From Xanthobacter autotrophicus (lineage in GTDB: Bacteria > Pseudomonadota > Alphaproteobacteria > Rhizobiales > Xanthobacteraceae), in assembly GCF_005871085.1 (NCBI RefSeq), contig NZ_VAUP01000042.1:62001-126000 (forward strand): 64,000 nucleotides of DNA, in the 5' to 3' direction. Positions within the stretch are counted from its first letter, which is position 1. Each line of letters starts with the position of its first letter. The position numbers and the translations under genes are program-made. This document shows positions 1 through 64,000 of this stretch, in pieces. The notes under the pieces were generated by a model. The model was not told where the DNA came from and did no database searches. It worked only from the letters and a program-made list of their open reading frames with translations.

Positions 1-913
1 GCTCGCCGTGGGCATCATCCTCGCCATCCGGCAGGTGGCGCGGCTTTTCCCCGAGGTGGAATGGGTGAATTCCTTCCGCCTCTCCGATCCGGGGCTGGCG
101 GTGGCGCGCCCGCCCACCCTGCTGGCGCCCATGGCGGCGCTACTGGGCGACCGGGTGGGGCGCATGTCCATTTCCCAGGCCACCATGCGCTCGATCCTGG
201 ATTCCATCGGCACCCGCCTCGACGAAAGCCGGGACATGGGGCGCTATCTGACCGGCCTTCTGGTGTTCCTCGGCCTGCTCGGCACCTTCTGGGGCCTTCT
301 GGAAACCGTCTCCTCCATCGGTACGGTCATCAGCTCGCTCCAGGTGGGGCCTGATGCCGGCTCCATCTTCGAGGACATGAAGACCGGCCTTGCCGCCCCC
401 CTCGGCGGTATGGGCACGGCGTTCTCGTCCTCCCTGTTCGGCCTGTCGGGCTCGCTGGTGCTGGGCTTCCTCGATCTTCAGGCCGGCCAGGCGCAGACGC
501 GCTTCTACACCGATCTGGAGGACTGGCTCTCCACCACCGTGCGCGACCTCGACGATGCGCCACGCGAGCCGCCCCGCGGCTTCGGTGCCGAGCGCGACCC
601 GGCGCGCCTGTCCGCTTCGGCGCAGCCCGCGACCCCGCCCCTCGCCCTGCCGCCGCCGCAGCCGGCCTTCGACACCGCTCCGCTGGTCTCTGCCATGGGC
701 CGGCTGGAGAAGACCATGACCGAGGCGGGGTCCCAGCGGGTCACCACCGCCATGTCCCAGCTCGCGGAAAGCCTTCAGGGCCTCGTCACCCACATGCGCT
801 CGGAACAGGCGTTACTGAAGCAGATGATCGAGGCGCAGGGCGCCCAGCAGGAGGAGCTGAAGCGCCTCGTCCGCCGGCTGGAGGACGAGACCTCGGGCCG
901 GAGCAGGCCATGA
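1..913 (+). CDS. MotA/TolQ/ExbB-type proton channel protein, 5' partial
   Basis: The reading frame is open to the window edge, so the true start lies upstream; the GTG at 8 is only the first possible in-window start. The visible part has two membrane segments, around YLTGLLVFLGLLGTFWGLLE and the stretch after GMGTAFSSSLFGLSG, in the arrangement of MotA/TolQ/ExbB proton channels. A proline-rich linker and a helical, charged C-terminal tail of about 70 residues follow. The next real gene is a MotB/OmpA-like protein, so the two probably form an ion-driven stator-like complex in the inner membrane. No other flagellar gene is in the window, so a flagellar role is not shown. The stop codon overlaps the ATG of the mini-ORF at 910. 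Confidence 0.85.
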   Translation, partial: LAVGIILAIRQVARLFPEVEWVNSFRLSDPGLAVARPPTLLAPMAALLGDRVGRMSISQATMRSILDSIGTRLDESRDMGRYLTGLLVFLGLLGTFWGLLETVSSIGTVISSLQVGPDAGSIFEDMKTGLAAPLGGMGTAFSSSLFGLSGSLVLGFLDLQAGQAQTRFYTDLEDWLSTTVRDLDDAPREPPRGFGAERDPARLSASAQPATPPLALPPPQPAFDTAPLVSAMGRLEKTMTEAGSQRVTTAMSQLAESLQGLVTHMRSEQALLKQMIEAQGAQQEELKRLVRRLEDETSGRSRP

Positions 914-978
914 GCGGATACGGGGATCAGGGCATGAGCGGACGCGGCGATCGGGGCATGAGCGGAAACGGGAGCTGA
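910..978 (+). CDS. 22-codon repeat mini-ORF between the channel and MotB-like genes
   Basis: The frame opens with an ATG that overlaps the TGA of the upstream channel gene (ATGA) and closes 3 nt before the ATG of the MotB-like gene. It reads MSGYGDQG, MSGRGDRG, MSGNGS, that is two full and one partial 8-codon unit from a 24-bp tandem repeat. I know of no family for it. It may be a translated coupling peptide that hands ribosomes to the next gene, or a chance frame in a repeat that grew in the spacer. The exact fit of its start and stop to both neighbours favours translation. Confidence 0.4.
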   Translation: MSGYGDQGMSGRGDRGMSGNGS

Positions 979-981
979 GCC

Positions 982-2004
982 ATGGCCCTGGGCAGACGCG
1001 GTCGCGACCGCCACATCGACTACTGGCCCGGCTTCGTGGACGCCTTGTCCACGCTGCTGCTGGTGTTCATCTTCCTGCTGTCGGTGTTCATGCTCACCCA
1101 GTTCTTCCTGACCCAGGAGATGTCGGGCAAGGACAATGTGATGCAGCGGCTGCAGGCGCAGATCCGCCAGCTCACCGAGCTGCTCTCGCTGGAGCGCGCC
1201 ACCGGCCAGACCACGGACGGCGAGCTTGCCACCCTGCGCGCCTCGCTCGAGGCCACCGAAACCGAGCGCGACCGCCTCAAGGGCCAGCTTTCCGCCGCCC
1301 CGGTCCCCACCTCCGACGAAGGCCGCACCCGGGCGCTCGCCCGCGAGGTGGACCTCCAGAAGGACGTGGCAGCCCGCGCCATCGCCCAGATCGAGCTGCT
1401 CAACCAGCAGATTTCCGCCCTGCGCCGGCAGATGGCGGCGCTGGAAGAGGCCCTCAACGTCGCCGAGAAGCGCGACGCCGAAAGCCAGACCAAGATTACC
1501 GACCTCGGCCGCCGGCTCAACGTGGCGCTGGCCCAAAGGGTGCAGGAGCTGACCCGCTTCCGCTCGGAATTCTTCGGCCGCCTGCGCGACATCCTCGGCA
1601 ACCGGCCGGACGTGCGCGTGGTGGGCGACCGCTTCGTGTTCCAGTCGGAAGTGTTTTTCGACCGCGGCTCCGCCACCCCCCGCCCCGAGGCGCTGGCCGA
1701 GCTGGACAAGCTGGCGGGTGCCATCCTCGAGCTGGAGAAATCCATTCCCCCCGACATCTCCTGGGCCCTGCGCATCGACGGGCATACCGACAACCGGCCC
1801 ATCGCCACGCCCCAGTTCCCCTCCAACTGGGAACTGTCGGCAGCGCGGGCCATCGCGGTGGTTCAGTACCTCATCTCCAAGGGGGTGAGCCCGCAGCACC
1901 TGATCGCCGCCGGCTTCGGCGAATACCAGCCCATCGACACATCCGCCTCCGAGGACGCCCGCGCCCGCAACCGCCGCATTGAACTGAAGCTGACGGAACG
2001 GTGA
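982..2004 (+). CDS. MotB/OmpA-like peptidoglycan-binding stator protein
   Basis: This 340-residue protein has a short cytoplasmic head, then one membrane helix (about residues 16-44) with an aspartate at position 20 (YWPGFVDALS), the place of the proton-carrying Asp of MotB. A long coiled-coil stretch (about 50-190) follows. An OmpA-type peptidoglycan-binding domain fills the C-terminus, with the RIDGHTDNRPI and NWELSAARA motifs and the closing ARNRRIELKL motif. It pairs with the MotA/TolQ-like gene just upstream and would anchor that channel to the cell wall. The long coiled coil is more typical of OmpA/MotB-like proteins outside flagellar operons. The specific process it powers is unknown. 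Confidence 0.85.
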   Translation: MALGRRGRDRHIDYWPGFVDALSTLLLVFIFLLSVFMLTQFFLTQEMSGKDNVMQRLQAQIRQLTELLSLERATGQTTDGELATLRASLEATETERDRLKGQLSAAPVPTSDEGRTRALAREVDLQKDVAARAIAQIELLNQQISALRRQMAALEEALNVAEKRDAESQTKITDLGRRLNVALAQRVQELTRFRSEFFGRLRDILGNRPDVRVVGDRFVFQSEVFFDRGSATPRPEALAELDKLAGAILELEKSIPPDISWALRIDGHTDNRPIATPQFPSNWELSAARAIAVVQYLISKGVSPQHLIAAGFGEYQPIDTSASEDARARNRRIELKLTER

Positions 2005-2133
2005 CCGACCTGCGCCATGGACGTTAAGCGCCCGGCAACCCGTCTGGCTCAGGCTGGATGCCCGGATTTGACGACGAAGAAGGTGGATCGGCACGAGCCG
2101 CCTCGTCGTCATGAGCCAAGGCGTGACATTCCC

Positions 2134-2613
2134 ATGCCCTATACTCTCGCCCCCGCTTTGCCCGCCCATCGTCCCGCCATGGCGCAGCTGTGGGTGGAAA
2201 GCTGGGTGAAGACCCTGCCGGAGATCGATTTCGAGGCCCGCCGGCCATGGCTCGAAAGCCATCTCGATGACCTCGCCGCAGGCGGCGCGCTGATTCGGGT
2301 GGCGCTCGATGGGGAGGGTGCGGTGGCCGGGTTCGTGGTCATCCATCCCGGCACCGGGTATCTTGACCAGCTGGCCGTCGCCCCGCGCGTGTGGGGACAG
2401 GGCGCGGCCGAGGCGCTGATGGATGAGGCGCGGCGGATCTCCCCGGCCCTCGTCGCCCTCGACGTGAACCAGGACAATCCCCGCGCGGTGCGCTTCTACG
2501 AGAAGATGGGGCTCACCATCGTCGCCGAGGGCGAGAACCCCATGTCCGGCCGCCGCACCTTCCGCATGGAATGGCGCGGTGGCGATGCCGCTCAGGCGCC
2601 GCGCGGGCCTTAG
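2134..2613 (+). CDS. GNAT family N-acetyltransferase
   Basis: The 159-residue product has the GNAT fold: GYLDQLAVAPRVWGQGAAEAL is beta4 plus the acetyl-CoA-binding loop (the R/Q-x-x-G-x-A motif), and ALDVNQDNPRAVRFYEKMGL is the usual C-terminal motif. It transfers an acetyl group from acetyl-CoA to an amine that cannot be named. The ATG at 2134 was chosen because the homology-like region (MPYTLAPALPAHRP) begins there; an upstream ATG at 2017 would add 39 low-complexity residues. The last codons lie inside the first half-copy of a dispersed repeat (the CGCCGCGCGGGC block at 2597), so its C-terminus (APRGP) was probably shaped by repeat insertion. Confidence 0.8.
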   Translation: MPYTLAPALPAHRPAMAQLWVESWVKTLPEIDFEARRPWLESHLDDLAAGGALIRVALDGEGAVAGFVVIHPGTGYLDQLAVAPRVWGQGAAEALMDEARRISPALVALDVNQDNPRAVRFYEKMGLTIVAEGENPMSGRRTFRMEWRGGDAAQAPRGP

Positions 2614-2619
2614 ACCAAC

Positions 2620-2688
2620 GGCCTCGGTCTTTGACCGATGCCGAGAGGGTCACACTCATACGCCGCGCGGGCTTAGACCAACGGCCAT
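2620..2688. repeat. dispersed hairpin repeat, copy A
   Basis: An inverted repeat GGCCTCGGTC, ttt, GACCGATGCC (2620-2642) is followed by a tail that includes CGCCGCGCGGGC (2661-2672) and TTAGACCAACGGCC. The same head and tail occur at 7553-7605, and a diverged copy lies at 49506-49553. The tail is also duplicated at 2597-2624, running into the end of the GNAT gene. Position between two convergent genes is typical of a REP-like element. Confidence 0.7.
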
Positions 2689-2712
2689 TGAGTCAAGCTC
2701 AACAGCCGTTGG
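2678..2712. terminator. hairpin between convergent genes, possible bidirectional terminator
   Basis: The stem CCAACGGC (2678-2685) pairs with GCCGTTGG (2705-2712), and inside it TTGAG pairs with CTCAA around a 5-nt loop, with matching 2-nt internal loops. It sits 2 nt from the stop codon of the minus-strand ABC gene. There is no clear T-tract, so factor-independent termination is uncertain. Confidence 0.45.
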
Positions 2713-2714
2713 AA

Positions 2715-4550
2715 TCAAGCCGCGTTGAACTGGAGCTGGGCGAGGCGGGCGTAGAGGCCACCCTTGGCCACCAGCTCGGCATGGGTGCCCTCGTCCACCA
2801 CGCGGCCGGCCTCCATCACGAGGATGCGGTCGGCTTCCAGCACGGTGGCCAGGCGGTGGGCGATGACGAGCGTCGTGCGCCCCTCCATGGAGCGCTCCAG
2901 CGCGGTCTGCACCAGGGTCTCGCTTTCCGCATCCAGTGCGCTTGTCGCCTCATCCAGCAGCAGGATGGGCGCGGCGCGCAGGATGGCGCGGGCGATGACG
3001 ATGCGCTGACGCTGGCCGCCGGAGAGCGTCACCCCCCGCTCGCCCACCAGGGTATCCCAGCCCTGCGGCAGGCGCGCCACGAACTCGTCCACCGCCGCGG
3101 CCTGGCCGGCGGCCTCCACCTCGGCATCGGTGGCGTCGGGCCGGCCCAGGCGGATGTTGGCGCGCACGGTGTCGGCGAAGATGGCAACCTCCTGCGGCAC
3201 CAGCGCGATCTGCCGGCGCACATCCACCGGATCGGCGTAGCCGATGTCGATATCGTCCAGCAAGATGCGCCCCGCCTGCGGATCATAGAACCGCTCCAGC
3301 AGCTGGAACACCGTGCTCTTGCCGGCCCCCGATGGCCCCACCAGCGCCACCCGCTCGCCGGGCCGCACGGTGAAGGAGACGGCATGGAGGGCATTGTCGT
3401 CAGCTCGGGTCGGATAGGCGAAGGACACCTCGTCGAACCGGATCGCGCCGGACAGGCGCGCGGGCAGCGCCACCGGGCGGGCCGGGGTGCGCACCTGCGG
3501 CTCCACCCGCAGCAGCTCGCCGATGCGCTCGGCGGCGCCGGCGGCGGCGGAGACCTCGCCCCAGGTCTCGGACAGATTGCCCAGCGAGGCGGCGGCCAGC
3601 ACCGCATAGAGCACGAACTGGCTGAGCGCCCCCGAACTCATGGTACCGCCGAGCACCGATTGGGCGCCCGCCCACAGCACCGCCACGATGCTGGCGGTGA
3701 TGAGGAAGATGGCGACGCCGGTGAGCCAGGCCCGCGCCCGCGTCGCGTCCTGCGCGGCGGTGAAGGCCTCTTCCACCGCCCCGTCGAAGCGCGCCCGCGC
3801 GGCGCCCTCCGCGCTGGAGGATTGCAGCGCCCGCATGCCGTTGAGCGCCTCGGCGGCATAGGCCGAGGCGTCGGCCAGCGTATCTTGAGCGTGGCGGGTG
3901 CGCCGGCGCACCTTGCGGCCGGAGGCCACCAGCGGCAGCACGATGATAGGGATGGCCACCAGCACTAGCGCCGACAGGCGCGGGCTGGTCACCACCATCA
4001 TGGCGATGCCGCCCACGCACAGCACCAGATTGCGCAAGGCGGTGGAGGCGGAGGCGCCCACCGCCGATTTCAGCTGGGTGGTATCCGCCGTGAGGCGCGA
4101 GGTCAGTTCACCGGACCGGGCGGTGTCGTAGAAGGCGCCGTCCAGCGTCACCAGACGGGCGAAGACTGCCGTGCGCAGGTCCGACACCACGCGCTCGCCG
4201 AGCGTGGTCACGAGGTAATAGCGAGCGGCGGAAGCGGCGGCGAGCACCGCCGCGACCGCCACCAGCACGGCGAAATAGCGATCCACCAGGGCGGCATGGT
4301 CGGCGGCGAAGCCGAAATCGATCATGCGCCGCACCGCCAGCGGCAGCGCCAGCGTCGCCAGCGCCGCCACCAGAATGGCGACCAGCGCCGCCGCCACCCG
4401 GCCGCGATAGCGCGACAGGTAGGGGGCAAGGCCCCTCAGCGGCTTCAGGTTGGCCTTCCGACGCCGCGAGGCTTCGCCGTTCGGCGCCTCGGGCTTAAGC
4501 GCGTCGTTGTTGGGGGCAGTTGAGGTGTCGGCTTGTGTCAAAGCATGCAC
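2715..4550 (-). CDS. ABC transporter, fused permease and ATPase (exporter type)
   Basis: This 611-residue half-transporter has a six-helix permease domain (about residues 45-330) and a C-terminal ATPase. The ATPase shows Walker A GPSGAGKST, signature LSGGQRQR, Walker B ILLLDEATSALD and the switch histidine in IAHRLAT. The family works as a dimer in the inner membrane and exports lipids, peptides or drugs, much like MsbA. The first 40 or so residues are hydrophilic. It is transcribed away from rpmE, with the two starts about 90 bp apart. The substrate cannot be read from the sequence. Confidence 0.9.
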   Translation of the reverse strand: MHALTQADTSTAPNNDALKPEAPNGEASRRRKANLKPLRGLAPYLSRYRGRVAAALVAILVAALATLALPLAVRRMIDFGFAADHAALVDRYFAVLVAVAAVLAAASAARYYLVTTLGERVVSDLRTAVFARLVTLDGAFYDTARSGELTSRLTADTTQLKSAVGASASTALRNLVLCVGGIAMMVVTSPRLSALVLVAIPIIVLPLVASGRKVRRRTRHAQDTLADASAYAAEALNGMRALQSSSAEGAARARFDGAVEEAFTAAQDATRARAWLTGVAIFLITASIVAVLWAGAQSVLGGTMSSGALSQFVLYAVLAAASLGNLSETWGEVSAAAGAAERIGELLRVEPQVRTPARPVALPARLSGAIRFDEVSFAYPTRADDNALHAVSFTVRPGERVALVGPSGAGKSTVFQLLERFYDPQAGRILLDDIDIGYADPVDVRRQIALVPQEVAIFADTVRANIRLGRPDATDAEVEAAGQAAAVDEFVARLPQGWDTLVGERGVTLSGGQRQRIVIARAILRAAPILLLDEATSALDAESETLVQTALERSMEGRTTLVIAHRLATVLEADRILVMEAGRVVDEGTHAELVAKGGLYARLAQLQFNAA

Positions 4551-4640
4551 TCGGTTATAGACCCGCCACTTCCGTCAGGAACCGAAATTGACGCTGCCGG
4601 ACCCGGGAGGGCGTCGGCGTGGCGATAAAGGATTGAACCA

Positions 4641-4865
4641 ATGAAGAGCGACATCCACCCCGATTACCACTTCATCAAGGTGGTGATGACGGACGGTTCC
4701 GAGTACACGACCCGGTCGACCTACGGCAAGGAGGGTGACACCCTTCAGCTCGACATCGACCCGCGCACCCATCCCGCGTGGACCGGCGGCACCCAGCAGC
4801 TGATGGACCGCGGCGGCCGCGTTTCCCGCTTCAAGAGCAAGTTCGGCGCCCTGCTCAAGGGCTGA
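4641..4865 (+). CDS. rpmE: 50S ribosomal protein L31
   Basis: The 74-residue protein ([20 protein letters not shown] and on) is a clear bacterial L31, a component of the large ribosomal subunit near the central protuberance. It lacks the four-cysteine zinc motif of the C+ form, so it is the zinc-free kind, yet it has the short length of the main type, as is common in alphaproteobacteria. It stands alone as a monocistronic unit. A hairpin follows at 4887-4913 and a strong terminator at 4984-5019. Confidence 0.97.
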
Positions 4866-4886
4866 TCGGCACCCGCCGCCATATCC

Positions 4887-4913
4887 GGCCCTGCGTATTT
4901 GCGTCGCAGGGCC
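4887..4913 (+). terminator. hairpin just after rpmE
   Basis: GGCCCTGCG (4887-4895) pairs perfectly with CGCAGGGCC (4905-4913) around a 9-nt loop, 21 nt after the rpmE stop. There is no T-tract. It could stabilise the mRNA 3' end or act with the terminator further down. Confidence 0.5.
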
Positions 4914-4976
4914 AGATGGTGCGGCTTTGCCGTTCTGGCGCAGGGGAAGCCTTTCGCCGTTCAGCTTATCGCATCA

Positions 4977-5339
4977 TCAGTTGAAGCCGCGGGCGGTCGT
5001 GCCGCCGTCGCGGCTTTTTGCGTTGCGCGATGCGCTGGCGGTCGTCAGGGCCGCAGCGGCCTGAAGGCGCGCTGCGAGTGCGCCGCACAAGGTCGCGAGT
5101 TCCAGCGCCCCGATCCGGGCCGCCGCCGGCAGCCGTTCGACGAGCCCAGCCGGAAGGGCCAGATGAAGCCGCGCGGTTTCGCGACCGAAGGCCTCGGGCG
5201 CCATGTCGCCGTCGCCCAGCATGTCGAGCATCAGCAGCGCCGAAGACGCATCCAGCACGAGCCGGCGCAAGGCGTCGGCAGCAGATGGGTCGAGTTGGGT
5301 CGAGGACAGGCGCGCCTGCGCGGACGCTAGCGTCTCCAT
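4977..5339 (-). CDS. hypothetical protein
   Basis: I do not recognise this 120-residue alanine- and leucine-rich protein (METLASAQARLSSTQLDPSA at the start). It looks helical, has no signal peptide and no cysteine motif beyond one Cys. The ATG at 5339 has a GGAGG only 1 nt upstream, too close for a normal ribosome site, so the true start may differ; the frame stays open upstream to 5564. Its last codons are encoded by the rpmE terminator stem. It could be a real small gene that shares a terminator region with rpmE, or a spurious frame in GC-rich DNA. Confidence 0.4.
   Translation of the reverse strand: METLASAQARLSSTQLDPSAADALRRLVLDASSALLMLDMLGDGDMAPEAFGRETARLHLALPAGLVERLPAAARIGALELATLCGALAARLQAAAALTTASASRNAKSRDGGTTARGFN
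4984..5019 (+). terminator. rho-independent terminator of rpmE
   Basis: AAGCCGCG (4984-4991) plus GGCGG pair with CCGCC plus CGCGGCTT (5009-5016), with a 2-nt bulge and a 5-nt loop. The stem runs straight into TTTTT (5015-5019). This is the best intrinsic terminator in the region. It lies inside the 3' end of the minus-strand reading frame at 4977-5339. Confidence 0.75.
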
Positions 5340-5678
5340 ACCTCCGCTGAAGATGACGGCAGCAGCCGCCCCGTCCCGGTCCCGCACGTCGGCGCTCCTC
5401 ACACAAGGGCGTGCATCAAGCGGAACGCGGGCACGCCCGTAAAGGGGCCGGGCGCCAAAAGCGCTGGGGATATCGGGCACCCCGCGCAAAGAAGAGCCGC
5501 CTTGCGGCGGCTCCGAAGTCTGACAGGGAGAGTTGCCAGGTACTTGGTCCAGGTACTCGGTCACATGTCCGGTCAGGTGTTGGGAGGAACGCTGCGGACA
5601 AGTGGAGTTTGGCAGGCAGGGATTAAGGCCGCCTTAACGCGTGGCCGCTAAAAACCCTGCCCCCTCCGGTCAGCATCC
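5340..5678. other. gap of about 340 bp with terminator hairpins
   Basis: No gene is supported here. The stretch holds the minus-strand terminator at 5483-5513, the perfect palindrome TTAAGGC, c, GCCTTAA at 5622-5636, and two near-identical AGGTACT-type words around 5540-5560. The upstream extension of the hypothetical frame (to 5564) runs through it but looks non-coding. Confidence 0.5.
5483..5513 (-). terminator. rho-independent terminator on the minus strand
   Basis: GAGCCGCC (5494-5501) pairs with GGCGGCTC (5506-5513) around a 4-nt loop. Read on the minus strand the stem is followed by TTCTTT. It lies about 165 bp after the stop of the DUF1192 gene and probably ends that transcript. Confidence 0.6.
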
Positions 5679-5867
5679 CTACAATTTGAAAGCGGCGTCA
5701 GCCGCGGCGCGGGAGGCGAGCTTGGCGGTGAGCGCCGTCTCCAGGCGCGCGATCTCCGCCTTGAGGTCGGCGATGCGCTGCTCGATCTCGTCCACCGACA
5801 GGCGTGAGATGTCCGCCGCAACCAGCGGCGCGCGCGGCGGGGGCAAAGCTTCGTCGTCCATTGGCAT
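5679..5867 (-). CDS. DUF1192 family small protein
   Basis: The 62-residue product carries the DUF1192 pattern: an acidic N-terminus (MPMDDEALPPP), then LSVDEIEQRIADLKAEIARL, a short coiled coil, and a C-terminal A-S-R-A-A-A-D-A-A-F. The family is confined largely to alphaproteobacteria and has no known function. It is divergent from the quinone oxidoreductase gene, and in my recollection this pairing is common in the order. The start fits the family length exactly. Confidence 0.85.
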   Translation of the reverse strand: MPMDDEALPPPRAPLVAADISRLSVDEIEQRIADLKAEIARLETALTAKLASRAAADAAFKL

Positions 5868-6122
5868 CTTGCGCGCCCCTCCCTATTGTCGCCTCGCGTG
5901 GCGGTGCGGACTTCAGGTCCGAACCGCCTTCTCCTATTTTGCCCGTCCCCGCTTCGGTTAAAAGGGGGTGCTCGCAAGAGCTGCCAACTCTTTGACGAAG
6001 GCGGATTTCACCAGCCGGATTGAGTCGGACCGGCCGGTTTCCCCTCTCGCGCCGTCGCCTCAAGACACTGCGCCTCAGGCGCCGCGCCGCAAGTCCTTTC
6101 GGAAGTCCTTTCGGAGCCGTTC

Positions 6123-7148
6123 ATGTCGTCCGCTGCCCCCGTGTCCCCTCCCCCCTTGCCTGAAACCATGACCGCCATCCTCATCTCCGCGCCCGGCGGG
6201 CCGGAGGTGCTGGTGCCCGGCACGCGCCCGGTGCCCGCTCCCGCCCCCGGCGAACTGCTGGTGAAGGTGGAGGCGGCCGGCATCAACCGACCGGACGTGA
6301 TGCAGCGCAAGGGCCTCTATCCGCCGCCCCCCGGCGCGTCCGACATTCCGGGCCTGGAGATCGCCGGCACGGTGGTGGCCCTCGGCGAAGGCGCGAGCCG
6401 CTTCAAGGTGGGCGACCGGGTGTGCGCCCTCGTCACCGGCGGCGGCTATGCGCAATATTGCACCACCCACGAGGCCACCGCCCTGCCCATCCCCGAGGGC
6501 CTGAGCGCCGCCGAGGCGGCGGCTCTGCCGGAAACCGCCTTCACCGTGTGGAGCAACATCTTCGAGCGCGGCCAGCTGAAGGCGGGCGAGACCCTGCTGC
6601 TGCATGGCGGGTCCAGCGGCATCGGCACCACGGCCATCCAGCTCGCCAAGGCCTTCGGCGCGCGGGTGGTGGTGACGGCGGGATCGGACGAGAAATGCGC
6701 CGCCTGTGTGACGCTGGGCGCGGATCTGGCGGTGAACTACCGCACCCAGGATTTTGTCGCCGAGGTGAAGAGCTTCACCGCCGGCAAGGGCGCCAACGTG
6801 ATCCTGGACATGATCGGCGGCCCCTACATCCAGAAGAATTACGAGGCGGCAGCCATGGACGGCCGCATCGTGCAGATCGCCTTCCAGCAGGGCGCCAAGG
6901 CCGAGGTGGACTTCATGCGGCTCATGCTGAAGCGCCTCACCCACACCGGCTCCACCCTGCGCTCGCGCCCGGTGGATGAGAAGGCGGCGCTGGCCGCCGC
7001 CATCGTGGAAAAGGTGTTTCCGCTGATCGCCGCCGGCAAGTACCGACCAGTGATGGACGAGACCTTCCCGCTGGCCAATGCGGCCGACGCCCACGCCCGC
7101 ATGGATGCGAGCGCGCATGTGGGCAAGATCGTGCTGACGGTGGACTGA
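6123..7148 (+). CDS. NAD(P)H quinone oxidoreductase, zinc-independent MDR family
   Basis: This 341-residue protein is a medium-chain reductase of the PIG3/zeta-crystallin type: an N-terminal GroES-like domain (GINRPDVMQRKG, DIPGLEIAGTV), a Rossmann NADPH site (GGSSGIGTTAIQLAKAFGA) and a C-terminal lid (GKIVLTVD). No catalytic zinc cysteines are present. It would reduce quinones or enones with NADPH in the cytoplasm. The ATG at 6123 has GGAG six bases upstream; an internal ATG at 6168 matches the usual family start, so the first 15 proline-rich residues are doubtful. Confidence 0.88.
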   Translation: MSSAAPVSPPPLPETMTAILISAPGGPEVLVPGTRPVPAPAPGELLVKVEAAGINRPDVMQRKGLYPPPPGASDIPGLEIAGTVVALGEGASRFKVGDRVCALVTGGGYAQYCTTHEATALPIPEGLSAAEAAALPETAFTVWSNIFERGQLKAGETLLLHGGSSGIGTTAIQLAKAFGARVVVTAGSDEKCAACVTLGADLAVNYRTQDFVAEVKSFTAGKGANVILDMIGGPYIQKNYEAAAMDGRIVQIAFQQGAKAEVDFMRLMLKRLTHTGSTLRSRPVDEKAALAAAIVEKVFPLIAAGKYRPVMDETFPLANAADAHARMDASAHVGKIVLTVD

Positions 7149-7180
7149 AGGGGAGCCGCTTACGCACGGCACGCGAGTCG

Positions 7181-7201
7181 CCCTCCGGCTGGGCCGGAGG
7201 G
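7181..7201. terminator. hairpin between convergent genes
   Basis: CCCTCCGGC (7181-7189) pairs with GCCGGAGGG (7193-7201) around a 3-nt loop, between the quinone reductase and the Pmp3-like gene, which converge. No T-tract follows on either strand. Confidence 0.45.
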
Positions 7202-7217
7202 GACACCGTTGCGCCGC

Positions 7218-7469
7218 TCAGGGCCGCCAATCGGCGGGCGGCACGCCGCTGCGCTGGATGGCTTCCAGCACCTGGCGCTGGCGACGATCCGTGCGCTTCA
7301 TGTGCACGGCGATGACCGCATGGGCCGAGGGCACGAGGAACAGAAGCGGGAAGATCAGGCCGAGCAGGATGCACGGCACGATCATGATCAGGTTGATGAG
7401 GGCCGAAATCGGCTGTCCGTTCACCAGCAGGCCGAGCGGCGGAAGCAGAGCGGCGAGAATGTAGATCAT
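7218..7469 (-). CDS. YqaE/Pmp3-like small membrane protein
   Basis: The 83-residue protein has two hydrophobic helices (about residues 1-22 and 24-52) and a basic tail (MKRTDRRQRQVLEAIQRSG). The N-terminal LAALLPPLGLLVNG is the Pmp3/UPF0057 pattern, and the protein is longer than the 50-60 residue norm because of the tail. Pmp3 proteins sit in the plasma membrane and affect ion balance under stress. An AAGGAGGG ribosome site lies about 13 nt upstream of the ATG, somewhat far. Confidence 0.7.
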   Translation of the reverse strand: MIYILAALLPPLGLLVNGQPISALINLIMIVPCILLGLIFPLLFLVPSAHAVIAVHMKRTDRRQRQVLEAIQRSGVPPADWRP

Positions 7470-7552
7470 GGTCGCGTCAGGCCCTCCTTAAAGGCCTCGG
7501 CATCCATATGGTGCGGCTCAGCGCCCCCGCAAGGCATCGTGATAAGACTGTC

Positions 7553-7605
7553 GGCATCGGTCGTTGACCGATGCCAGGTGAGTGACGCTCAGGCGCCGCG
7601 CGGGC
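7553..7605. repeat. dispersed hairpin repeat, copy B (best preserved)
   Basis: A perfect inverted repeat GGCATCGGTC, gtt, GACCGATGCC (7553-7575) is followed by the shared tail with GTGACGCTCAGG and CGCCGCGCGGGC (7594-7605). It lies between the Pmp3-like gene and the DHA2 exporter, which diverge, so a role as a terminator is unlikely here. Other copies are at 2620 and 49506. Confidence 0.7.
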
Positions 7606-7733
7606 TTGACCCAAGGTGCCTTGGGCCGAACGCTGGCCCTGCGGATGGTTGATCACGACCGACGAAGCCCCTATTCGGAACGCTGGACCCGACGCGCCGC
7701 CCAGCTCCGAGGCGCGACCCTACGGAAACACAC

Positions 7734-9173
7734 ATGCCGCGCCACGCGCTGCCGCCGCAGGTTCTCATCCCCCTCATCGTCGCCTGTGCCCTGTTCATGG
7801 AACAGGTGGACGCGACCGTCATCGCCACCTCCCTGCCCGCCATCGCCGCTGATCTCAAGGAAGACCCGGTGGCGCTCAAGCTGGCGCTCACCTCCTATCT
7901 GCTTTCGCTGGCCGTCTTCATTCCGGCGAGCGGCTGGGCGGCGGACCGCTATGGCGCGCGCACAGTGTTCCGTTCCGCCATCGTCATCTTCACCATCGGC
8001 TCGATCCTGTGCGGGCTCTCCACCTCGCTCACCGATTTCGTGCTCTACCGCATCGTCCAGGGCATGGGCGGGGCCATGATGGTGCCGGTGGGGCGCCTCG
8101 TCATCCTGCGGTCGGTGCCGAAGACGGAGCTGGTGTCGGCGCTGGCCTGGCTCACCATTCCCGCCCTACTCGGGCCAGTGTTCGGCCCGCCCCTGGGCGG
8201 CTTCATCACCACCTATTTCGACTGGCGGCTGATCTTCTTCATCAACGTGCCCATCGGGGTGCTGGGGGTATTCCTGGCCACCCGCTTCATCGAGAATGTG
8301 CGCGAAGAGGACGTACCGCCGCTGGACCTGAAGGGCCTCGTCCTGTCCGGCATCGGGCTTGCCGGCCTCGTCTTCGGCTTCGCCGTGCTGGGGCAGGAAC
8401 TGGTACCGGTGTGGGCCGCCCTCGCCGTGGCCGGAATCGGCGCCGGCGCCCTGTGGCTCTATGTGCGCCATGCGCGGGTCACGCCCCATGCGGTGCTGGA
8501 CCTGAACCTGCTGCGGCATTCCTCGTTCCGCGCCGGCGTGGTGGGCGGCTCGCTGTTCCGGGTGGGCATCGGCGCCCTGCCCTTCCTGCTGCCGCTGATG
8601 CTGCAGCTGTCGTTCGGCCTGTCGCCCTTCGCCTCAGGCATGCTTACCTTCGCCGCCTCGGCGGGGGCCCTCATCATGAAATTCACCGCCGCACCTTTGC
8701 TGCGGCGGCTCGGCTACAAGCGGGTGCTGCTTGCCAATGCCGTGCTTTCGGCCGGCTTCATCGCGGTGAACGCGGCCTTCACGCCGTTCACGCCCCATTG
8801 GATCATCGTGATGCTGCTGCTGGTGGGCGGCTTCCTGCGCTCGCTCCAGTTCACCGCGCTCAATGCGCTGAGCTACGCGGAAGTGGAGCCGCAGGAGATG
8901 AGCCGGGCCACCTCCTTCGCCAGCGTGGCGCAGCAGGTGTCGCTATCCTGCGGCGTGGCGCTGGCCGGTTTCGTGCTGGAGACCATGCGCGCCGACCGGG
9001 GCGAGATGGCGGTGACCCAGGGCGACTTCGCCGCCGCCTTCCTGGTGGTGGCGGTGGTGAGCCTCACGAGCCTCGCCTTTTTCGTCGGCCTGCCCCGGAA
9101 TGCCGGTGCGGAACTCACCGGCCGCAAGCCGGACCTCGCCGACCCGCGCAGCGAGGTGGGGCCGGATCACTGA
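7734..9173 (+). CDS. MFS multidrug exporter, DHA2 (14-helix) family
   Basis: The 479-residue protein has the DHA2/EmrB-QacA layout with about 14 membrane helices. Motif A-like GWAADRYGARTVF lies after the second helix, and motif C-like LGPVFGPPLGGFITTYFDWR in the fifth-sixth helix region. Such proteins use the proton gradient to expel drugs or toxic metabolites. No EmrA-like adaptor or TetR/MarR gene is next to it. Its 3' end overlaps the stop of rlmE by 7 nt, tail to tail. Confidence 0.88.
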   Translation: MPRHALPPQVLIPLIVACALFMEQVDATVIATSLPAIAADLKEDPVALKLALTSYLLSLAVFIPASGWAADRYGARTVFRSAIVIFTIGSILCGLSTSLTDFVLYRIVQGMGGAMMVPVGRLVILRSVPKTELVSALAWLTIPALLGPVFGPPLGGFITTYFDWRLIFFINVPIGVLGVFLATRFIENVREEDVPPLDLKGLVLSGIGLAGLVFGFAVLGQELVPVWAALAVAGIGAGALWLYVRHARVTPHAVLDLNLLRHSSFRAGVVGGSLFRVGIGALPFLLPLMLQLSFGLSPFASGMLTFAASAGALIMKFTAAPLLRRLGYKRVLLANAVLSAGFIAVNAAFTPFTPHWIIVMLLLVGGFLRSLQFTALNALSYAEVEPQEMSRATSFASVAQQVSLSCGVALAGFVLETMRADRGEMAVTQGDFAAAFLVVAVVSLTSLAFFVGLPRNAGAELTGRKPDLADPRSEVGPDH

Positions 9174-9931
9174 TCGCGGGGCGCCTGCGCCTCGGGGGTC
9201 TCAGCCGCATCCGTCCCGGCGTCATCGGTCGCGGCCCGGTCCGCCTCGCCCCGGAAGCCGGTGGCCAGCACATACAGCTCGGCAGAATCGGCACGGCTGG
9301 CGGCCGGCTTCACATGGCGCACCTGAGTGAAGTCGCGCTTAAGGTCGGCCAGAAGGGTCGCTTCCATGCCGCCCTGGATCACCTTGGCGAGGAAGGTCCC
9401 GCCCGGCGCCAGCACCTGGCGGGCGAAATCCACCGCCAGTTCCACCAGGCCGACGATGCGCAGATGGTCGGTCTTCTTGTGGCCGGTGGCGTTGGCCGCC
9501 ATGTCGGACATGACGAGGTCGGCCTGCCCGCCCAGCATGGCGATCAGCCGTTCCGGCGCGTCGGGGGTCAGAAAGTCCATCTGGGCGAATTCGACGCCGG
9601 GAATGGGCTCGATCTCCAGCAGGTCGATGGCGACGATCTTGCCGAGGCCTTCCTCAAGGCCGATCTTCTTGGCCGCCACCTGGCTCCAGCCGCCGGGGGC
9701 GGCGCCGAGGTCCACGATGCGCATGCCGCGCTTCAGCAGCCGGGCCTTCTCGTCCATCTCGATGAGCTTGAACGCGGCGCGCGAGCGCCAGCCCTCGCGC
9801 TTGGCGCGGGCGACGTAGGGATCGTTGAGCTGGCGCTGCAGCCATTTCTGGGAGGACGTGGTGCGGCCGCGCGATTTTTTCACGCGCACTTTCAAAGGCC
9901 GGCCGTCCGGCCCGCGGGGTGGGGTGGTCAC
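9167..9931 (-). CDS. rlmE: 23S rRNA (uridine-2552-2'-O)-methyltransferase
   Basis: The 254-residue RlmE/FtsJ enzyme methylates U2552 in the A-loop of 23S rRNA with SAM. Visible marks are RSRAAFKLIE (first catalytic Lys), the SAM site RIVDLGAAPGGWSQ, the catalytic Asp in VMSDMAANATGHK, and the second Lys in TFLAKVIQGG. The N-terminus is basic and the last 25 residues are an acidic tail not needed for the fold. The GTG start overlaps the TGA of the upstream ppx-like gene (GTGA), so the two are translationally coupled. Confidence 0.95.
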   Translation of the reverse strand: MTTPPRGPDGRPLKVRVKKSRGRTTSSQKWLQRQLNDPYVARAKREGWRSRAAFKLIEMDEKARLLKRGMRIVDLGAAPGGWSQVAAKKIGLEEGLGKIVAIDLLEIEPIPGVEFAQMDFLTPDAPERLIAMLGGQADLVMSDMAANATGHKKTDHLRIVGLVELAVDFARQVLAPGGTFLAKVIQGGMEATLLADLKRDFTQVRHVKPAASRADSAELYVLATGFRGEADRAATDDAGTDAAETPEAQAPRDQ

Positions 9932-11232
9932 GCGCGTGCGTCTCCGGAGGGGGTGCCGGCGGGGCGGTTGCGCCGCCAGGCGCCGTCAGCCCGCATCAAC
10001 TGCACCAACATGCCCTCGCGCAAGCCCCGGTCCGCCACCCGCAGGCGATCGGCGGGGAAAACCCGGCGCACCGCCTCCATGATGGCGCAGCCAGCCAGCA
10101 CCAGGTCGGCCCGCTGGGCACCGATGCAGGGATTGGCCACCCGCTCCTCGAAGGACATGCACATGAGGCGCTCCACCACCTCCTCGATGTGGCTGGCGCC
10201 GAGCCACGCACCGTCCACCCGGGTGCGGTCGTAGCGGTCGAGACCCAGATGAATGCCGGCCACCGTGGTCACGGTGCCGGAGGTGCCGAGCAGGTGCAGC
10301 CGGCCGGGCGCGCGCACGCCCCAGCTCTGGCGCACGCCGTCCAGCATGCCGCAGACCTCGTTGACCATGGCATGGAACACATCGGGCGAGACACGGACAC
10401 CGCCATGCCGCTCGGACAGGGAGACCACGCCCACTGGCAGCGACACCCACGAGCGGATGCGGGCGCGCGGCGGCCCGTCATCCCCCGCCGAGCGCCGACC
10501 CAGCCACACCACCTCGGTGGAGCCGCCGCCGATGTCGAACAGCACGGCGCCGTCACAGCTGGGGTCCACCAGCGGCGCGCAGCCGGTGGCGGCGAGCCCC
10601 GCCTCGGTGCGACGGTCCACCACTTCCAGCTGGAGGCCGGTGCGCTCTTCCACCCGGGCGCAGAATTCGGCGCCGTTGTCGGCGGCGCGGCAGGCTTCGG
10701 TGGCGACGATGCGGGCCCGGGTGACGCCGCGCAGGTCCATCTTGGCGGCGCAGACCTCAAGGGCCGCCACGGCCCGGCTCATGGCCTCGTCGCACAAGCG
10801 GCCGGTGGCGGTCAGCCCCTCGCCGAGGCGGACGATGCGCGAAAATGCATCCACCACCCGGAAGCTGCGGGCCGTGGGACGCGCCACCAGAAGGCGGCAA
10901 TTGTTGGTGCCGAGATCGATGGCGGCATAGACCGCGCTGGCATGGGCGGCAGCATAATACGGCGCGTGATTCGCGAACACCGGAGGGGCGAGGTCAGGGC
11001 TCGTCGACGCGGCGCAGGGCGGTGCCTGATCGGAAGAAGCAGATTGGCCGACGGTGGCCACCACGTCGGGAGCGGGAAACGGGCGGGACGAATCGCAGCC
11101 AGCAGCCGGATCAATGGCCGCAGCCGCAGGCCCCGTCGTCCCGCTACGTGCATCCGTTACGCCTTCCGTAACGGCACGCTCGCGGCAAGACTGCCCCGGA
11201 CCCGCTACGGGCCCGTGCGTCTCGTCCCTCAT
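9928..11232 (-). CDS. Ppx/GppA family phosphatase (exopolyphosphatase type)
   Basis: The protein carries the ASKHA fold of Ppx/GppA: YAAIDLGTNNCRLLVARP (phosphate loop), VVDAFSRIVRLGEGL, then GAVLFDIGGGSTEVVWL. It likely hydrolyses polyphosphate or pppGpp. The ATG at 11232 has GAGGGG six bases upstream; an earlier ATG at 11262 is possible. Before the conserved domain there is an extra stretch of about 90 residues rich in Ala, Pro and Ser with no clear fold, unusual for the family. Gene order ppx-rlmE with a 4-nt overlap is, to my recollection, common in alphaproteobacteria. Confidence 0.88.
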   Translation of the reverse strand: MRDETHGPVAGPGQSCRERAVTEGVTDARSGTTGPAAAAIDPAAGCDSSRPFPAPDVVATVGQSASSDQAPPCAASTSPDLAPPVFANHAPYYAAAHASAVYAAIDLGTNNCRLLVARPTARSFRVVDAFSRIVRLGEGLTATGRLCDEAMSRAVAALEVCAAKMDLRGVTRARIVATEACRAADNGAEFCARVEERTGLQLEVVDRRTEAGLAATGCAPLVDPSCDGAVLFDIGGGSTEVVWLGRRSAGDDGPPRARIRSWVSLPVGVVSLSERHGGVRVSPDVFHAMVNEVCGMLDGVRQSWGVRAPGRLHLLGTSGTVTTVAGIHLGLDRYDRTRVDGAWLGASHIEEVVERLMCMSFEERVANPCIGAQRADLVLAGCAIMEAVRRVFPADRLRVADRGLREGMLVQLMRADGAWRRNRPAGTPSGDARA

Positions 11233-11379
11233 GTCCATCCCCTCGCCGCAAGGCGGAAACATGCGCTCAGGCCTGCCGCTGGGTCAGCGGCCGGCTGCGC
11301 CTTGTTGCCAGTGTAACAGCGCGGGCGATGTGTGCAATGCCGGGGCCTGCCTCCAACGAAGGCAGTGCCCCGAAAAAGG

Positions 11380-12129
11380 TCACTCGGCGGCGGCGCGACC
11401 CTTCAGGTCCAGGGTGAGGCCGGCGGCCAGTGCATCGGCGCGGAAGGCTTTCACCGCGTCGAGGGACAGCTCGGCGGCGGTGCGCGAGCCCAGCGCCGGC
11501 AGCTTCTTCAGCACGTCGGCGGGGGCGGTGATGATGTGGCAGCCCAGTTCGTCCGCCTCGATCACGTTCCACACTTCGCGGGTGGAGGCCCAGATGACCT
11601 CCACATTGTTGGTGGCGTTGGCCAGAGCCACCGCCCGCGAGATGGCGGGCTTGTAGTCGATGCCGAGGTCGGCGAGGCGGCCGGCGAACACCGAGATGAT
11701 GGACGGGGCGCCGCCGGCCAGCGCCTTCACGCCCTCTTCCACCTGGGGAACGTCGAAGATGGCGGTGAGGTTCACCTTCACCCCGTCATTCACCAGGTCC
11801 CGCACCAGGTCGTACAGCGTCTCGCCGCGGGTGGTGGAGACCGGGAGCTTGACGTGGACATGCTCGCCCCAGGTGGCGATGACGCGGGCCTGGGCGCGCA
11901 TTTCCGGGATATCGTCGGAGAACACCTCGAACGAGATGTGGCGATCCGGCACGGCGGCGACGAGATCACGGGCATAGGCCTCGTAATCGGTCACGCCGGC
12001 CTTGCGCAGCAGGGACGGATTGGTGGTGAAGCCGGCGATGTGGGGCTGCTTGGCCATTTCCACGATCTGCGCCTTGTCGGCCCCGTCGGTGAACAGCTTC
12101 ACCTTCAGGTCGCTGAGCTTCACGGACAT
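11380..12129 (-). CDS. transaldolase
   Basis: The 249-residue protein is a small transaldolase of the TalC/FSA-like branch. The signature GFTTNPSLLRKAG is at about residue 33, and the Schiff-base lysine is K94 in VHVKLPVST. It moves a three-carbon unit between sugar phosphates in the pentose phosphate pathway. Family members of this length can also act as fructose-6-phosphate aldolases, which sequence alone does not settle. The ATG at 12129 has a good AAGGGAG site; the open frame further upstream is not conserved-looking. It is a single gene, separated from ppx by 117 bp. Confidence 0.9.
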   Translation of the reverse strand: MSVKLSDLKVKLFTDGADKAQIVEMAKQPHIAGFTTNPSLLRKAGVTDYEAYARDLVAAVPDRHISFEVFSDDIPEMRAQARVIATWGEHVHVKLPVSTTRGETLYDLVRDLVNDGVKVNLTAIFDVPQVEEGVKALAGGAPSIISVFAGRLADLGIDYKPAISRAVALANATNNVEVIWASTREVWNVIEADELGCHIITAPADVLKKLPALGSRTAAELSLDAVKAFRADALAAGLTLDLKGRAAAE

Positions 12130-12389
12130 GCTTTTACTCCCTTGATCCCGTTTCGGCCCGCATCCTAGTGCAGCGGCCGACGCCGCCGCAATGCAAGGCG
12201 GGCCGATAATCGCCGGCCCGTGCGGCAGCGCGATGACGCAGGCGCCGCCCCAACGGCCATGGGCATTAACCTTCCATTGACCATGTCGGAAGGTTGGCCC
12301 GCCCGGCAACTTCCGGGAAAGGGGCGTCTGGCATGCTGCCTTCCATCCGGGGTCCCGGGCTTCAGTTTGTCAGGCGTTGAGAGGCGGGG

Positions 12390-12755
12390 ATGGTGGCAAC
12401 CGACATGGTGGAGCGCATGGCGCGCGCGATGCACGCTTTCTCCCGGCAGCGCTATCCCCTGCTGGAGCCGTGGGACGAGCTTTCGCCCGAGCGGCGCGCC
12501 TATCAGCGCCAGCTTGCCACCCACGCCCTCCAGGCGCTCACCCCCCACGACGTGATCGAGATCACCTCGCGCGCCGCGCCCGAGATCGTCGCCATCCCGG
12601 TGGAACCCACCCCCTGGGCGCTCGCCGAACTGCAGGAAGCCGCCATCGCCGACAACGGCACCGCCATGGATGCCAGGCGCCGCTACCGCTCCTTCCTCGC
12701 CACCGCCTCCCTGCCGCTGGCCACCCGCTACGCCGAGAGCGAAGGCGCCCGCTGA
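12390..12755 (+). CDS. hypothetical protein
   Basis: I do not recognise this 121-residue protein. It looks soluble and mostly helical, with an N-terminal MVERMARAMHAFSRQRYPLL region and many arginines. It has no cysteine, signal peptide or membrane helix. A purine-rich GAGAGGCGGGG sits just before the ATG. It is convergent with the DUF2023 gene, 7 bp apart, and divergent from the transaldolase. Confidence 0.6.
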   Translation: MVATDMVERMARAMHAFSRQRYPLLEPWDELSPERRAYQRQLATHALQALTPHDVIEITSRAAPEIVAIPVEPTPWALAELQEAAIADNGTAMDARRRYRSFLATASLPLATRYAESEGAR

Positions 12756-12762
12756 GCCCGCC

Positions 12763-13206
12763 CTATTCCGCCGCGAGGGCGACCTCTTCCGGCTGGGCGC
12801 GCCCGGACCGGCCGAGGTAGCGCCGGCACTGCTGCTCCTTGTCGTAGCCGAGCAGGGTGCCGAGCATGAAATCCTCTTCCGCCGTCAGCGTGTTGAGCGG
12901 CCGGGTGACCACCGCCCGCGCCACCGCCACGAAGGCCGGGCGGCCGAAGAAGAGGTTCACCTTCACCGGGCTCACCTCCTGCACGAAATGGTCGATGCCG
13001 TGGCGCCCGAGCCGCGCCAGCACCAGCGGCAGCTCGGCGCGGCAGAGCGTCATCAGGAACAGGGCGCGCACGCCCCGCCCGTATTCGTAGACATGATGCT
13101 GGAACAGTCGCATCACCGGAGCGGCGCAGCCCTCCGCGACGGCGGCAGCCGGGGACGGAGGCCACAGGGCCTCCTCCGCGAGGGACGCATCCACCGGCAC
13201 GTCCAT
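12763..13206 (-). CDS. DUF2023 family protein, flavodoxin partner
   Basis: The core from about residue 30 (RLFQHHVYEYGRGVRALFLM to FMLGTLLGYDKEQQCRRYL) matches the DUF2023 pattern as I know it: a compact protein of unknown function usually coded beside a flavodoxin. Here it follows the flavodoxin directly on the same strand, 8 bp after its stop. The ATG at 13206 was chosen to avoid overlap; an ATG at 13236 would add ten residues and overlap the flavodoxin by 22 bp. A role in handling or docking the flavodoxin is inferred from this linkage only. Confidence 0.75.
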   Translation of the reverse strand: MDVPVDASLAEEALWPPSPAAAVAEGCAAPVMRLFQHHVYEYGRGVRALFLMTLCRAELPLVLARLGRHGIDHFVQEVSPVKVNLFFGRPAFVAVARAVVTRPLNTLTAEEDFMLGTLLGYDKEQQCRRYLGRSGRAQPEEVALAAE

Positions 13207-13214
13207 GCCGGGGC

Positions 13215-13697
13215 CTAGAGCAGCTTGCTGAGCCATGCCGTCACCCGTTTGTCCGTCAGGCCGGATTGCGTATCGAGATCGAGGGCGAGGCCGACGAACT
13301 GGCCGTCCCGCTCCGCCGTGGAGCCCACATAGTCGTAGCCGGCGGTGTCGGTGAACCCGACCACTACCGCGCCGAGGTCCGTCACCTCGTCGTAGAGGAT
13401 GCCGATGGCATCGACGAAGGAGGTGGGATAGCTCTCCTGGTCCCCGGTGCCGAACAGCGCCACCTTCCTGCCCTTCAGGTTGGCGCTGCGCAGCTTGTCG
13501 ATGTTCTCTTCCCAGTCGGTCTGCAATGTTCCGTCGCCATAGGTGGGCGAGCCGAGGATGAGGAGATCGCTATTCTCGAAATCGGCCTTGGTCGCGGTCT
13601 TGATGTCCACCGAACGGCCCTGGCATTTCTTTGAAATCTTGGACGCGACCCCTTTCGTGGCTCCGCCATCGGAGCCGAAGATCACCGTGACAATCAT
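13215..13697 (-). CDS. fldA: flavodoxin
   Basis: The 160-residue protein is a flavodoxin with the FMN phosphate loop near the N-terminus (FGSDGGATKGVA), a GSPTYGDGTLQTDWEE loop that holds the flavin ring (tyrosine and tryptophan present), and FGTGDQESYPTSFVDAIG. The inserted loop GYDYVGSTAERDGQFVGL makes it the long-chain type. It carries single electrons in place of ferredoxin, often under low iron or for nitrogenase. Neither nif nor iron genes are nearby. Upstream lies an unusually AT-rich 220 bp, which suggests regulated expression or acquisition by transfer. Confidence 0.93.
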   Translation of the reverse strand: MIVTVIFGSDGGATKGVASKISKKCQGRSVDIKTATKADFENSDLLILGSPTYGDGTLQTDWEENIDKLRSANLKGRKVALFGTGDQESYPTSFVDAIGILYDEVTDLGAVVVGFTDTAGYDYVGSTAERDGQFVGLALDLDTQSGLTDKRVTAWLSKLL

Positions 13698-14192
13698 GGA
13701 CTTGTCTCTTTATGGAGTGATTCAAATCTGAAAACGGAATGCTGACTGGCATCGGCACCCCAACTTGCAAACAAATGCTAGCCATACGAATTTAGCTCAA
13801 CAACAGAGGATATTCACGGATTGAATAATCGAAAAATTCAGCGTACCCATATGTTGTATTGAAAACGAACGATCGAGAATTATTACAAATCGATCTTCAG
13901 TTTCGATTTATTCTGATGTGAATGAGCGCAGTCTTTGAAGACCGCCCGGATCGGCGCCTGCAGCCCTCTTCGGCGCTGCATGCGCCGTCATGGCCGGGCT
14001 TGTCCCGGCCATCCACGCGGGAAGGCCAGGAGGGGCTTTCGGATGCCTTCCCAAGCGGTTCTGCGCGGATGCCCGGGAGCGGATGCCCGGGACAAGCCCG
14101 GGCATGACAGGCGCGAGCGCGGGTATGCCCTTCCGAATGTCCAAACGGCTATGAGGCGCGCGCTACCCCACCGCGTCCGGACGCGACCGCCC
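13698..14192. other. AT-rich flavodoxin leader plus repeat region, no gene
   Basis: Bases 13700-13920 are clearly richer in A and T than the rest of the window and are the likely promoter zone for the flavodoxin. They hold the inverted repeat TGAAT, 9 nt, ATTCA at 13822-13840. I could not fit a convincing sigma-54, Fur or Irr site. Bases 13986-14109 hold a palindromic repeat pair listed separately. No coding frame is believable. Confidence 0.6.
13986..14109. repeat. pair of rhizobial-type palindromic repeats in inverted orientation
   Basis: Two copies face each other: GGCCGGGCTTGTCCCGGCC (within 13986-14017) and GCCCGGGACAAGCCCGGGC (within 14081-14109). Each is itself palindromic, and together they can form one long hairpin. 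A short extra copy GCGGATGCCCGGGA precedes the second unit. This GGGCTTGTCCC word is widespread between genes in Hyphomicrobiales genomes and behaves like a REP or small MITE. Confidence 0.75.
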
Positions 14193-15401
14193 TCAGCGCA
14201 GCATGAAGCCGATGGCGAGGGCGTTGGCGATGTCGATGAAGAAGGCCGACACCAGCGGCAGGATGATGAAGGCGATGGGCGCCGGCCCGTGGGTGCGCGT
14301 CACCGCCGTCATATTGGCGATGGCGGTGGGCGTCGCCCCCAGGCTGATGCCGGTGAAGCCGGCCGCCAGCACCGCCGCCTGATAGTCGCGCCCCATGGCC
14401 GGGAACACCACGAAAAGGATGTAGAGCACCGCCACCAGCGTCTGCAGGCCGAGCACCACCGCCAGCGCCGGCCCGAGCCCGCCCAGCGTCCACAGCTGCA
14501 TGCTCATGAGCGACATGGCGAGGAAGATCTTCAGCGACAGGTCGGAGATGAGCGCCAGCGCCGGGGTGCGCGCCGGCCACGCCATGCGCGGCATGGCATG
14601 GGGCAGCGTGTTGGTGAGGACGATGGCCACCAGCAGGCACACCACGAACAGGGGCAGCTTGATGCCGGTCTTCTCCACCAGCCCTTCCAGCGAATAGGCG
14701 GTGAGGATCACCACGTTGAGCACCAGCAGCGCGCTCAGGATGTTGCGGTAGGTCACCTTGCCGGCGTCCGGCCCCACGTCGTCGTCGGGCAGGCCCACCA
14801 TGGGGGCCAGGATCTCGTCGCTGCGCAGCTTGAAGCGGCTGATGAGAATGCCCGCCACCGGCCCGCCCACGAGGCTGGCGATGACGAGGCCCAGGGTGGC
14901 GCTGGCGATGCCCACTTCCAGGGCGTTGGGCAGGCCGAAGCGCTCGGAGATCGCCGGCGCCCAGGCGATGGTGGTGCCGTGCCCGCCGATGAGCGACACC
15001 GAGCCGAGCAGCGGTGCGAGGCCGTCCGGCAGCCCCAGCGCCTTGGTGCCGCCGATGGCCACGGCGTTCTGGAGCCCGAGATAGACCACGGTGAGCCCCA
15101 GCAGGATGAGCAGCGGCCGCCCGCCGAGCGCCAGGTCCGACACCCGCGCGTTGAGGCCGATGCCGGTGAAGAAATACAGCAGCAGCATGTCGCGCGCGGC
15201 GAGATCAAACGAGATGGCAAGGCCGAGCACGCGATAGCACAACAGTGTCACCACGGCGGCGAGCAGGCCGCCGGTCACCGCCTCTGGAATGTTCCAGCGG
15301 CGCAGCGGGGCGATCACGCCGTTGAGGCCGGCGCCGATGAAATACACCACGATGGCGAGGGTGAAGGTGAGGAAGCCCGAGACCTCAAAGGTGGCTGGCA
15401 T
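14193..15401 (-). CDS. gltS: sodium/glutamate symporter
   Basis: The 402-residue protein matches GltS: about ten membrane helices, with the paired reentrant-loop motifs LIGGHGTTIAWAP in the first half and AGFTGISLGATPTAIANM in the second. It imports L- or D-glutamate with sodium across the inner membrane. It is a single gene with a GGGGAAG ribosome site just before the ATG. The next minus-strand gene upstream (GntP) ends 166 bp before it, so it is probably transcribed alone. Confidence 0.92.
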   Translation of the reverse strand: MPATFEVSGFLTFTLAIVVYFIGAGLNGVIAPLRRWNIPEAVTGGLLAAVVTLLCYRVLGLAISFDLAARDMLLLYFFTGIGLNARVSDLALGGRPLLILLGLTVVYLGLQNAVAIGGTKALGLPDGLAPLLGSVSLIGGHGTTIAWAPAISERFGLPNALEVGIASATLGLVIASLVGGPVAGILISRFKLRSDEILAPMVGLPDDDVGPDAGKVTYRNILSALLVLNVVILTAYSLEGLVEKTGIKLPLFVVCLLVAIVLTNTLPHAMPRMAWPARTPALALISDLSLKIFLAMSLMSMQLWTLGGLGPALAVVLGLQTLVAVLYILFVVFPAMGRDYQAAVLAAGFTGISLGATPTAIANMTAVTRTHGPAPIAFIILPLVSAFFIDIANALAIGFMLR

Positions 15402-15567
15402 GTCTTCCCCCGCAGTTCCGGCTGGTGTGATGGTTTCATTGGGCGGCGGCCCGACCGCCGCCGATATGCTCTAGCCGCGCGGGGCGGAAAGCACAAAGCC
15501 TTCCACCCCGGCAGATGTGGTGGTGAGAATGGCACCGCTACCCATGGCCAGCGGCCGCTTCATCGCC

Positions 15568-17031
15568 TCAGAAACTGCCGACAAGGGTGCCGAGCCCGAT
15601 CACCACGGCAAGGGCGATGAGCGCGCCCACCACCGCCGCCATGACGATGTCGAGATAGCCCTCCTTGTGGGTGATGCCGCACACCGACAACAGCGTCACC
15701 ACCGCGCCGTTGTGGGGCAGGCTGTCGAGGGTGCCGGAGCCGATGACGGCGACGCGGTGCATCAGCGCCGGGTCCATGCCGATCTCGGCTGCGATCTTCA
15801 TGTAGGTGGGACCGAGCGCATCGAGGGCGATGGTGAGGCCGCCGGAGGCCGAGCCGGTGAGCGCGGCAAGGATGTTGGTGGCCACCGCCAGCGACACCAG
15901 CGGCCCGCCCTGGATGGACAACACCCAGTTGCGCACCTCCATGAAGGCCGGCAGCGAGGCGACGATGGCGCCGAAGCCCACGAGGCTCGCCACCGACATG
16001 ATGGGCAGCACCGAGGCGTTGGCGCCGGCCGTCATGGTGGCGCGCAGTTCCGGCACGCTGCGGAAGTTGATGACGATCACCGTGATGATGGCGGCGGTGA
16101 GCGCCACGATCACCGACCACACCCCGCCCACCGCCGAGAGGCTGGTGTTGCCCCACTGGTCGGTGGCGAGGAAGGCGGTGTCCATGCGCGGCAGGATGGC
16201 GAAGGACATCAGAAGGTTGACCACGATCACCACGATGATCGGCAGGGCCGCGAGCAGGATGGGCGGCTGCCGGGCCGCCTCGTCGCTCGAATGGATCTCG
16301 GAGGGGTCGAACGCGCCGGCGGTGGTCGCCCGCTCGCGCACCAGCGGATCATCGGCGGCCAGCTCGGCGGATTCGTCGGGCGCCGCGATCAGCGCGCCGA
16401 AGCCCTCGCCCTTGGCCCGCGCCGCGTTCTCCCGCAGCTTCAGCCACCACATGCCGAAGCCCAGCATGACCAGCGAGGCGATGATGCCGAGGCCCGGCGC
16501 CGCGAACGGCGTGGTGCCGAAGAACGGCATGGGAATGGCGTTCTGGATGGAGGGCGTGCCGGGCATGGCCGACATGGTGAAGGTGGAGGTGCCGAGCGCG
16601 ATGGCCGCCGGCATCAGCCGCCGCGGCACGCCGGACGAGCGGAACAGGGCGACGCCCATGGGCGCGAGCACGAAGAAGGCGACGAACAGGCTGACGCCGC
16701 CATAGGTGACGATGGCGCCCGCCAGCACCACGGCGAGGATGGCCCGCTGCGGCCCGAGCTTCTGTGTCATGGTATTGGCAATGGAGGTGACCGAGCCGGA
16801 ATCCTCCATCAGCTTGCCGAACAGCGCCCCGAGCAGGAACAGCGGGAAGAACTGCGCGACGAAATCCGCAGCGTTGCGCATGAAGGTCTGGGTCCAGCTC
16901 GCCAGCAGCGGCTCACCGGAGAAGGCGGCCGCGATCAGCCCCGCGATGGGCGCGAGGATGAGGATGCTGGAGCCCCGGAAGGCCAGGAAGATGAGGACGG
17001 CAAGGCCGACCAGGATGCCGATGAGACCCAT
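15568..17031 (-). CDS. GntP family permease
   Basis: The 487-residue integral membrane protein fits the GntP/citrate-type family: about 12 helices and the GSASGGLTIALDALGPTYM and GSGTLDSLPHNGAVVTLLSV motifs in the second half. The family imports gluconate and related hydroxy or keto acids. The hydrophilic loop at about residues 190-250 is long. Its ATG lies 3 bp after the stop of the patatin gene, with AGGAG inside that gene, so the two form one operon. The substrate is not clear. Confidence 0.85.
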   Translation of the reverse strand: MGLIGILVGLAVLIFLAFRGSSILILAPIAGLIAAAFSGEPLLASWTQTFMRNAADFVAQFFPLFLLGALFGKLMEDSGSVTSIANTMTQKLGPQRAILAVVLAGAIVTYGGVSLFVAFFVLAPMGVALFRSSGVPRRLMPAAIALGTSTFTMSAMPGTPSIQNAIPMPFFGTTPFAAPGLGIIASLVMLGFGMWWLKLRENAARAKGEGFGALIAAPDESAELAADDPLVRERATTAGAFDPSEIHSSDEAARQPPILLAALPIIVVIVVNLLMSFAILPRMDTAFLATDQWGNTSLSAVGGVWSVIVALTAAIITVIVINFRSVPELRATMTAGANASVLPIMSVASLVGFGAIVASLPAFMEVRNWVLSIQGGPLVSLAVATNILAALTGSASGGLTIALDALGPTYMKIAAEIGMDPALMHRVAVIGSGTLDSLPHNGAVVTLLSVCGITHKEGYLDIVMAAVVGALIALAVVIGLGTLVGSF

Positions 17032-17034
17032 GGT

Positions 17035-18060
17035 TCACAGCTCCTGCAGCAGTTCTTCGAAGCGGACGGTGGACGCCTTGCCGATGTCGTGGCCATGGTC
17101 GTCGAGGAAGACCTGGGCCGCCTTGCGCCCCTCCTCCTTGAGCATGGTCAGGAAGTCCCACTCGGCGTTGAGCTTCGAGGAGAAGCCCAGCTCCGCCATG
17201 ATCGGGTTGCGCACGATGTGCACCCGCATGCGCGCCCAGTTGCAGGCTTCCGTGTCGCCCGAAAGCTCGCTGACGTGCCGCTGCAGCATCGCCATCATGT
17301 ACAGCTCCTTCACCGCCACCGAATTGAAGGACACTTCATTGAGGCGGTTGAGGATCTCCGACGGCGTCTTGGGCGTGCCGGGCCGCTCCAGCGGGTTGAT
17401 GGGGACGAGGATGGTGTCGTCCGACGTCAGCTCGCTCACCAGCGGCGCCAGGGTGGGATTGCCCGAATAGCCGCCGTCCCAATAGGCCTCGCCGTCGATC
17501 TCCACCGCCTGGAACAGGGTGGGCAGGCAGGCCGAGGCCATCAGCACCTCGGGGGTGATGTCGGCGTTGCGGAACACCCGCGGGCGGCCGGTGCGCACAT
17601 TGGTGGCGGTGATGAACACCTTGATGGGCGAAGAGCGCAGGCGCTCGAAGTTGATCTCCTTGGCCAGGATCGGCGCCAGCGCATTCCCGCCCATGGGATT
17701 GTACTGATACGGCGAGAACATGCGCGTCATGATGTCCATGAACAGGAAGCCCGGCGCGCTGTCGAGCGACCAGCGGCCGAACATCTTGTCGATGGGCGAG
17801 CGCTTGAACGGGCTGAAGCGCGCCGCTTCGGACACGTGGCGCCAGTAGCTTTCCAGCGCCTGCTGCGCGCCCTGCCGGCCGCCGGCGGCATAGCCGTCCG
17901 CGAGCACCGCCGCATTCATGGCGCCGGCGGAGGTACCGGACACGCCCTCGATGTCGAGCCAGGTTTCCTCCAGCAGGCGGTCGAGGACCCCCCAGGTGAA
18001 GGCACCGTGGGAGCCACCGCCCTGAAGCGCAAAATCAACAAGTACCGGTTCCCGTTCCAT
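17035..18060 (-). CDS. patatin-like phospholipase
   Basis: The 341-residue protein has the full patatin catalytic set: oxyanion loop QGGGSHGAF (residues 13-21), nucleophile Ser44 in GTSAGAM, and the dyad Asp in WDGGYSG. It would cleave acyl chains from lipids or other esters. No signal peptide is visible, so it probably acts in the cytoplasm or at the inner face of the membrane. The start at 18060 was chosen because an AGAGGTG site precedes it and the conserved strand (VLVDFALQGG) begins at once. In bacteria related proteins also act in polyhydroxybutyrate metabolism or as effectors. It is co-transcribed with GntP. Confidence 0.87.
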   Translation of the reverse strand: MEREPVLVDFALQGGGSHGAFTWGVLDRLLEETWLDIEGVSGTSAGAMNAAVLADGYAAGGRQGAQQALESYWRHVSEAARFSPFKRSPIDKMFGRWSLDSAPGFLFMDIMTRMFSPYQYNPMGGNALAPILAKEINFERLRSSPIKVFITATNVRTGRPRVFRNADITPEVLMASACLPTLFQAVEIDGEAYWDGGYSGNPTLAPLVSELTSDDTILVPINPLERPGTPKTPSEILNRLNEVSFNSVAVKELYMMAMLQRHVSELSGDTEACNWARMRVHIVRNPIMAELGFSSKLNAEWDFLTMLKEEGRKAAQVFLDDHGHDIGKASTVRFEELLQEL

Positions 18061-18259
18061 CTTCGACACCTCTGTGAACGCGCCGCGTCGCCGTCGTCGC
18101 CGCCTCTTGCAGCCCCCGGTCGTGCCCTCCCCGATGTCGTGGAGCAGATGCCGGCCCGACGGAAGGTCGCCCGGCCGGCAAAGCACCTTCTTGTCTTGGG
18201 GGCCCGGCCTTGCGACCCGGCCCCGGTTGAGTGCGGCCCCGGACGGGACCCTTGCCGCC

Positions 18260-21200
18260 TCAGGCCGCCTGCGTCCGCTCCGCCTTGGGCGCGGCCACCG
18301 GCTCGGGACCGGTATCGGGGCCGAACCAGGCCACATAGAGCGCCGGCAGGAAGATGAGGGTGAGCAGAGTGCCCACCAGAAGGCCGCCCATGATGGCGAA
18401 GGCCATGGGCCCCCAGAACACCGTGGGCGCGATGGGGATCATGCCCAGCACCGTGGACACGGCGGTGAGCATGATGGGCCGGAAGCGGGTGGAGGAGGCA
18501 TGCACCACCGCATCCCAGACGGTCTTGCCCGCCGCGCGGTCCGCCTCGATCTGGCCGATGAGGATGACCGCGTTCTTGGTGATCATGCCGATCAGCGCCA
18601 GCACGCCGAGGATCGCGACGAAGCCCAGGGGCCGCCCCGAGGCCAGGAGCGCCGCCACCACGCCGATGAGGCCCAGCGGCGCCACCGACAGCACGATGAC
18701 GAGGCGCTGGAAGCTCTTCAGCTCGAACATGAGCACCGAGAACATGAGCAGAAGCATCACCGGCACCACGGCCACCACGGAGGCGAGCGAGGCCGCGCTC
18801 TCCTCCACGGTGCCGCCCACGGTGATGGCGTAGCCCGCCGGCAGGGTCTTGCGCAGGGCGTCGATCTTCGGACCGAGCTGCGCCACCACCCCTTCCGGCA
18901 GGATGCCGCGCCGCACGTCCGCCTGCACCGTCAGGGTGGGCACCCGGTCGCGGCGCCAGATGGCGGGATAGTCCTGGGTGTAGTCGAAGGTGGCGATCTG
19001 GCTCAGCGGCACGGTCCGCCCGCTGGGCAGCGGCACCTGGAGGGTGCCGAGGGTGGCCAGCGAGACGCGCTCCTCGTCGGTGGCGCGGGCCACCACGTTG
19101 ACGAGATAGATGTCGTCGCGCACCTGCGTCACCGCCTGTCCCGACAGCACGGTGTTGAGCACGCCGGCGAGCTGCGCCGTGGACAGGCCGAGCAGGCGCG
19201 CCTCGTCCTGGTCCACCTTGATGCGCACCTGACGGGCCGGCTCGATCCAGTTGTAGTTGACCGTCTCCACCTTGGGGTTGGAGGCCATCACGGCGGCAAG
19301 GTCGAAGGCGATGGCCCGCACCTTCTCGATGTCCGGTCCCGAAACGCGATACTGCACCGGCCAGCCCACCGGCGGGCCCAGCTCCAGCGGCGAGACGCGG
19401 GCGACGAGCTGGGGGAAGTCCTCCGCCAGCACCTTCTCCAGCTTGACCCTCAGGCGATCACGCCCGGCCACGTCCTTCGCCACGATCACGGTCTGGGCGA
19501 AGAAGTCGTTGGGCAGTTGCACGTCGAGGGGCAGATAGAAGCGGATGGCGCCACGGCCCACATAGGTGGACCAGCGGGCCACGTCCGGATCCTTGGCCAG
19601 CACCGCGTCGAACGCCTCGGCCACCTTCTCGCTCTGGTAGATGGAGGCGTTCTGCGGCGAGGCGAGGTCCACCAGCAGCTCGGGCCGGTCCGAGGAGGGG
19701 AAGAACTGCGACGGGATCAGCGGCAGCGCCAGCACCGACAGCGCGAACAGGCCGAGGGTGACGGCGATGGTCGCCCAACGCAGCCGCAGGCACAGGATCA
19801 GGAAGGACCGGTAAATCCCCATGACACCCGTGGGCGGGGCGTCCGGATCGGGGATCTTGTCCTTGGGCGGGGCTTTGAGGATCAGCACCTGCATGAGCGG
19901 GGCGAACAGCACCGCCACGATCCACGACACCAGAAGCGCGATGGCCACCACGGCGAACAGGGTGAAGGTGTATTCGCCCGCCGACGAGGCCGCGAAGCCC
20001 ACCGGCACGAAGCCCGCCACCGTCACCAGCGTTCCCGCCAGCATGGCCGCCGCATAGGCCTTGAAGGCGTAGGACGCCGCCGTCACCTTGTCGTCGCCGG
20101 CGGCGAGGCGCGTGAGCGTCGCGTCGGTGGTGGTCATGGCGTCGTCCACCATGAGCGCCAGCGCGATGATGAGCGCACCCAGCGAGATGCGCTGCATGTC
20201 GATGTGCACCAGCTGCATCAGCGCGAACACGATGGCCAGCGTCAGCGGGATGGCGAGGGCCACGATGGCGCCGGCCCGCACCCCGAGCGCGATGAACGAC
20301 ACCACGAGGATGATGGCCACCGCCTGCCACAGGCTTTCCATGAACTCGGCGATGGCGCTGTTCACCGTCACCGCCTGGTCCGCCACCAGATGCGCCTCGA
20401 TGCCCACGGGCAGGTTGGCGATGAGGCGGTTCATGGTCTTGTCGATGGACTTGCCCATGGCGAGGATGTCGCCGCCGTCGCGCATGGCGATGGCGAGGCC
20501 GATGGCCGGCTGGCCGTTCACCCGGAACATGGGCTGGGGCGGGTCGGCATAGCCGCGCCGGATGGTGGCGATGTCGGCGAGGCGGATGAGCCGGCCGTTC
20601 ACCACGAAGTTCACGTTGGCAACATCCGCCTCCGAGGTGAAGGCGCCGGACACGCGGATGGAGATGTTCTCCGCCCCGGTCTGCACCTCGCCCGAGGGGC
20701 GCACGATGTTCTGGCTCTGGAGCGCCGACAGCACAGCCGCGCGGTCGATGCCCAGGCTGGCCAGCTCCTGCATGGAGAATTCGATGAAGATGCGCTCGTC
20801 CTGCGCGCCGAGGATCTCGATCTTGGAGACATCCGGCACGTGCAGCAGCTCGGAGCGCACGTCCTCCACATGGTCGCGCAGCTCGCGATGGGTGAAGCCG
20901 TCGGCGGTGAAGCCGTAGATGATGCCGAAGGTGTCGCCGAACTCGTCGTTGAAGAACGGCCCCACGATGCCCTGCGGCAGGGTGTGGCGGATATCGCCCA
21001 CGCTCTTGCGCACATGGTACCAGATGTCCGGCACCTCGGCCGCCGTGGCGGAGCCCTTCAGGTGCACGAAGATGGTGGTGGTGCCGGGCTTGGTGTAGCT
21101 CTCCAGATAGTCGAGCTTGGGCACCTCCTGGAGCTTGCGCTCCAGCCGCTCGCTCACCTGCCGGAAGGTCTCCTCCAGGGTGGCGCCGGGCCAGTTGGCC

Positions 21201-21355
21201 TGCACCACCATGGTCTTGATGACGAAGGTCGGGTCTTCCGCCCGGCCCAGGTTCCGGAAGGCCATGATGCCGGCCACCACTGAGATGGCCATGAGATAGA
21301 TGATGACCGAGCGGTGCTTCAGCGCCCAGGCGGAGAGGTTGAAGCCGCCGCTCAC
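18260..21355 (-). CDS. RND efflux pump, inner-membrane permease
   Basis: The 1031-residue protein has the RND layout: a first helix (HRSVIIYLMAISVVAGIMAF), a large periplasmic loop, helices 2-7, a second loop and helices 8-12. The paired aspartates in ALMVDDAMTTTD are the proton-relay residues of helix 4. The protein works as a trimer and expels drugs or solvents with an adaptor and an outer-membrane channel. The GTG at 21355 overlaps the TGA of the adaptor gene (GTGA), so I reject the open frame that continues to 21529. No TolC-like gene is in the window. Confidence 0.93.
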   Translation of the reverse strand: MSGGFNLSAWALKHRSVIIYLMAISVVAGIMAFRNLGRAEDPTFVIKTMVVQANWPGATLEETFRQVSERLERKLQEVPKLDYLESYTKPGTTTIFVHLKGSATAAEVPDIWYHVRKSVGDIRHTLPQGIVGPFFNDEFGDTFGIIYGFTADGFTHRELRDHVEDVRSELLHVPDVSKIEILGAQDERIFIEFSMQELASLGIDRAAVLSALQSQNIVRPSGEVQTGAENISIRVSGAFTSEADVANVNFVVNGRLIRLADIATIRRGYADPPQPMFRVNGQPAIGLAIAMRDGGDILAMGKSIDKTMNRLIANLPVGIEAHLVADQAVTVNSAIAEFMESLWQAVAIILVVSFIALGVRAGAIVALAIPLTLAIVFALMQLVHIDMQRISLGALIIALALMVDDAMTTTDATLTRLAAGDDKVTAASYAFKAYAAAMLAGTLVTVAGFVPVGFAASSAGEYTFTLFAVVAIALLVSWIVAVLFAPLMQVLILKAPPKDKIPDPDAPPTGVMGIYRSFLILCLRLRWATIAVTLGLFALSVLALPLIPSQFFPSSDRPELLVDLASPQNASIYQSEKVAEAFDAVLAKDPDVARWSTYVGRGAIRFYLPLDVQLPNDFFAQTVIVAKDVAGRDRLRVKLEKVLAEDFPQLVARVSPLELGPPVGWPVQYRVSGPDIEKVRAIAFDLAAVMASNPKVETVNYNWIEPARQVRIKVDQDEARLLGLSTAQLAGVLNTVLSGQAVTQVRDDIYLVNVVARATDEERVSLATLGTLQVPLPSGRTVPLSQIATFDYTQDYPAIWRRDRVPTLTVQADVRRGILPEGVVAQLGPKIDALRKTLPAGYAITVGGTVEESAASLASVVAVVPVMLLLMFSVLMFELKSFQRLVIVLSVAPLGLIGVVAALLASGRPLGFVAILGVLALIGMITKNAVILIGQIEADRAAGKTVWDAVVHASSTRFRPIMLTAVSTVLGMIPIAPTVFWGPMAFAIMGGLLVGTLLTLIFLPALYVAWFGPDTGPEPVAAPKAERTQAA

Positions 21356-22476
21356 AGCTGGGTCCCCAGAAGGCGCACCTTCTGCCCCGGATGCAGCGCC
21401 TGCACGCCCGCCGTCACCACGATCTCGGAGGGCTTGAGCCCCTCGGCCACACTCACGGTGGCGGGGCTGAAGCGCAGCACCTCCACGTTGCGCAGGGAGA
21501 CGGTCTGCGCCTTGGGGTCCACCACCCACACCGCCGGCTTGTCATTGAAGCGGGTGAGCGCGCTGGCCGGGATCTCGATCACCGGGCCGCTGTCCACCAC
21601 CACCCGGCCGATGACCGTGGTGCCGAGCCGCAGCCCCTCCGGCGGCTCGATGAGGCCGACGCGCACGCGGAAGGTGCGGGTGACGGGATCGGCCTGCGGC
21701 GCCACCTCGCGCACCCGGCCGATGGCCCTGACGGCGGGATCGCCGGACAGGGTCACTTCCACCTCGGGATCGCCCGGCAGGGAGGTGAGCAGGGCGGCCG
21801 GCACCTCGAACACGGCGTCGCGGCCGTCGCGGCGCGCCACCTCGACCACCGGCTGGCCGGCCTGCACCACCTCGCCGGGCTCGGCCCGGCGCTGGGTGAC
21901 GACGCCGGCGGAATCCGCCTTCAGCTCGGTGAAGCCGAGCCGGTCCTCGGCCATCCGCAGGCGGGCCTCGGTGTCCTCCACCTGGGACCGGGCGTTCAGG
22001 AAGGCCTGCTCGGCCTGCTCATACTGGGCGCGGGGGGTGAAGCCACGGGCCAGCAGCTGGCGCTGGCGCTCATACTGGTTGCGGGTCTGGCTGAGATTGG
22101 CGTTGGCTGCCGAAAGCGCCGCCTGGGCCGAGCGCAGGGCGTTCTGCTCGTCCTGGGGATCGAGCCGCGCCAGCACCTGGCCGGGCTTCACCTGGTCGCC
22201 CACATTGACGAGGCGCTCGATGATGCGCCCGCCGATGCGGAAGCCGTAGGTGGCCTCGTTCTGCGCCTCCACCTGGCCGGTGAGGGTCACGGCATCGCTG
22301 GCCGCGCGGCTGGTGGCGAGAACCGTGCGCACCGGGCGCGGCTCGGGGGCCTTCGCCTCCGGGGCCTCGCCGCATCCCGCCAACAGCAGGGCACCGCCGA
22401 GCAGCACCGCCGACGCTCCCAGCCGAAGGACTGCGGAAACGACGGCTTCGGGCGCGCGATGAATCACGTCGGCCAC
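21352..22476 (-). CDS. RND efflux pump, periplasmic adaptor lipoprotein
   Basis: This membrane-fusion protein has a lipobox LLAGC near residue 35, then the barrel-sandwich halves around a helical hairpin (ALRSAQAALSAANANLSQTR to AFLNARSQVEDTEARLRMAE). A beta-barrel and membrane-proximal domain end it. It would link the RND permease to an outer-membrane channel. I choose the GTG at 22476 because AGGAG lies 8 nt upstream; a start at 22503 is the alternative. It is the first gene of the two-gene pump operon, with a 4-nt overlap to the permease. Confidence 0.9.
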   Translation of the reverse strand: MADVIHRAPEAVVSAVLRLGASAVLLGGALLLAGCGEAPEAKAPEPRPVRTVLATSRAASDAVTLTGQVEAQNEATYGFRIGGRIIERLVNVGDQVKPGQVLARLDPQDEQNALRSAQAALSAANANLSQTRNQYERQRQLLARGFTPRAQYEQAEQAFLNARSQVEDTEARLRMAEDRLGFTELKADSAGVVTQRRAEPGEVVQAGQPVVEVARRDGRDAVFEVPAALLTSLPGDPEVEVTLSGDPAVRAIGRVREVAPQADPVTRTFRVRVGLIEPPEGLRLGTTVIGRVVVDSGPVIEIPASALTRFNDKPAVWVVDPKAQTVSLRNVEVLRFSPATVSVAEGLKPSEIVVTAGVQALHPGQKVRLLGTQL

Positions 22477-22593
22477 GGGACAACTCCTCTTAGCGCACTG
22501 CAACCGCGTACCCCTATAGCGGAGGTCGCGGTGGGCGACCAGAGCGCGCGCGATCGACTTGACGCAGCGTGATCACCCCTTTGGCAGCCCCGT

Positions 22594-23928
22594 TCAGCCG
22601 CCGGCGCCGAGCTGCCTCAGCGGCCGTCCATCCAGCACGTCAGCCTCAATCTCCTCCAGCCCCACGCGGCGCGTTTCCGGCACGAACAGCACCGAGACCA
22701 CCAGCGACAGCACGCAGACCACGAAGAAGATGCCGATGGTGCCCGCAAGGCCGATACCCTGCACCACCGACAGGAAGGTGCCGGCGACGATGCCGTTGAA
22801 GAGCCAGCTGGTGGCCGAGGCCACCGCGATGCCCCGCTCGCGGATGGCGGAGGGGAACAGCTCCGACATGAGCACATAGGGCAAGGGCCCGAGGCTGAGC
22901 GCGAAGGCGACGATGTAGGCGCACAGCCCCGCCAGCGCCACCCACGGCCAGTCGGCCAGCGCCGCGACGATCACGGCGCCGAGGCTCACGGCCATGGCCG
23001 CCGATCCCGCGATCAGCAGCGGCCGGCGGCCGAGCCGGTCCACCAGCGCCATGGCGGCAATGGTGGCGATGACATTGAACAGGCCGAGGCCGAAGGTGGC
23101 GGCCAGCGCCGCTGTCCCCGCCGGAAAGCCCAGCTCGGTGAAGATGTGCGGCGCGTAATAGAGAATGCCGTCGATGCCGGAGAAATTCTGGAGCACGAAC
23201 AGCACGCTGCACAGCACCAGCACCGCCCCGGTGGCGCCGCGGCCGAGCACGGCGCGCCAGTTGGCCCCGTCCGGTGCGCGCTCCTCCCCCATCTCGGCGG
23301 AGATGCCCAGCGCCCGGGCCGCCGCGTCCGCGCGGGCGCTCATGCCCCTCGACCGGAGCCAGCGCGGGCTTTCCGGAAGCAGCAGCACGATGGCGCCGCA
23401 AGCCGCCGCGATCAGCACGCCGGCGCCGAGCATCTGCTGCCACGAGGCGCGGCCGATCAGGGCCAGCGGCACCGCATAGCCAGCAAGGATGCCGACGGTG
23501 ATGGCGAGCTGGAACAGGGAGACCACCGCCCCCCGGTGTCGCGCCGGCGTGACCTCGGCCGCATACATGGGCACCACCATGGAGGACAGGCCGACCCCGA
23601 GCCCGATGAGGATGCGGGCGGCCACCAGCATGCCGGGGCCGGGTGCAACGCCTTGTCCCAGCGGAATGAGAATATAGCCGGCAATGGCCAGCAAAGCGGC
23701 GAGCAGGCAGGCGGGACGCCGGCCGATTCGCGCCGACACCGGCGCGGCGGCGGCGGCACCGATGAAGCAGCCGACCAGCAGGGAGGTCACCACCATCTCG
23801 GTGGCACGGGTGGACAGGGCGAACGCCTGGGCGATGGCCTCGACGACACCGGCGATGGACGCTGTGCTGAAACCGAAAAGAATGCCGAACAGCAGCACCA
23901 GACTGGCGGTGAGCAGCAGCGTCTTCAT
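22594..23928 (-). CDS. MFS sugar porter family transporter (first of two)
   Basis: The 444-residue protein has 12 helices and sugar-porter signatures: GLGVGLSSMVVPMYAAEVTPARHRG after helix 4, PESPRWL at the end of helix 6, and FVPETRRVGLEEIE after helix 12. The ARIGRRPACLL loop follows helix 2. It should bring a sugar or polyol in with protons. It is divergent from the DegT aminotransferase, whose downstream gene is another sugar porter of the same size. The two are clearly related but not near-identical, so this is an old duplication. Confidence 0.88.
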   Translation of the reverse strand: MKTLLLTASLVLLFGILFGFSTASIAGVVEAIAQAFALSTRATEMVVTSLLVGCFIGAAAAAPVSARIGRRPACLLAALLAIAGYILIPLGQGVAPGPGMLVAARILIGLGVGLSSMVVPMYAAEVTPARHRGAVVSLFQLAITVGILAGYAVPLALIGRASWQQMLGAGVLIAAACGAIVLLLPESPRWLRSRGMSARADAAARALGISAEMGEERAPDGANWRAVLGRGATGAVLVLCSVLFVLQNFSGIDGILYYAPHIFTELGFPAGTAALAATFGLGLFNVIATIAAMALVDRLGRRPLLIAGSAAMAVSLGAVIVAALADWPWVALAGLCAYIVAFALSLGPLPYVLMSELFPSAIRERGIAVASATSWLFNGIVAGTFLSVVQGIGLAGTIGIFFVVCVLSLVVSVLFVPETRRVGLEEIEADVLDGRPLRQLGAGG

Positions 23929-24086
23929 GGGGTCGCTCCGGAGGGTCCGTAGCCGCGGTGAGGTATCCTTTAGCCGTCAAACGGAAAGGACTTGTAAGCT
24001 GTGGCGAGGCGGGAGCATAAGTACAGGAAAAATCCCGGCCTGACAGGTTTCAATCGACAAATCCGGTATTCAGGGGAGAGCGTCAC

Positions 24087-25409
24087 GTGACTGCCTCGGC
24101 CACTGCGCATGAGCACGCCAATCGTCTCGCCATCGAGGGAGGGGAGCCGGTGCGCAAGGCTCCGCTGCCGTGGGAATTGCCCGGCGCCCACTGGATCGGC
24201 GACGAGGAGCTGGAGCTGGTCTCCCGCGTGGTGCGCGCCAAGAGCCCCTTCCGCTTCTATGGGCCCGACCTCCAGCACATGGTGGACACCCTCGAGAAGG
24301 AATGGTGCGCCGCCTTCGGCCACAAGCACGCGCTGGGCGTTTCCTCCGGCACCGCGGCCCTCTCCATTGCCATGTCCGCTCTTGAGATCGGCCCCGGCGA
24401 CGAAGTATTGGTGCCCGGCTATCTTTGGGTGAGCTGCGTGAGCGCCGTGGTGCGCGCCGGCGCCATCCCGCGCCTCGTGGACGTGGACGACTGCTTCACC
24501 CTCGACCCCGCCGACGTGGAGCGCAAGATCGGCCCCAACACCCGCGCCGCGCTGATGGTGCACATGAGCGGGGCACCGGGGCGTGTGGCGGAGGTCGCCC
24601 GCATCTGCCGCGAGCGCGGCATCGGCCTCATCGAGGATTGCGCCCAGACCGCAGGCTCCAGCCAGAACGGCAAGGCCGTGGGCACCTTCGGCGATGTCGG
24701 CATCTTCTCCTTCCAGCTCAACAAGAACATGACCTCCGGCGACGGCGGCATGGTGGTGACCGAGCGCGACGACCTGTATCGCCGCATCGTGGCGCTGCAC
24801 GACCTCGGCTATCCGCGCAACGCCCAGGGCCGGCTCGACACCTCGGACGAGACCTGCCAGCTGTGGGGCGTCGGCGCCCGCATGTCGGAGCTGACCGGCG
24901 CCATGTGCCTCGCCCAGATGCGCAAGCTGCCGCTGATCACCGGCGCCATGCGCACCGCCAAGTGGCGCATCCGCGACGCGCTTGAGGGCACCCCCGGCCT
25001 CGGCTTCCGCACCATTCCCGACCGGGACGGCGACACCGGCCCCTTCCTCATCATGACGCTGAAGGACGAGGCCACCGCCCGCCGCTTCGTCGACGCCCTG
25101 CGCGCCGAAGGCATCGCCGGGCCGCCCGGCTCGCTGGCCTGCCTCACCATGCGGGAATGGGGCATGCACTGGTACTCGAACATTCCGAGCCTGGTGAACA
25201 AGAGGTCCGACAGCCGCGACGGCTTCCCCTGGACCCACCCCTCCAACGCGTTCGGCGCCGACTACAGCTATGCCGCCGGCGCCCTGCCCCATTGCGACGA
25301 GCTGAACGCCCGGGGCGCGCTGCTCACCATCGCCTCGACGCTGACGACGCAGGACGTGGACGACATCATCACCGCCATGCGCAAGGTCGCGAAAGTGGTG
25401 CTCGCCTAG
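24087..25409 (+). CDS. DegT/DnrJ/EryC1/StrS family PLP aminotransferase
   Basis: The 440-residue protein has the family marks: GVSSGTAALSIAMSAL, VDVDDCFTLDP, catalytic-region Asp184 in IEDCAQTAG, and PLP lysine K213 in FQLNKNMTSGDGG. The usual role is to aminate keto-sugars or keto-cyclitols such as scyllo-inosose for surface sugars or aminoglycosides. No nucleotide-sugar gene is near. It lies between two sugar porters and upstream of a GMC dehydrogenase, so use in breakdown of an amino-sugar or amino-cyclitol (reverse direction) is plausible but only inferred. The start is GTG after a GGGGAGAG purine run. Confidence 0.87.
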   Translation: MTASATAHEHANRLAIEGGEPVRKAPLPWELPGAHWIGDEELELVSRVVRAKSPFRFYGPDLQHMVDTLEKEWCAAFGHKHALGVSSGTAALSIAMSALEIGPGDEVLVPGYLWVSCVSAVVRAGAIPRLVDVDDCFTLDPADVERKIGPNTRAALMVHMSGAPGRVAEVARICRERGIGLIEDCAQTAGSSQNGKAVGTFGDVGIFSFQLNKNMTSGDGGMVVTERDDLYRRIVALHDLGYPRNAQGRLDTSDETCQLWGVGARMSELTGAMCLAQMRKLPLITGAMRTAKWRIRDALEGTPGLGFRTIPDRDGDTGPFLIMTLKDEATARRFVDALRAEGIAGPPGSLACLTMREWGMHWYSNIPSLVNKRSDSRDGFPWTHPSNAFGADYSYAAGALPHCDELNARGALLTIASTLTTQDVDDIITAMRKVAKVVLA

Positions 25410-25531
25410 AGCACGCGCCGATCGGCCTGCGTCGCAAGCTGGTCTTACACCGCGCTCTGCGTCCTGGATTGAGAGCGCGGCCAAGGTTCCGCATAACAGA
25501 CACCAGAAACCGCACTCCGGGAGGGGCGCCC

Positions 25532-26902
25532 ATGATGTACCTCATCGCCGCCATAGCCGGCATCGCCGGGGCGTTGTTCGGCTTCGACGAAGGCGTCATC
25601 GCCGGCGCCCTCGCGCCGCTGCGCCGGGACCTCGGTATCGATCCCGTCGCCGAAGGCATGATGACGGCGGCAGTGCCGTTCGGCGCCTTCCTTGGTGCCA
25701 TCGTCGCCGGCCGCCTCGCCTTGGCCTACGGCCGGCGCCGGCTGCTGCTGGCCGCCGCCGTCCTGTTCGTTGTGGGCGCACTGCTGAGCGCCTTCGCTTT
25801 TGGGTTGTGGTCTCTCACCATCGCCCGGCTCATCATCGGCCTCGGCGTCGGCGTTGCCGCCATGATGGCGCCGCTCTACATCTCCGAATGCGCGCCGGCG
25901 GCGCAGCGCGGCATGTTGGTCTCCATCTACCAGCTCGCCATCACGCTCGGCATCCTCGGCGCCTATGTGGTGGGCTACGCCTTCCACGAATCCTGGCGCT
26001 GGATGTTCGCGGTGGGCGCGGTGCCCGCCATCGCCCTGTTCGTGGGCATCTTCGGCCTGTCGGACACGCCGCGCTGGCTCGCCGTTCGCGGCCGGGAGGC
26101 TGAGGCCCGCGCGGCGCTCGCCCGCATGCGCGAGAAGTCGGAAAGCGATCCGGCGGTGAAGGCCGAGTTCGCCGAGATCCTCACCGGGGCCGTCCAGGAC
26201 GAGAACCGCAAGGCGCGCCTCTCCGACCTCATCGCCCCGCGGGTGCGGCCGGCGCTCATTGTCGCCATGGGCCTGTTCCTGCTGCAGCAGCTCTCCGGCA
26301 TCAACGCGGTGATCTATTACGCCCCCACCGTGTTCGAGCTGTCGGGCTTCAGCTCCACCACCACCCAGATCCTGGCCACCGCCGGCATCGGTGTGGTCAA
26401 CGTGCTCATGACCATCGTCGGCATGGCGCTCATCGACCGGCTGGGCCGCCGGCTGCTGCTGCTGATCGGCTTCGCCGGCACGGCGGTGGCGCTGGGCGTC
26501 ATCGCCATCGGCGCCGCCACCGGCAGCGAGATGATGGGCAAGCTCGCCCTCGGCGGGCTGGTGCTCTACATCGCCTCCTTCGCCATCGCCATCGGCCCCC
26601 TGCCGTGGGTGATGATGTCGGAAGTGTTCCCGCTCGACGTGCGGGCGCTGGGCATGAGCGTCGCCTCGCTGGTCAACTGGGGCTTCAACTTCCTGGTGGT
26701 GTTCAGCTTCCCGGTGCTGGTGGCCGAGTTCGGCCTCGCCGGTGTGTTCGGCCTCTATGCGGTCGTGTGCGTCGTCGGCCTCGCCTTCACCCAATGGCTG
26801 GTGCCCGAAACCTCCGGCGTGAGCCTGGAAGAGATCGAGCGCCACCTCGACAGCGGCCGCCCCCTGCGCGACCTCGGCCGCTTCACGCCCCGTGCCGCCT
26901 GA
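25532..26902 (+). CDS. MFS sugar porter family transporter (second of two)
   Basis: The 456-residue protein begins directly with helix 1 (LIAAIAGIAGALFGFDEGVI), the FGxDxGV motif of sugar porters. It has GVAAMMAPLYISECAPAAQRG after helix 4, LQQLSGINAVIYYAP in helix 7 and VPETSGVSLEEIE at the end. The QLSGIN motif is the sugar-binding helix and is intact here, whereas the first porter has FSGIDGILYYAP. CGGGAGGGG precedes the ATG. It ends 13 bp before the small gene that precedes the GMC dehydrogenase, so transport and oxidation are likely one operon. Confidence 0.9.
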   Translation: MMYLIAAIAGIAGALFGFDEGVIAGALAPLRRDLGIDPVAEGMMTAAVPFGAFLGAIVAGRLALAYGRRRLLLAAAVLFVVGALLSAFAFGLWSLTIARLIIGLGVGVAAMMAPLYISECAPAAQRGMLVSIYQLAITLGILGAYVVGYAFHESWRWMFAVGAVPAIALFVGIFGLSDTPRWLAVRGREAEARAALARMREKSESDPAVKAEFAEILTGAVQDENRKARLSDLIAPRVRPALIVAMGLFLLQQLSGINAVIYYAPTVFELSGFSSTTTQILATAGIGVVNVLMTIVGMALIDRLGRRLLLLIGFAGTAVALGVIAIGAATGSEMMGKLALGGLVLYIASFAIAIGPLPWVMMSEVFPLDVRALGMSVASLVNWGFNFLVVFSFPVLVAEFGLAGVFGLYAVVCVVGLAFTQWLVPETSGVSLEEIERHLDSGRPLRDLGRFTPRAA

Positions 26903-26915
26903 GGAGCGCCCAGCC

Positions 26916-27248
26916 ATGGCCACCCCTCCCGAACCCGCGAGCCCTGCCGCGGCGCCGCTCGATTTCGCGCCGCTGGTGGCGGCGGTGCTGCCGCTCGACC
27001 ACTACCACCGCGAGCTTGAGCCGCTTTTGCCCGACCTCGTCCGCATCGTTCAGCTCAACGACCAGCTCAACGGCGCCTTCCGGCGCATCGCCCAGCGTTC
27101 CGGCTTCGCCGAGGGCGGGGAAGTGGAGCGCAAGCACCTGGGCCACGACGCAGAGGCCGTGCACACCTTCTTCGAATACGTTTATTTCGCCTCGCCGGCG
27201 TTCCTGAGCACGGTGGGCGAGTGGCCTTTGGGAGGCGTGCGTGGCTGA
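26916..27248 (+). CDS. small partner protein of the GMC dehydrogenase (unknown family)
   Basis: I do not recognise this 110-residue protein. It is helical, acidic-neutral, with no signal peptide, cysteine or membrane helix. Its place is telling: it overlaps the GMC dehydrogenase start by 8 bp. Three-subunit sugar dehydrogenases have a small subunit in this position, but those carry a Tat signal and this one does not. The ATG at 26916 has GAGGAG ten bases upstream; a start at 26892 would overlap the porter gene. Confidence 0.6.
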   Translation: MATPPEPASPAAAPLDFAPLVAAVLPLDHYHRELEPLLPDLVRIVQLNDQLNGAFRRIAQRSGFAEGGEVERKHLGHDAEAVHTFFEYVYFASPAFLSTVGEWPLGGVRG

Positions 27249-28887
27249 AGCGGCCCATTGCGATGTGATCGTCGTCGGCACCGGCGCCGGTGGCGGCATC
27301 CTCGCCTACGAACTCGCCAAGGCCGGGCTCAACGTGGTCTCGCTGGAGCAGGGCGGCCAGCTGGCGGACGACCACTTCAAGCGCGTCGACCCGCCGGGCA
27401 CGGCGCTCGACTTCGGCATCCGCTCCAACACCGTGTGGCCCGCCGAGCCCCACGACAGCCTGTTCGTCCATCCCCTGTTCGAGAAGGGCGAGGACGGCTC
27501 CACCGGCTGGCCGGAGGGCGGCTTCCGCCACTACCAGATCATCCAGGTGAACGGCCTGCAGAACCTGTGGAACGGCGTGAGCGTGCGCTTCTCCGAGAAG
27601 GATTTCGCCGACTGGCCGTTCCGCTACGCCGAGCTTGCGCCCCACTATGACGCGGTGGAGCGCCGCATCGTGGTATGCGGCACGACGGAGGACATCCCCG
27701 AGCTGCCCGACGGCATCTATGTGCCGCCCAAGCCCCTGCGGCCCGCCGACCAGATGATCGTCGACGCGGTGAACGGCCTCGAGGAGCCCCATTCCCGCGC
27801 CATTCCCAACCGCAAGGCCATCGACACCCGGCCCGACAGCCCCAACGCCTGCGCCTCCACCGGCATCTGCACCTCCGGCTGCCCCACCGGCGCGGTCTAC
27901 AAGTTCACGGCGCGCCTGCTGCCGGAGATCGCCAAGCTGCCGAACTACGAGTTGCGCACCGGCGCCAAGGTGGTGCGGCTTTTGCGCGAGCCCGGCTCGC
28001 GGCGCGTCCTGGGCGTGGAATACCGCGACATGGCCACCGGCGAATCCCGCCTGCTCACCGCCGACAAGGTGGTGCTGGCCACCGGCGCCATCGAGAGCCC
28101 GCGCATCCTGTTCAACTCGGCCGACGATGTCGCCCCGCACGGCATGGGCAACGCCTTCGGCCAGCTCGGCCTGCGGCTGCAGGACAATCCCAAGTCGGTG
28201 CTCTCCACCTCCCTTTGGAAGCTGTGGGGCAGCGGGCGGGATTTCGACATCGGCTATGGCGACCTGCTCATCCTGCTGTCGCGCGGCACCCTGCCGGACG
28301 GGGAGGAATTCCCCTTCATCGGCCATGCCATCCACGGCGTGCCGGACGTGCCCCATTATCTGGTGGGCATGAAGCGCTTCCCGCCCTTCATGAAGGAGCG
28401 GCTCTCCCGCTTCATGTTCCACAGCTACGTGACGCTGGGCCTGTTCTGCGCCGGCGATCCCAACCCCGCCAACCGGGTGCGGCCGGCGGGCAGCTACGAC
28501 CGCTTCGGCGTGCGCCATGTGACAGTGGATTTCTCGTCCTCCGCCAAGGCGGACAGGATGATGGACGCCATGGAAGCCTGGGGCCGCACGGTGCTGCGCC
28601 ATGCCGGGGCCACCTCCATCTATCCGTCGCGGGACAATAGCGGCACCGGCATCCACTATGCCGGCACCACCGCCATCTCGGCGGACCCGGCCAGGGGCGT
28701 GGTGGACGCGAACCTGAAGTGCCACGACCTCGACAATGTCTATGTCTGCGACGGCGGGGTGATTCCGGTGCTGCCCGACAAGCACCTCACCCTCACCATC
28801 ATGGCCATGGCCCACCGCCTCGCCGGCCATCTGGTGGAAAAGGTCCGCACCGGCGCGCAAACCACCGCCCAGCCGGCCCACGCCTGA
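27241..28887 (+). CDS. GMC family FAD dehydrogenase with probable 3Fe-4S cysteines
   Basis: The 548-residue protein has the FAD phosphate loop GTGAGGGILAYEL (residues 13-25), a substrate domain, and the GMC C-terminal motif (NVYVCDGGVIPVLPDKHLT). At C204, C210 and C214 the spacing C-x5-C-x3-C-P matches, as I recall it, the three cysteines that hold a 3Fe-4S cluster in bacterial FAD glucose and related sugar dehydrogenases. It would oxidise a sugar or polyol and pass electrons to a membrane carrier rather than to oxygen. No signal peptide is seen and no cytochrome gene is adjacent. The GTG start follows GGGAGG. Confidence 0.88.
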   Translation: MAEAAHCDVIVVGTGAGGGILAYELAKAGLNVVSLEQGGQLADDHFKRVDPPGTALDFGIRSNTVWPAEPHDSLFVHPLFEKGEDGSTGWPEGGFRHYQIIQVNGLQNLWNGVSVRFSEKDFADWPFRYAELAPHYDAVERRIVVCGTTEDIPELPDGIYVPPKPLRPADQMIVDAVNGLEEPHSRAIPNRKAIDTRPDSPNACASTGICTSGCPTGAVYKFTARLLPEIAKLPNYELRTGAKVVRLLREPGSRRVLGVEYRDMATGESRLLTADKVVLATGAIESPRILFNSADDVAPHGMGNAFGQLGLRLQDNPKSVLSTSLWKLWGSGRDFDIGYGDLLILLSRGTLPDGEEFPFIGHAIHGVPDVPHYLVGMKRFPPFMKERLSRFMFHSYVTLGLFCAGDPNPANRVRPAGSYDRFGVRHVTVDFSSSAKADRMMDAMEAWGRTVLRHAGATSIYPSRDNSGTGIHYAGTTAISADPARGVVDANLKCHDLDNVYVCDGGVIPVLPDKHLTLTIMAMAHRLAGHLVEKVRTGAQTTAQPAHA

Positions 28888-28923
28888 GACCTGAGACCGG
28901 CGCCCGCCTGAACCCCTGCGGCT

Positions 28924-29751
28924 TCAGGCGGGCGCATCTTCTTCATGCCGCCAGATCTTGTAGGCCGACACCAGCAGGATGGCGGCGAGCAGCGGCAGCA
29001 GCACCGCATTCGGCACCAGACCCAGCAACTGGCCGCCGATGAGGGTTCCGGCCACCGAGCCCACGGACATGACGAGGACGAAGCGCCGGTTGCGACCCAG
29101 CACGGCGAAGCTGCGGTCCTGGCTGTAGCGGGCAAATCCCACGATCATGGTGGGCAGGCTGATGGCCAGCGACAGGCTGCCGGCCAGCTTGATGTCGAGC
29201 CCGAACAACACCACCAGCGTGGGAATGAGCAGTTCCCCGCCCGCCACCCCCAGCAGCGACGCGAAGATGCCGATGGCGAAGCCGCCGACGGCCCCCGCCA
29301 GCATCTGCACCCAGCCGTGAAGCAGCGGCTCATGGGCGGCGGTGTCGTGCCACAGCGCAAGCACGACGGCGATAGCGACGAGCAGCACCGCGATCACCCG
29401 GTGCAGCGTCCCTGATTTCAGGCGCACCGCCCAGCCGGCCCCGATCCACGCACCGGCAAGGCTTCCGGCCAAAAGGTCGAGGATGATCGGCCACTGCGCC
29501 GCCACCTCCGCCAGCGGCACCGTGCGGGCGCGGAACGGGAGGGCGGTGGCCACCACCACCAGGCTCACGGCCTTGTTGAGGATCACCGCCTCCAGCCCAG
29601 CAAAGCCGAACGCCCCCATCAGCAAGGGCAGGCGGAACTCCGCGCCGCCGAGCCCGATCAGCCCGCCCAGCGTGCCGATGAGCGCCCCGCCGCCGAACAC
29701 GCGCGGCACCGTGCGGCGGGCATCACCCGCCGGCAGGTCGTCTTTGGACAT
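28924..29751 (-). CDS. TauE/SafE family membrane exporter
   Basis: The 275-residue protein has eight or so helices and the TauE/SafE repeat motifs (GGLIGLGGAEFRLPLLM in the first half, FASLLGVAGGELLIPTL in the second). The family exports or imports small sulfonates, sulfite or sulfoacetate; the substrate here is unknown. The ATG at 29751 has GGAGC eight bases upstream; an earlier TTG at 29793 is unlikely. A second TauE-like gene at 50933 belongs to a different branch. It ends tail to tail with the GMC gene, 36 bp apart. Confidence 0.85.
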   Translation of the reverse strand: MSKDDLPAGDARRTVPRVFGGGALIGTLGGLIGLGGAEFRLPLLMGAFGFAGLEAVILNKAVSLVVVATALPFRARTVPLAEVAAQWPIILDLLAGSLAGAWIGAGWAVRLKSGTLHRVIAVLLVAIAVVLALWHDTAAHEPLLHGWVQMLAGAVGGFAIGIFASLLGVAGGELLIPTLVVLFGLDIKLAGSLSLAISLPTMIVGFARYSQDRSFAVLGRNRRFVLVMSVGSVAGTLIGGQLLGLVPNAVLLPLLAAILLVSAYKIWRHEEDAPA

Positions 29752-29805
29752 GGCGTGCTCCGGATCGCCGGCGTCGAAGGGAGGCGTCGTCAAGGGATGG
29801 CGGCT

Positions 29806-30138
29806 TCAGCGCCCACCGCCGGGCGCGGGCGCGGCCGCGCCCATGATCGCGCCGATCAGCGCATTGATGCGCCCGAACGCCATGCGCGCCACCTCATTGG
29901 CCCGCACCATGGCATCCACGGAGCCCTCCTGGTCCTGATTGGTATGGGCGGCAAGGGCGGCCACCAGCTCGCTCTGGCCGATGGCAAGATTGCGCAGGGC
30001 CAAAAGCAGATTGTCGAGGTCGCCCTTGGTGAGGGTGAGCTGCAGCGGCGTGTCGTCGGCAAAGGTCTGCCAGCGCTCCAGAGCAGCGGGGGGAATCTGG
30101 GGCGCGTCGCTCTCGCCGGCCGCATTCTCCTGAACCAT
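29806..30138 (-). CDS. hypothetical protein
   Basis: I do not recognise this 110-residue protein. It is soluble and helical (LTLTKGDLDNLLLALRNLAI, then RANEVARMAFGRINALIGAI), ending in a Pro/Gly-rich tail. No cysteine, signal peptide or known motif is visible. The ATG at 30138 has GCGAGGA eight bases upstream; the frame above it is not coding-like. It lies 54 bp before the TauE gene on the same strand and may share its transcript. Confidence 0.55.
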   Translation of the reverse strand: MVQENAAGESDAPQIPPAALERWQTFADDTPLQLTLTKGDLDNLLLALRNLAIGQSELVAALAAHTNQDQEGSVDAMVRANEVARMAFGRINALIGAIMGAAAPAPGGGR

Positions 30139-30180
30139 GAAATCCTCGCTTGAAAAAATGACGACGCTTCCGCGTCCTGA

Positions 30181-30207
30181 AAAGAAAGACCGGCCCTTCC
30201 GGGCCGG
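30181..30207 (-). terminator. rho-independent terminator after the VOC gene
   Basis: CCGGCCC (30190-30196) pairs with GGGCCGG (30201-30207) around a 4-nt loop. On the minus strand the stem is followed by TCTTTCTTT. It stands 86 bp after the VOC stop and before the next minus-strand gene, so it should separate the two transcripts. Confidence 0.7.
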
Positions 30208-30292
30208 CCTCAATCTACACCCGAACGCCCGGGCGCACACCGCGCCCGCATCCCCGCCCCGCGGCCCGGGATCCTCTTCGGGTTCAGGCGCG

Positions 30293-30781
30293 CTATCCTG
30301 CCGCCGCCTTCTCCAGCGCGGCGAAGTCCAGCTTCACCATCTGGAACAGGGCCTCCATCACCCGCCGCGCCTTCGCGGGGTCCGGCCCGGACAGAAGCTG
30401 GGGGAGAACACGCGGCACGATCTGCCAGGCGACGCCCCAGCGATCGCGCAGCCAGCCGCACTGCTCCTCCCGCCCCTCGGCGGTGAAGGCCGCCCACAGG
30501 CGGTCCACCTCCGCCTGGTCCTCGCAATCCACCTGGAAGGAGATGGCGTGGGTGTATTCCATCTTCTGCCCGCCATTGAGCGCGAGGAAGCGCTGGCCCG
30601 CGAGCGTGAACACCACCAGCAGCACCGAGCCCTCCGGCCCGGACGGCCCCTCGGCGGCGTTGCGGTGCACGCTGTTAATGGCGCTGTCCGGGAACAGCGA
30701 GACGTAGAAGCGGGCGGCATCCTCCGCGTCGCCGTCGAACCACAGGCAAGGCGAGATCTTCGGGGTGGAAATGGTGGCCAT
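30293..30781 (-). CDS. VOC superfamily protein, PhnB-like
   Basis: The 162-residue protein has the PhnB/3-demethylubiquinone-methyltransferase-like VOC fold: SPCLWFDGDAEDAARFYVSLFPDS at the start, then LALNGGQKMEYTHAISFQVDCEDQ and DRWGVAWQIVPRVL. The family is mostly uncharacterised, and members resemble glyoxalase or bleomycin-resistance proteins. The ATG at 30781 has GAGGA nine bases upstream. It is divergent from the alcohol dehydrogenase. Confidence 0.85.
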   Translation of the reverse strand: MATISTPKISPCLWFDGDAEDAARFYVSLFPDSAINSVHRNAAEGPSGPEGSVLLVVFTLAGQRFLALNGGQKMEYTHAISFQVDCEDQAEVDRLWAAFTAEGREEQCGWLRDRWGVAWQIVPRVLPQLLSGPDPAKARRVMEALFQMVKLDFAALEKAAAG

Positions 30782-30918
30782 GGCAGCATCCTCGCGGTGT
30801 CCTGCCTGAAAGACGCGCGGCATCTCACCCAGCCGACAGCCCGCCGGCCTTTTTCGCCCATCCCGGCCGCGAGGCCGCGAAAGCGCCCCATGGCGCGCCG
30901 ACACTCTGCACGCGCCGG

Positions 30919-30955
30919 TTGACCCGCATCAATGCCGGGCCGGCCCTGTTATCCT
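30919..30955 (+). promoter_or_regulatory. FixK/FNR-type box and -10 element for the alcohol dehydrogenase
   Basis: TTGACCCGCATCAA (30919-30932) matches the FixK/FNR consensus TTGAT-N4-ATCAA in all but one position. A -10-like TATCCT starts at 30950, 17 nt after the box, which is the class II geometry of these activators. The alcohol dehydrogenase start is 90 bp past the box. Confidence 0.55.
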
Positions 30956-31022
30956 AACCAGTTACCACGGCACCGAAGCGTCCCCACGTTTCCCCACCGG
31001 GGACGGATCAGGAAGGAACGCC

Positions 31023-32147
31023 ATGACCGAAACCATCGAACGCTCCGGCTTCGTCGAGCGCACCCGCCCCGGCAGGGCGAAGATGAAGGCGGCCATCTTC
31101 GTGGAGAAGAACCGCATCGTCCTGGACGAGAAGCCGATCCCGGACGTGGGTCCGCTCGATGCCCTCATCCGCATCACCACCACCACCATCTGCGGCACGG
31201 ATGTCCATATCCTGAAGGGTGAATATCCGGTCGAGAAGGGCCTCACCATCGGCCACGAGCCGGTGGGCATCATCGAGAAGCTGGGCTCGGCGGTGGAAGG
31301 CTTCGCCGAGGGCCAGCGCGTCATTGCCGGCGCCATCACCCCGTCCGGCTATTCCAATGCGTGCCTGTGCGGCTGCGCCTCGCAGGACGGCCCGCGCATG
31401 AAGCACGGCTTCAAGCCCATGGGCGGCTGGCGCTTCGGCAATACCATCGACGGCGCCCAGGCCGAATATCTCGTGGTGCCCGACGCCATGACCAACCTCG
31501 CCCCGGTGCCCGAAGCCCTCGGCGACGAGCAGGTGCTCATGTGCCCGGACATCATGTCCACCGGCTTTGCCGGCGCCGAGAGCGGCAAGGTGCGCATCGG
31601 CGACACCGTGGCGGTGTTCGCGCAGGGGCCCATCGGCCTGTGCGCCACGGCGGGCGCCCGGCTGATGGGCGCCACCCGCATCATCGCCGTGGACCGGGTG
31701 GGCGAGCGCCTCAACGTCTCCCGCGCCATGGGGGCGGACGAGGTGGTGGACTTCTCCAAGGTGGATCCGGTGGAGGAGATCCTGCGCCTCACCGACGGGC
31801 GCGGCGTGGACGTGGCCATCGAGGCCCTCGGCCGGCAGGAGACCTTCGAGGCCGCCCTGCGCGTGCTGCGGCCCGGCGGCACCCTCTCCTCGTTGGGGGT
31901 GTATTCCACCGACATCAAGATCCCGCTCGATGCCTTCGCGGCTGGCCTCGGCGACAACAAGATCGTCACCTCGCTCTGCCCCGGCGGCAAGGAACGCATG
32001 CGCCGGCTGATGGATGTGGTGGCCTCGGGCCGGGTGGATGCCCGCGCCCTCGTCACCCACCGCTTCAAGCTGGACGACATCGAAAAGGCCTATGACCTGT
32101 TCTCGCACCAGCGCGACGGCGTTCTCAAGGTGGCCATCACGCCTTAA
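31023..32147 (+). CDS. zinc alcohol dehydrogenase, secondary-alcohol (CbADH-like) type
   Basis: The 374-residue medium-chain dehydrogenase has the catalytic zinc residues C57 (TICGTD), H78-E79 (GHEP) and the Asp in CPDIMSTGFAGAE that replaces the usual cysteine in the NADP-dependent isopropanol dehydrogenases. The GGWRFGNTIDGAQAEY stretch also matches that branch. It has an extra cysteine cluster (NACLCGCASQDG). It should interconvert an alcohol and its ketone or aldehyde. AGGAAGG precedes the ATG; an internal ATG at 31083 is the usual family start. A FixK/FNR-type box upstream suggests use under low oxygen. Confidence 0.88.
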   Translation: MTETIERSGFVERTRPGRAKMKAAIFVEKNRIVLDEKPIPDVGPLDALIRITTTTICGTDVHILKGEYPVEKGLTIGHEPVGIIEKLGSAVEGFAEGQRVIAGAITPSGYSNACLCGCASQDGPRMKHGFKPMGGWRFGNTIDGAQAEYLVVPDAMTNLAPVPEALGDEQVLMCPDIMSTGFAGAESGKVRIGDTVAVFAQGPIGLCATAGARLMGATRIIAVDRVGERLNVSRAMGADEVVDFSKVDPVEEILRLTDGRGVDVAIEALGRQETFEAALRVLRPGGTLSSLGVYSTDIKIPLDAFAAGLGDNKIVTSLCPGGKERMRRLMDVVASGRVDARALVTHRFKLDDIEKAYDLFSHQRDGVLKVAITP

Positions 32148-32201
32148 TCTTCGGCCTTGATCTCGAACCGCCCCGGCCCTGCGCCGGGGCGGCTTCCTCC
32201 C

Positions 32202-33851
32202 ATGACGGATCGATCCATGACGGCGCCGACGGACCCGCCCGCACCGCCCGCCGCGCCCGACCATGTGGTGGGCGACCAGAGCGCCGTCTTCGCCCTTCTG
32301 GAAGATCCCGCCACCCACGGCATCGCTGAAAAGGTGGTGCGCATCGACACCCACGGGGCGGCGGTCTTCCTCGCCGGCCCGTTCGCCTACAAGGTGAAGC
32401 GGGCGGTGTTCTTCCCCTTCATGGATTTCTCCACGCTTCAGAAGCGCCACGCCGCCTGCGAGGCGGAAGTGGCGATCAGCGGCGCGGGGGCGCCGGGGCT
32501 GTATCTCGGCGTGGTGCCCATCGTGCGCACGGCCCGTGGCCTTGCGCTGGGCGGCGCGGGCGAGGCGGTGGAGCATGCGGTGAAGATGCGCCGCTTCGAC
32601 ACCGGCCTTACACTCGACAAGGTGGCCGAGCGGGGCGAACTTTCGCCCGATCTCGTCAAGGCGCTGGCGGCGGCGGTGGTTGCGGCCCATGCGGCCGCGC
32701 CGGTGCGGCGCGGGTTCGACACCGCCTCCCGGCTCGCCTCCTACCTCGCCGATAACACGAGCGAATTCTCCGCCCGGCCCGAGCTCTTCCCGCCGGAGGA
32801 GGTCGCCCGGCTGGCACGGCTGTCGGAAGACGCCCTGGCGGGCATCGTGCCGCTTCTGAACGCCCGCAGCGAAGCAGGCTTCGTGCGCCGCTGTCACGGC
32901 GACATGCACCTGCGCAACATCGTGCTTCTGGACGGCAAGCCGGTGCTGTTCGATGCCATCGAGTTCAACGACGACATCGCCACCTGCGACGTGCTCTACG
33001 ACCTTGCCTTCCTCATCATGGACCTGTGGCAGCGGGGGCTTCGGGACGCGGCCAACGCCATCCTCAACCGCTGCCTGTGGGCAAGCGCGGATGACGAGGT
33101 CGACGGGCTCGCAGCCCTGCCTTTCTTCCTCAGCCTGCGCGCCGGCATCCGCGCCAAGGTGGAAGCCGCCGGGCTCGGGCATCTGGCGGGGGAGCGGAAG
33201 GCGGAGGGGGAGACGCGGGTGCGCGCCGCGTTCGCGCAGGCCCTCGCTTTTCTCGATTCCAGCCGCGCGGAGACGAGCGCACCGCCACTCCTGAACGATG
33301 CGACCATGCCCGAGGCTCGGCCCGGCCGCCCCTGCCTGTGGGCGGTGGGGGGCCTGTCCGGCAGCGGCAAGAGCACGTGGGCGGCGAGGATGGCGCCGGC
33401 GCTCGGCCGCGCGCCGGGCGCGGTGATCCTGCGCAGCGACATTGAGCGCAAGCGCCTGTCCGGCGTGGCGGAGACGCAGAAGCTGCCGCCCGAGGCCTAT
33501 ACCCCGGAAGCGACGCAGCAGGTCTATGCCCGCCTGCGGACGCTTGCGGCCCGCGTGCTCGCCACCGGCCACAGCGTGATCGTGGATGCCGTGCATGCCC
33601 GGCCGGACGAGCGTGACGCCATCGCTCAGGTGGCGCGGGTGGCAGGCGCGGATTTCCAAGGCTGGTGGCTGGAAGATTCCGAAGGCGAACTGATCCGGCG
33701 CGTGGAAGCCCGCACGGGCGATGCCTCCGATGCCGACGCGGCGGTGGTGCGCCGGCAATTGGCCTACGATCTTGGCGACATCAGCTGGACCCGCGCGCGG
33801 GCCTTCAGCACGGCGCCTTTGGCGGCTCAGCCTTCGGATCCACACCCGTGA
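32202..33851 (+). CDS. fusion of aminoglycoside-phosphotransferase-like and P-loop ATPase domains
   Basis: The protein joins two kinase-like domains. The N-terminal half (to about residue 350) is APH-like with RRCHGDMHLRNIVL as the catalytic loop and LFDAIEFNDDIATCD as the metal site. The C-terminal part has Walker A GLSGSGKST and resembles gluconate-kinase or Zeta-toxin type P-loop kinases (VIVDAVHARPDERDAI). The same fusion is common in proteobacteria and has no agreed function; it need not give antibiotic resistance. The start is uncertain among 32157, 32202 and 32217. Its 3' end overlaps the converging secreted-protein gene by 47 bp. Confidence 0.82.
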   Translation: MTDRSMTAPTDPPAPPAAPDHVVGDQSAVFALLEDPATHGIAEKVVRIDTHGAAVFLAGPFAYKVKRAVFFPFMDFSTLQKRHAACEAEVAISGAGAPGLYLGVVPIVRTARGLALGGAGEAVEHAVKMRRFDTGLTLDKVAERGELSPDLVKALAAAVVAAHAAAPVRRGFDTASRLASYLADNTSEFSARPELFPPEEVARLARLSEDALAGIVPLLNARSEAGFVRRCHGDMHLRNIVLLDGKPVLFDAIEFNDDIATCDVLYDLAFLIMDLWQRGLRDAANAILNRCLWASADDEVDGLAALPFFLSLRAGIRAKVEAAGLGHLAGERKAEGETRVRAAFAQALAFLDSSRAETSAPPLLNDATMPEARPGRPCLWAVGGLSGSGKSTWAARMAPALGRAPGAVILRSDIERKRLSGVAETQKLPPEAYTPEATQQVYARLRTLAARVLATGHSVIVDAVHARPDERDAIAQVARVAGADFQGWWLEDSEGELIRRVEARTGDASDADAAVVRRQLAYDLGDISWTRARAFSTAPLAAQPSDPHP

Positions 33852-34206
33852 CGACTTCCGGCTGGCGGTCGGGTGAGGCCGGCGTGGAAGCCTGCGGCGT
33901 GGTGCCGATATAGGACCCGCCGGTCCCGCCCGACCAGCCGGTGGAGCCTGCCCCGCCCGGCTCGGTGCCGGAACCGGCGCCCTGCGATGGCGGGGTCTCG
34001 GCCACATGGGCCGGCTGTTCGCAAACGCCCTTCGCGGGCGCTGCGGTCGCCTCCGCCGCCGCGGGGGATGGCACCGCCGAGGCCATAACGAACATCACCG
34101 CCCCGACGATGCCGGTGGCGAAGATCCGCGCGCTGGTGACGGTGCCCTTGGGAATGATCAGGGGAGAGGCGCGCCGGAGCGCCGTCGGAAGTGCGTTCGA
34201 GGCCAT
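33805..34206 (-). CDS. small secreted or membrane-anchored protein, unknown
   Basis: The 133-residue protein has an N-terminal membrane helix or signal (IFATGIVGAVMFVMASAVPS, then AAAEATAAPAKG) and a low-complexity, Gly/Ser/Pro-rich tail with GSTGWSGGTGGSYIGTTP. I recall tails of this kind in many Hyphomicrobiales proteins, function unknown. Two cysteines remain, one just after the signal and one at the end. AAGGAGAA lies seven bases before the ATG at 34206. The last 47 bp overlap the converging kinase-fusion gene, an unusual tail overlap. Confidence 0.65.
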   Translation of the reverse strand: MASNALPTALRRASPLIIPKGTVTSARIFATGIVGAVMFVMASAVPSPAAAEATAAPAKGVCEQPAHVAETPPSQGAGSGTEPGGAGSTGWSGGTGGSYIGTTPQASTPASPDRQPEVVTGVDPKAEPPKAPC

Positions 34207-34304
34207 GGCCGTTCTCCTTTCATCCAAGAGAACGTCCCGAAAAACCGCGTGGTTCCCGTCTCGTCAGAGCAAACGCGGCGGCGGCGAAGCCCCGGTCGGC
34301 GGCT

Positions 34305-35357
34305 TCAGCCCTCCACCACCACCCGGCCCGGCCCCGCTTCCACCGTGCCGATGCGGGCGGCGGCGGCATAGCCGGCGGCGTGAATGGCGGCGAGAAGCCG
34401 GTCCGCCGCTTCGGGGGCGCAGGCCACCAGCAGGCCGCCGGAGGTCTGGGGATCGGTGAGCAGGTGGCGCTGCCACTCGGCAGCCCCCTCCGGCAAATCC
34501 ACCTCGTGGCCATAGCTCGCCCAGTTGCGGTGGGACGCGCCAGTGACGAAGCCCTGCTGCACCAGGCTCTCCGCCTCAGACAGCCAAGGCAGCGCCGTCC
34601 GCGACAGCCGCAGCGTGGCGCCGGAGCCGCGGGCCATTTCCAGACCATGGCCGAGAATGCCGAAGCCGGTCACGTCGGTGATGGCGTGGACCGCCTCGTC
34701 CTGCGCCAGCTCGGTGCCGATGCGGTTCAGCCTCGTGACCGAGGCGAGCATCTCGTCATAGGCGGTCTTTCCAAGCGCCTCCTTCTTGAAGGCGGCGGAA
34801 TAGACGCCCACCCCCAGCGCCTTGGTGAGGATCAGCGCATCCCCCGGCTGGGCGGTGGAATTGCGGCGGATGCGCCCGCGCGGCGCCGAGCCGATCACCG
34901 CGAGGCCGTAGACCGGCTCGGGACAATCGATGGAATGGCCGCCGGCCACCGGGATGCCCGCCTCGGCGCAGATGGCCGCGCCGCCGCCGAGGATGGCGCG
35001 CACGGTGGCGATGTCCACCTTGCCCAGCGGCATGCCGAGGATGGCGAGCGCCATCAATGGGGTGCCGCCCATGGCATAGATGTCGGAAATGGCGTTGGTG
35101 GCGGCGATGCGGCCGAAATGGTCGGGATCGTCCACCATGGGCATGAAGAAGTCCGTGGTGGCGATGATCGCCGTGCCGCCGTCGAGATCCCACACCGCCG
35201 CGTCGTCGCCGGTCTCGGTGCCCACCAGCAGCCGCTCGAACGGCCCGCCCTGGGCCTGTCCGGCCAGCAGGTCCTGCAGCACCGAGGGGGCAAGCTTGCA
35301 GCCGCAGCCGCCGCCGTGGGCAAGGCTGGTGAGGCGGACGGTCGGCACGTCGAGCAT
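34305..35357 (-). CDS. selD: selenide, water dikinase
   Basis: The 350-residue protein makes selenophosphate, the selenium donor, from selenide and ATP. The catalytic pair C18 and K21 is in [11 protein letters not shown], so this SelD uses cysteine rather than selenocysteine. [21 protein letters not shown] is the ATP/metal site and [15 protein letters not shown] is the second signature. It is about 2.4 kb from the fdo-sel cluster on the opposite strand. It supplies SelA at 43623, completing the selenium route. Confidence 0.97.
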
Positions 35358-35512
35358 GGTACGGTTTCCGTTTCCGGGTACACCCTCCGCCGCATCCCGG
35401 CGGGCCAGCGCGCCCTCATTCCAGTGATGGCCGGTCCGTTCGGGCTGTCACCTGCCCGGACCTTGCTCTGAACCCGCCGGCGGGTACCCCCGCCGCTTCT
35501 GCCACGCCCCCA

Positions 35513-35544
35513 AGGTCGTGATGTCCCGAAGGCTGTCACGACCT
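35513..35544. terminator. hairpin between the transglutaminase gene and selD
   Basis: AGGTCGTGA (35513-35521) pairs perfectly with TCACGACCT (35536-35544) around a 14-nt loop, 42 bp after the transglutaminase stop on the minus strand. No T-tract follows. It may end the TlpA-transglutaminase transcript before selD. Confidence 0.4.
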
Positions 35545-35585
35545 GGCATGGCGACGGGGGCCTTCGCCCCGACCGGCGAGGGTGG

Positions 35586-36701
35586 TCACACCGCGATTTC
35601 GGAGGCGCGGATGACGTACTTGAAATTGTCCGGGTCGAGGCAATCGAGTAGCCCCGCCGCGTTCACCGCCTGCGGATACATGAGGAAGCCGAGGCGCGGG
35701 CCGGCAAAGCCCGGCAGCGCCACGTCATGGGCGGTATTGAAGGCGAACCAGTTGCCCTCCCAGGAGCCGAACAGCGCCTTGCGGGCCGCCACCACCTTGG
35801 GATCGTCGAGGGCAAGCTTGCCCGGCGGCTCCTCCAGCACCACCTTGCGGACGTCGGCCGGGTCCATGGGCACCCAGCCGAAATCGGAGAGGAACACCTC
35901 GGCGCGGCAATGCTGCGCCTTGGTGACGATCTCGGAATTGGCGCCGAGGCTCTTGTAGCCGAAGCGCGAGGGCACCACCCGAAGGCCATAGACATCGCGG
36001 GCCGGAATGTCCTGCGCCCGTACCAGGCCCACGAACAGGGCGTTGAGATCGGCGCACTTGCCGCCGAGATCGCCGCTCTTGAGCAGCGCCGCGATGTCGC
36101 CGATGCCGCAGCCGCGCGTGGTCGGGTTGCGATAGGTGTTCTCGACGATCCACTCGAAGATGGCGCGCACCTTCTCCAGCTCGCCGCTCTTGCCGGCGAC
36201 GATCTTGTCGGACGTCGCCTTCACGATACCGTCGGTGGGGATGAGATCGGTGGACGCGATATTGCGCGCGCGCGCGGCGGCGGCGAGCGGGGCCGGCTTG
36301 CCGGGCTTGGTCAGGTCCACCGCCCAGTCGCGGCTGGTGGCGCGGCTGGTGAGCTCCACCCGCGGCGCCTTCTCGCCGTCCGCGAAGACGAGATGCAGCA
36401 TGTCCGCCCCCGAATGGGGATCACGCACCAGCTGGGCGGAGCGGGCATTGGTGGTCCAGCTGTTCTCGCCGGGCTTGAACCAGTCCGGATTGGAGAAGGA
36501 GGCCACCGGCAGCCACGCCTGAACCTGGCCCTCCGGCTTCAGGATCTCCACCGTGGTGACAATCTGGTAGCTGCGCCATTTGCCGACGGCGGGCGCGAAG
36601 GTCTGCGGGGCGGCGGCCTGTTGCGCGAAGGCCGCGCGGGGCAGGACCGCCGCCGCGGTGGCGAGGGCTCCGGCCTTCAGCAGGTCTCGTCTCGTGGTCA
36701 T
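35586..36701 (-). CDS. transglutaminase-like protein with Tat signal
   Basis: The 371-residue protein begins with a Tat-type signal (TTRRDLLKAGALATAAAVLP) and an AFA cleavage site. The transglutaminase-like core has the catalytic Cys in GDLGGKCADLNALFVGL, the His in QHCRAEVFL and the Asp in WVPMDPADV. It probably acts as a periplasmic peptidase or amidase-like enzyme. GGAGGAG lies just before the ATG at 36701. The TlpA-like gene ends one base upstream, so they are one operon. Export by Tat suggests folding or a cofactor before export. Confidence 0.85.
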   Translation of the reverse strand: MTTRRDLLKAGALATAAAVLPRAAFAQQAAAPQTFAPAVGKWRSYQIVTTVEILKPEGQVQAWLPVASFSNPDWFKPGENSWTTNARSAQLVRDPHSGADMLHLVFADGEKAPRVELTSRATSRDWAVDLTKPGKPAPLAAAARARNIASTDLIPTDGIVKATSDKIVAGKSGELEKVRAIFEWIVENTYRNPTTRGCGIGDIAALLKSGDLGGKCADLNALFVGLVRAQDIPARDVYGLRVVPSRFGYKSLGANSEIVTKAQHCRAEVFLSDFGWVPMDPADVRKVVLEEPPGKLALDDPKVVAARKALFGSWEGNWFAFNTAHDVALPGFAGPRLGFLMYPQAVNAAGLLDCLDPDNFKYVIRASEIAV

Positions 36702-36702
36702 G

Positions 36703-37476
36703 TCACTGCTCCTCCTGGCTTTTATTGTCGTTTTCCGCAGGACTGGAAGGGTCGCGCGGCGGGGCGCCGGACCCGTGCAGTCTGGCGATGGCGATGGCGG
36801 TGTCGGGACTGTCCCACGCTGCCTCGCCATCCACCGCGAGCGCAATGCGCCCTTCGGCGACCACGAAACTGGCGGGCAGGAGGCTGACGCCGAAGGCGCG
36901 CGCGGCGGCGCGGTCGAGATCCATCAGCACCGGCCCTGGCGCGGGCTGATCGGCGAAGAAGCGGCGCACCCGCGCCGGCACCTCGGCCACATCCACCAGC
37001 ACGACCTTCACTTGCGGTGTGCGGGCGGCGAAACGGCCGAGCGCCGGCAGCTCGGTGCGGCACGGCGCGCACCAGGTGGCGAAGAAATGCACCACCGTGA
37101 CACCGTGCGAATCCGCAAGATTGAACACCGGCCCGTCGAGGGCCTCGAGGCGCAGCGGCGGGGCGGCCGGGTGACCCGCCACGGCGCCAAAGAGCCGCGG
37201 CACCGGTTGCGGATCCGTCGCGGGGCCATCCGGGGCGGCATCCGAGGACGCATGGGCCGGCGTGGCCGCGAACGGCATGGCAGGACTGGTAGCAGCCAAG
37301 GTTCCGGTTGCGAGGGCGCCGATGGCGAGGGCTCCGGTGGCTCGGAGCGCGCGCCAAGCCCCGTCCACGGCCGGGCGCGCGCATGCACCGAAGCCATGCA
37401 CCGAACCGGCCGTGCCCTGATCTTTCGACGGGAAAGATGAAACAGGCTGTGAGCCCCGACCCGCGGGAGCGAACAT
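36703..37476 (-). CDS. TlpA-like thioredoxin-fold protein, periplasmic
   Basis: The protein of about 257 residues has a long N-terminus with a hydrophobic segment (ALRATGALAIGALATGTLAA) ending in an AHA-type cleavage site, then a TlpA/ResA-like thioredoxin fold. The active site is WCAPC in HFFATWCAPCRTELPAL, and the cis-proline loop is LPASFVV. It should reduce or shuffle thiols in the periplasm. The start at 37476 (ATG after GGGTGA) is uncertain. It is coupled to the transglutaminase gene and is divergent from the formate dehydrogenase operon. Confidence 0.82.
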   Translation of the reverse strand: MFAPAGRGSQPVSSFPSKDQGTAGSVHGFGACARPAVDGAWRALRATGALAIGALATGTLAATSPAMPFAATPAHASSDAAPDGPATDPQPVPRLFGAVAGHPAAPPLRLEALDGPVFNLADSHGVTVVHFFATWCAPCRTELPALGRFAARTPQVKVVLVDVAEVPARVRRFFADQPAPGPVLMDLDRAAARAFGVSLLPASFVVAEGRIALAVDGEAAWDSPDTAIAIARLHGSGAPPRDPSSPAENDNKSQEEQ

Positions 37477-37807
37477 GATTTTCACCCGACCAATCTGGAA
37501 CACCCGGCGCGGAGGGTCAACGCTCAAGTCCGTGAAGCCTCGCCCCATGCCGCGCCGCATTGGGACGAGGACGGGAAGAATTTCGAGATCGCACGACGTT
37601 TCTATCCAAAGCTTGTAGCTGGATTGCATTGCAGCATGGCGGCGGCGGGAATTCTCGTGGAAACACGGGAAGTTGTCCCTCCGTTAATTGACATCATTCC
37701 AGTTCCAAAATACCGTCTACCAGGCGGAATTCCGGTATGAGTCCGGTCTCGGCGACCGCCTGAAATCGTCCCCGGTACGGGGCACAAAAGGTCGGAGGTT
37801 TCCTTCG
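37477..37807. other. divergent promoter region between the TlpA-like gene and fdoG
   Basis: No gene is supported in this 331-bp gap. It must hold promoters in both directions. The only good element I see is the sigma-70-like site at 37688-37716. No FixK/FNR box or sigma-54 site was found here. Confidence 0.5.
37688..37716 (+). promoter_or_regulatory. candidate sigma-70-type promoter of the fdo operon
   Basis: TTGACA at 37688-37693 is followed after a 17-bp spacer by TACCGT at 37711-37716. The -35 is perfect and the -10 is weak. Transcription would start near 37723 and leave a leader of about 85 nt before the fdoG ATG. Confidence 0.4.
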
Positions 37808-40800
37808 ATGAACATGGAGCTTTCGCGCCGCCAGTTTCTGAAAACGGCGGGCGCGGGCGTGGCGGGAACAACCCTTGGAGCGATGGGCTTCGGCGCCATC
37901 GAGGAGGCCTACGCCTCCACCATCAAGCCGTTCCGCCTCGTCGACACCACGGAAGTGCGCAACACCTGCACCTATTGCTCGGTGGCGTGCGGCATTCTCA
38001 TCTTCGCCAAGGGCAACCTCGCCAAGGGCGAGAAGGCCGACATCACCCATATCGAAGGTGACAGCGACCATCCCACCAATCGCGGCACGCTCTGCCCCAA
38101 GGGCGCGGCCCTGCTCGACATCGTCAAGTCCGAGACGCGCCTGCAATATCCCATGATCCGGCGCGCGGGATCCGACAAGTTCGAGCGCATTTCCTGGGAC
38201 GCGGCGCTCGACAAGATCGCGCGCGCGTTCAAGGACGATCGCGACGCCAACTTCATTGCCAGGAACAAGGACGGCGTGACCGTGAACCGGTGGACCACCA
38301 CCGGCTTCCTCGCCGCCTCGGCAACCACCAACGAAACCGCCTGGTGCACGTACAAGACCGTACGTTCGCTTGGCATGCTGGTGTTCGACAACCAGGCGCG
38401 GGTTTGACACGGCCCCACGGTGTCCAGTTTGGGCCCAACTTTTGGCCGTGGCGCGATGACCAATTCGTGGACCGACATCCGGAACACGGACCTCGTCATC
38501 ATCATGGGCGGCAATGCCGCTGAAGCGCACCCGTGCGGATTCAAATGGGTTACGGAGGCGAAAGCCAACCGTGGCGCCAAGCTCATCGTCGTGGACCCGC
38601 GCTTCACGCGCTCGGCCGCGGTGGCGGACTATTACGCCCCGATCCGGCAGGGCTCGGACATCGCGTTCCTCAACGGCGTCATCAATTATTGCATCGCCAA
38701 CGACAAGGTGCAGTGGGACTACGTGAAGGCGTTCACCAACGCCAGCTACATCGTCAAGGAAGGCTTCGCCTACAAGGACGGGCTGTTCACCGGCTACGAC
38801 GAGGAAAAGCGCGACTACAACCGCTCCACCTGGGACTATGAGATCGGTCCCGACGGTTATGCGGTGGTGGACGACACCCTCCAGCATCCGCGCTGCGTGT
38901 GGAATCTGCTGAAAGCCCACGTCGCCCAGTACACGCCTGAACTCGTGGAGCGCATCACCGGCACGCCGAAGGACAAGTTCCTGAAGGTGGCGTCGATGAT
39001 CTCGGAGTGCTCGTCCAAGACCAAGACGATGACCTCCATGTACGCCCTCGGCTGGACCCAGCATTCCAAGGGATCGCAGAACATCCGCACCATGGCGATG
39101 CTTCAGCTGATCCTCGGGAATATCGGCGTGCGCGGCGGCGGCATGAATGCGCTGCGCGGGCATTCCAACATCCAGGGGCTGACCGACGTCGGGCTCATGT
39201 CCAACATGATCCCCGGTTATCTCACCCTGCCCACGGAGCGGGAACCGGACTTCAACGCCTACATGTCCACCCGCGGCTTCAAGCCGCTGCGTCCCAACCA
39301 GATGAGCTACTGGCAGAACTACAAGAAGTTCTTCGTCAGTTTCCAGAAGGCCATGTGGGGCGACGCCGCGACCGCGGAGAACAATTGGGCGTTCGACTAC
39401 CTGCCGAAGCTCGACGTGCCGGCCTACGACATCCTGCGCGCCTTCGAGCTGATGAAGCAGGGCAAGATGAACGTCTATGTCTGCCAGGGCTTCAACCCCA
39501 TGCAGGCCTTCCCCAACCGGGGCAAGCTCGCCGAGGCGCTCGCCAAGCTCAAGCTGCTCGTGGTCATGGACCCGCTCCAGACCGAGACGGCCCGCTTCTG
39601 GGAGAACCACGGCGTCTACAATCCGGCGGACACGGCCAAGATCCAGACCGAAGTGATCCAGCTGCCCACCACCTGCTTCGCGGAGGACGAGGGCTCCCTG
39701 GTCAATTCCGGGCGGTGGATCCAATGGCACTGGCCGGCCGGCTCGCCTCCGGGCGAGGCGCGGACGGACGCCGCCATCATGTCCGGCATCCACCTGCGGA
39801 TGAAGGAGCTGTATCGCAAGGAAGGCGGCGCCTTCCCCGATCCCATCCTCAACCTGACGTGGACCTACAAGGACCCGCACGAGCCCACCGCCGTCGAGCT
39901 CACCAAGGAGCTGAACGGCTCGGTGCTCAAGGACGTGCTCGACCCGAACGATCCCACCAAGAAGGTCCTTGAGGCCGGCAAGCAGGTGGCGACGTTCGGC
40001 GTGCTGCGCGACGACGGCTCCACGGCGGCAGGCTGCTGGATCTATTCCGGCAGCTACACCGAGGCCGGCAACATGATGGCTCGCCGGGACAATTCCGATC
40101 CCGACGCCACCGGCGCCTACCTGAAATGGTCGTTCGCCTGGCCGGCGAACCGGCGCATCCTGTATAATCGCGCCTCCTGCGACATCGACGGCAAGCCGTG
40201 GGATCCCACGCGCAAGCTCATCGAGTGGGACGGGTCGAAATGGACCGGCTACGACGTGCCCGACATCGCCCCCACCGCCAAGCCGCAGGATGTGGGACCC
40301 TTCATCATGAACCCGGAAGGCGTCTCGCGCCTGTTCGCCCGGGGCATGATGCGGGAAGGCCCGTTCCCGGTGCACTACGAGCCGTTCGAGAGCCCGGTCG
40401 CCAACCTCATCGCCCCCAAGATCCGGGGCAATCCGGTGGCGCGCGTGTTCAAGGACGATTTCGCCCAGTTCGCCGACACGGCGTCCAAGGAGTTCCCCTA
40501 TGCGGCGACCTCCTACCGCCTGACCGAGCATTTCCACTACTGGACCAAGAACAACCACGTGAATGCGGTGCTACAGCCCGAATTCTTCGTGGAAATCTCC
40601 GAGGAACTGGCAAAGGAGAAAAGCATCAAGAATGCCGGATGGGTCCGGGTGTGGTCGAAGCGGGGTTCCGTCTTCGCCAAGGCCTATGTCACCAAGCGCA
40701 TCCGCCCGCTGATCGTGGACGGCAAGCCGGTGCACATCGTGGGCATCCCGATCCACTGGGGCTTCGTGGGCGCTGCGAAGAAGGGCTTCCCGGCCAACGT

Positions 40801-40894
40801 GCTCACCCCGTTCGTGGGTGACGCGAACATCGAGACGCCCGAGTTCAAGGCCTTCCTCGTCAACATCGAGCCCTCCACCGGGCCGGTGGCGTAA
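37808..40894 (+). CDS. fdoG: formate dehydrogenase, large subunit, selenocysteine-containing
   Basis: The 1028-residue Mo/W-bis-MGD enzyme oxidises formate to CO2 on the periplasmic side. It has a Tat signal (SRRQFLK, residues 6-12), the 4Fe-4S cysteines C54, C57, C61 and C96, and selenocysteine at residue 200. That codon is an in-frame TGA at 38405-38407 in the context NQARV-Sec-HGPTV, the exact active-site context of FdnG/FdoG. A SECIS hairpin follows at once. Read naively the gene splits into two frames (to 38407 and from about 38420). GGAGG lies nine bases before the ATG at 37808. fdoH and fdoI follow, giving the membrane-bound FdnGHI/FdoGHI type of enzyme. Confidence 0.97.
38405..38407 (+). 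other. UGA codon recoded as selenocysteine in fdoG
   Basis: The TGA sits where all enzymes of this family carry Sec or Cys as the molybdenum ligand. The protein sequence continues in the same frame with [19 protein letters not shown]. selA, selB, selC and selD are all in the window. Confidence 0.96.
38408..38450 (+). promoter_or_regulatory. SECIS element in fdoG mRNA
   Basis: Directly after the UGA, CACGGCC (38408-38414) pairs with GGCCGTG (38444-38450). At the top GTCCA (38422-38426) pairs with TGGGC (38430-38434), one pair being G-U, around the 3-nt loop GUU. A short stem of this kind with a GU-starting loop is what bacterial SelB binds, and E. coli fdnG has a matching shape. Confidence 0.88.
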
Positions 40895-40911
40895 GGAGAA
40901 GGAGAACCAGC

Positions 40912-41883
40912 ATGTTTCCTCCGATCCCCAACCCTCCGGTCACCCCCACCCCGGCGAAGTTCGGCGACAATGACCTCATCCGGCGCTCGGCCTCCAACCT
41001 GCGCGTGCCGGTGGAGTTCAAGGAGCCGGTGGCCAAGCTCATCGACGTGTCCAAGTGCATCGGCTGCAAGGCCTGCCAGGCGGCGTGCCTTGAATGGAAC
41101 GAGCTCCACGAGGAGATCGGCACCTTCAACGGCAGCTATACCAACCCGCCGGACCTGACCGAGAACTCATTCACGCTCATGCGCTTCACCGAGTGGGTGA
41201 ACCCCGAGACCGACAATCTCGAGTGGCTCATCCGCAAGGACGGCTGCATGCATTGCGCCGATCCGGGCTGCCTGAAGGCCTGCCCGGCGCCCGGCGCCAT
41301 CGTGCAGTATTCCAACGGCATCGTGGACTTCGACCACGACAAGTGCATCGGCTGCGGCTATTGCGTGAAGGGCTGCCCCTTCAACATTCCCCGCATCTCC
41401 AAGACCGACCACAAGGCCTACAAGTGCACCTTGTGCTCCGACCGCGTGGCCGTGGGCCAGGGGCCGGCCTGCCAGAAGGCGTGTCCCACCCAGGCCATCG
41501 TGTTCGGCACCAAGACGCAGATGAAGGAATGGGCCGAAGGGCGCATCAAGGACCTGAAGTCCCGTGGCTACAACAACGCGGGGCTTTATGATCCGCCCGG
41601 CGTCGGCGGCACCCATGTGATGTATGTGCTGCAGCACGCCGACCAGCCCTCCATCTATGCCGGCCTGCCGGACAATCCGCGCATCAGCCGCATCGTCGAG
41701 GCCTGGAAGGGCGTCACCAAATATGTGGGCCTGGGGGTGATGGGCTTCGCCGCCGTCGCCGGGGCCCTGCACTATCTGGTGGCGGGCGCCAACAAGGTGA
41801 CGGCGGAAGACGAGGCCAACGCCGAGATGCTGACGCAAGGCAAGAATCCCGGCGGCGAACCCGCCCATGGAGGCCAGTCATGA
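40912..41883 (+). CDS. fdoH: formate dehydrogenase, iron-sulfur subunit
   Basis: The 323-residue protein carries four 4Fe-4S clusters. The first set is C49, C52, C55, C59 ([11 protein letters not shown]); the others are in [24 protein letters not shown] and CTLCSDRV to CQKAC. A single C-terminal membrane helix ([20 protein letters not shown]) anchors it. It passes electrons from FdoG to the cytochrome b subunit. It starts 17 bp after fdoG behind AAGGAGAAGGAG, and its stop overlaps fdoI (ATGA). It has no signal of its own and would be exported together with FdoG. Confidence 0.96.
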
Positions 41884-42587
41884 GCCAGCCTTATGACGTC
41901 GAATCCGGCGATGCTGTCCATCCCGGCCGCCCGGTGCAGGTGGACCGCTACACGGTGGGGGCCCGTATCAACCACTGGATCACGGCCATCAGCCTGATCC
42001 TGCTGGCGATCTCGGGCCTCGCGCTGTTCCACCCCAGCCTGTTCTTCCTCACCGGCCTGTTCGGTGGGGGACAGATGACGCGCACCATCCATCCGTGGAT
42101 CGGGGTGGTGCTGTTCTTCTCCTTCACCGGCATGTTCTTCCGCTTCTGGAAGGCCAACCTGTGGAAGAGCGAGGACGGCACCTGGATGCGGCGCATCCGC
42201 GATGTCATCGCCGGCCACGAGGAGAAGCTGCCGGAGCTGGGCAAGTATAATGCCGGCCAGAAGATGGTCTTCTGGGGCATGTCGTTTCTGATCGTGGTGC
42301 TGATCGCCTCCGGCGTCGTGATCTGGAACGCCTATTTCTCCACCTTCACCAGCATCGAGCAGCAGCGGGTCGCCCTGCTGGTGCATGCGGTGGCGGCGGT
42401 GGCGATCATCTGCGTGTGGATCGTCCACGTCTATGCCGCCATCTGGGTGAAGGGCACCATCAGCGCCATGACGCGCGGGCAGGTCACCGGCGGCTGGGCG
42501 TGGCGGCACCACCGCAAATGGCTCCGCGAACTGGTCTCCCGCAAGCCGTCGCGGCCCACCGGCACGCGGGGGACTCCCGCAGAGTAA
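41880..42587 (+). CDS. fdoI: formate dehydrogenase, cytochrome b556 subunit
   Basis: The 235-residue protein has four membrane helices and the histidines expected for two b hemes (for example [11 protein letters not shown] in helix 1 and [22 protein letters not shown] in helix 4). It passes electrons from FdoH to quinone, so formate oxidation feeds the respiratory chain. The ATG overlaps the fdoH stop. The C-terminal tail ([12 protein letters not shown]) is cytoplasmic and basic. Confidence 0.95.
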
Positions 42588-42604
42588 TCGCAGGCGTATA
42601 ATGC

Positions 42605-42636
42605 AAGCCCGGCTGCGGCCTCGCGCGGCCGGGCTT
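42605..42636 (+). terminator. hairpin between fdoI and fdhE
   Basis: AAGCCCGGC (42605-42613) pairs with GCCGGGCTT (42628-42636), 17 bp after the fdoI stop, with only a short CTTG tail. It may partly end transcription or protect the fdoGHI mRNA, lowering expression of the assembly genes that follow. Confidence 0.5.
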
Positions 42637-42670
42637 CTTGCACGTGACCCGTGAGGTTCGTGAGGTTCAA

Positions 42671-43612
42671 ATGGTGCGTTCGTCAGGTCCGTTATCGAGC
42701 CCTCCCGGCTCCGTCTTTCCCGACCCCTCGGTGCTGGAAGGGGTCACCGCGCCCGCCTTCGCCCATCTGCCGGACCCGGCCAACCTGTTCGCGCGCCGCG
42801 CCGAGCGCTTCGCCCGGCTGGCGCAAGGCCATCCGCTCGGCCCCTACCTCTCCTTCCTGGCCCACATCGCCCGCGCCCAGCATGTGGCGGCGGAACGCGC
42901 CCCCGCGCCCGAGCCGGCCGATGCGGAAGCGGTGGAGCGCGCCCGCGCCCACGAGATGCCGCCGCTGGACCGCAGCCACTTCACCTCGGACGCGGCGTTC
43001 GAAGCCATTTTCGACCGGCTGTTGTCCCAGGCCCGCGCCATCGAGAAGCCGGAGCCGGCCGAGGCCGCGCTCGCCCACGTGCTGGCCGCCTCGGACGCCG
43101 AGCGCGGCGAGATGATCCGCAACGTGCTGGCCGATTCCATTCCGGTGGAGGCGCTGGCCGAGCATCTTTATATGGCAGCGGCGCTTCAGGTGCATTTCGC
43201 CCGCCGCGCCGCCCAGCTGGACGCCAAAGCCCTGGTGCCGGTGGGCGACGGCATCTGCCCGGCCTGCGGCGGCCCTCCTGTCGCGAGCGTGGTGGTGGAT
43301 TGGCCGTCGGCCGCCGGCGCGCGCTATTGCGCCTGCGCCCTGTGCGGCACGTGGTGGAACTTCGTGCGGGTGCGCTGCACCGCCTGCGGCTCCACCGGCG
43401 GCATCGCCTATCAGGAGATGGAAGGCGGAAACGGCGCCATCAAGGCCGAGACCTGCGACGCCTGCCATTCCTACGCCAAGGTGCTCTATCTTTCGAAAGA
43501 CCCCGATCTCGATCCCGTGGCCGACGACGTGGCCAGCCTCGGCCTCGACCTCAAGCAGAAGGAGGGGCCCTACCGGCGCTCCACCTTCAATCCCTTCCTG
43601 CTGGGCTATTGA
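42671..43612 (+). CDS. fdhE: formate dehydrogenase accessory protein
   Basis: The 313-residue protein has the FdhE cysteine pairs in its C-terminal half: CPACGG, CALCGTW, CTACGS and CDACHS, which bind iron (rubredoxin-like). FdhE is needed for activity of respiratory formate dehydrogenases, where it interacts with the catalytic subunit before export. The ATG at 42671 has GAGG seven bases upstream; a TTG at 42638 is the alternative. It lies between the structural genes and selA, only 10 bp before selA. No fdhD is in the window. Confidence 0.94.
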
Positions 43613-43622
43613 GGGGGGCGCC

Positions 43623-45065
43623 ATGTCCGCACACATTGCGTCATCCCACGCCGCCGCACCCCCCGCCGCACCCCTGCGCGTGCTGCCCTCCGTCGATGCC
43701 GTATTGAAGGCCGAGCTGGCCCGCGCCGCCACCGACCGCCACGGCCGGCAGGCCACCACCGCCGCGGTGCGCACCGCCCTCGACGAGCGCCGCGCCGCCC
43801 TGCGCGCCGGCGCCGGCGGCCCGGCGACACCTGATGAGATCGCCGCCAGCGCCCTCGCCCGGCTGGACGCTGCGGCGGCCCCCAGCCTCCGGCCGGTGTT
43901 CAACCTCACGGGCACGGTGCTGCACACCAATCTCGGCCGCGCCATCTTCGCGGAAGAAGCGGTGGAGGCGGCGGTGCGGGCCATGCGCAGCGCGGTCACC
44001 CTGGAATACGACCTCGACGGCGGCAAGCGCGGCGAGCGCGACGACCATGTGCGCGGCCTCGTCTGCGAGCTGACTGGGGCGGAAGACGCCACCCTCGTCA
44101 ACAACAACGCCGCCGCCGTACTGCTGGTGCTGAACACCCTGTCGCAGGGCAAGCCGGCCATCGTCTCGCGCGGCGAGCTGATCGAGATCGGCGGCGCCTT
44201 CCGCATGCCGGAGATTATGCGCCGGGCCGGCGCGGAGCTGGACGAGGTGGGCACCACCAACCGCACCCACGCCCGCGACTATCGCGACGCCATCCGCCCC
44301 GAGACCGGGGTGATCCTGAAGGTGCACACCTCCAATTACCGCATCGAGGGCTTCACTAAGGAGGTGTCGCCCCGCGAGCTGGCTGAGATCGCACAGGCCG
44401 GCGGGGTGCCGCTCGTGAATGATCTGGGCTCCGGCACGCTGGCGGACCTCACCCGCTACGGCCTCGTCCACGAACCCACGGTGCGCGAGGCGGTGGCTGA
44501 GGGGGCGGACATCGTCACCTTCTCCGGCGACAAGCTGCTGGGCGGCCCGCAGGCGGGCTTCATCGTGGGCCGGCGCGACCTCATCGCGCGGATCAACAAG
44601 AATCCCATGAAGCGGGCGCTGCGGCTGGACAAGGTGCGACTCGCGGCCATCGAGGCGACGCTACGCCTCTACCGCGACCCCGATCGCCTGGCCGAGCGTC
44701 TGCCCACCCTGCGATACCTCACTCGCCATCCAGAGGACATGGCCGCCCAGGCCGCGCGACTCGCGCCCGTCCTCGCCACCCTTCTCGGCCCTGCCTTCAC
44801 GGTTGACGAAACGTCATGTCGCAGCCAGATCGGTTCCGGTGCCCTGCCGCTGGAGACGCTGGAGGGGGTGGGTCTTGCCATTGCCAGCCGCGATGGCAGC
44901 GGCGGCGCGCTGAACCGGCTCGCCGATCGGTTGCGCCGACTGCCGGTTCCGGTGATCGGACGGATTGACGATAACGCTCTTGTGCTCGATTTGAGATGCC
45001 TTGAAGACGAAGCGGCGTTTCTTGCGTCCGTGACCGCTTTGGAGGGGGCTCATGAGCTGGCTTGA
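43623..45065 (+). CDS. selA: L-seryl-tRNA(Sec) selenium transferase
   Basis: The 480-residue PLP enzyme turns Ser-tRNA(Sec) into Sec-tRNA(Sec) with selenophosphate. It shows [14 protein letters not shown] near residue 94, the NDLGSGTL motif and PLP lysine K304 in [12 protein letters not shown]. The length and order match the family. GAGGGGGG precedes the ATG. It overlaps the next gene by 14 bp, so the Sel1-repeat protein is translated in coupling with it. Confidence 0.97.
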
Positions 45066-46434
45066 CCGATTGAAGGGCAAGGGGGGACCGGGCGAGACGC
45101 CGGAGGCCGGCGATCCGCCGCGCGAGCGCCCCTTCCCGCAACGCCCCCAGCGCCCGCCCGAGGAGACCGACCCGCCGGCGGAGGCGGACCTCGACGCCCT
45201 TCTGAGCGACATCGCCTCCGGCCTGTCGGGTAGCCGCGCCGCAAGCCCTGCCGCCGAGCCGGAGAGCCCGCTCCACCGCCGCCCCCGGCTCGACGAGCGC
45301 CCGCGCCAGGAGCCCGCGCCGGTGCCGCCGCAGTCTCCCCCCCGAGAGATGGCCTCCCGCGAGTTCTCTTCTCGAGAGTTCCCGACCCGCGAGGCGCCGC
45401 CCCGGCTTGCACCGACGCGCGAAGCCCATTCCCGCGACATCCCGGCCCGCGAGACGCCCGTCGTCGCCCCGCCGGCGGCGCGGGAACCCGAAGGGCCCGC
45501 ACGGGCCGAAGCCACCTTCGACGAAGCCACCTTCGACGAGGTGGAATTCGAGCGGCTGCTGGTGGCGGAGAACTTCGGCGACGAGCCGCCGTTCGATTCG
45601 CCCGTCCCCCCGACCGCGGACGCCGAGCCCCTGCCGGTCGAGGCCCTGCCCGAATCGGAGCCGGAGCCTGAGGTCCCCGAGGACACCCGCACGCCGGAGG
45701 CGCAGATGGCGGCCGCCCTCGCCGCCGCCACCGCCGGGGAATACGAAACCGCCCTGTCCATCTGGGAGCCGCTGGCGCGCACCGGCAATGCGCGGGCGCA
45801 GAACAATATCGGCGCCTGCTTCATCGACGGGCTGGGCGTGGACAAGGACCTGGACCTCGCCCGCCGCTGGCTGGAGCTGTCCGCCGAGGGTGGCGACCCG
45901 GTGGGCCGGCGCAACCTCGCCACCCTCTACTTCAAGGGCGAAGGCGTCGCCCAGGACTATGCCAGGGCCGCCGCGCTCTATCTCGCCGCCGCCGAGGATG
46001 GCGACGGCCCGGCCCAGGACATGCTGAGCTGGATGCTGCTGGAAGGCGAGGTCATCCCCGCCGATCCGGTGGAGGCGCGGCGCTGGGCGATGGCTGCGGC
46101 GGACCAGGGCATCGCCTCGTCCATGACGCGGCTGGGCATGATCGCCCACAATGCCCTCGGCATGGAGCGCGATGCGGTGGAGGCCGCCCGCTGGTGGCGC
46201 AAGGGTGCCGAGGCCGGCGACGCGGACGGGCAGGCCATGCTGGGCGCGGCCTGCCACATGGGTGTCGGGGTGCCGCGCGACCATATCGCCGCCTTCGCCT
46301 GGCTGCTGCGCGCCCGCGCCGGCAAGAGCGCGCTGGCGGAACGTTTCTTCGATGCCGTGCGCGCCAGCCTGACGCCGGAGGAGGAAGCCGCCGCCCAGCG
46401 TCGCGCCGCCATTCCGCTGGGGGAGCTGCCCTGA
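45052..46434 (+). CDS. Sel1-like (tetratricopeptide-type) repeat protein
   Basis: The 460-residue protein has a disordered N-terminal half (to about 215) rich in Pro, Glu and Arg, with repeated S-R-E-F/T-R-E words, and then five or so Sel1-like repeats (for example [22 protein letters not shown] and [20 protein letters not shown]). Sel1 repeats are protein-binding helical pairs; despite the name they have nothing to do with selenium. It lies between selA and selB with a 14-bp overlap and a 1-bp gap, so it belongs to the sel operon. A scaffold role in Sec synthesis or formate dehydrogenase assembly is inference. No signal peptide is seen. Confidence 0.8.
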
Positions 46435-46435
46435 C

Positions 46436-48568
46436 GTGATCATCGGCACGGCCGGACATATCGACCATGGCAAGACCACGCTGGTGCGTGCGCTCACCGG
46501 TGTCGATACCGACCGGCTGAAGGAGGAGAAGGCGCGGGGCATCTCCATCGACCTCGGCTTCGCCTACCTGCCTCTGGAGGGCGAGGAGGCGGGCGAAGCC
46601 CAAGCGCATGGCGATGAAGCCCGCCCTCCGGTGCTGGGCTTCGTGGACGTGCCGGGGCACGAAAAATTCGTGCACACCATGCTGTCGGGGGCCAGCGGCA
46701 TCGATTTCGCTTTGCTGGTGGTGGCCGCCGACGACGGGGTGATGCCCCAGACCCGCGAACATCTCGCCATTCTCGACCTCCTCGGCATCCGCCAAGGCAT
46801 CGTCGCCCTCACCAAGGCCGACCTCGTGGACGCCGGGCGCCGCGCCGCGGTGGAGGCGGAGATCGCGGCCCTTCTCGCCCCAACCGCCCTTGCCGGCGCG
46901 CCCATCCACCCCGTTTCCGCCACCACCGGCGAAGGCATCGCCGCCTTGCGCGACGCCCTCGCGGCGGCGGCGCGGCAGCTCGGTCAGCGGGCCGGCGGCG
47001 GGCGCTTCCGCCTCGCGGTGGACCGCAGCTTCACCCTCGCCGGGGCGGGAACGGTGGTGACGGGAACGGTGCTGTCGGGAACCGTCCGCGTGGGCGACCG
47101 GGTCGTCGTCAGCCCATCCGGCCTTGCCGCCCGCGTGCGCTCCATCCGGGCGCAGGACCGGGTGGCGGAGGAAGGCGTCGCCGGCGACCGCTGCGGGCTC
47201 AACCTGGCCGGCGAAGACATCAGCAAGAGCGCCATCGCCCGCGGCGACGTGGTGCTCGATCCGGCGCTGCACGCCCCCTGTGACCATATCGACGCCGAAC
47301 TCACCGTGCTGGCGGGCGAGAAGCGCTCCATCGCCCAATGGCTGCCGGTGCGCCTGCACCATGCGGCGCGGGAGGTGGGGGCGCGGCTGGTGCTGCTGGG
47401 CGATCCCATCGCCCCCGGCGCGTCGGCCAAGGTGCAACTGGTGCTGGAAGAGCCCATCGCGGCGGCGGTGGGCGACCGCTTCGTCATCCGCGACACCTCG
47501 GCTCAGCGCACCATCGGCGGCGGGCGCTTCCTTGACCTGCGTGGGCCCAAACGCAAGCGGCGCACCCCCGAGCGGCTGGCGCAGCTCTCCGCCCTCGCCG
47601 AGCGCGATCCCGCAACAGCTCTGGCGGCCTTGCTGGCCATCGACCCCTATTTCACGGACCTTACCGCCTTCGCCCGCGACCACACCCTCACCGCCGAGGA
47701 GACTGAGGCGCTGGCCGACCGCCTCGGCATCGTGAAGCTTGCGGCCGGCACGTCGACACTTGCCATCACCGCCAGCCGCTTCGCCGATTTCACCGGCCAG
47801 CTGCTGGCGGCGCTGCAGGCCTTCCACGCCGAGAATCCCGACCTGCCGGGCATGGGCCGCGAGCGGCTGCGCCTGCTGCTGGTGCCGCGCCTGCCCGCGC
47901 CGGCCTTCCTGTCCGCCCTGGAGAGCCTCGGCGACACGGTGAAGCGCGAGGGCGCCTGGGTGCGGCTGGCCGGCTTCGAGGTGCGCCTGTCCGCCGCCGA
48001 CGAGGCCCTGTGGAGCCGCATCGCCCCGCTCATCGGCGGCACCGAGCGCTTCCGTCCGCCGCGGGTGCGCGACCTCGCCAGCCTCCTCGGCGTTGCCGAG
48101 CCGGAGGTACGGCGCCTCATGAAGCTCGCCAGCCGCACCGGGCGGGCGGACGAGGTGGCTCACGACCATTTCTTCCTGCGCCCGGTGGTGGCCGAAATGG
48201 TGGAGATCCTGACACGCCTGTCCGGCCCGCGCATCAAGGACGAGTTCACCGCCGCCCAGTTCCGCGACGAGGTCTCCAATGGGCGCAAGGTGGCGATCCA
48301 GATCCTCGATTTCTTCGACCGCCACGGCGTCACCCTGCGCCGGGGCGATCTGCGCCGCATCAACCCGTTCCGGCTGGACCTGTTCGCCGGCTCGGGAAAT
48401 GATGCGACTTCCAGCGATTCGCCGGCGCCGTCGGCGCGGGGAAGAGAAGCGTCCCTGGTGGGGCGTCCGGACTTCAAATCCGGGAGGGGCCGCGAGCCGG
48501 TCCTTGGTGGGTTCGACTCCCACTCTCTTCCGCCAGATCCCCGAAAAGCCCTTGGAAAAGCCAAATGA
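46436..48568 (+). CDS. selB: selenocysteine-specific elongation factor
   Basis: The 710-residue protein carries Sec-tRNA(Sec) to the ribosome and binds the SECIS. It has the GTPase motifs [18 protein letters not shown] and TKAD, beta-barrel domains II and III, and C-terminal winged helices that bind the SECIS (last one [21 protein letters not shown]). The known fold ends near F650. The frame then runs on for 60 residues with no stop, through the whole selC gene, and ends in a TGA that overlaps the ATG of the next gene. A one-base shift would give a stop at 48400-48402, before selC. The start is GTG. Confidence 0.93.
48440..48535 (+). tRNA. selC: tRNA-Sec, anticodon UCA
   Basis: The 96-nt sequence has all tRNA-Sec marks: an 8-bp acceptor stem GGAAGAGA/TCTCTTCC, the anticodon loop CTTCAAA with TCA at 48474-48476, a long variable arm (GGGGCCGCGAGCCGGTCC), the T-loop GGTTCGACTCC and an encoded CCA end. 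It reads the UGA in fdoG. The gene lies wholly inside the 3' part of the selB reading frame. Confidence 0.97.
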
Positions 48569-49080
48569 CGCCGGAGCTTGAACAGGGCACCCAAGACGTC
48601 GCGCCCGAGGCCGCGCCCGCCGCGCCAGCGCCCGGCGTTTCATCACCCGCGCGCGTGGCCTTCCTCGCCCGCCTCGATGCGGCCAAGCACGACGCCGGCG
48701 TGGCCGAGACCGATTTTCGGCGCGAGGCTGCCGCGCGCATCGAACAGCTCGCCGCCGCCCGCGCCCATGCGTGGCGGCGCGCCGACCTCATGGCGGCGCT
48801 GGTCGCCGCCGTGGACGCAACCGAAGATGCCGAGATGGCGGTGGCCGCCGGTCAGGCGTTGCTGCGCACCCGGCTCGGCTGGACCTCCGACAGCGACGCG
48901 CGCACCGAGGTGCTCGCCCGCTTCGCCGCCGTCGCCCTGGCCCTCAGCGAGGCGGATGCCGGCGGCGATCCGCAGGCCGCTCTCGCCGCCTTCGAGGACT
49001 GGTACCTTGAAACCCGGCAGAGCCCATTCTGGTACCTGTTCGAGCACTATCTGAGCGACACGCCCCTGGTGGATTATTGA
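48565..49080 (+). CDS. hypothetical protein in the sel operon
   Basis: I do not recognise this 171-residue protein. It has an Ala/Pro-rich start, a helical, coiled-coil-like middle (VAFLARLDAAKHDAGVAETDFRREAA is part) and an aromatic C-terminus (FWYLFEHYLSDTPLVDY). No cysteine, signal peptide or metal motif is seen. Its ATG overlaps the end of the selB frame (ATGA), so it is coupled to selB and lies 30 bp after selC. The tight link suggests a role in Sec biology or formate metabolism, but nothing in the sequence proves it. Confidence 0.65.
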   Translation: MTPELEQGTQDVAPEAAPAAPAPGVSSPARVAFLARLDAAKHDAGVAETDFRREAAARIEQLAAARAHAWRRADLMAALVAAVDATEDAEMAVAAGQALLRTRLGWTSDSDARTEVLARFAAVALALSEADAGGDPQAALAAFEDWYLETRQSPFWYLFEHYLSDTPLVDY

Positions 49081-49090
49081 GCGTGCGGGC

Positions 49091-49498
49091 ATGCCCAAGA
49101 TGAAGACCGGTAAGATGAAGACCCGCAAAACCACGGATTTCGACCGCTGGCTGTCCGCCACCTATGGCGAGAACGGCAGCTTCACCGCGCTCGTGGTACT
49201 GGTGCGCATCGAGGAGCCGCAGGTGCTGCCGCTTGCCTCCACTTTCCTCAACATCGTGGGCGACGAGGTGAGCTGGGCCGAGGTCGCCGCCCTGTTCGCC
49301 GGTGCCCGGCAGACCTGGGACGGCGCGGCCTTCTTCGCCCAGCTCGATGCCGATGGCCCGCTGGAAAATGGGGAAGCGCGCGGACGCCTGCGGGCGCTGG
49401 AGCAGCGCCTCGACGCCGACCGGCTGGTGATCAACCAGGGCGACTTCTTCGACACCCAGGGCCGCCGGCTGAAGGTGGAGGAAATCTCCCCGAATTAA
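49091..49498 (+). CDS. hypothetical protein, last gene of the sel run
   Basis: I do not recognise this 135-residue protein. A basic start (MPKMKTGKMKTRKTTDFDRW) is followed by an alpha/beta-looking region (ALVVLVRIEEPQVLPLASTF) and a GDFFDTQGRRLKVEE end. No cysteine or signal peptide is present. It starts 10 bp after the 171-residue gene. A GTGCGGGC stretch precedes the ATG, with no strong ribosome site, so it is probably translated from the upstream gene's mRNA. The repeat copy at 49506 follows. Confidence 0.6.
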   Translation: MPKMKTGKMKTRKTTDFDRWLSATYGENGSFTALVVLVRIEEPQVLPLASTFLNIVGDEVSWAEVAALFAGARQTWDGAAFFAQLDADGPLENGEARGRLRALEQRLDADRLVINQGDFFDTQGRRLKVEEISPN

Positions 49499-49505
49499 GA
49501 CCATC

Positions 49506-49553
49506 AGCATCAGTCGTTGACCGATGCCGAGTGGGTACGCTCAAGCGACGCGC
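49506..49553. repeat. dispersed hairpin repeat, copy C
   Basis: AGCATCAGTC, gtt, GACCGATGCC (49506-49528) is followed by a diverged tail (GAGTGGGTACGCTCAAGCGACGCG). It lies between two convergent genes. The first arm has two changes against copy B, so the stem is weaker. Confidence 0.65.
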
Positions 49554-50255
49554 CTATTCGATGGGGAAATCGAAATAGGTGTCGGGGAAGGGCTCGGCCT
49601 TCAGGGTGAAGTGCCACCATTCCTTGTCGAATGGCTGGAAGCCGTGCCGCGCCATGAGGCCGGAGAGCCTGTCGCGGTTCGCCTTCTGCGCCCTGGTCAC
49701 CGCATCCGAGCCGGGCCACGAGCGCGGGCTGAACAGGTCGAACGGCGTGCCCATGTCGAGATCGGCGCCGGTGGCGCGGTCGAACAGGGTCAGATCCAGC
49801 GTCGAGCCGCGCGAATGGCCGGAGCGGGCGGCGATATAGCCTTCGGCGAACAGGTCCTTCTTGTCCACGTCGGGATAGAAGGTGGCCTTGGTGCGGGTGT
49901 CGGCGAGATCGCTCGCCCATCGGGCGAAGTGCGCCACCGCGCGGGCGGGACGGTAGCAATCGAACAGGCGCAGGCCGAGGCCGCTCGCCTTCGCTTCCGC
50001 CGCCACGGCGGCCAACGCCTCGGCGGCCGGGCGGGTGAGGAAGCAGCGCACGGCGCCATAGCCGTCCACCCGCGTGCCGACGAAATTGTCCGAGCCGAAA
50101 TAGCGCACGTCGAACACGGCGTCCGGCACCAGCGTGGCCACATCCACGAACAGGGCCGGACGGTCGGTGCGGGCATCGGCCGCCAGCGGCAGGCCGGCGA
50201 TGCTCAGGGCAAGGGCAGCGGGCTTCACCAGTCGGTCCATCAGGAAAGAGGGCAT
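49554..50255 (-). CDS. D-alanyl-D-alanine dipeptidase, VanX/DdpX type
   Basis: The 233-residue protein has a signal peptide (LVKPAALALSIAGLPLAADA) and the VanX zinc-site motifs: SGHSRGSTLDLTL (His and Asp ligands), the catalytic Glu and third ligand in EWWHF, and the CYRPARAVAHFARW region. It cleaves D-Ala-D-Ala in the periplasm, as the chromosomal DdpX enzymes do for wall recycling. No van resistance genes are near. The ATG at 50255 is preferred for a full signal; 50240 is possible. Confidence 0.88.
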   Translation of the reverse strand: MPSFLMDRLVKPAALALSIAGLPLAADARTDRPALFVDVATLVPDAVFDVRYFGSDNFVGTRVDGYGAVRCFLTRPAAEALAAVAAEAKASGLGLRLFDCYRPARAVAHFARWASDLADTRTKATFYPDVDKKDLFAEGYIAARSGHSRGSTLDLTLFDRATGADLDMGTPFDLFSPRSWPGSDAVTRAQKANRDRLSGLMARHGFQPFDKEWWHFTLKAEPFPDTYFDFPIE

Positions 50256-50360
50256 GGCGGGGTTCGCGGGAGACGGTGCGCGATCATATGAGCGTCCCGC
50301 GCCGATGAAAACCGGCGCGAGGGCGGTGGTGTCGGAGCTTATGCACAGCACCGGCCCACT

Positions 50361-50700
50361 CCCTCTCCCGCTTGCGGGGGAGGGGTGGGGTGGGGGCAGA
50401 GGCGGCAGGGACGGAATACAAGCGGCGGGCCCTGGCGGAGAAAGCCTGCCCCCTCCCTGCCCTCCCCCGCACGCGGGAGAGGGTTCGCATCGCTCTCAGT
50501 CCCAAACCCTCCCGCCATCCCGCGCCGGCCAGCTCCTTCTCCCGCGTGCCGGGGAGGGTCGGGGTGGGGGCAGAGGCGGCAGGGACGGAATACAAGCGGC
50601 GGGCCTGGCGGAGAAAGCCTGCCCCCTCCCTGCCCTCTCCCGCATGCGGGGGAGGGTTCGCATCGCTCTCAATCACCAACCCTCCCGCCATCCCAAGTCG
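50361..50700. repeat. two-copy tandem direct repeat, period 174 bp
   Basis: The block starting GGGGTGGGGGCAGAGGCGGC at 50387 returns at 50561, a shift of 174 bp, and the match covers nearly the full period. Each unit has inverted CCCTCTCCCGC and GCGGGAGAGGG words at its ends. A short third fragment (GGGAGAGGGTTCGCA) lies near 50783. The units differ by small changes, so the duplication is not brand new. Confidence 0.75.
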
Positions 50701-50718
50701 GCCAGCACACTCCCCCGC

Positions 50719-50782
50719 CTGAACTCGGCTTTTGCCGAGTTCAGCTCCTAAGGACCGAAGCCGGAAACATCCGGCTTCGGTC
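50719..50782. repeat. two adjacent perfect hairpins
   Basis: CTGAACTCGGC (50719-50729) pairs with GCCGAGTTCAG (50734-50744) around TTTT. GACCGAAGCCGGA (50753-50765) pairs with TCCGGCTTCGGTC (50770-50782) around AACA. Neither is followed by a T-tract, but stems of 11 and 13 bp with no mismatch are strong. They could be terminators, or leftovers of a mobile repeat. Confidence 0.7.
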
Positions 50783-50932
50783 GGGAGAGGGTTCGCACCG
50801 TGCCCGGTCGAAGCAGCAGAGCTTCAGGCTGATCCAACGTCGGCCCGGCACACCCCATCCCTTGCGCCGCCACGCTCTGGCGGAAACGGCCGGGCGGGGG
50901 TATCCCTGCCCGCCTCGGTGGGAGAGCGGTGC

Positions 50933-51685
50933 GTGATCGTCGATCCGGTGTTCTATGCGGCGGCGGTGCCGGCGACGATCCTGGTGGGCATGTCGAAGGG
51001 CGGGTTCACCGGCCTGTCGGTCCTTGCCCAGCCCATCCTGGCGCTGGCCATGTCCCCCATCCAGGCCGCCGCCATCCTTCTGCCGGTGCTCATCGTGCAG
51101 GACGTGGTGAGCCTTTATGCCTATTGGCGGCGCTGGAGCGTGGCCGAGCTGCGCCGCACCCTGCCGGCCGCGGTGGTGGGCATCGTCATCGGCTACCTGC
51201 TGGCGGCGTCCGTCTCCGACCAGGCGGTGGCCCTGGGCATCGGGCTTCTCTCCATCGCCGAGGCCGCCCGCCATGCCCTGTCGAAGGGGCTCAAGCGACC
51301 GGCGGGCGAGGCCGGGCGGGGGTCGGCGGCGCTGTGGAGCGCGGTGGCGGGCTTCGTCAGCATGATCGCCAATGCCGGCGGCCCGCCCATGATGATCTAC
51401 CTGCTGCGCCGGCCCCGCCTCTCGCCCGAGCAGTTCGCAGCAACCACCGCCGCCTTCTTCTCGGTGGTCAACTGGGTGAAGGTGCCGTTCTTCCTCGCCC
51501 TCGGCCAGATCACGGGGGCGAACCTTGCCACCTCGGCGGTGCTGCTTCCGGTGGCGATCATCGCCACCTTCGCCGGCGTGCAGCTGGTGCGGCGGGTGCC
51601 GGCCGACCGCTTCTTCGGCATCATCTACCTCATCCTCGCCGCGGTGGGTGCGAAGCTGGTCCATGACGGCCTGCCGGGCTTCTGA
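50933..51685 (+). CDS. TauE/SafE family membrane exporter (second)
   Basis: The 250-residue protein has about eight helices with the family motifs GMSKGGFTGLSVLAQPIL and VAGFVSMIANAGGPPMMIYLL. It belongs to a different branch from the gene at 28924. The family moves sulfite or organosulfonates; the substrate is not clear. The GTG at 50933 has GGGAGAG seven bases upstream; frames above it run through repeats. It is convergent with marR. Confidence 0.85.
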   Translation: MIVDPVFYAAAVPATILVGMSKGGFTGLSVLAQPILALAMSPIQAAAILLPVLIVQDVVSLYAYWRRWSVAELRRTLPAAVVGIVIGYLLAASVSDQAVALGIGLLSIAEAARHALSKGLKRPAGEAGRGSAALWSAVAGFVSMIANAGGPPMMIYLLRRPRLSPEQFAATTAAFFSVVNWVKVPFFLALGQITGANLATSAVLLPVAIIATFAGVQLVRRVPADRFFGIIYLILAAVGAKLVHDGLPGF

Positions 51686-51757
51686 ACGGAGCCTAAGGCC
51701 TGCCGCCGACTGCCCGCTCGTTGGGCGCCTGTTCCTTGGACCCTGGTCTGCTCATAA

Positions 51758-52270
51758 TTAGAGCAGATCGAAAGGGGTCTGCCGCCCGCCGTGCGTGGCG
51801 ACGATTTTTTTCATGATCTCAATGAACTGGCCCTGCTCTTCAGGGCTCAGCATCTCCACCGTCGCGGCATGGGCCTTCCGGGCCATGGCTTCCATTTCCT
51901 CCAGCAGGCGCCGCCCGTCCTCGGTCAAGGCGCAGCTTTGGGACCGGCGGTCCGTGGCCGAGGTGCCGCGCCGCACCAACCCTCGCGTTTCAAGGCGTTT
52001 GAGGGCGCCGGTGGTGGTGGTGCGGTCCAGCGCCACGATGCGCGAGAGGGTGGTCTGGTCCGCAGCCTCCCGCCCCGCCAAAGCCGACAGCAGGCTGTAT
52101 TGTACCGGCGTCACACCAAATGGGGCGCACAGCTCAGAAAACAGGCTGACATGGATCTGGTGCACCCGCCGGGCGAGGAAGCCGGGCCGGTCGGACAAAG
52201 GCCACCCCTCGCCGGCCGCATTCTCCACACTTGCCTTCGATACATTTGATTTTGCTTGTGATTTCGTCAC
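51758..52270 (-). CDS. MarR family transcriptional regulator
   Basis: The 170-residue protein has the MarR winged helix: TPVQYSLLSALAGREAADQT, then ALDRTTTTGALKRLETRGLVRR (recognition helix) and ATDRRSQSCALTEDGRRL (wing). Proteins of this size usually bind a small aromatic ligand and repress a nearby gene. It is divergent from the amidohydrolase-led operon, which is the obvious target. The palindrome at 52354-52367 may be its operator. The stop codon lies in the loop of a small hairpin at 51747-51767. Confidence 0.9.
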   Translation of the reverse strand: MTKSQAKSNVSKASVENAAGEGWPLSDRPGFLARRVHQIHVSLFSELCAPFGVTPVQYSLLSALAGREAADQTTLSRIVALDRTTTTGALKRLETRGLVRRGTSATDRRSQSCALTEDGRRLLEEMEAMARKAHAATVEMLSPEEQGQFIEIMKKIVATHGGRQTPFDLL

Positions 52271-52308
52271 ACCCGCGATCCCTTCCGGCGCCCGCGCCGG
52301 CCCAAGTT

Positions 52309-52346
52309 TTGATCCAGATCAAATTCTGGCACATGCCGTGCATAAC
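52309..52346 (+). promoter_or_regulatory. FixK/FNR-type box and -10 element for the catabolic operon
   Basis: TTTGATCCAGATCAAA (52308-52323) holds a perfect FixK/FNR site, TTGAT-N4-ATCAA. A -10-like CATAAC begins at 52341, 18 nt after the box, which is class II activator geometry. The amidohydrolase ATG is 92 bp past the box. Toward marR no -10 is visible at the matching distance. Confidence 0.65.
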
Positions 52347-52353
52347 GGAAATA

Positions 52354-52367
52354 CGAAGCATACTTCG
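52354..52367. promoter_or_regulatory. palindromic operator candidate
   Basis: CGAAG, cata, CTTCG is an inverted repeat right at the expected transcription start of the operon promoter. Such placement fits a repressor such as the divergent MarR protein. Confidence 0.45.
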
Positions 52368-52414
52368 CTTTTTCAATGCGGCGCGCCACCGCGCAAATAT
52401 GGACGGAGATCCAG

Positions 52415-53692
52415 ATGGCTGAACCTGCGGGCTACGATATCCTCCTCAAGGGCGGACATGTCATCTGCCCCGCCTCCGGCATTGACGGCACCTATGACGT
52501 GGCGATCCGCGACGGACTGATCGCGGCGGTGGAACAGACCATCCTGCCGTCGAGCGCGGTGGAGACCATCGACGTCTCCGGCAAGCTGGTGCTGCCGGGC
52601 ATGATCGACACCCACGGCCACGTCTACCAGTACGTCACCGGCCGCTTCGGCCTGAACCCGGACATGGTGGGCGTGCACTCTGGCGTCACCACCGTCATCG
52701 ACCAGGGCGGCCCCTCCTGCATGACCCTGCCGGGGTTCCGGAAGTTCATCGCCGAACCTGCCGATACCCGGATCTATGCGTTCCTCTCGGCCTATCTGGT
52801 GGGCGGGCTGGAGGGTCATTACTACCCGAACCTGTACAGTCCCGAAGGTGTCGATATCGACGCCACCGTACGCTCCGCCGTCGCCAACCGCGACCTGGTG
52901 CGCGGCATCAAGGGCCATGCGGAAATCGGCGGCTTCGCCCGCTGGGGCATCAAGGTGATGGAGATGGCGGCGGAGATCGCCCGCCGCGCCGAAGTCCCGC
53001 TCTACGTGCATTTCGGCACCCTGTGGGGCCTGCCCGAGAGCGGCGCCAACGGCGAGGATGCCGACACCATCCTGGAGCGCGTCATCCCGCTGCTGAAGGA
53101 AGGCGACGTGCTGGCCCATCCCTTCACCCGCCATCCCGGCGGCTTCGTGAACCAGCAGGGCGAGGTCCATCACGTCATCCGCGCCGCCCTCGACCGCGGC
53201 CTGAAGGTGGATGTGGGCCACGGTAGCCACTTCTCCTACCGCCTTGCGAAAAAAGCTATTTCCGCCGGCGTGGTGCCGCACACGCTGGGTGCCGACATGC
53301 ATGGCTACAACACCCATGTGCCCCCGCCCGCCGGCACTCCGGCCGAGCACTATGACGACGAGAACCACCCCTTCAAGGGCCAGGCCCGCTTCAGCCTGAC
53401 CCAGGCCATGAGCTCCATGATGGCCCTCGGCCTGTCGCTTCAGGACGTGGTGCCCATGGTCACCAGCAACCCGGCGCAGATGATCGGCCTCACCGATCGC
53501 CTCGGCGCGCTGAAGGTGGGCTATGCGGCCGATGTCTCGGTGCTGGACGACCATCGCGGCCGCTTCCTGCTGCGCGACAACGAAGACACCAAGGTGATCG
53601 CCGAGCGCCTGCTCACCCCGGCCTTTTGCCTGCGCGCCGGCAAGCGCTTTGACGCCGACGCGCCCATCCTGCCCCAGGCGGTGGCGGCGTGA
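52415..53692 (+). CDS. amidohydrolase, dihydroorotase/D-aminoacylase-like metallohydrolase
   Basis: The 425-residue protein is an amidohydrolase-superfamily enzyme: metal ligands H67 and H69 in GMIDTHGHVYQ, a lysine in RGIKGHAEIGG at the place of the bridging carboxylated Lys, and LYVHFGT, VGHGSHFSYRLA and LGADMHG in later strands. It should open an amide, lactam or cyclic ureide. The ATG at 52415 has GGAG nine bases upstream. It leads the operon, and the hydrolase behind it overlaps by GTGA. The pairing with a molybdenum hydroxylase suggests ring hydroxylation followed by ring opening. Confidence 0.85.
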   Translation: MAEPAGYDILLKGGHVICPASGIDGTYDVAIRDGLIAAVEQTILPSSAVETIDVSGKLVLPGMIDTHGHVYQYVTGRFGLNPDMVGVHSGVTTVIDQGGPSCMTLPGFRKFIAEPADTRIYAFLSAYLVGGLEGHYYPNLYSPEGVDIDATVRSAVANRDLVRGIKGHAEIGGFARWGIKVMEMAAEIARRAEVPLYVHFGTLWGLPESGANGEDADTILERVIPLLKEGDVLAHPFTRHPGGFVNQQGEVHHVIRAALDRGLKVDVGHGSHFSYRLAKKAISAGVVPHTLGADMHGYNTHVPPPAGTPAEHYDDENHPFKGQARFSLTQAMSSMMALGLSLQDVVPMVTSNPAQMIGLTDRLGALKVGYAADVSVLDDHRGRFLLRDNEDTKVIAERLLTPAFCLRAGKRFDADAPILPQAVAA

Positions 53693-54543
53693 GCGGGGCC
53701 TCCGCTCCGGCCCCGCAGGCGGCGTGGGACACCCTGTCCCAGGCTGAGCGGGATGCCGCCTACAACAACAACGCCGCAGTGCCGGACAGCGCGGCGTGGG
53801 TGGCGGCGCGCGACCTTGCGGCGGCTGGATTCCGCGCCACGGCGCAGGCCCATCTCGATATCCCCTATGGCGACGGCGCGCGGCAGAAGCTGGACCTTTA
53901 TCCCGGCCAGCCGGGTGCGCCGGGCCTGGTCTTCATCCATGGCGGCTACTGGCAGCGCAACACCCGCGAGGCCTTCGCCCATTATGCGCAGGGCCTGCTG
54001 GCCCATGGCTGGTCGGTGGCCCTGCCCGGCTACACGCTGGCGCCCGAGGCCCGCCTCGGCCAGATCGTGGCGGAGATCGGCGCAGCGCTGGACCTTATCG
54101 CCCGGGATGGCGCGGCCTATGGCGTCACCGGCCCGCTGGTGGTCTCCGGCTGGTCCGCCGGCGCGCAGCTGGCGGTGATGCAGCTGGACCATCCAGCGGT
54201 CGCCGCCGGGCTCGCCGTGTCCGGCGTCTATGAGCTGGCGCCGATCCGCGACACCTTCCTGAATGGCCCGCTCGACCTATCGGATGAAGACATCGCGGCC
54301 TGTTCGCCGCTGCGCCATGCCCCGTCGCAAAAGCCGCTCGCCATCGCCTACGGCACGGCGGAACTGCCGGCCCTGGTGCACGATTCCCGTGCGCTCGCCG
54401 CCCGGCGGACGGCGGCCCACGCGCCGGGCGCGCTGCTGCCCATCGCCGGCGCCAACCACTTCTCCATCCTCGATGAATTGCGCCGCCCCGACGGCCAGCT
54501 GGTGCGCGCCGCCCTCGACCTGATGGCAGGAGCCGCCGCATGA
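53689..54543 (+). CDS. alpha/beta hydrolase, arylformamidase-like
   Basis: The 284-residue protein has the oxyanion motif HGGYWQ, nucleophile elbow GWSAGAQ and the catalytic His in AGANHFSIL. This set is typical of kynurenine formamidase-like hydrolases. It would cut an amide or ester made by the other enzymes of the operon. The GTG start overlaps the amidohydrolase stop, and its stop overlaps the next gene (ATGA). No other kynurenine genes are near, so a different N-formyl or N-acyl substrate is likely. Confidence 0.85.
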   Translation: MSGASAPAPQAAWDTLSQAERDAAYNNNAAVPDSAAWVAARDLAAAGFRATAQAHLDIPYGDGARQKLDLYPGQPGAPGLVFIHGGYWQRNTREAFAHYAQGLLAHGWSVALPGYTLAPEARLGQIVAEIGAALDLIARDGAAYGVTGPLVVSGWSAGAQLAVMQLDHPAVAAGLAVSGVYELAPIRDTFLNGPLDLSDEDIAACSPLRHAPSQKPLAIAYGTAELPALVHDSRALAARRTAAHAPGALLPIAGANHFSILDELRRPDGQLVRAALDLMAGAAA

Positions 54544-56927
54544 GCGAGACCCAGGCCCACGAAGGCGTGGGCGCCCGGCTTCCGCGACAGGAGGGTGTGG
54601 GCGCCCGTCTTCCGCGGAAAGAAGACGACCGGCTGATGCGCGGTCGCGGCCAGTTCATCGCCGATATCCGCATGACCGGCATGCAGGACGTGGCCTTCGT
54701 CCGCAGCCCGCTCGCCCATGCCCGCATCCGCGGCATCCATGTGCCGGACGACCTGAAGGACCGCGTCTTCACCGCCGCCGATCTCGACGGTGTCAAGCCC
54801 ATCCGCGCCGTCTCCGGGCTGCCGGGCTTCAAGGTGTCCGAACAGCCGGTGCTGGCCACCGGCAAGGTGCGTCAGGTGGGCGAGCTGATCGCCATGTGCG
54901 TCGCCGACACCCGTGCCGAGGCCGAGGATATGGCCGCGCGCGTTGAGCTGGACCTCGAAGAGCTGCCCGCCCTCCACGACATGCTGGAGGCGCGCAAGCC
55001 CGGCGCACCCCTCGTGCACGAGCACTGGGGCGACAATGTCTTTCTGGAAAGCCTCGTGAACATCAACATCGAGGCCGCCTTCGACGCGCCGGTGAAGGTC
55101 TCGCGCACCATTTCCACCGCACGCCAGTGCATGGCCCCCATCGAGGGGCGCGGCGCCGTCATCCATTTCGACCACCGCTGCGACCAGTTGGTGGTCCACA
55201 CCGCCAGCCAGATGCCGCACATCGTGCGCTCGGGCCTCTCCGAATGCCTGCAGATGGAAGAGGGCCAGATCCGCATCATCTCTCCGGATGTGGGCGGTGG
55301 CTTCGGCTACAAGGCCATCCTCTTGGCGGAGGAGGTCTGCCTCGGCTGGCTGGCGCAGAAGCTGCGCCGCCCCGTGCGCTGGCTGGAAGACCGGCGCGAG
55401 CACCTCACCGCCAACGCCAATTGCCGCGAGCACCATTACGAAATCACGCTCTATGCCGAGCGCGACGGCACGTTGCGCGGCATCGACTGCGAGGCGAGCG
55501 TCGATAGCGGCGCCTATTCGGCCTATCCCTTTTCCGCGTGCCTGGAAGCCGCGCAGGTGGCGAGCATCCTGCCCGGCCCCTACGACTTTCCGGCCTATCG
55601 CTGCCGCACCTGGTCGGTGGCCACCAACAAGTGCCCCATCCTGCCCTATCGCGGCGTGGCCCGCACCGGCGTGTGCTTCGCGCTGGAAGTGGCGCTGGAT
55701 GCGCTGGCGGCGGAGCTGGGCCTTCCCCCCGAGGTGGTGCGGCTGAAGAACCTGGTGCGGCCCGAGCAGATGCCGTTCGACAACATCACCAACAAGCATT
55801 TCGACAGCGGCGATTATCCGCAGGCGCTCCATCGCGCCCTCGACGCCATCAAGGCGGATACGGTGCGCGCGCGTCAGACGGCGGGCGAGAGGGACGGGCG
55901 GCGCATCGGCCTCGGCCTCTCCATCTATTGCGAGCAGGCGGCGCACGGCACTTCGGTCTATTCGGGCTGGGGCATTCCCATGGTGCCGGGACACGAGCAG
56001 GCCGGCGCGCGCCTCACCCCCGACGGCGGGCTGGAGCTGCGCATCGGCGCCCATTCCCACGGCCAGGGGCTGGAGACGACGCTGGCCCAGGTGGCCTGCG
56101 AAATCCTCGGCATTCCCGTCGCCCGCACCCGGCTGGTGCATGGCGACACCGCCATGACCCCCTATTCCACCGGAAGCTGGGGCTCGCGGGTGATGGTGAT
56201 GGCGGGCGGGGCGGTGGCCACCGCCTGCACGGAGCTTGCCGAGCGCGTCCGGCGCATCGGCGCCCACATGCTGCAGGCGCGGCTGGACGAGGTGCGGCTC
56301 GAAAACGGCCGCGTGGTCGGCCCCGCGGGTGATGTCACCATCAGCCAGGTCGCCCACACCTGGTATCGCCGCCCGCAGGACCTGCCGGCGGACGTGGATC
56401 CCCACGGGCTGGAGGTGACAGCCGGCTACAAGCCGCAACGTGACAGCGGCACCTTCAGCTATGCCGCCCATGCGGTGGTGGTGGCGGTGGATCCCGAGCT
56501 GGGCGAGGTGGAAATCCTCGACTACGTCATCGTTGAAGATGGCGGCACGCTGGTGAACCCCATGGTGGTGGACGGCCAGATCCTCGGCGGCCTCGCCCAG
56601 GGCATCGGCACCGCGCTTTACGAGGAAATGCCGTTCGACACCTCCGGCCAGCCCTTGGCCTCAACGCTGGCGGACTATCTTCTGCCCGGCGCGCCGGAAG
56701 TGCCACTGCCCTTCATCGACCATATGGCGACGCCCTCGCCCTACACGGCGTTCGGCGTGAAGGGCATCGGCGAAGGCGGGGCCATCGCGCCGCCGGCGGC
56801 CATCGCCAATGCCATCAATGATGCGCTGCGCCCGGTCGGGGCGGAGATGCTGCGCGCGCCCGTCACGCCGCGCCGCATCGTCGAGAGCGTGCTCAAGGCT
56901 CGCGCCAACCGCAGGAGCGCCGCATGA
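54540..56927 (+). CDS. molybdenum hydroxylase, large (molybdopterin) subunit
   Basis: The 795-residue protein is of the xanthine dehydrogenase/CoxL family. It has GRGQFIADI at the start, VGGGFGYKAILLAEEV (moco loop), PYRGVARTGVCFALE in place of the CO dehydrogenase loop, and the catalytic Glu in VKGIGEGGAIAPPAA. The CoxL-specific selanyl-cysteine motif is missing, so it is not a CO dehydrogenase; it should hydroxylate an aromatic N-heterocycle or aldehyde. A short duplication (EGVGARLPR twice, residues 8-26) lies just before the conserved start. It pairs with the FAD and 2Fe-2S subunits that follow with ATGA overlaps. Confidence 0.9.
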   Translation: MSETQAHEGVGARLPRQEGVGARLPRKEDDRLMRGRGQFIADIRMTGMQDVAFVRSPLAHARIRGIHVPDDLKDRVFTAADLDGVKPIRAVSGLPGFKVSEQPVLATGKVRQVGELIAMCVADTRAEAEDMAARVELDLEELPALHDMLEARKPGAPLVHEHWGDNVFLESLVNINIEAAFDAPVKVSRTISTARQCMAPIEGRGAVIHFDHRCDQLVVHTASQMPHIVRSGLSECLQMEEGQIRIISPDVGGGFGYKAILLAEEVCLGWLAQKLRRPVRWLEDRREHLTANANCREHHYEITLYAERDGTLRGIDCEASVDSGAYSAYPFSACLEAAQVASILPGPYDFPAYRCRTWSVATNKCPILPYRGVARTGVCFALEVALDALAAELGLPPEVVRLKNLVRPEQMPFDNITNKHFDSGDYPQALHRALDAIKADTVRARQTAGERDGRRIGLGLSIYCEQAAHGTSVYSGWGIPMVPGHEQAGARLTPDGGLELRIGAHSHGQGLETTLAQVACEILGIPVARTRLVHGDTAMTPYSTGSWGSRVMVMAGGAVATACTELAERVRRIGAHMLQARLDEVRLENGRVVGPAGDVTISQVAHTWYRRPQDLPADVDPHGLEVTAGYKPQRDSGTFSYAAHAVVVAVDPELGEVEILDYVIVEDGGTLVNPMVVDGQILGGLAQGIGTALYEEMPFDTSGQPLASTLADYLLPGAPEVPLPFIDHMATPSPYTAFGVKGIGEGGAIAPPAAIANAINDALRPVGAEMLRAPVTPRRIVESVLKARANRRSAA

Positions 56928-57787
56928 AGCCCGCGCCCTTCCGCATGGAGCGTCCGCGCGACATCGCCGGCGCCACGGCTCTCCTCGCCACCGGCGGCGA
57001 CGGAGCGAAGGCCATGGCCGGCTCGCAGTCCCTCGGCCCCATGCTGAACCTGCGCCTCGCCACGCCCGAGCTGATCGTGGACCTCACCGGCATCGACGCC
57101 CTGCGCACAGTGCGCGAGGAGCCGGGCCACGTGGTCTATGGCGCCCTCATCACCCATGCCGACGTGGAAGACGGGCGCGTGCCGGATGTGGGCGCGCACA
57201 TCCTGCGCCGGGTGGCGGGTGGCATCGCCTATCGCGCGGTGCGCAATCGCGGCACCCTGGGGGGCAGCCTCGCCCATGCCGACCCCGCCGCCGATTGGGT
57301 GAATGCCCTGTCCGCCCTCGGCGCTGAGGTGGAAATCGCTGGCCCGGACGGAACCCGCCGCCTCGCCATCGGGGCCTTTCTCACCGGCGCCCTTTCGACA
57401 GCGCTCGCGGCGGGGGAGATCCTCGTCGCGGTACAGGTGCCCAAGGTGCCCGCCTCCGCCCGCTTCGGCTATGTGAAGCACTGCCGGAAGGTGGGCGAGT
57501 TCGCCCACGCCATCGGCGCCGTGCTGGTGGACCCGGAGGCGGGGAGCTGTCGCGCGCTGATGGGCGCCATCGACGCCCCGCCCCTTCTCTTCCCCGATGC
57601 CGCACGGCTGTTCGGCGGCCACATCGATGCCGGCTTTGCCGCCCGCTTCGACGCAACGGCCGCCGACGCCGCCCTCACCGCCGCCGGAATGGACGATGCG
57701 GTCGACCGCCACGTCCATGTGGAGGTGCTGCGCCGCGCCGCCGTGCAGGCCGCCACCCTCTTCACCGAGACGCGGAGCGCCGCATGA
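56924..57787 (+). CDS. molybdenum hydroxylase, FAD-binding medium subunit
   Basis: The 287-residue CoxM-like protein has the FAD motifs AMAGSQSLGPMLNLRLA and AVRNRGTLGGSLAHADPAADW. It passes electrons from the iron-sulfur subunit to the acceptor. It overlaps both neighbours by 4 bp, so the three subunits are made in equal amounts. Length is normal for the family. Confidence 0.93.
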   Translation: MKPAPFRMERPRDIAGATALLATGGDGAKAMAGSQSLGPMLNLRLATPELIVDLTGIDALRTVREEPGHVVYGALITHADVEDGRVPDVGAHILRRVAGGIAYRAVRNRGTLGGSLAHADPAADWVNALSALGAEVEIAGPDGTRRLAIGAFLTGALSTALAAGEILVAVQVPKVPASARFGYVKHCRKVGEFAHAIGAVLVDPEAGSCRALMGAIDAPPLLFPDAARLFGGHIDAGFAARFDATAADAALTAAGMDDAVDRHVHVEVLRRAAVQAATLFTETRSAA

Positions 57788-59001
57788 ACGCCCTGCCCCG
57801 GCCGGAAGGCGCAGCCCTTGGCGCCTCGCCCATGATCACCCTCACCCTCAACGGCCGGCCCGTCGCAACGGCGGCGGAAGCCCGCACCAACCTTGCCGAT
57901 CTGGTGCGCGACACGCTGAACCTCACCGGCACGCACCTCGGCTGCGAGCACGGGGTGTGCGGCGCCTGCACCATCCTCGTGGACGGCGAGCCGGCCCGCG
58001 CCTGTCTCTCGTTCGCCGCCGCCTGCCAGGGCGCGGATGTGGTCACCATCGAGGGGCTCGACGATGATGCGGTGACCGCCGAGCTGCGCGCCGCCTTCAA
58101 TCGCGAGCACGCCTTGCAGTGCGGCTTCTGCACGCCGGGCATGCTGGTCTCGGCCCGCGACCTGGTGCTGCGGCTGCCGGAGGCGGACGAGGCGCGCATC
58201 CGCCTCGGCCTTGCCGGCAACCTCTGCCGCTGCACGGGTTATGCGGGCATCGTCAAGGCGGTGGCCTCGGTCATTGCCGCGCGGCGGGCGCAGGGCATCG
58301 GCCCGGCCACGGCCGAGCGGCGGCTCGGGCCGGTGGGCGCGCGGGCCGGCGGGGCGACCGTGCTCGCCGTTCCGCTGGCGAACGTCGCCGCCCTCGCGGC
58401 GCCGGCTGCGGCCCCGCTCGCCCTCGGCGAAACCTTCATCCCCGCCCACAGCTTCGAGCAGGGCTTCGAGGTGCCGTTCCCGCCCGCCGACGTGTTCGCC
58501 TTCTTCGGCAAGATCGAGGAGGTGGCGGCCTGCCTGCCGGGCGCGGTCATCGATGCCATGCCGTCCGCCGATCTGGTGGAAGGCGGCATGCGGGTGAAGC
58601 TCGGCCCCATCGGCACCACCTTCCGCGGCACCGCCCGCATCCGCCGCAATGAAGCCACCGCCAGCGGCATCATCCACGGCGCCGGGGCGGACGGCCGCTC
58701 GCGCACGGAAGGCGAGATCCGCTATTGCGTCCTGCCGGGCACGGCGCCGGGCTCGGCCCGCGTGGCGCTCACCGTAGGCTACACGCTGAAGGGGCCGCTC
58801 GCCCAGTTCGGCCGGCCGGGCCTGGTGCGCGAGGTGGCAGGACGGCTCATCGCCGACTTCGCCACAAATCTTGCGGCCCGCCTGTCCGGCGCGCCGACCC
58901 CGGCGGCGGCAGGCCCCGGCCTCAACCCGCTCAAGCTTTTTACAGCCCTGATTTTCCAACGGCTCGGCGCCCTGTGGCGCCGCATCCGCCCCGCTTCCTG
59001 A
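57784..59001 (+). CDS. molybdenum hydroxylase 2Fe-2S subunit fused to a CoxG-like domain
   Basis: The 405-residue protein has a normal CoxS-like part (to about residue 175): CEHGVCGACTILVDGEPARAC and CGFCTPGM with NLCRCTGY for the two 2Fe-2S clusters. After a linker there is a CoxG-like SRPBCC domain (about 218-360: FEVPFPPADVFAFFGKIEEV, CLPGAVID, RGTARIRR) and a hydrophobic tail. CoxG helps place CO dehydrogenase at the membrane. The fusion should do the same for this enzyme and link it to the respiratory chain. It is the last hydroxylase gene, 31 bp before the ABC importer. Confidence 0.9.
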   Translation: MNALPRPEGAALGASPMITLTLNGRPVATAAEARTNLADLVRDTLNLTGTHLGCEHGVCGACTILVDGEPARACLSFAAACQGADVVTIEGLDDDAVTAELRAAFNREHALQCGFCTPGMLVSARDLVLRLPEADEARIRLGLAGNLCRCTGYAGIVKAVASVIAARRAQGIGPATAERRLGPVGARAGGATVLAVPLANVAALAAPAAAPLALGETFIPAHSFEQGFEVPFPPADVFAFFGKIEEVAACLPGAVIDAMPSADLVEGGMRVKLGPIGTTFRGTARIRRNEATASGIIHGAGADGRSRTEGEIRYCVLPGTAPGSARVALTVGYTLKGPLAQFGRPGLVREVAGRLIADFATNLAARLSGAPTPAAAGPGLNPLKLFTALIFQRLGALWRRIRPAS

Positions 59002-59032
59002 CCCTGACTGCCCCTTGAGACTGGAGACCATC

Positions 59033-60193
59033 ATGATGATTTCGCGCAGGACGACACTCGCGGCCCTCGCCTTCAGCCTCCTCGCCGGCACGGCGATGGC
59101 CGCCGACACCATCAAGATCGGCGTCAACGAGCCCCTCACCGGCGCGTTCGCTGCCTCCGGCACCTATGTGGTGAACGGCGCCAAGATCGCCGCCGACGAG
59201 ATCAACGCCAAGGGCGGCGTGCTCGGCAAGAAGATCGAGCTGGTCATCGAGGACAACAAGAGCAACCCCACCGAGGCCGCATCGGTGGCGGAAAAGCTCA
59301 TCACCTCCGACAAGGTGCCGGTGCTGATGGGCTCCTGGGGCTCCAGCCTGACGCTGGCCACCATGCCGAAGCTGGAGGAATACCAGGTGCCCATGCTGGT
59401 GGAGACCTCCTCCTCCGGCAAGATCACCACCTCCGGCAATCCCTTCATCTTCCGCATCTCGCCGCCGTCCTCGGTGGAGGCCGACGCGTTCGAGCCCATC
59501 GCCAAGAAGCTCGGGCTGAAGAAGGTGGACTTCCTCGTCATCAACAACGACTGGGGCCGCGGCGCCGCCGCCGACTTCTCCAAGATGCTGAAGGCCAACG
59601 GCGTCGAGGTCGGCCTCACCGAGACCATGGACCAGTCCGCCCAGGACATGAGCGCCCAGCTCTCCAAGCTGAAGGCCTCCGACGCCGACACCATCATGGT
59701 GACCAGCGCCGTGGACCAGCTGACCCTGCTGTTCAAGCAGATGGCCGCCCTCGGCCTGAAGAAGCGCGTCATCACCACCGGCGGCTCGCAGAACCCTGAC
59801 CAGATCATCGCCCAGGCCGGGGCGGCGGCCGACAACACCATGCACCTCACAACCTTCCTGCCCTGGTGGCCGGAGAAGACCCCGAACCCCGAGGCCACCG
59901 CCTATTTCCTCGGCGAGTGGAAGAAGCGCGGCTTCGAGTTTGCCGGCGCCACCGAGAGCTTCCGCGGCTATGACGGCATCCGCTCCGTGGCGGCCGCCAT
60001 CGCGGCCGGCGGCGGCACCGATCCCGCCTCCATCCAGAAGGGCTTCTGGAAGGTGGACATCGTCGGCCTCAACGGCCCCATCAAGTTCGCCAAGAGCGGC
60101 CCGACGGGCAAGGAAAGCGGCCAGTCGAAGCCCAACGTCTACCTGATCGAGATCACCGACGGGAAGGTGAAGCAGGTTCAGCTCGGCGGCTGA
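59033..60193 (+). CDS. ABC importer, periplasmic binding protein (branched-chain amino acid type)
   Basis: The 386-residue protein has a signal peptide (ISRRTTLAALAFSLLAGTAMAA) and the two-lobed LivJ-like fold, with IKIGVNEPLTGAFAASG, NAKGGVLGKKIELVIEDNKS and VLMGSWGSSLTLA. It catches the solute for the LivHMGF-type pump that follows. Next to a hydroxylase operon its ligand is probably an aromatic acid or N-heterocycle rather than an amino acid. GGAG lies eight bases before the ATG at 59033. Confidence 0.9.
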   Translation: MMISRRTTLAALAFSLLAGTAMAADTIKIGVNEPLTGAFAASGTYVVNGAKIAADEINAKGGVLGKKIELVIEDNKSNPTEAASVAEKLITSDKVPVLMGSWGSSLTLATMPKLEEYQVPMLVETSSSGKITTSGNPFIFRISPPSSVEADAFEPIAKKLGLKKVDFLVINNDWGRGAAADFSKMLKANGVEVGLTETMDQSAQDMSAQLSKLKASDADTIMVTSAVDQLTLLFKQMAALGLKKRVITTGGSQNPDQIIAQAGAAADNTMHLTTFLPWWPEKTPNPEATAYFLGEWKKRGFEFAGATESFRGYDGIRSVAAAIAAGGGTDPASIQKGFWKVDIVGLNGPIKFAKSGPTGKESGQSKPNVYLIEITDGKVKQVQLGG

Positions 60194-60389
60194 TGCCCGC
60201 CCTTTACCGGTGTTTCCCCGCATTTGCGCGGGGGCGCCGGGGTGAGGGACTGCACGCACTCAACTGCCTGATTGCGCAAGCTATCCCTCACCCCGCTCCC
60301 AGCTTCTCGCTCCCGTGGCGCGCAAGCCCCTCCCGCGCGGCCCCGCAAGGCCGCCCCGCACCGCCCCGAATGCCAGACGGACAGGCCAG

Positions 60390-61262
60390 ATGGACCAATT
60401 GCTGCAACACATCCTGAATGCGCTGGTGCTGGGTGGCACCTATGCGCTGCTGGGCATCGGCCTCACCTTGATCTTCGGCATCATGAACGTGGTGAATTTC
60501 ACCCACGGCGCGCTCTACACCTTCGGCGGCTATGCCATGTACCTGGCCGCCGTCGCGCTGGGCCTCAACTTCTTCGTGGCACTGCCGGTGGCCCTGGTGG
60601 CGGGCCTGCTGCTCGGGGCCTTCATCGAATTCACGCTGCTGCGGCCGCTGCGCCGCTCCGATATCGACACCACCATGCTGGTGATGATCGGCGCCGGCAT
60701 CATCATGCAGTCGGGCACGCTTTGGATCTTCGGCGGCGTCGCCAAGGCGGTGCCGACCCCGTTCCCGGCGCAGCCGCTGGTCATCGGGCCGGTGTCGCTG
60801 TCCTACGTGAACCTGTTCGTACTGGCCGCGGCCATCGCCCTCATCGCCATTACCTATTTCACCATCAACGGCACGAGGCTCGGCCGCGCCATGCGCGCCA
60901 CCTTCCAGGACCACGACACCGCCGCCCTCATGGGGGTGAACGTCTCCCTCATCTACACCGCCACCTTCGCCATCGGCTCGGCGCTGGCCGCGGCGGCGGG
61001 GGCGCTCTTGGGGCCGGTCTATGTGGTGACCCCGCAGATGGGCGAGCTGGCGGCGGTGAAGGCCTTCGCGATCGTCATCCTCGGCGGGCTCGGCTCCATC
61101 TCCGGGGCGACCATCGGCGGCTTCATCCTCGCCTTCGCGGAGGAACTGGGCGCCGGCTACATCTCGTCGGGCTATCGCGACGCCATGGGCTTCCTCATCA
61201 TCATCGCGGTGCTGCTGGTGAAGCCCACCGGCCTGTTCGCCCGCGCGGAGCGGATCGGATGA
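60390..61262 (+). CDS. ABC importer, LivH-type permease
   Basis: The 290-residue protein has eight or so helices and the LivH marks GIGLTLIFGIMNVVNFTHGALY and the inner-loop AVKAFAIVILGGLGSISGATIGG that meets the ATPase. The ATG at 60390 begins the conserved sequence (MDQLLQHILNALVLGGTYAL); the frame above it is proline-rich and unlikely. It follows a 196-bp gap after the binding protein, the largest gap in the operon. Its stop overlaps LivM (ATGA). Confidence 0.92.
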   Translation: MDQLLQHILNALVLGGTYALLGIGLTLIFGIMNVVNFTHGALYTFGGYAMYLAAVALGLNFFVALPVALVAGLLLGAFIEFTLLRPLRRSDIDTTMLVMIGAGIIMQSGTLWIFGGVAKAVPTPFPAQPLVIGPVSLSYVNLFVLAAAIALIAITYFTINGTRLGRAMRATFQDHDTAALMGVNVSLIYTATFAIGSALAAAAGALLGPVYVVTPQMGELAAVKAFAIVILGGLGSISGATIGGFILAFAEELGAGYISSGYRDAMGFLIIIAVLLVKPTGLFARAERIG

Positions 61263-62295
61263 CGCGCTTCATCGCCCCCCTCTTCCTCGTGGTCTTCGCC
61301 CTGGTCCCGCTCGGGCTGAAGGACCCCTATCTACTCAATGCCCTGATCATCACCGGCATCCTCACCATCTGCGCCATGAGCCTGAATTTGCTGCTCGGCT
61401 TCACCGGGCAGCTCAGCCTCGGGCACGTGGCCTTCTTCGGCATCGGCGCCTATGTCAGCGCGCTCACCGCGCTGGGCTTCGACGTAAGCCTGCCGTTCGG
61501 CCTGCGCATCACCCATGAGGGCGGATCGCCGCTGCTGGGCTTCGTGCTGGCCGTGGGCCTTACGGGGCTGTGCGGCTATCTCATCGGCCGGCTGTCGTTC
61601 CGGGTGCGGGGCGCCTATTTCGTCATCGTCACCATCTCGTTCGCCGAGGTGGTGCGGCTGGTGGCGCTGAACTGGGTGGAGCTGACGCAAGGGCCCCTCG
61701 CCCTCACCGCCATCCCCAACATGGTGCTGCCGGTGCCCGGCCTCGGCGACGTGGCGCTGCGCTCCAAGATGCAGAACTATTACCTGGTGCTGGCGGTGGC
61801 GGCGGTGAGCTATCTCATCATCGCCCGGCTGGTGGCCTCGCGCTTCGGCCGGGCCATGCGCGGGCTGAAGGAGAACGAATCCCTCGCCCTCTCCCTCGGC
61901 ATCAACGCCACCCGCACGCTCACGGTGGCGGCCACTATCTCCGCTGCCATGGCGGGGGCGGCGGGCAGCCTCTATGCCCATTACATCCGCATCATCGATC
62001 CGGACGTGTTCCTGTTCTCCTACACCGTCACCATGGTCATCATGGTCGTGTCGGGCGGCAAGGGCACGCTGGCCGGCCCGCTGGTGGGCGGCATCCTCTT
62101 CGGCCTGCTGCCGGTGGCGCTCAGGCCCGTGATGGCGCCGGAAGCGCAGTGGATCGTCTACGGCGCCATCCTCATCGCCATCCTGTTCCTGATGCCGCGC
62201 GGGATCGTGCCGGCGCTGGAGAGCCTCGCCCTGCGCCGCAGGCCGGCGACCGAGACCAAGAGCGCGGCAAAGCCCGCCGAAGCGGGGGCCAACCC

Positions 62296-62299
<4 letters not shown>
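61259..62299 (+). CDS. ABC importer, LivM-type permease
   Basis: The 346-residue protein has the LivM marks GFTGQLSLGHVAFFGIGAY near the start, KENESLALSLGIN and VVSGGKGTLAGPLVGGILF in the ATPase-contact loop. It forms the channel with the LivH-type subunit. The last 25 residues are a charged tail. It overlaps both neighbours by 4 bp. Confidence 0.92.
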
Positions 62300-63817
<1,518 letters not shown>

Positions 63818-63948
63818 TCCGGCGTCGGGGGATAAGCCGCCTCCCGCGGGGGCAGGGGTGGCGGCGGACGGAGGATCGTCACACTTCTGTCGCCGGCTTG
63901 TCACGGAAGGAGTCGACATCTCCCGCCGGATCAGATCGGGTGCCCCAC

Positions 63949-64000
63949 ATGGACTATTTCAAGCGATTCAACTTCCTGTTCGCGACCCCGGTCTTCGACG
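63949..64000 (+). CDS. start of a gene cut by the window edge, unidentified
   Basis: An ATG at 63949 opens a frame that runs off the window and begins MDYFKRFNFLFATPVFD. AAGGAG lies 37 bases upstream, too far to help, so the start is not firm. Seventeen residues are too few to name a family; the aromatic-rich start hints at a membrane or membrane-bound protein. Confidence 0.35.
   Translation, partial: MDYFKRFNFLFATPVFD

Follow-up and report, generated by a model that had tools for sequence, protein, structure and literature searches.

Why should the gene for tRNA-Sec lie wholly inside the reading frame of selB, which encodes the factor that carries this tRNA? The question is raised by a locus of Xanthobacter autotrophicus, found in a stretch of 64,000 nucleotides (NCBI RefSeq assembly GCF_005871085.1, contig NZ_VAUP01000042.1, positions 62,001 to 126,000) that is called the window here. 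Its selB ORF (46436–48568, + strand) runs from a GTG start to a TGA at 48566–48568 and encodes 710 aa. Residues 1–641, where the recognised SelB domains stop, matched the TIGR00475 selB profile with 406.2 bits, above the curated cut-off of 242.25, and the Pfam matches in the core were GTP_EFTU, the SelB beta-barrel, and winged helices. We placed the boundary of this core at residue 650 (F650, base 48385; core 46436–48385, + strand) because relatives are alignable up to that point. Three segments on the + strand then follow in the same frame: a linker of 18 codons (48386–48439), equal in length to those of the related loci L001, L002, L089, and L098; selC (48440–48535), which corresponds to selB codons 669–700; and the last 10 selB codons with the TGA (48536–48568). 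ARAGORN identified selC as a tRNA-Sec of 96 nt with the anticodon tca at 48440–48535 (+ strand), and the Rfam model RF01852 matched 48440–48531 (+ strand; 78.8 bits, E = 1.5e-14), exceeding the gathering score of 47 bits. The cloverleaf helices were also the minimum-energy fold, whether selC was folded alone or with 30, 60, or 120 bases of flank on each side.

The ORF list, ARAGORN, and Rfam agree with an earlier note on this DNA, which had described a selB frame open to 48568 with selC inside it in the sense direction. The stop lies 30 nt past the 3′ end of the tRNA (33 nt including the stop itself), and in the ATGA at 48565–48568 the TGA of selB shares bases with the ATG of a 171-aa ORF (48565–49080, + strand), an overlap that the note had read correctly. 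It had also placed a cut at the 5′ end of the tRNA after codon 668, and this follows by arithmetic, G1 of selC being the first base of codon 669. Its description of a tail of about 60 residues encoded mostly by the tRNA holds by a narrow margin, with selC providing 32 residues of the 60 that follow F650, only just a majority.

The surrounding genes on the + strand are fdhE (42650–43612; Pfam PF04216, PF24860, and PF24859; start uncertain, the listed ORF beginning at 42638), selA (43623–45065; Pfam PF03841, E = 9.7e-165), and a gene for a Sel1-repeat protein (45052–46434; Pfam PF08238, 112.3 bits). selA overlaps the Sel1-repeat gene, which ends one base before the selB GTG, and the overlap or near contact of these three genes suggests one operon. 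Farther upstream, a SECIS element (38402–38460, + strand; Rfam RF01989, 79 bits) lies within a frame (37688–40894) that is open once one TGA is read as Sec; judging from gene context, this frame presumably encodes the large subunit of formate dehydrogenase. What we take to be the start of a SelD-like protein is readable on the − strand at approximately 33.8–36.7 kb of the window, upstream of the formate dehydrogenase genes, and from its motif, GGGCGCK, it is presumably the cysteine form. Downstream of selB, the ORFs 48565–49080 and 49091–49498 matched no Pfam or NCBIfam family. The genome contains one tRNA-Sec at E ≤ 1e-11 and one full-length SelB, so the selC of the window has to supply the cell. 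It also encodes a tmRNA (RF01849, 295.3 bits), and rescue from nonstop messages is thus possible.

Nesting of selC in selB, with overlap of the stop and start codons, has been reported in Alphaproteobacteria, the first example being Azorhizobium caulinodans (Mukai, 2021; PMC8124441). The nested tRNAs described there measure 96 or 93 nt, both of which preserve the reading frame, and “in many cases” the start codon of the following ORF shares bases with the selB stop. The window shares with these loci an entire sense-oriented tRNA-Sec within the selB frame, the tRNA length of 96 nt, the selB stop over the next start, and formate dehydrogenase and selA genes upstream, as seen from FdhE, SelA, the Sel1 repeats, and the SECIS element, with the subunits judged by context. 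The legend of Figure 3 in PMC8124441 mentions a Sel1-like protein, and a Sel1-repeat gene is also present in the window. We found no difference between the two, and the locus is a further member of a kind that has been in print since 2021. The same paper offers as a hypothesis a nonstop-mRNA model in which tRNA processing represses SelB, so the earlier note had re-derived a published finding together with its mechanism. The text of PMC8124441 (figures aside) makes no mention of the genus Xanthobacter, nor did we find in it a statistical test of the frame or the word “synonymous.” Among related arrangements, Dyella, Luteibacter, and a Nitrospirae lineage have a partial selB/selC overlap, in which selB likewise enters selC in sense but stops within the tRNA at nt 46–48, whereas the stop of the window lies beyond it (PMC8124441). 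A further case cited there is that of Armadillidium vulgare, in which a whole mitochondrial tRNA-Lys is reported to lie in sense within the cox1 frame, and it has been proposed that either the tRNA is excised or the protein is made (PMC8124441). In that case the mitochondrial genome is compact and the protein unrelated, whereas in the window a tRNA and its carrier factor share a gene. In the portions available, reviews of 2022 and 2026 repeat the finding (PMC13188914, PMC9312934), PMC12685816 cites it in passing, and none of these open-access sources, including PMC8124441, describes an experimental test of nesting.

Applied to the window, the published model would work as follows. selC would most likely be made from an operon transcript that also carries selB, the co-transcription being suggested by the gene arrangement. 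A ribosome completing selB would read across the tRNA and terminate at the TGA overlapping the next ATG. If the tRNA were folded and excised first, presumably by RNase P cutting its 5′ side after codon 668, the message for SelB would be left without a stop, and the downstream gene would also be stripped of its leader. One transcript would therefore tend to yield either tRNA-Sec or full-length SelB; SelB would be lost from cut messages, and the supply of SelB might be balanced against that of tRNA-Sec. A scan of 47900–48700 found no sigma-70-like promoter or intrinsic terminator, and because shuffled sequences gave only 0.0 and 0.7, this result is uninformative and was counted in favor of the model as weak evidence.

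As the earlier note had proposed, we compared the ends of selB across relatives. From 299 sequences (298 fetched loci and the window), 187 distinct selB–selC loci were kept, the window included; left out were 57 without a related SelB C-terminus (seven of which, L104–L110, had no tRNA-Sec by ARAGORN either), three without a tRNA-Sec within 1,500 nt after SelB, two running off the contig, and 50 duplicates. For 40 of the 187 loci, the 5′ end of the tRNA was repositioned on the basis of acceptor-stem pairing. selC was nested in 120 loci, whereas selB stopped inside selC in 14 and before selC in 53. Counted by source with duplicates kept, nesting was found in 59 of the 80 loci chosen by SelB similarity, a choice that biases the sample toward nesting, and in 94/125 loci from the family, 6/29 from the order, and 2/54 from the class. 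The 54 class-wide loci comprised the two nested loci, one partial overlap, 25 in which selB stopped before selC, and 26 without a related SelB beside selC. A FastTree tree of 186 SelBs (L255 left out) implied at least 18 changes between the nested and non-nested states, counted regardless of direction, 12 of them forced by well-supported branches; 51 of the 183 inner branches were poorly supported, so change counts on this tree are rough. Nesting thus appears to be dispensable or recent in places, which we counted against the excision model.

Several loci were unusual in other respects. Several genomes of one genus (code g50; G278, G282, G289, and G305) have two or three strong tRNA-Sec genes each. 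G278 holds L161, L164, and L210, and G282 holds L160 and L177; L164 and L177 are nested, in L160 selB stops before selC, and L210 lacks a related SelB next to its tRNA-Sec gene. G009, which belongs to the genus of the window, holds L084 and L153, with a second, divergent SelB beside the nested locus; this second SelB (∼41% identity over the aligned part) has its own selC and is not nested. The records of L031 and L075 are titled Mycobacterium sp. KBS0706 and Candidatus Eremiobacteraeota, and their SelBs are 66% and 60% identical to that of the window; selC is nested in L031 and partly overlapping in L075. These two records are perhaps misnamed or come from contaminated assemblies.

The comparison practically eliminates a one-base sequencing slip near 48390–48400 hiding a stop before selC, which the earlier note had raised because of an off-frame TGA at 48400–48402 (present, as the end of ORF 48010–48402), since genus relatives share the frame with linkers of 54 nt (L001, L002) or 51 nt (L003, L004), L003 comes from a complete chromosome, and all 12 closest distinct loci, with SelB C-termini ≥ 70% identical and the window included, are nested.

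The extended frame, which that note had suspected to be real, is common to independent genomes, and its phase is conserved. In 119 of the 120 nested loci, the first base of selC coincides with a first codon position of selB, despite 28 different linker lengths ranging from 9 to 144 nt; the single exception is L127, with a linker of 47 nt. With 5′ ends determined from pairing, every one of the 120 nested selC genes is 96 nt long. Among the 53 loci in which selB stops earlier, the three phases occurred 19, 15, and 19 times, and the selC lengths ranged from 92 to 98 nt, 36 of them being 96. Disjoint pairs of relatives with different linker lengths and SelB C-terminal DNA ≥ 72% identical gave a similar result independently of the tree: the difference in length was a multiple of 3 in 33/33 nested pairs vs. 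5/13 non-nested pairs. On the tree, the nested loci required at least 61 length changes and one phase change, vs. 47 length and 22 phase changes for those 62 non-nested loci whose selC lies no more than 300 nt away. A GC-rich, stopless stretch without any role would account for an open frame as such, with a probability of ∼0.20 for 60 open codons past the SelB core at the base composition of the window, and in 159 loci not only the true frame (120) but also the two shifted frames (96 and 84) were open to the end of selC. Since shifted frames are so often open, however, selecting nested loci alone does not create the phase lock. The openness of the frame in the window by itself is unremarkable; the excess over chance lies in the phase kept in relatives, on which we reject chance, regarding it as highly improbable. 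Based on these results, the frame through selC looks to be kept by selection.

We next consider what such selection might preserve. The substitutions in the linkers showed a synonymous excess in the SelB frame: pN/pS was 0.77 upstream of selC (95% interval 0.63–0.91; 31 pairs), with 1.05 and 0.92 in the shifted frames, and 0.64 downstream (0.50–0.87; 28 pairs), with 0.94 and 1.56 in the shifted frames. For pairs ≥ 70% alike, the values were 0.55 upstream (0.38–0.77; 18 pairs) vs. 1.50 and 0.83 in the shifted frames, and 0.64 downstream (0.43–1.03, an interval that reaches 1; 23 pairs) vs. 0.76 and 2.63. The frame is thus kept and probably translated. That pN/pS is below 1 in both linkers would also be expected if the linker and the tRNA-encoded tail were a functional part of SelB, but in the same pairs the core had a pN/pS of 0.20–0.22, the linker varies widely in length, and 53 of the 187 loci end SelB before selC, so we consider this explanation improbable. 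Linker differences were spread nearly evenly over the three codon positions (123/128/154 upstream and 47/35/57 downstream), which indicates that the tail is at most weakly conserved, and its peptide seems to be under weak constraint. The composition by codon position (GC1/2/3 of 0.71/0.62/0.66 upstream and 0.63/0.74/0.66 downstream, vs. 0.75/0.44/0.83 in the core) carried no coding signature in either linker, and this non-coding-like composition was counted against the excision model.

The most serious rival is that the frame is kept for translational coupling, in which ribosomes must reach the end of selB for the downstream ORF to be translated and selC merely lies between; Mukai also suggested such coupling (PMC8124441). 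When start overlap was judged from the letters at the selB stop alone, ATGA occurred in 66/120 nested vs. 4/67 non-nested loci, and ATGA, GTGA, TTGA, or a one-base overlap in 86/120 vs. 32/67, a difference that we counted against the excision model. However, among the nested loci that lack an overlapping start, the phase was kept in 34/34 cases, with at least 18 length changes and no phase change. A looser coupling or reinitiation would be compatible with 27 of these 34 loci, in which a frame of ≥ 60 codons starts somewhere from −60 to +80 nt of the stop, but the other seven have no such start. Overlap with the next start thus does not seem to be the whole reason for the kept frame, and we consider coupling an unlikely, although by no means negligible, explanation.

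In 133 of the 187 loci, selB stops 3′ of the point at which the tRNA begins, as the nonstop model requires, and this does not hold in the other 54. Of the 133, 126 are in phase, comprising 119 nested loci and seven with the stop inside the tRNA; ten nested loci stop just one codon past the CCA (6 nt including the stop). Seven in-phase loci stop at a TGA inside the tRNA, at nt 46–48 (L060, L064, L075, L170, L174, L183, and L251); such stops are thus also found in the family (L170, L174, L183) and class (L251) of the window. Among the contrary results, seven frame-shifted loci also stop 3′ of the cut (L127; L025, L139, and L140; L067, L156, and L162). The latter two groups enter selC with the frame shifted by one or two bases and stop inside the tRNA (nt 22 or 47); L025 and L067 are titled Ancylobacter, and the two groups perhaps represent a recent loss of nesting. 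Considering the phase kept without an overlapping start together with these 133 stops, we tentatively suggest that what selection mainly keeps is a selB stop located 3′ of the site cut by RNase P; every tRNA-Sec excised would then destroy one SelB message. What is preserved might in that case be a hard-wired ratio of SelB to tRNA-Sec, and not chiefly a tail peptide or start overlap, although we would not give this interpretation an even chance.

Overall, a nested selB/selC of the kind described by Mukai (2021), in which excision of the tRNA would compete with translation of SelB, fits the genomic data best, and we hold it to be somewhat better than an even bet. We observed directly that selC is nested, that nesting also occurs in relatives, and that the frame across selC is conserved, and we counted in favor of this excision model the 120 nested loci, the phase lock, the pair test, the tree counts, and the synonymous excess in the SelB frame of the upstream linker, together with the single tRNA-Sec and SelB of the genome, its tmRNA, and the published model itself. 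The interpretation in the earlier note is partly supported: its extended frame is upheld, and the RNase P cut with a nonstop message that it envisaged would agree with our results. New here is quantitative evidence that appears to reflect selection on the frame and that overlapping starts do not seem to explain fully. The nesting and the proposed mechanism were both published in 2021, and this evidence makes the printed hypothesis worth an experiment. If it is true, a bacterial gene whose transcript yields either a tRNA or its carrier factor would balance the two in an unusual manner.
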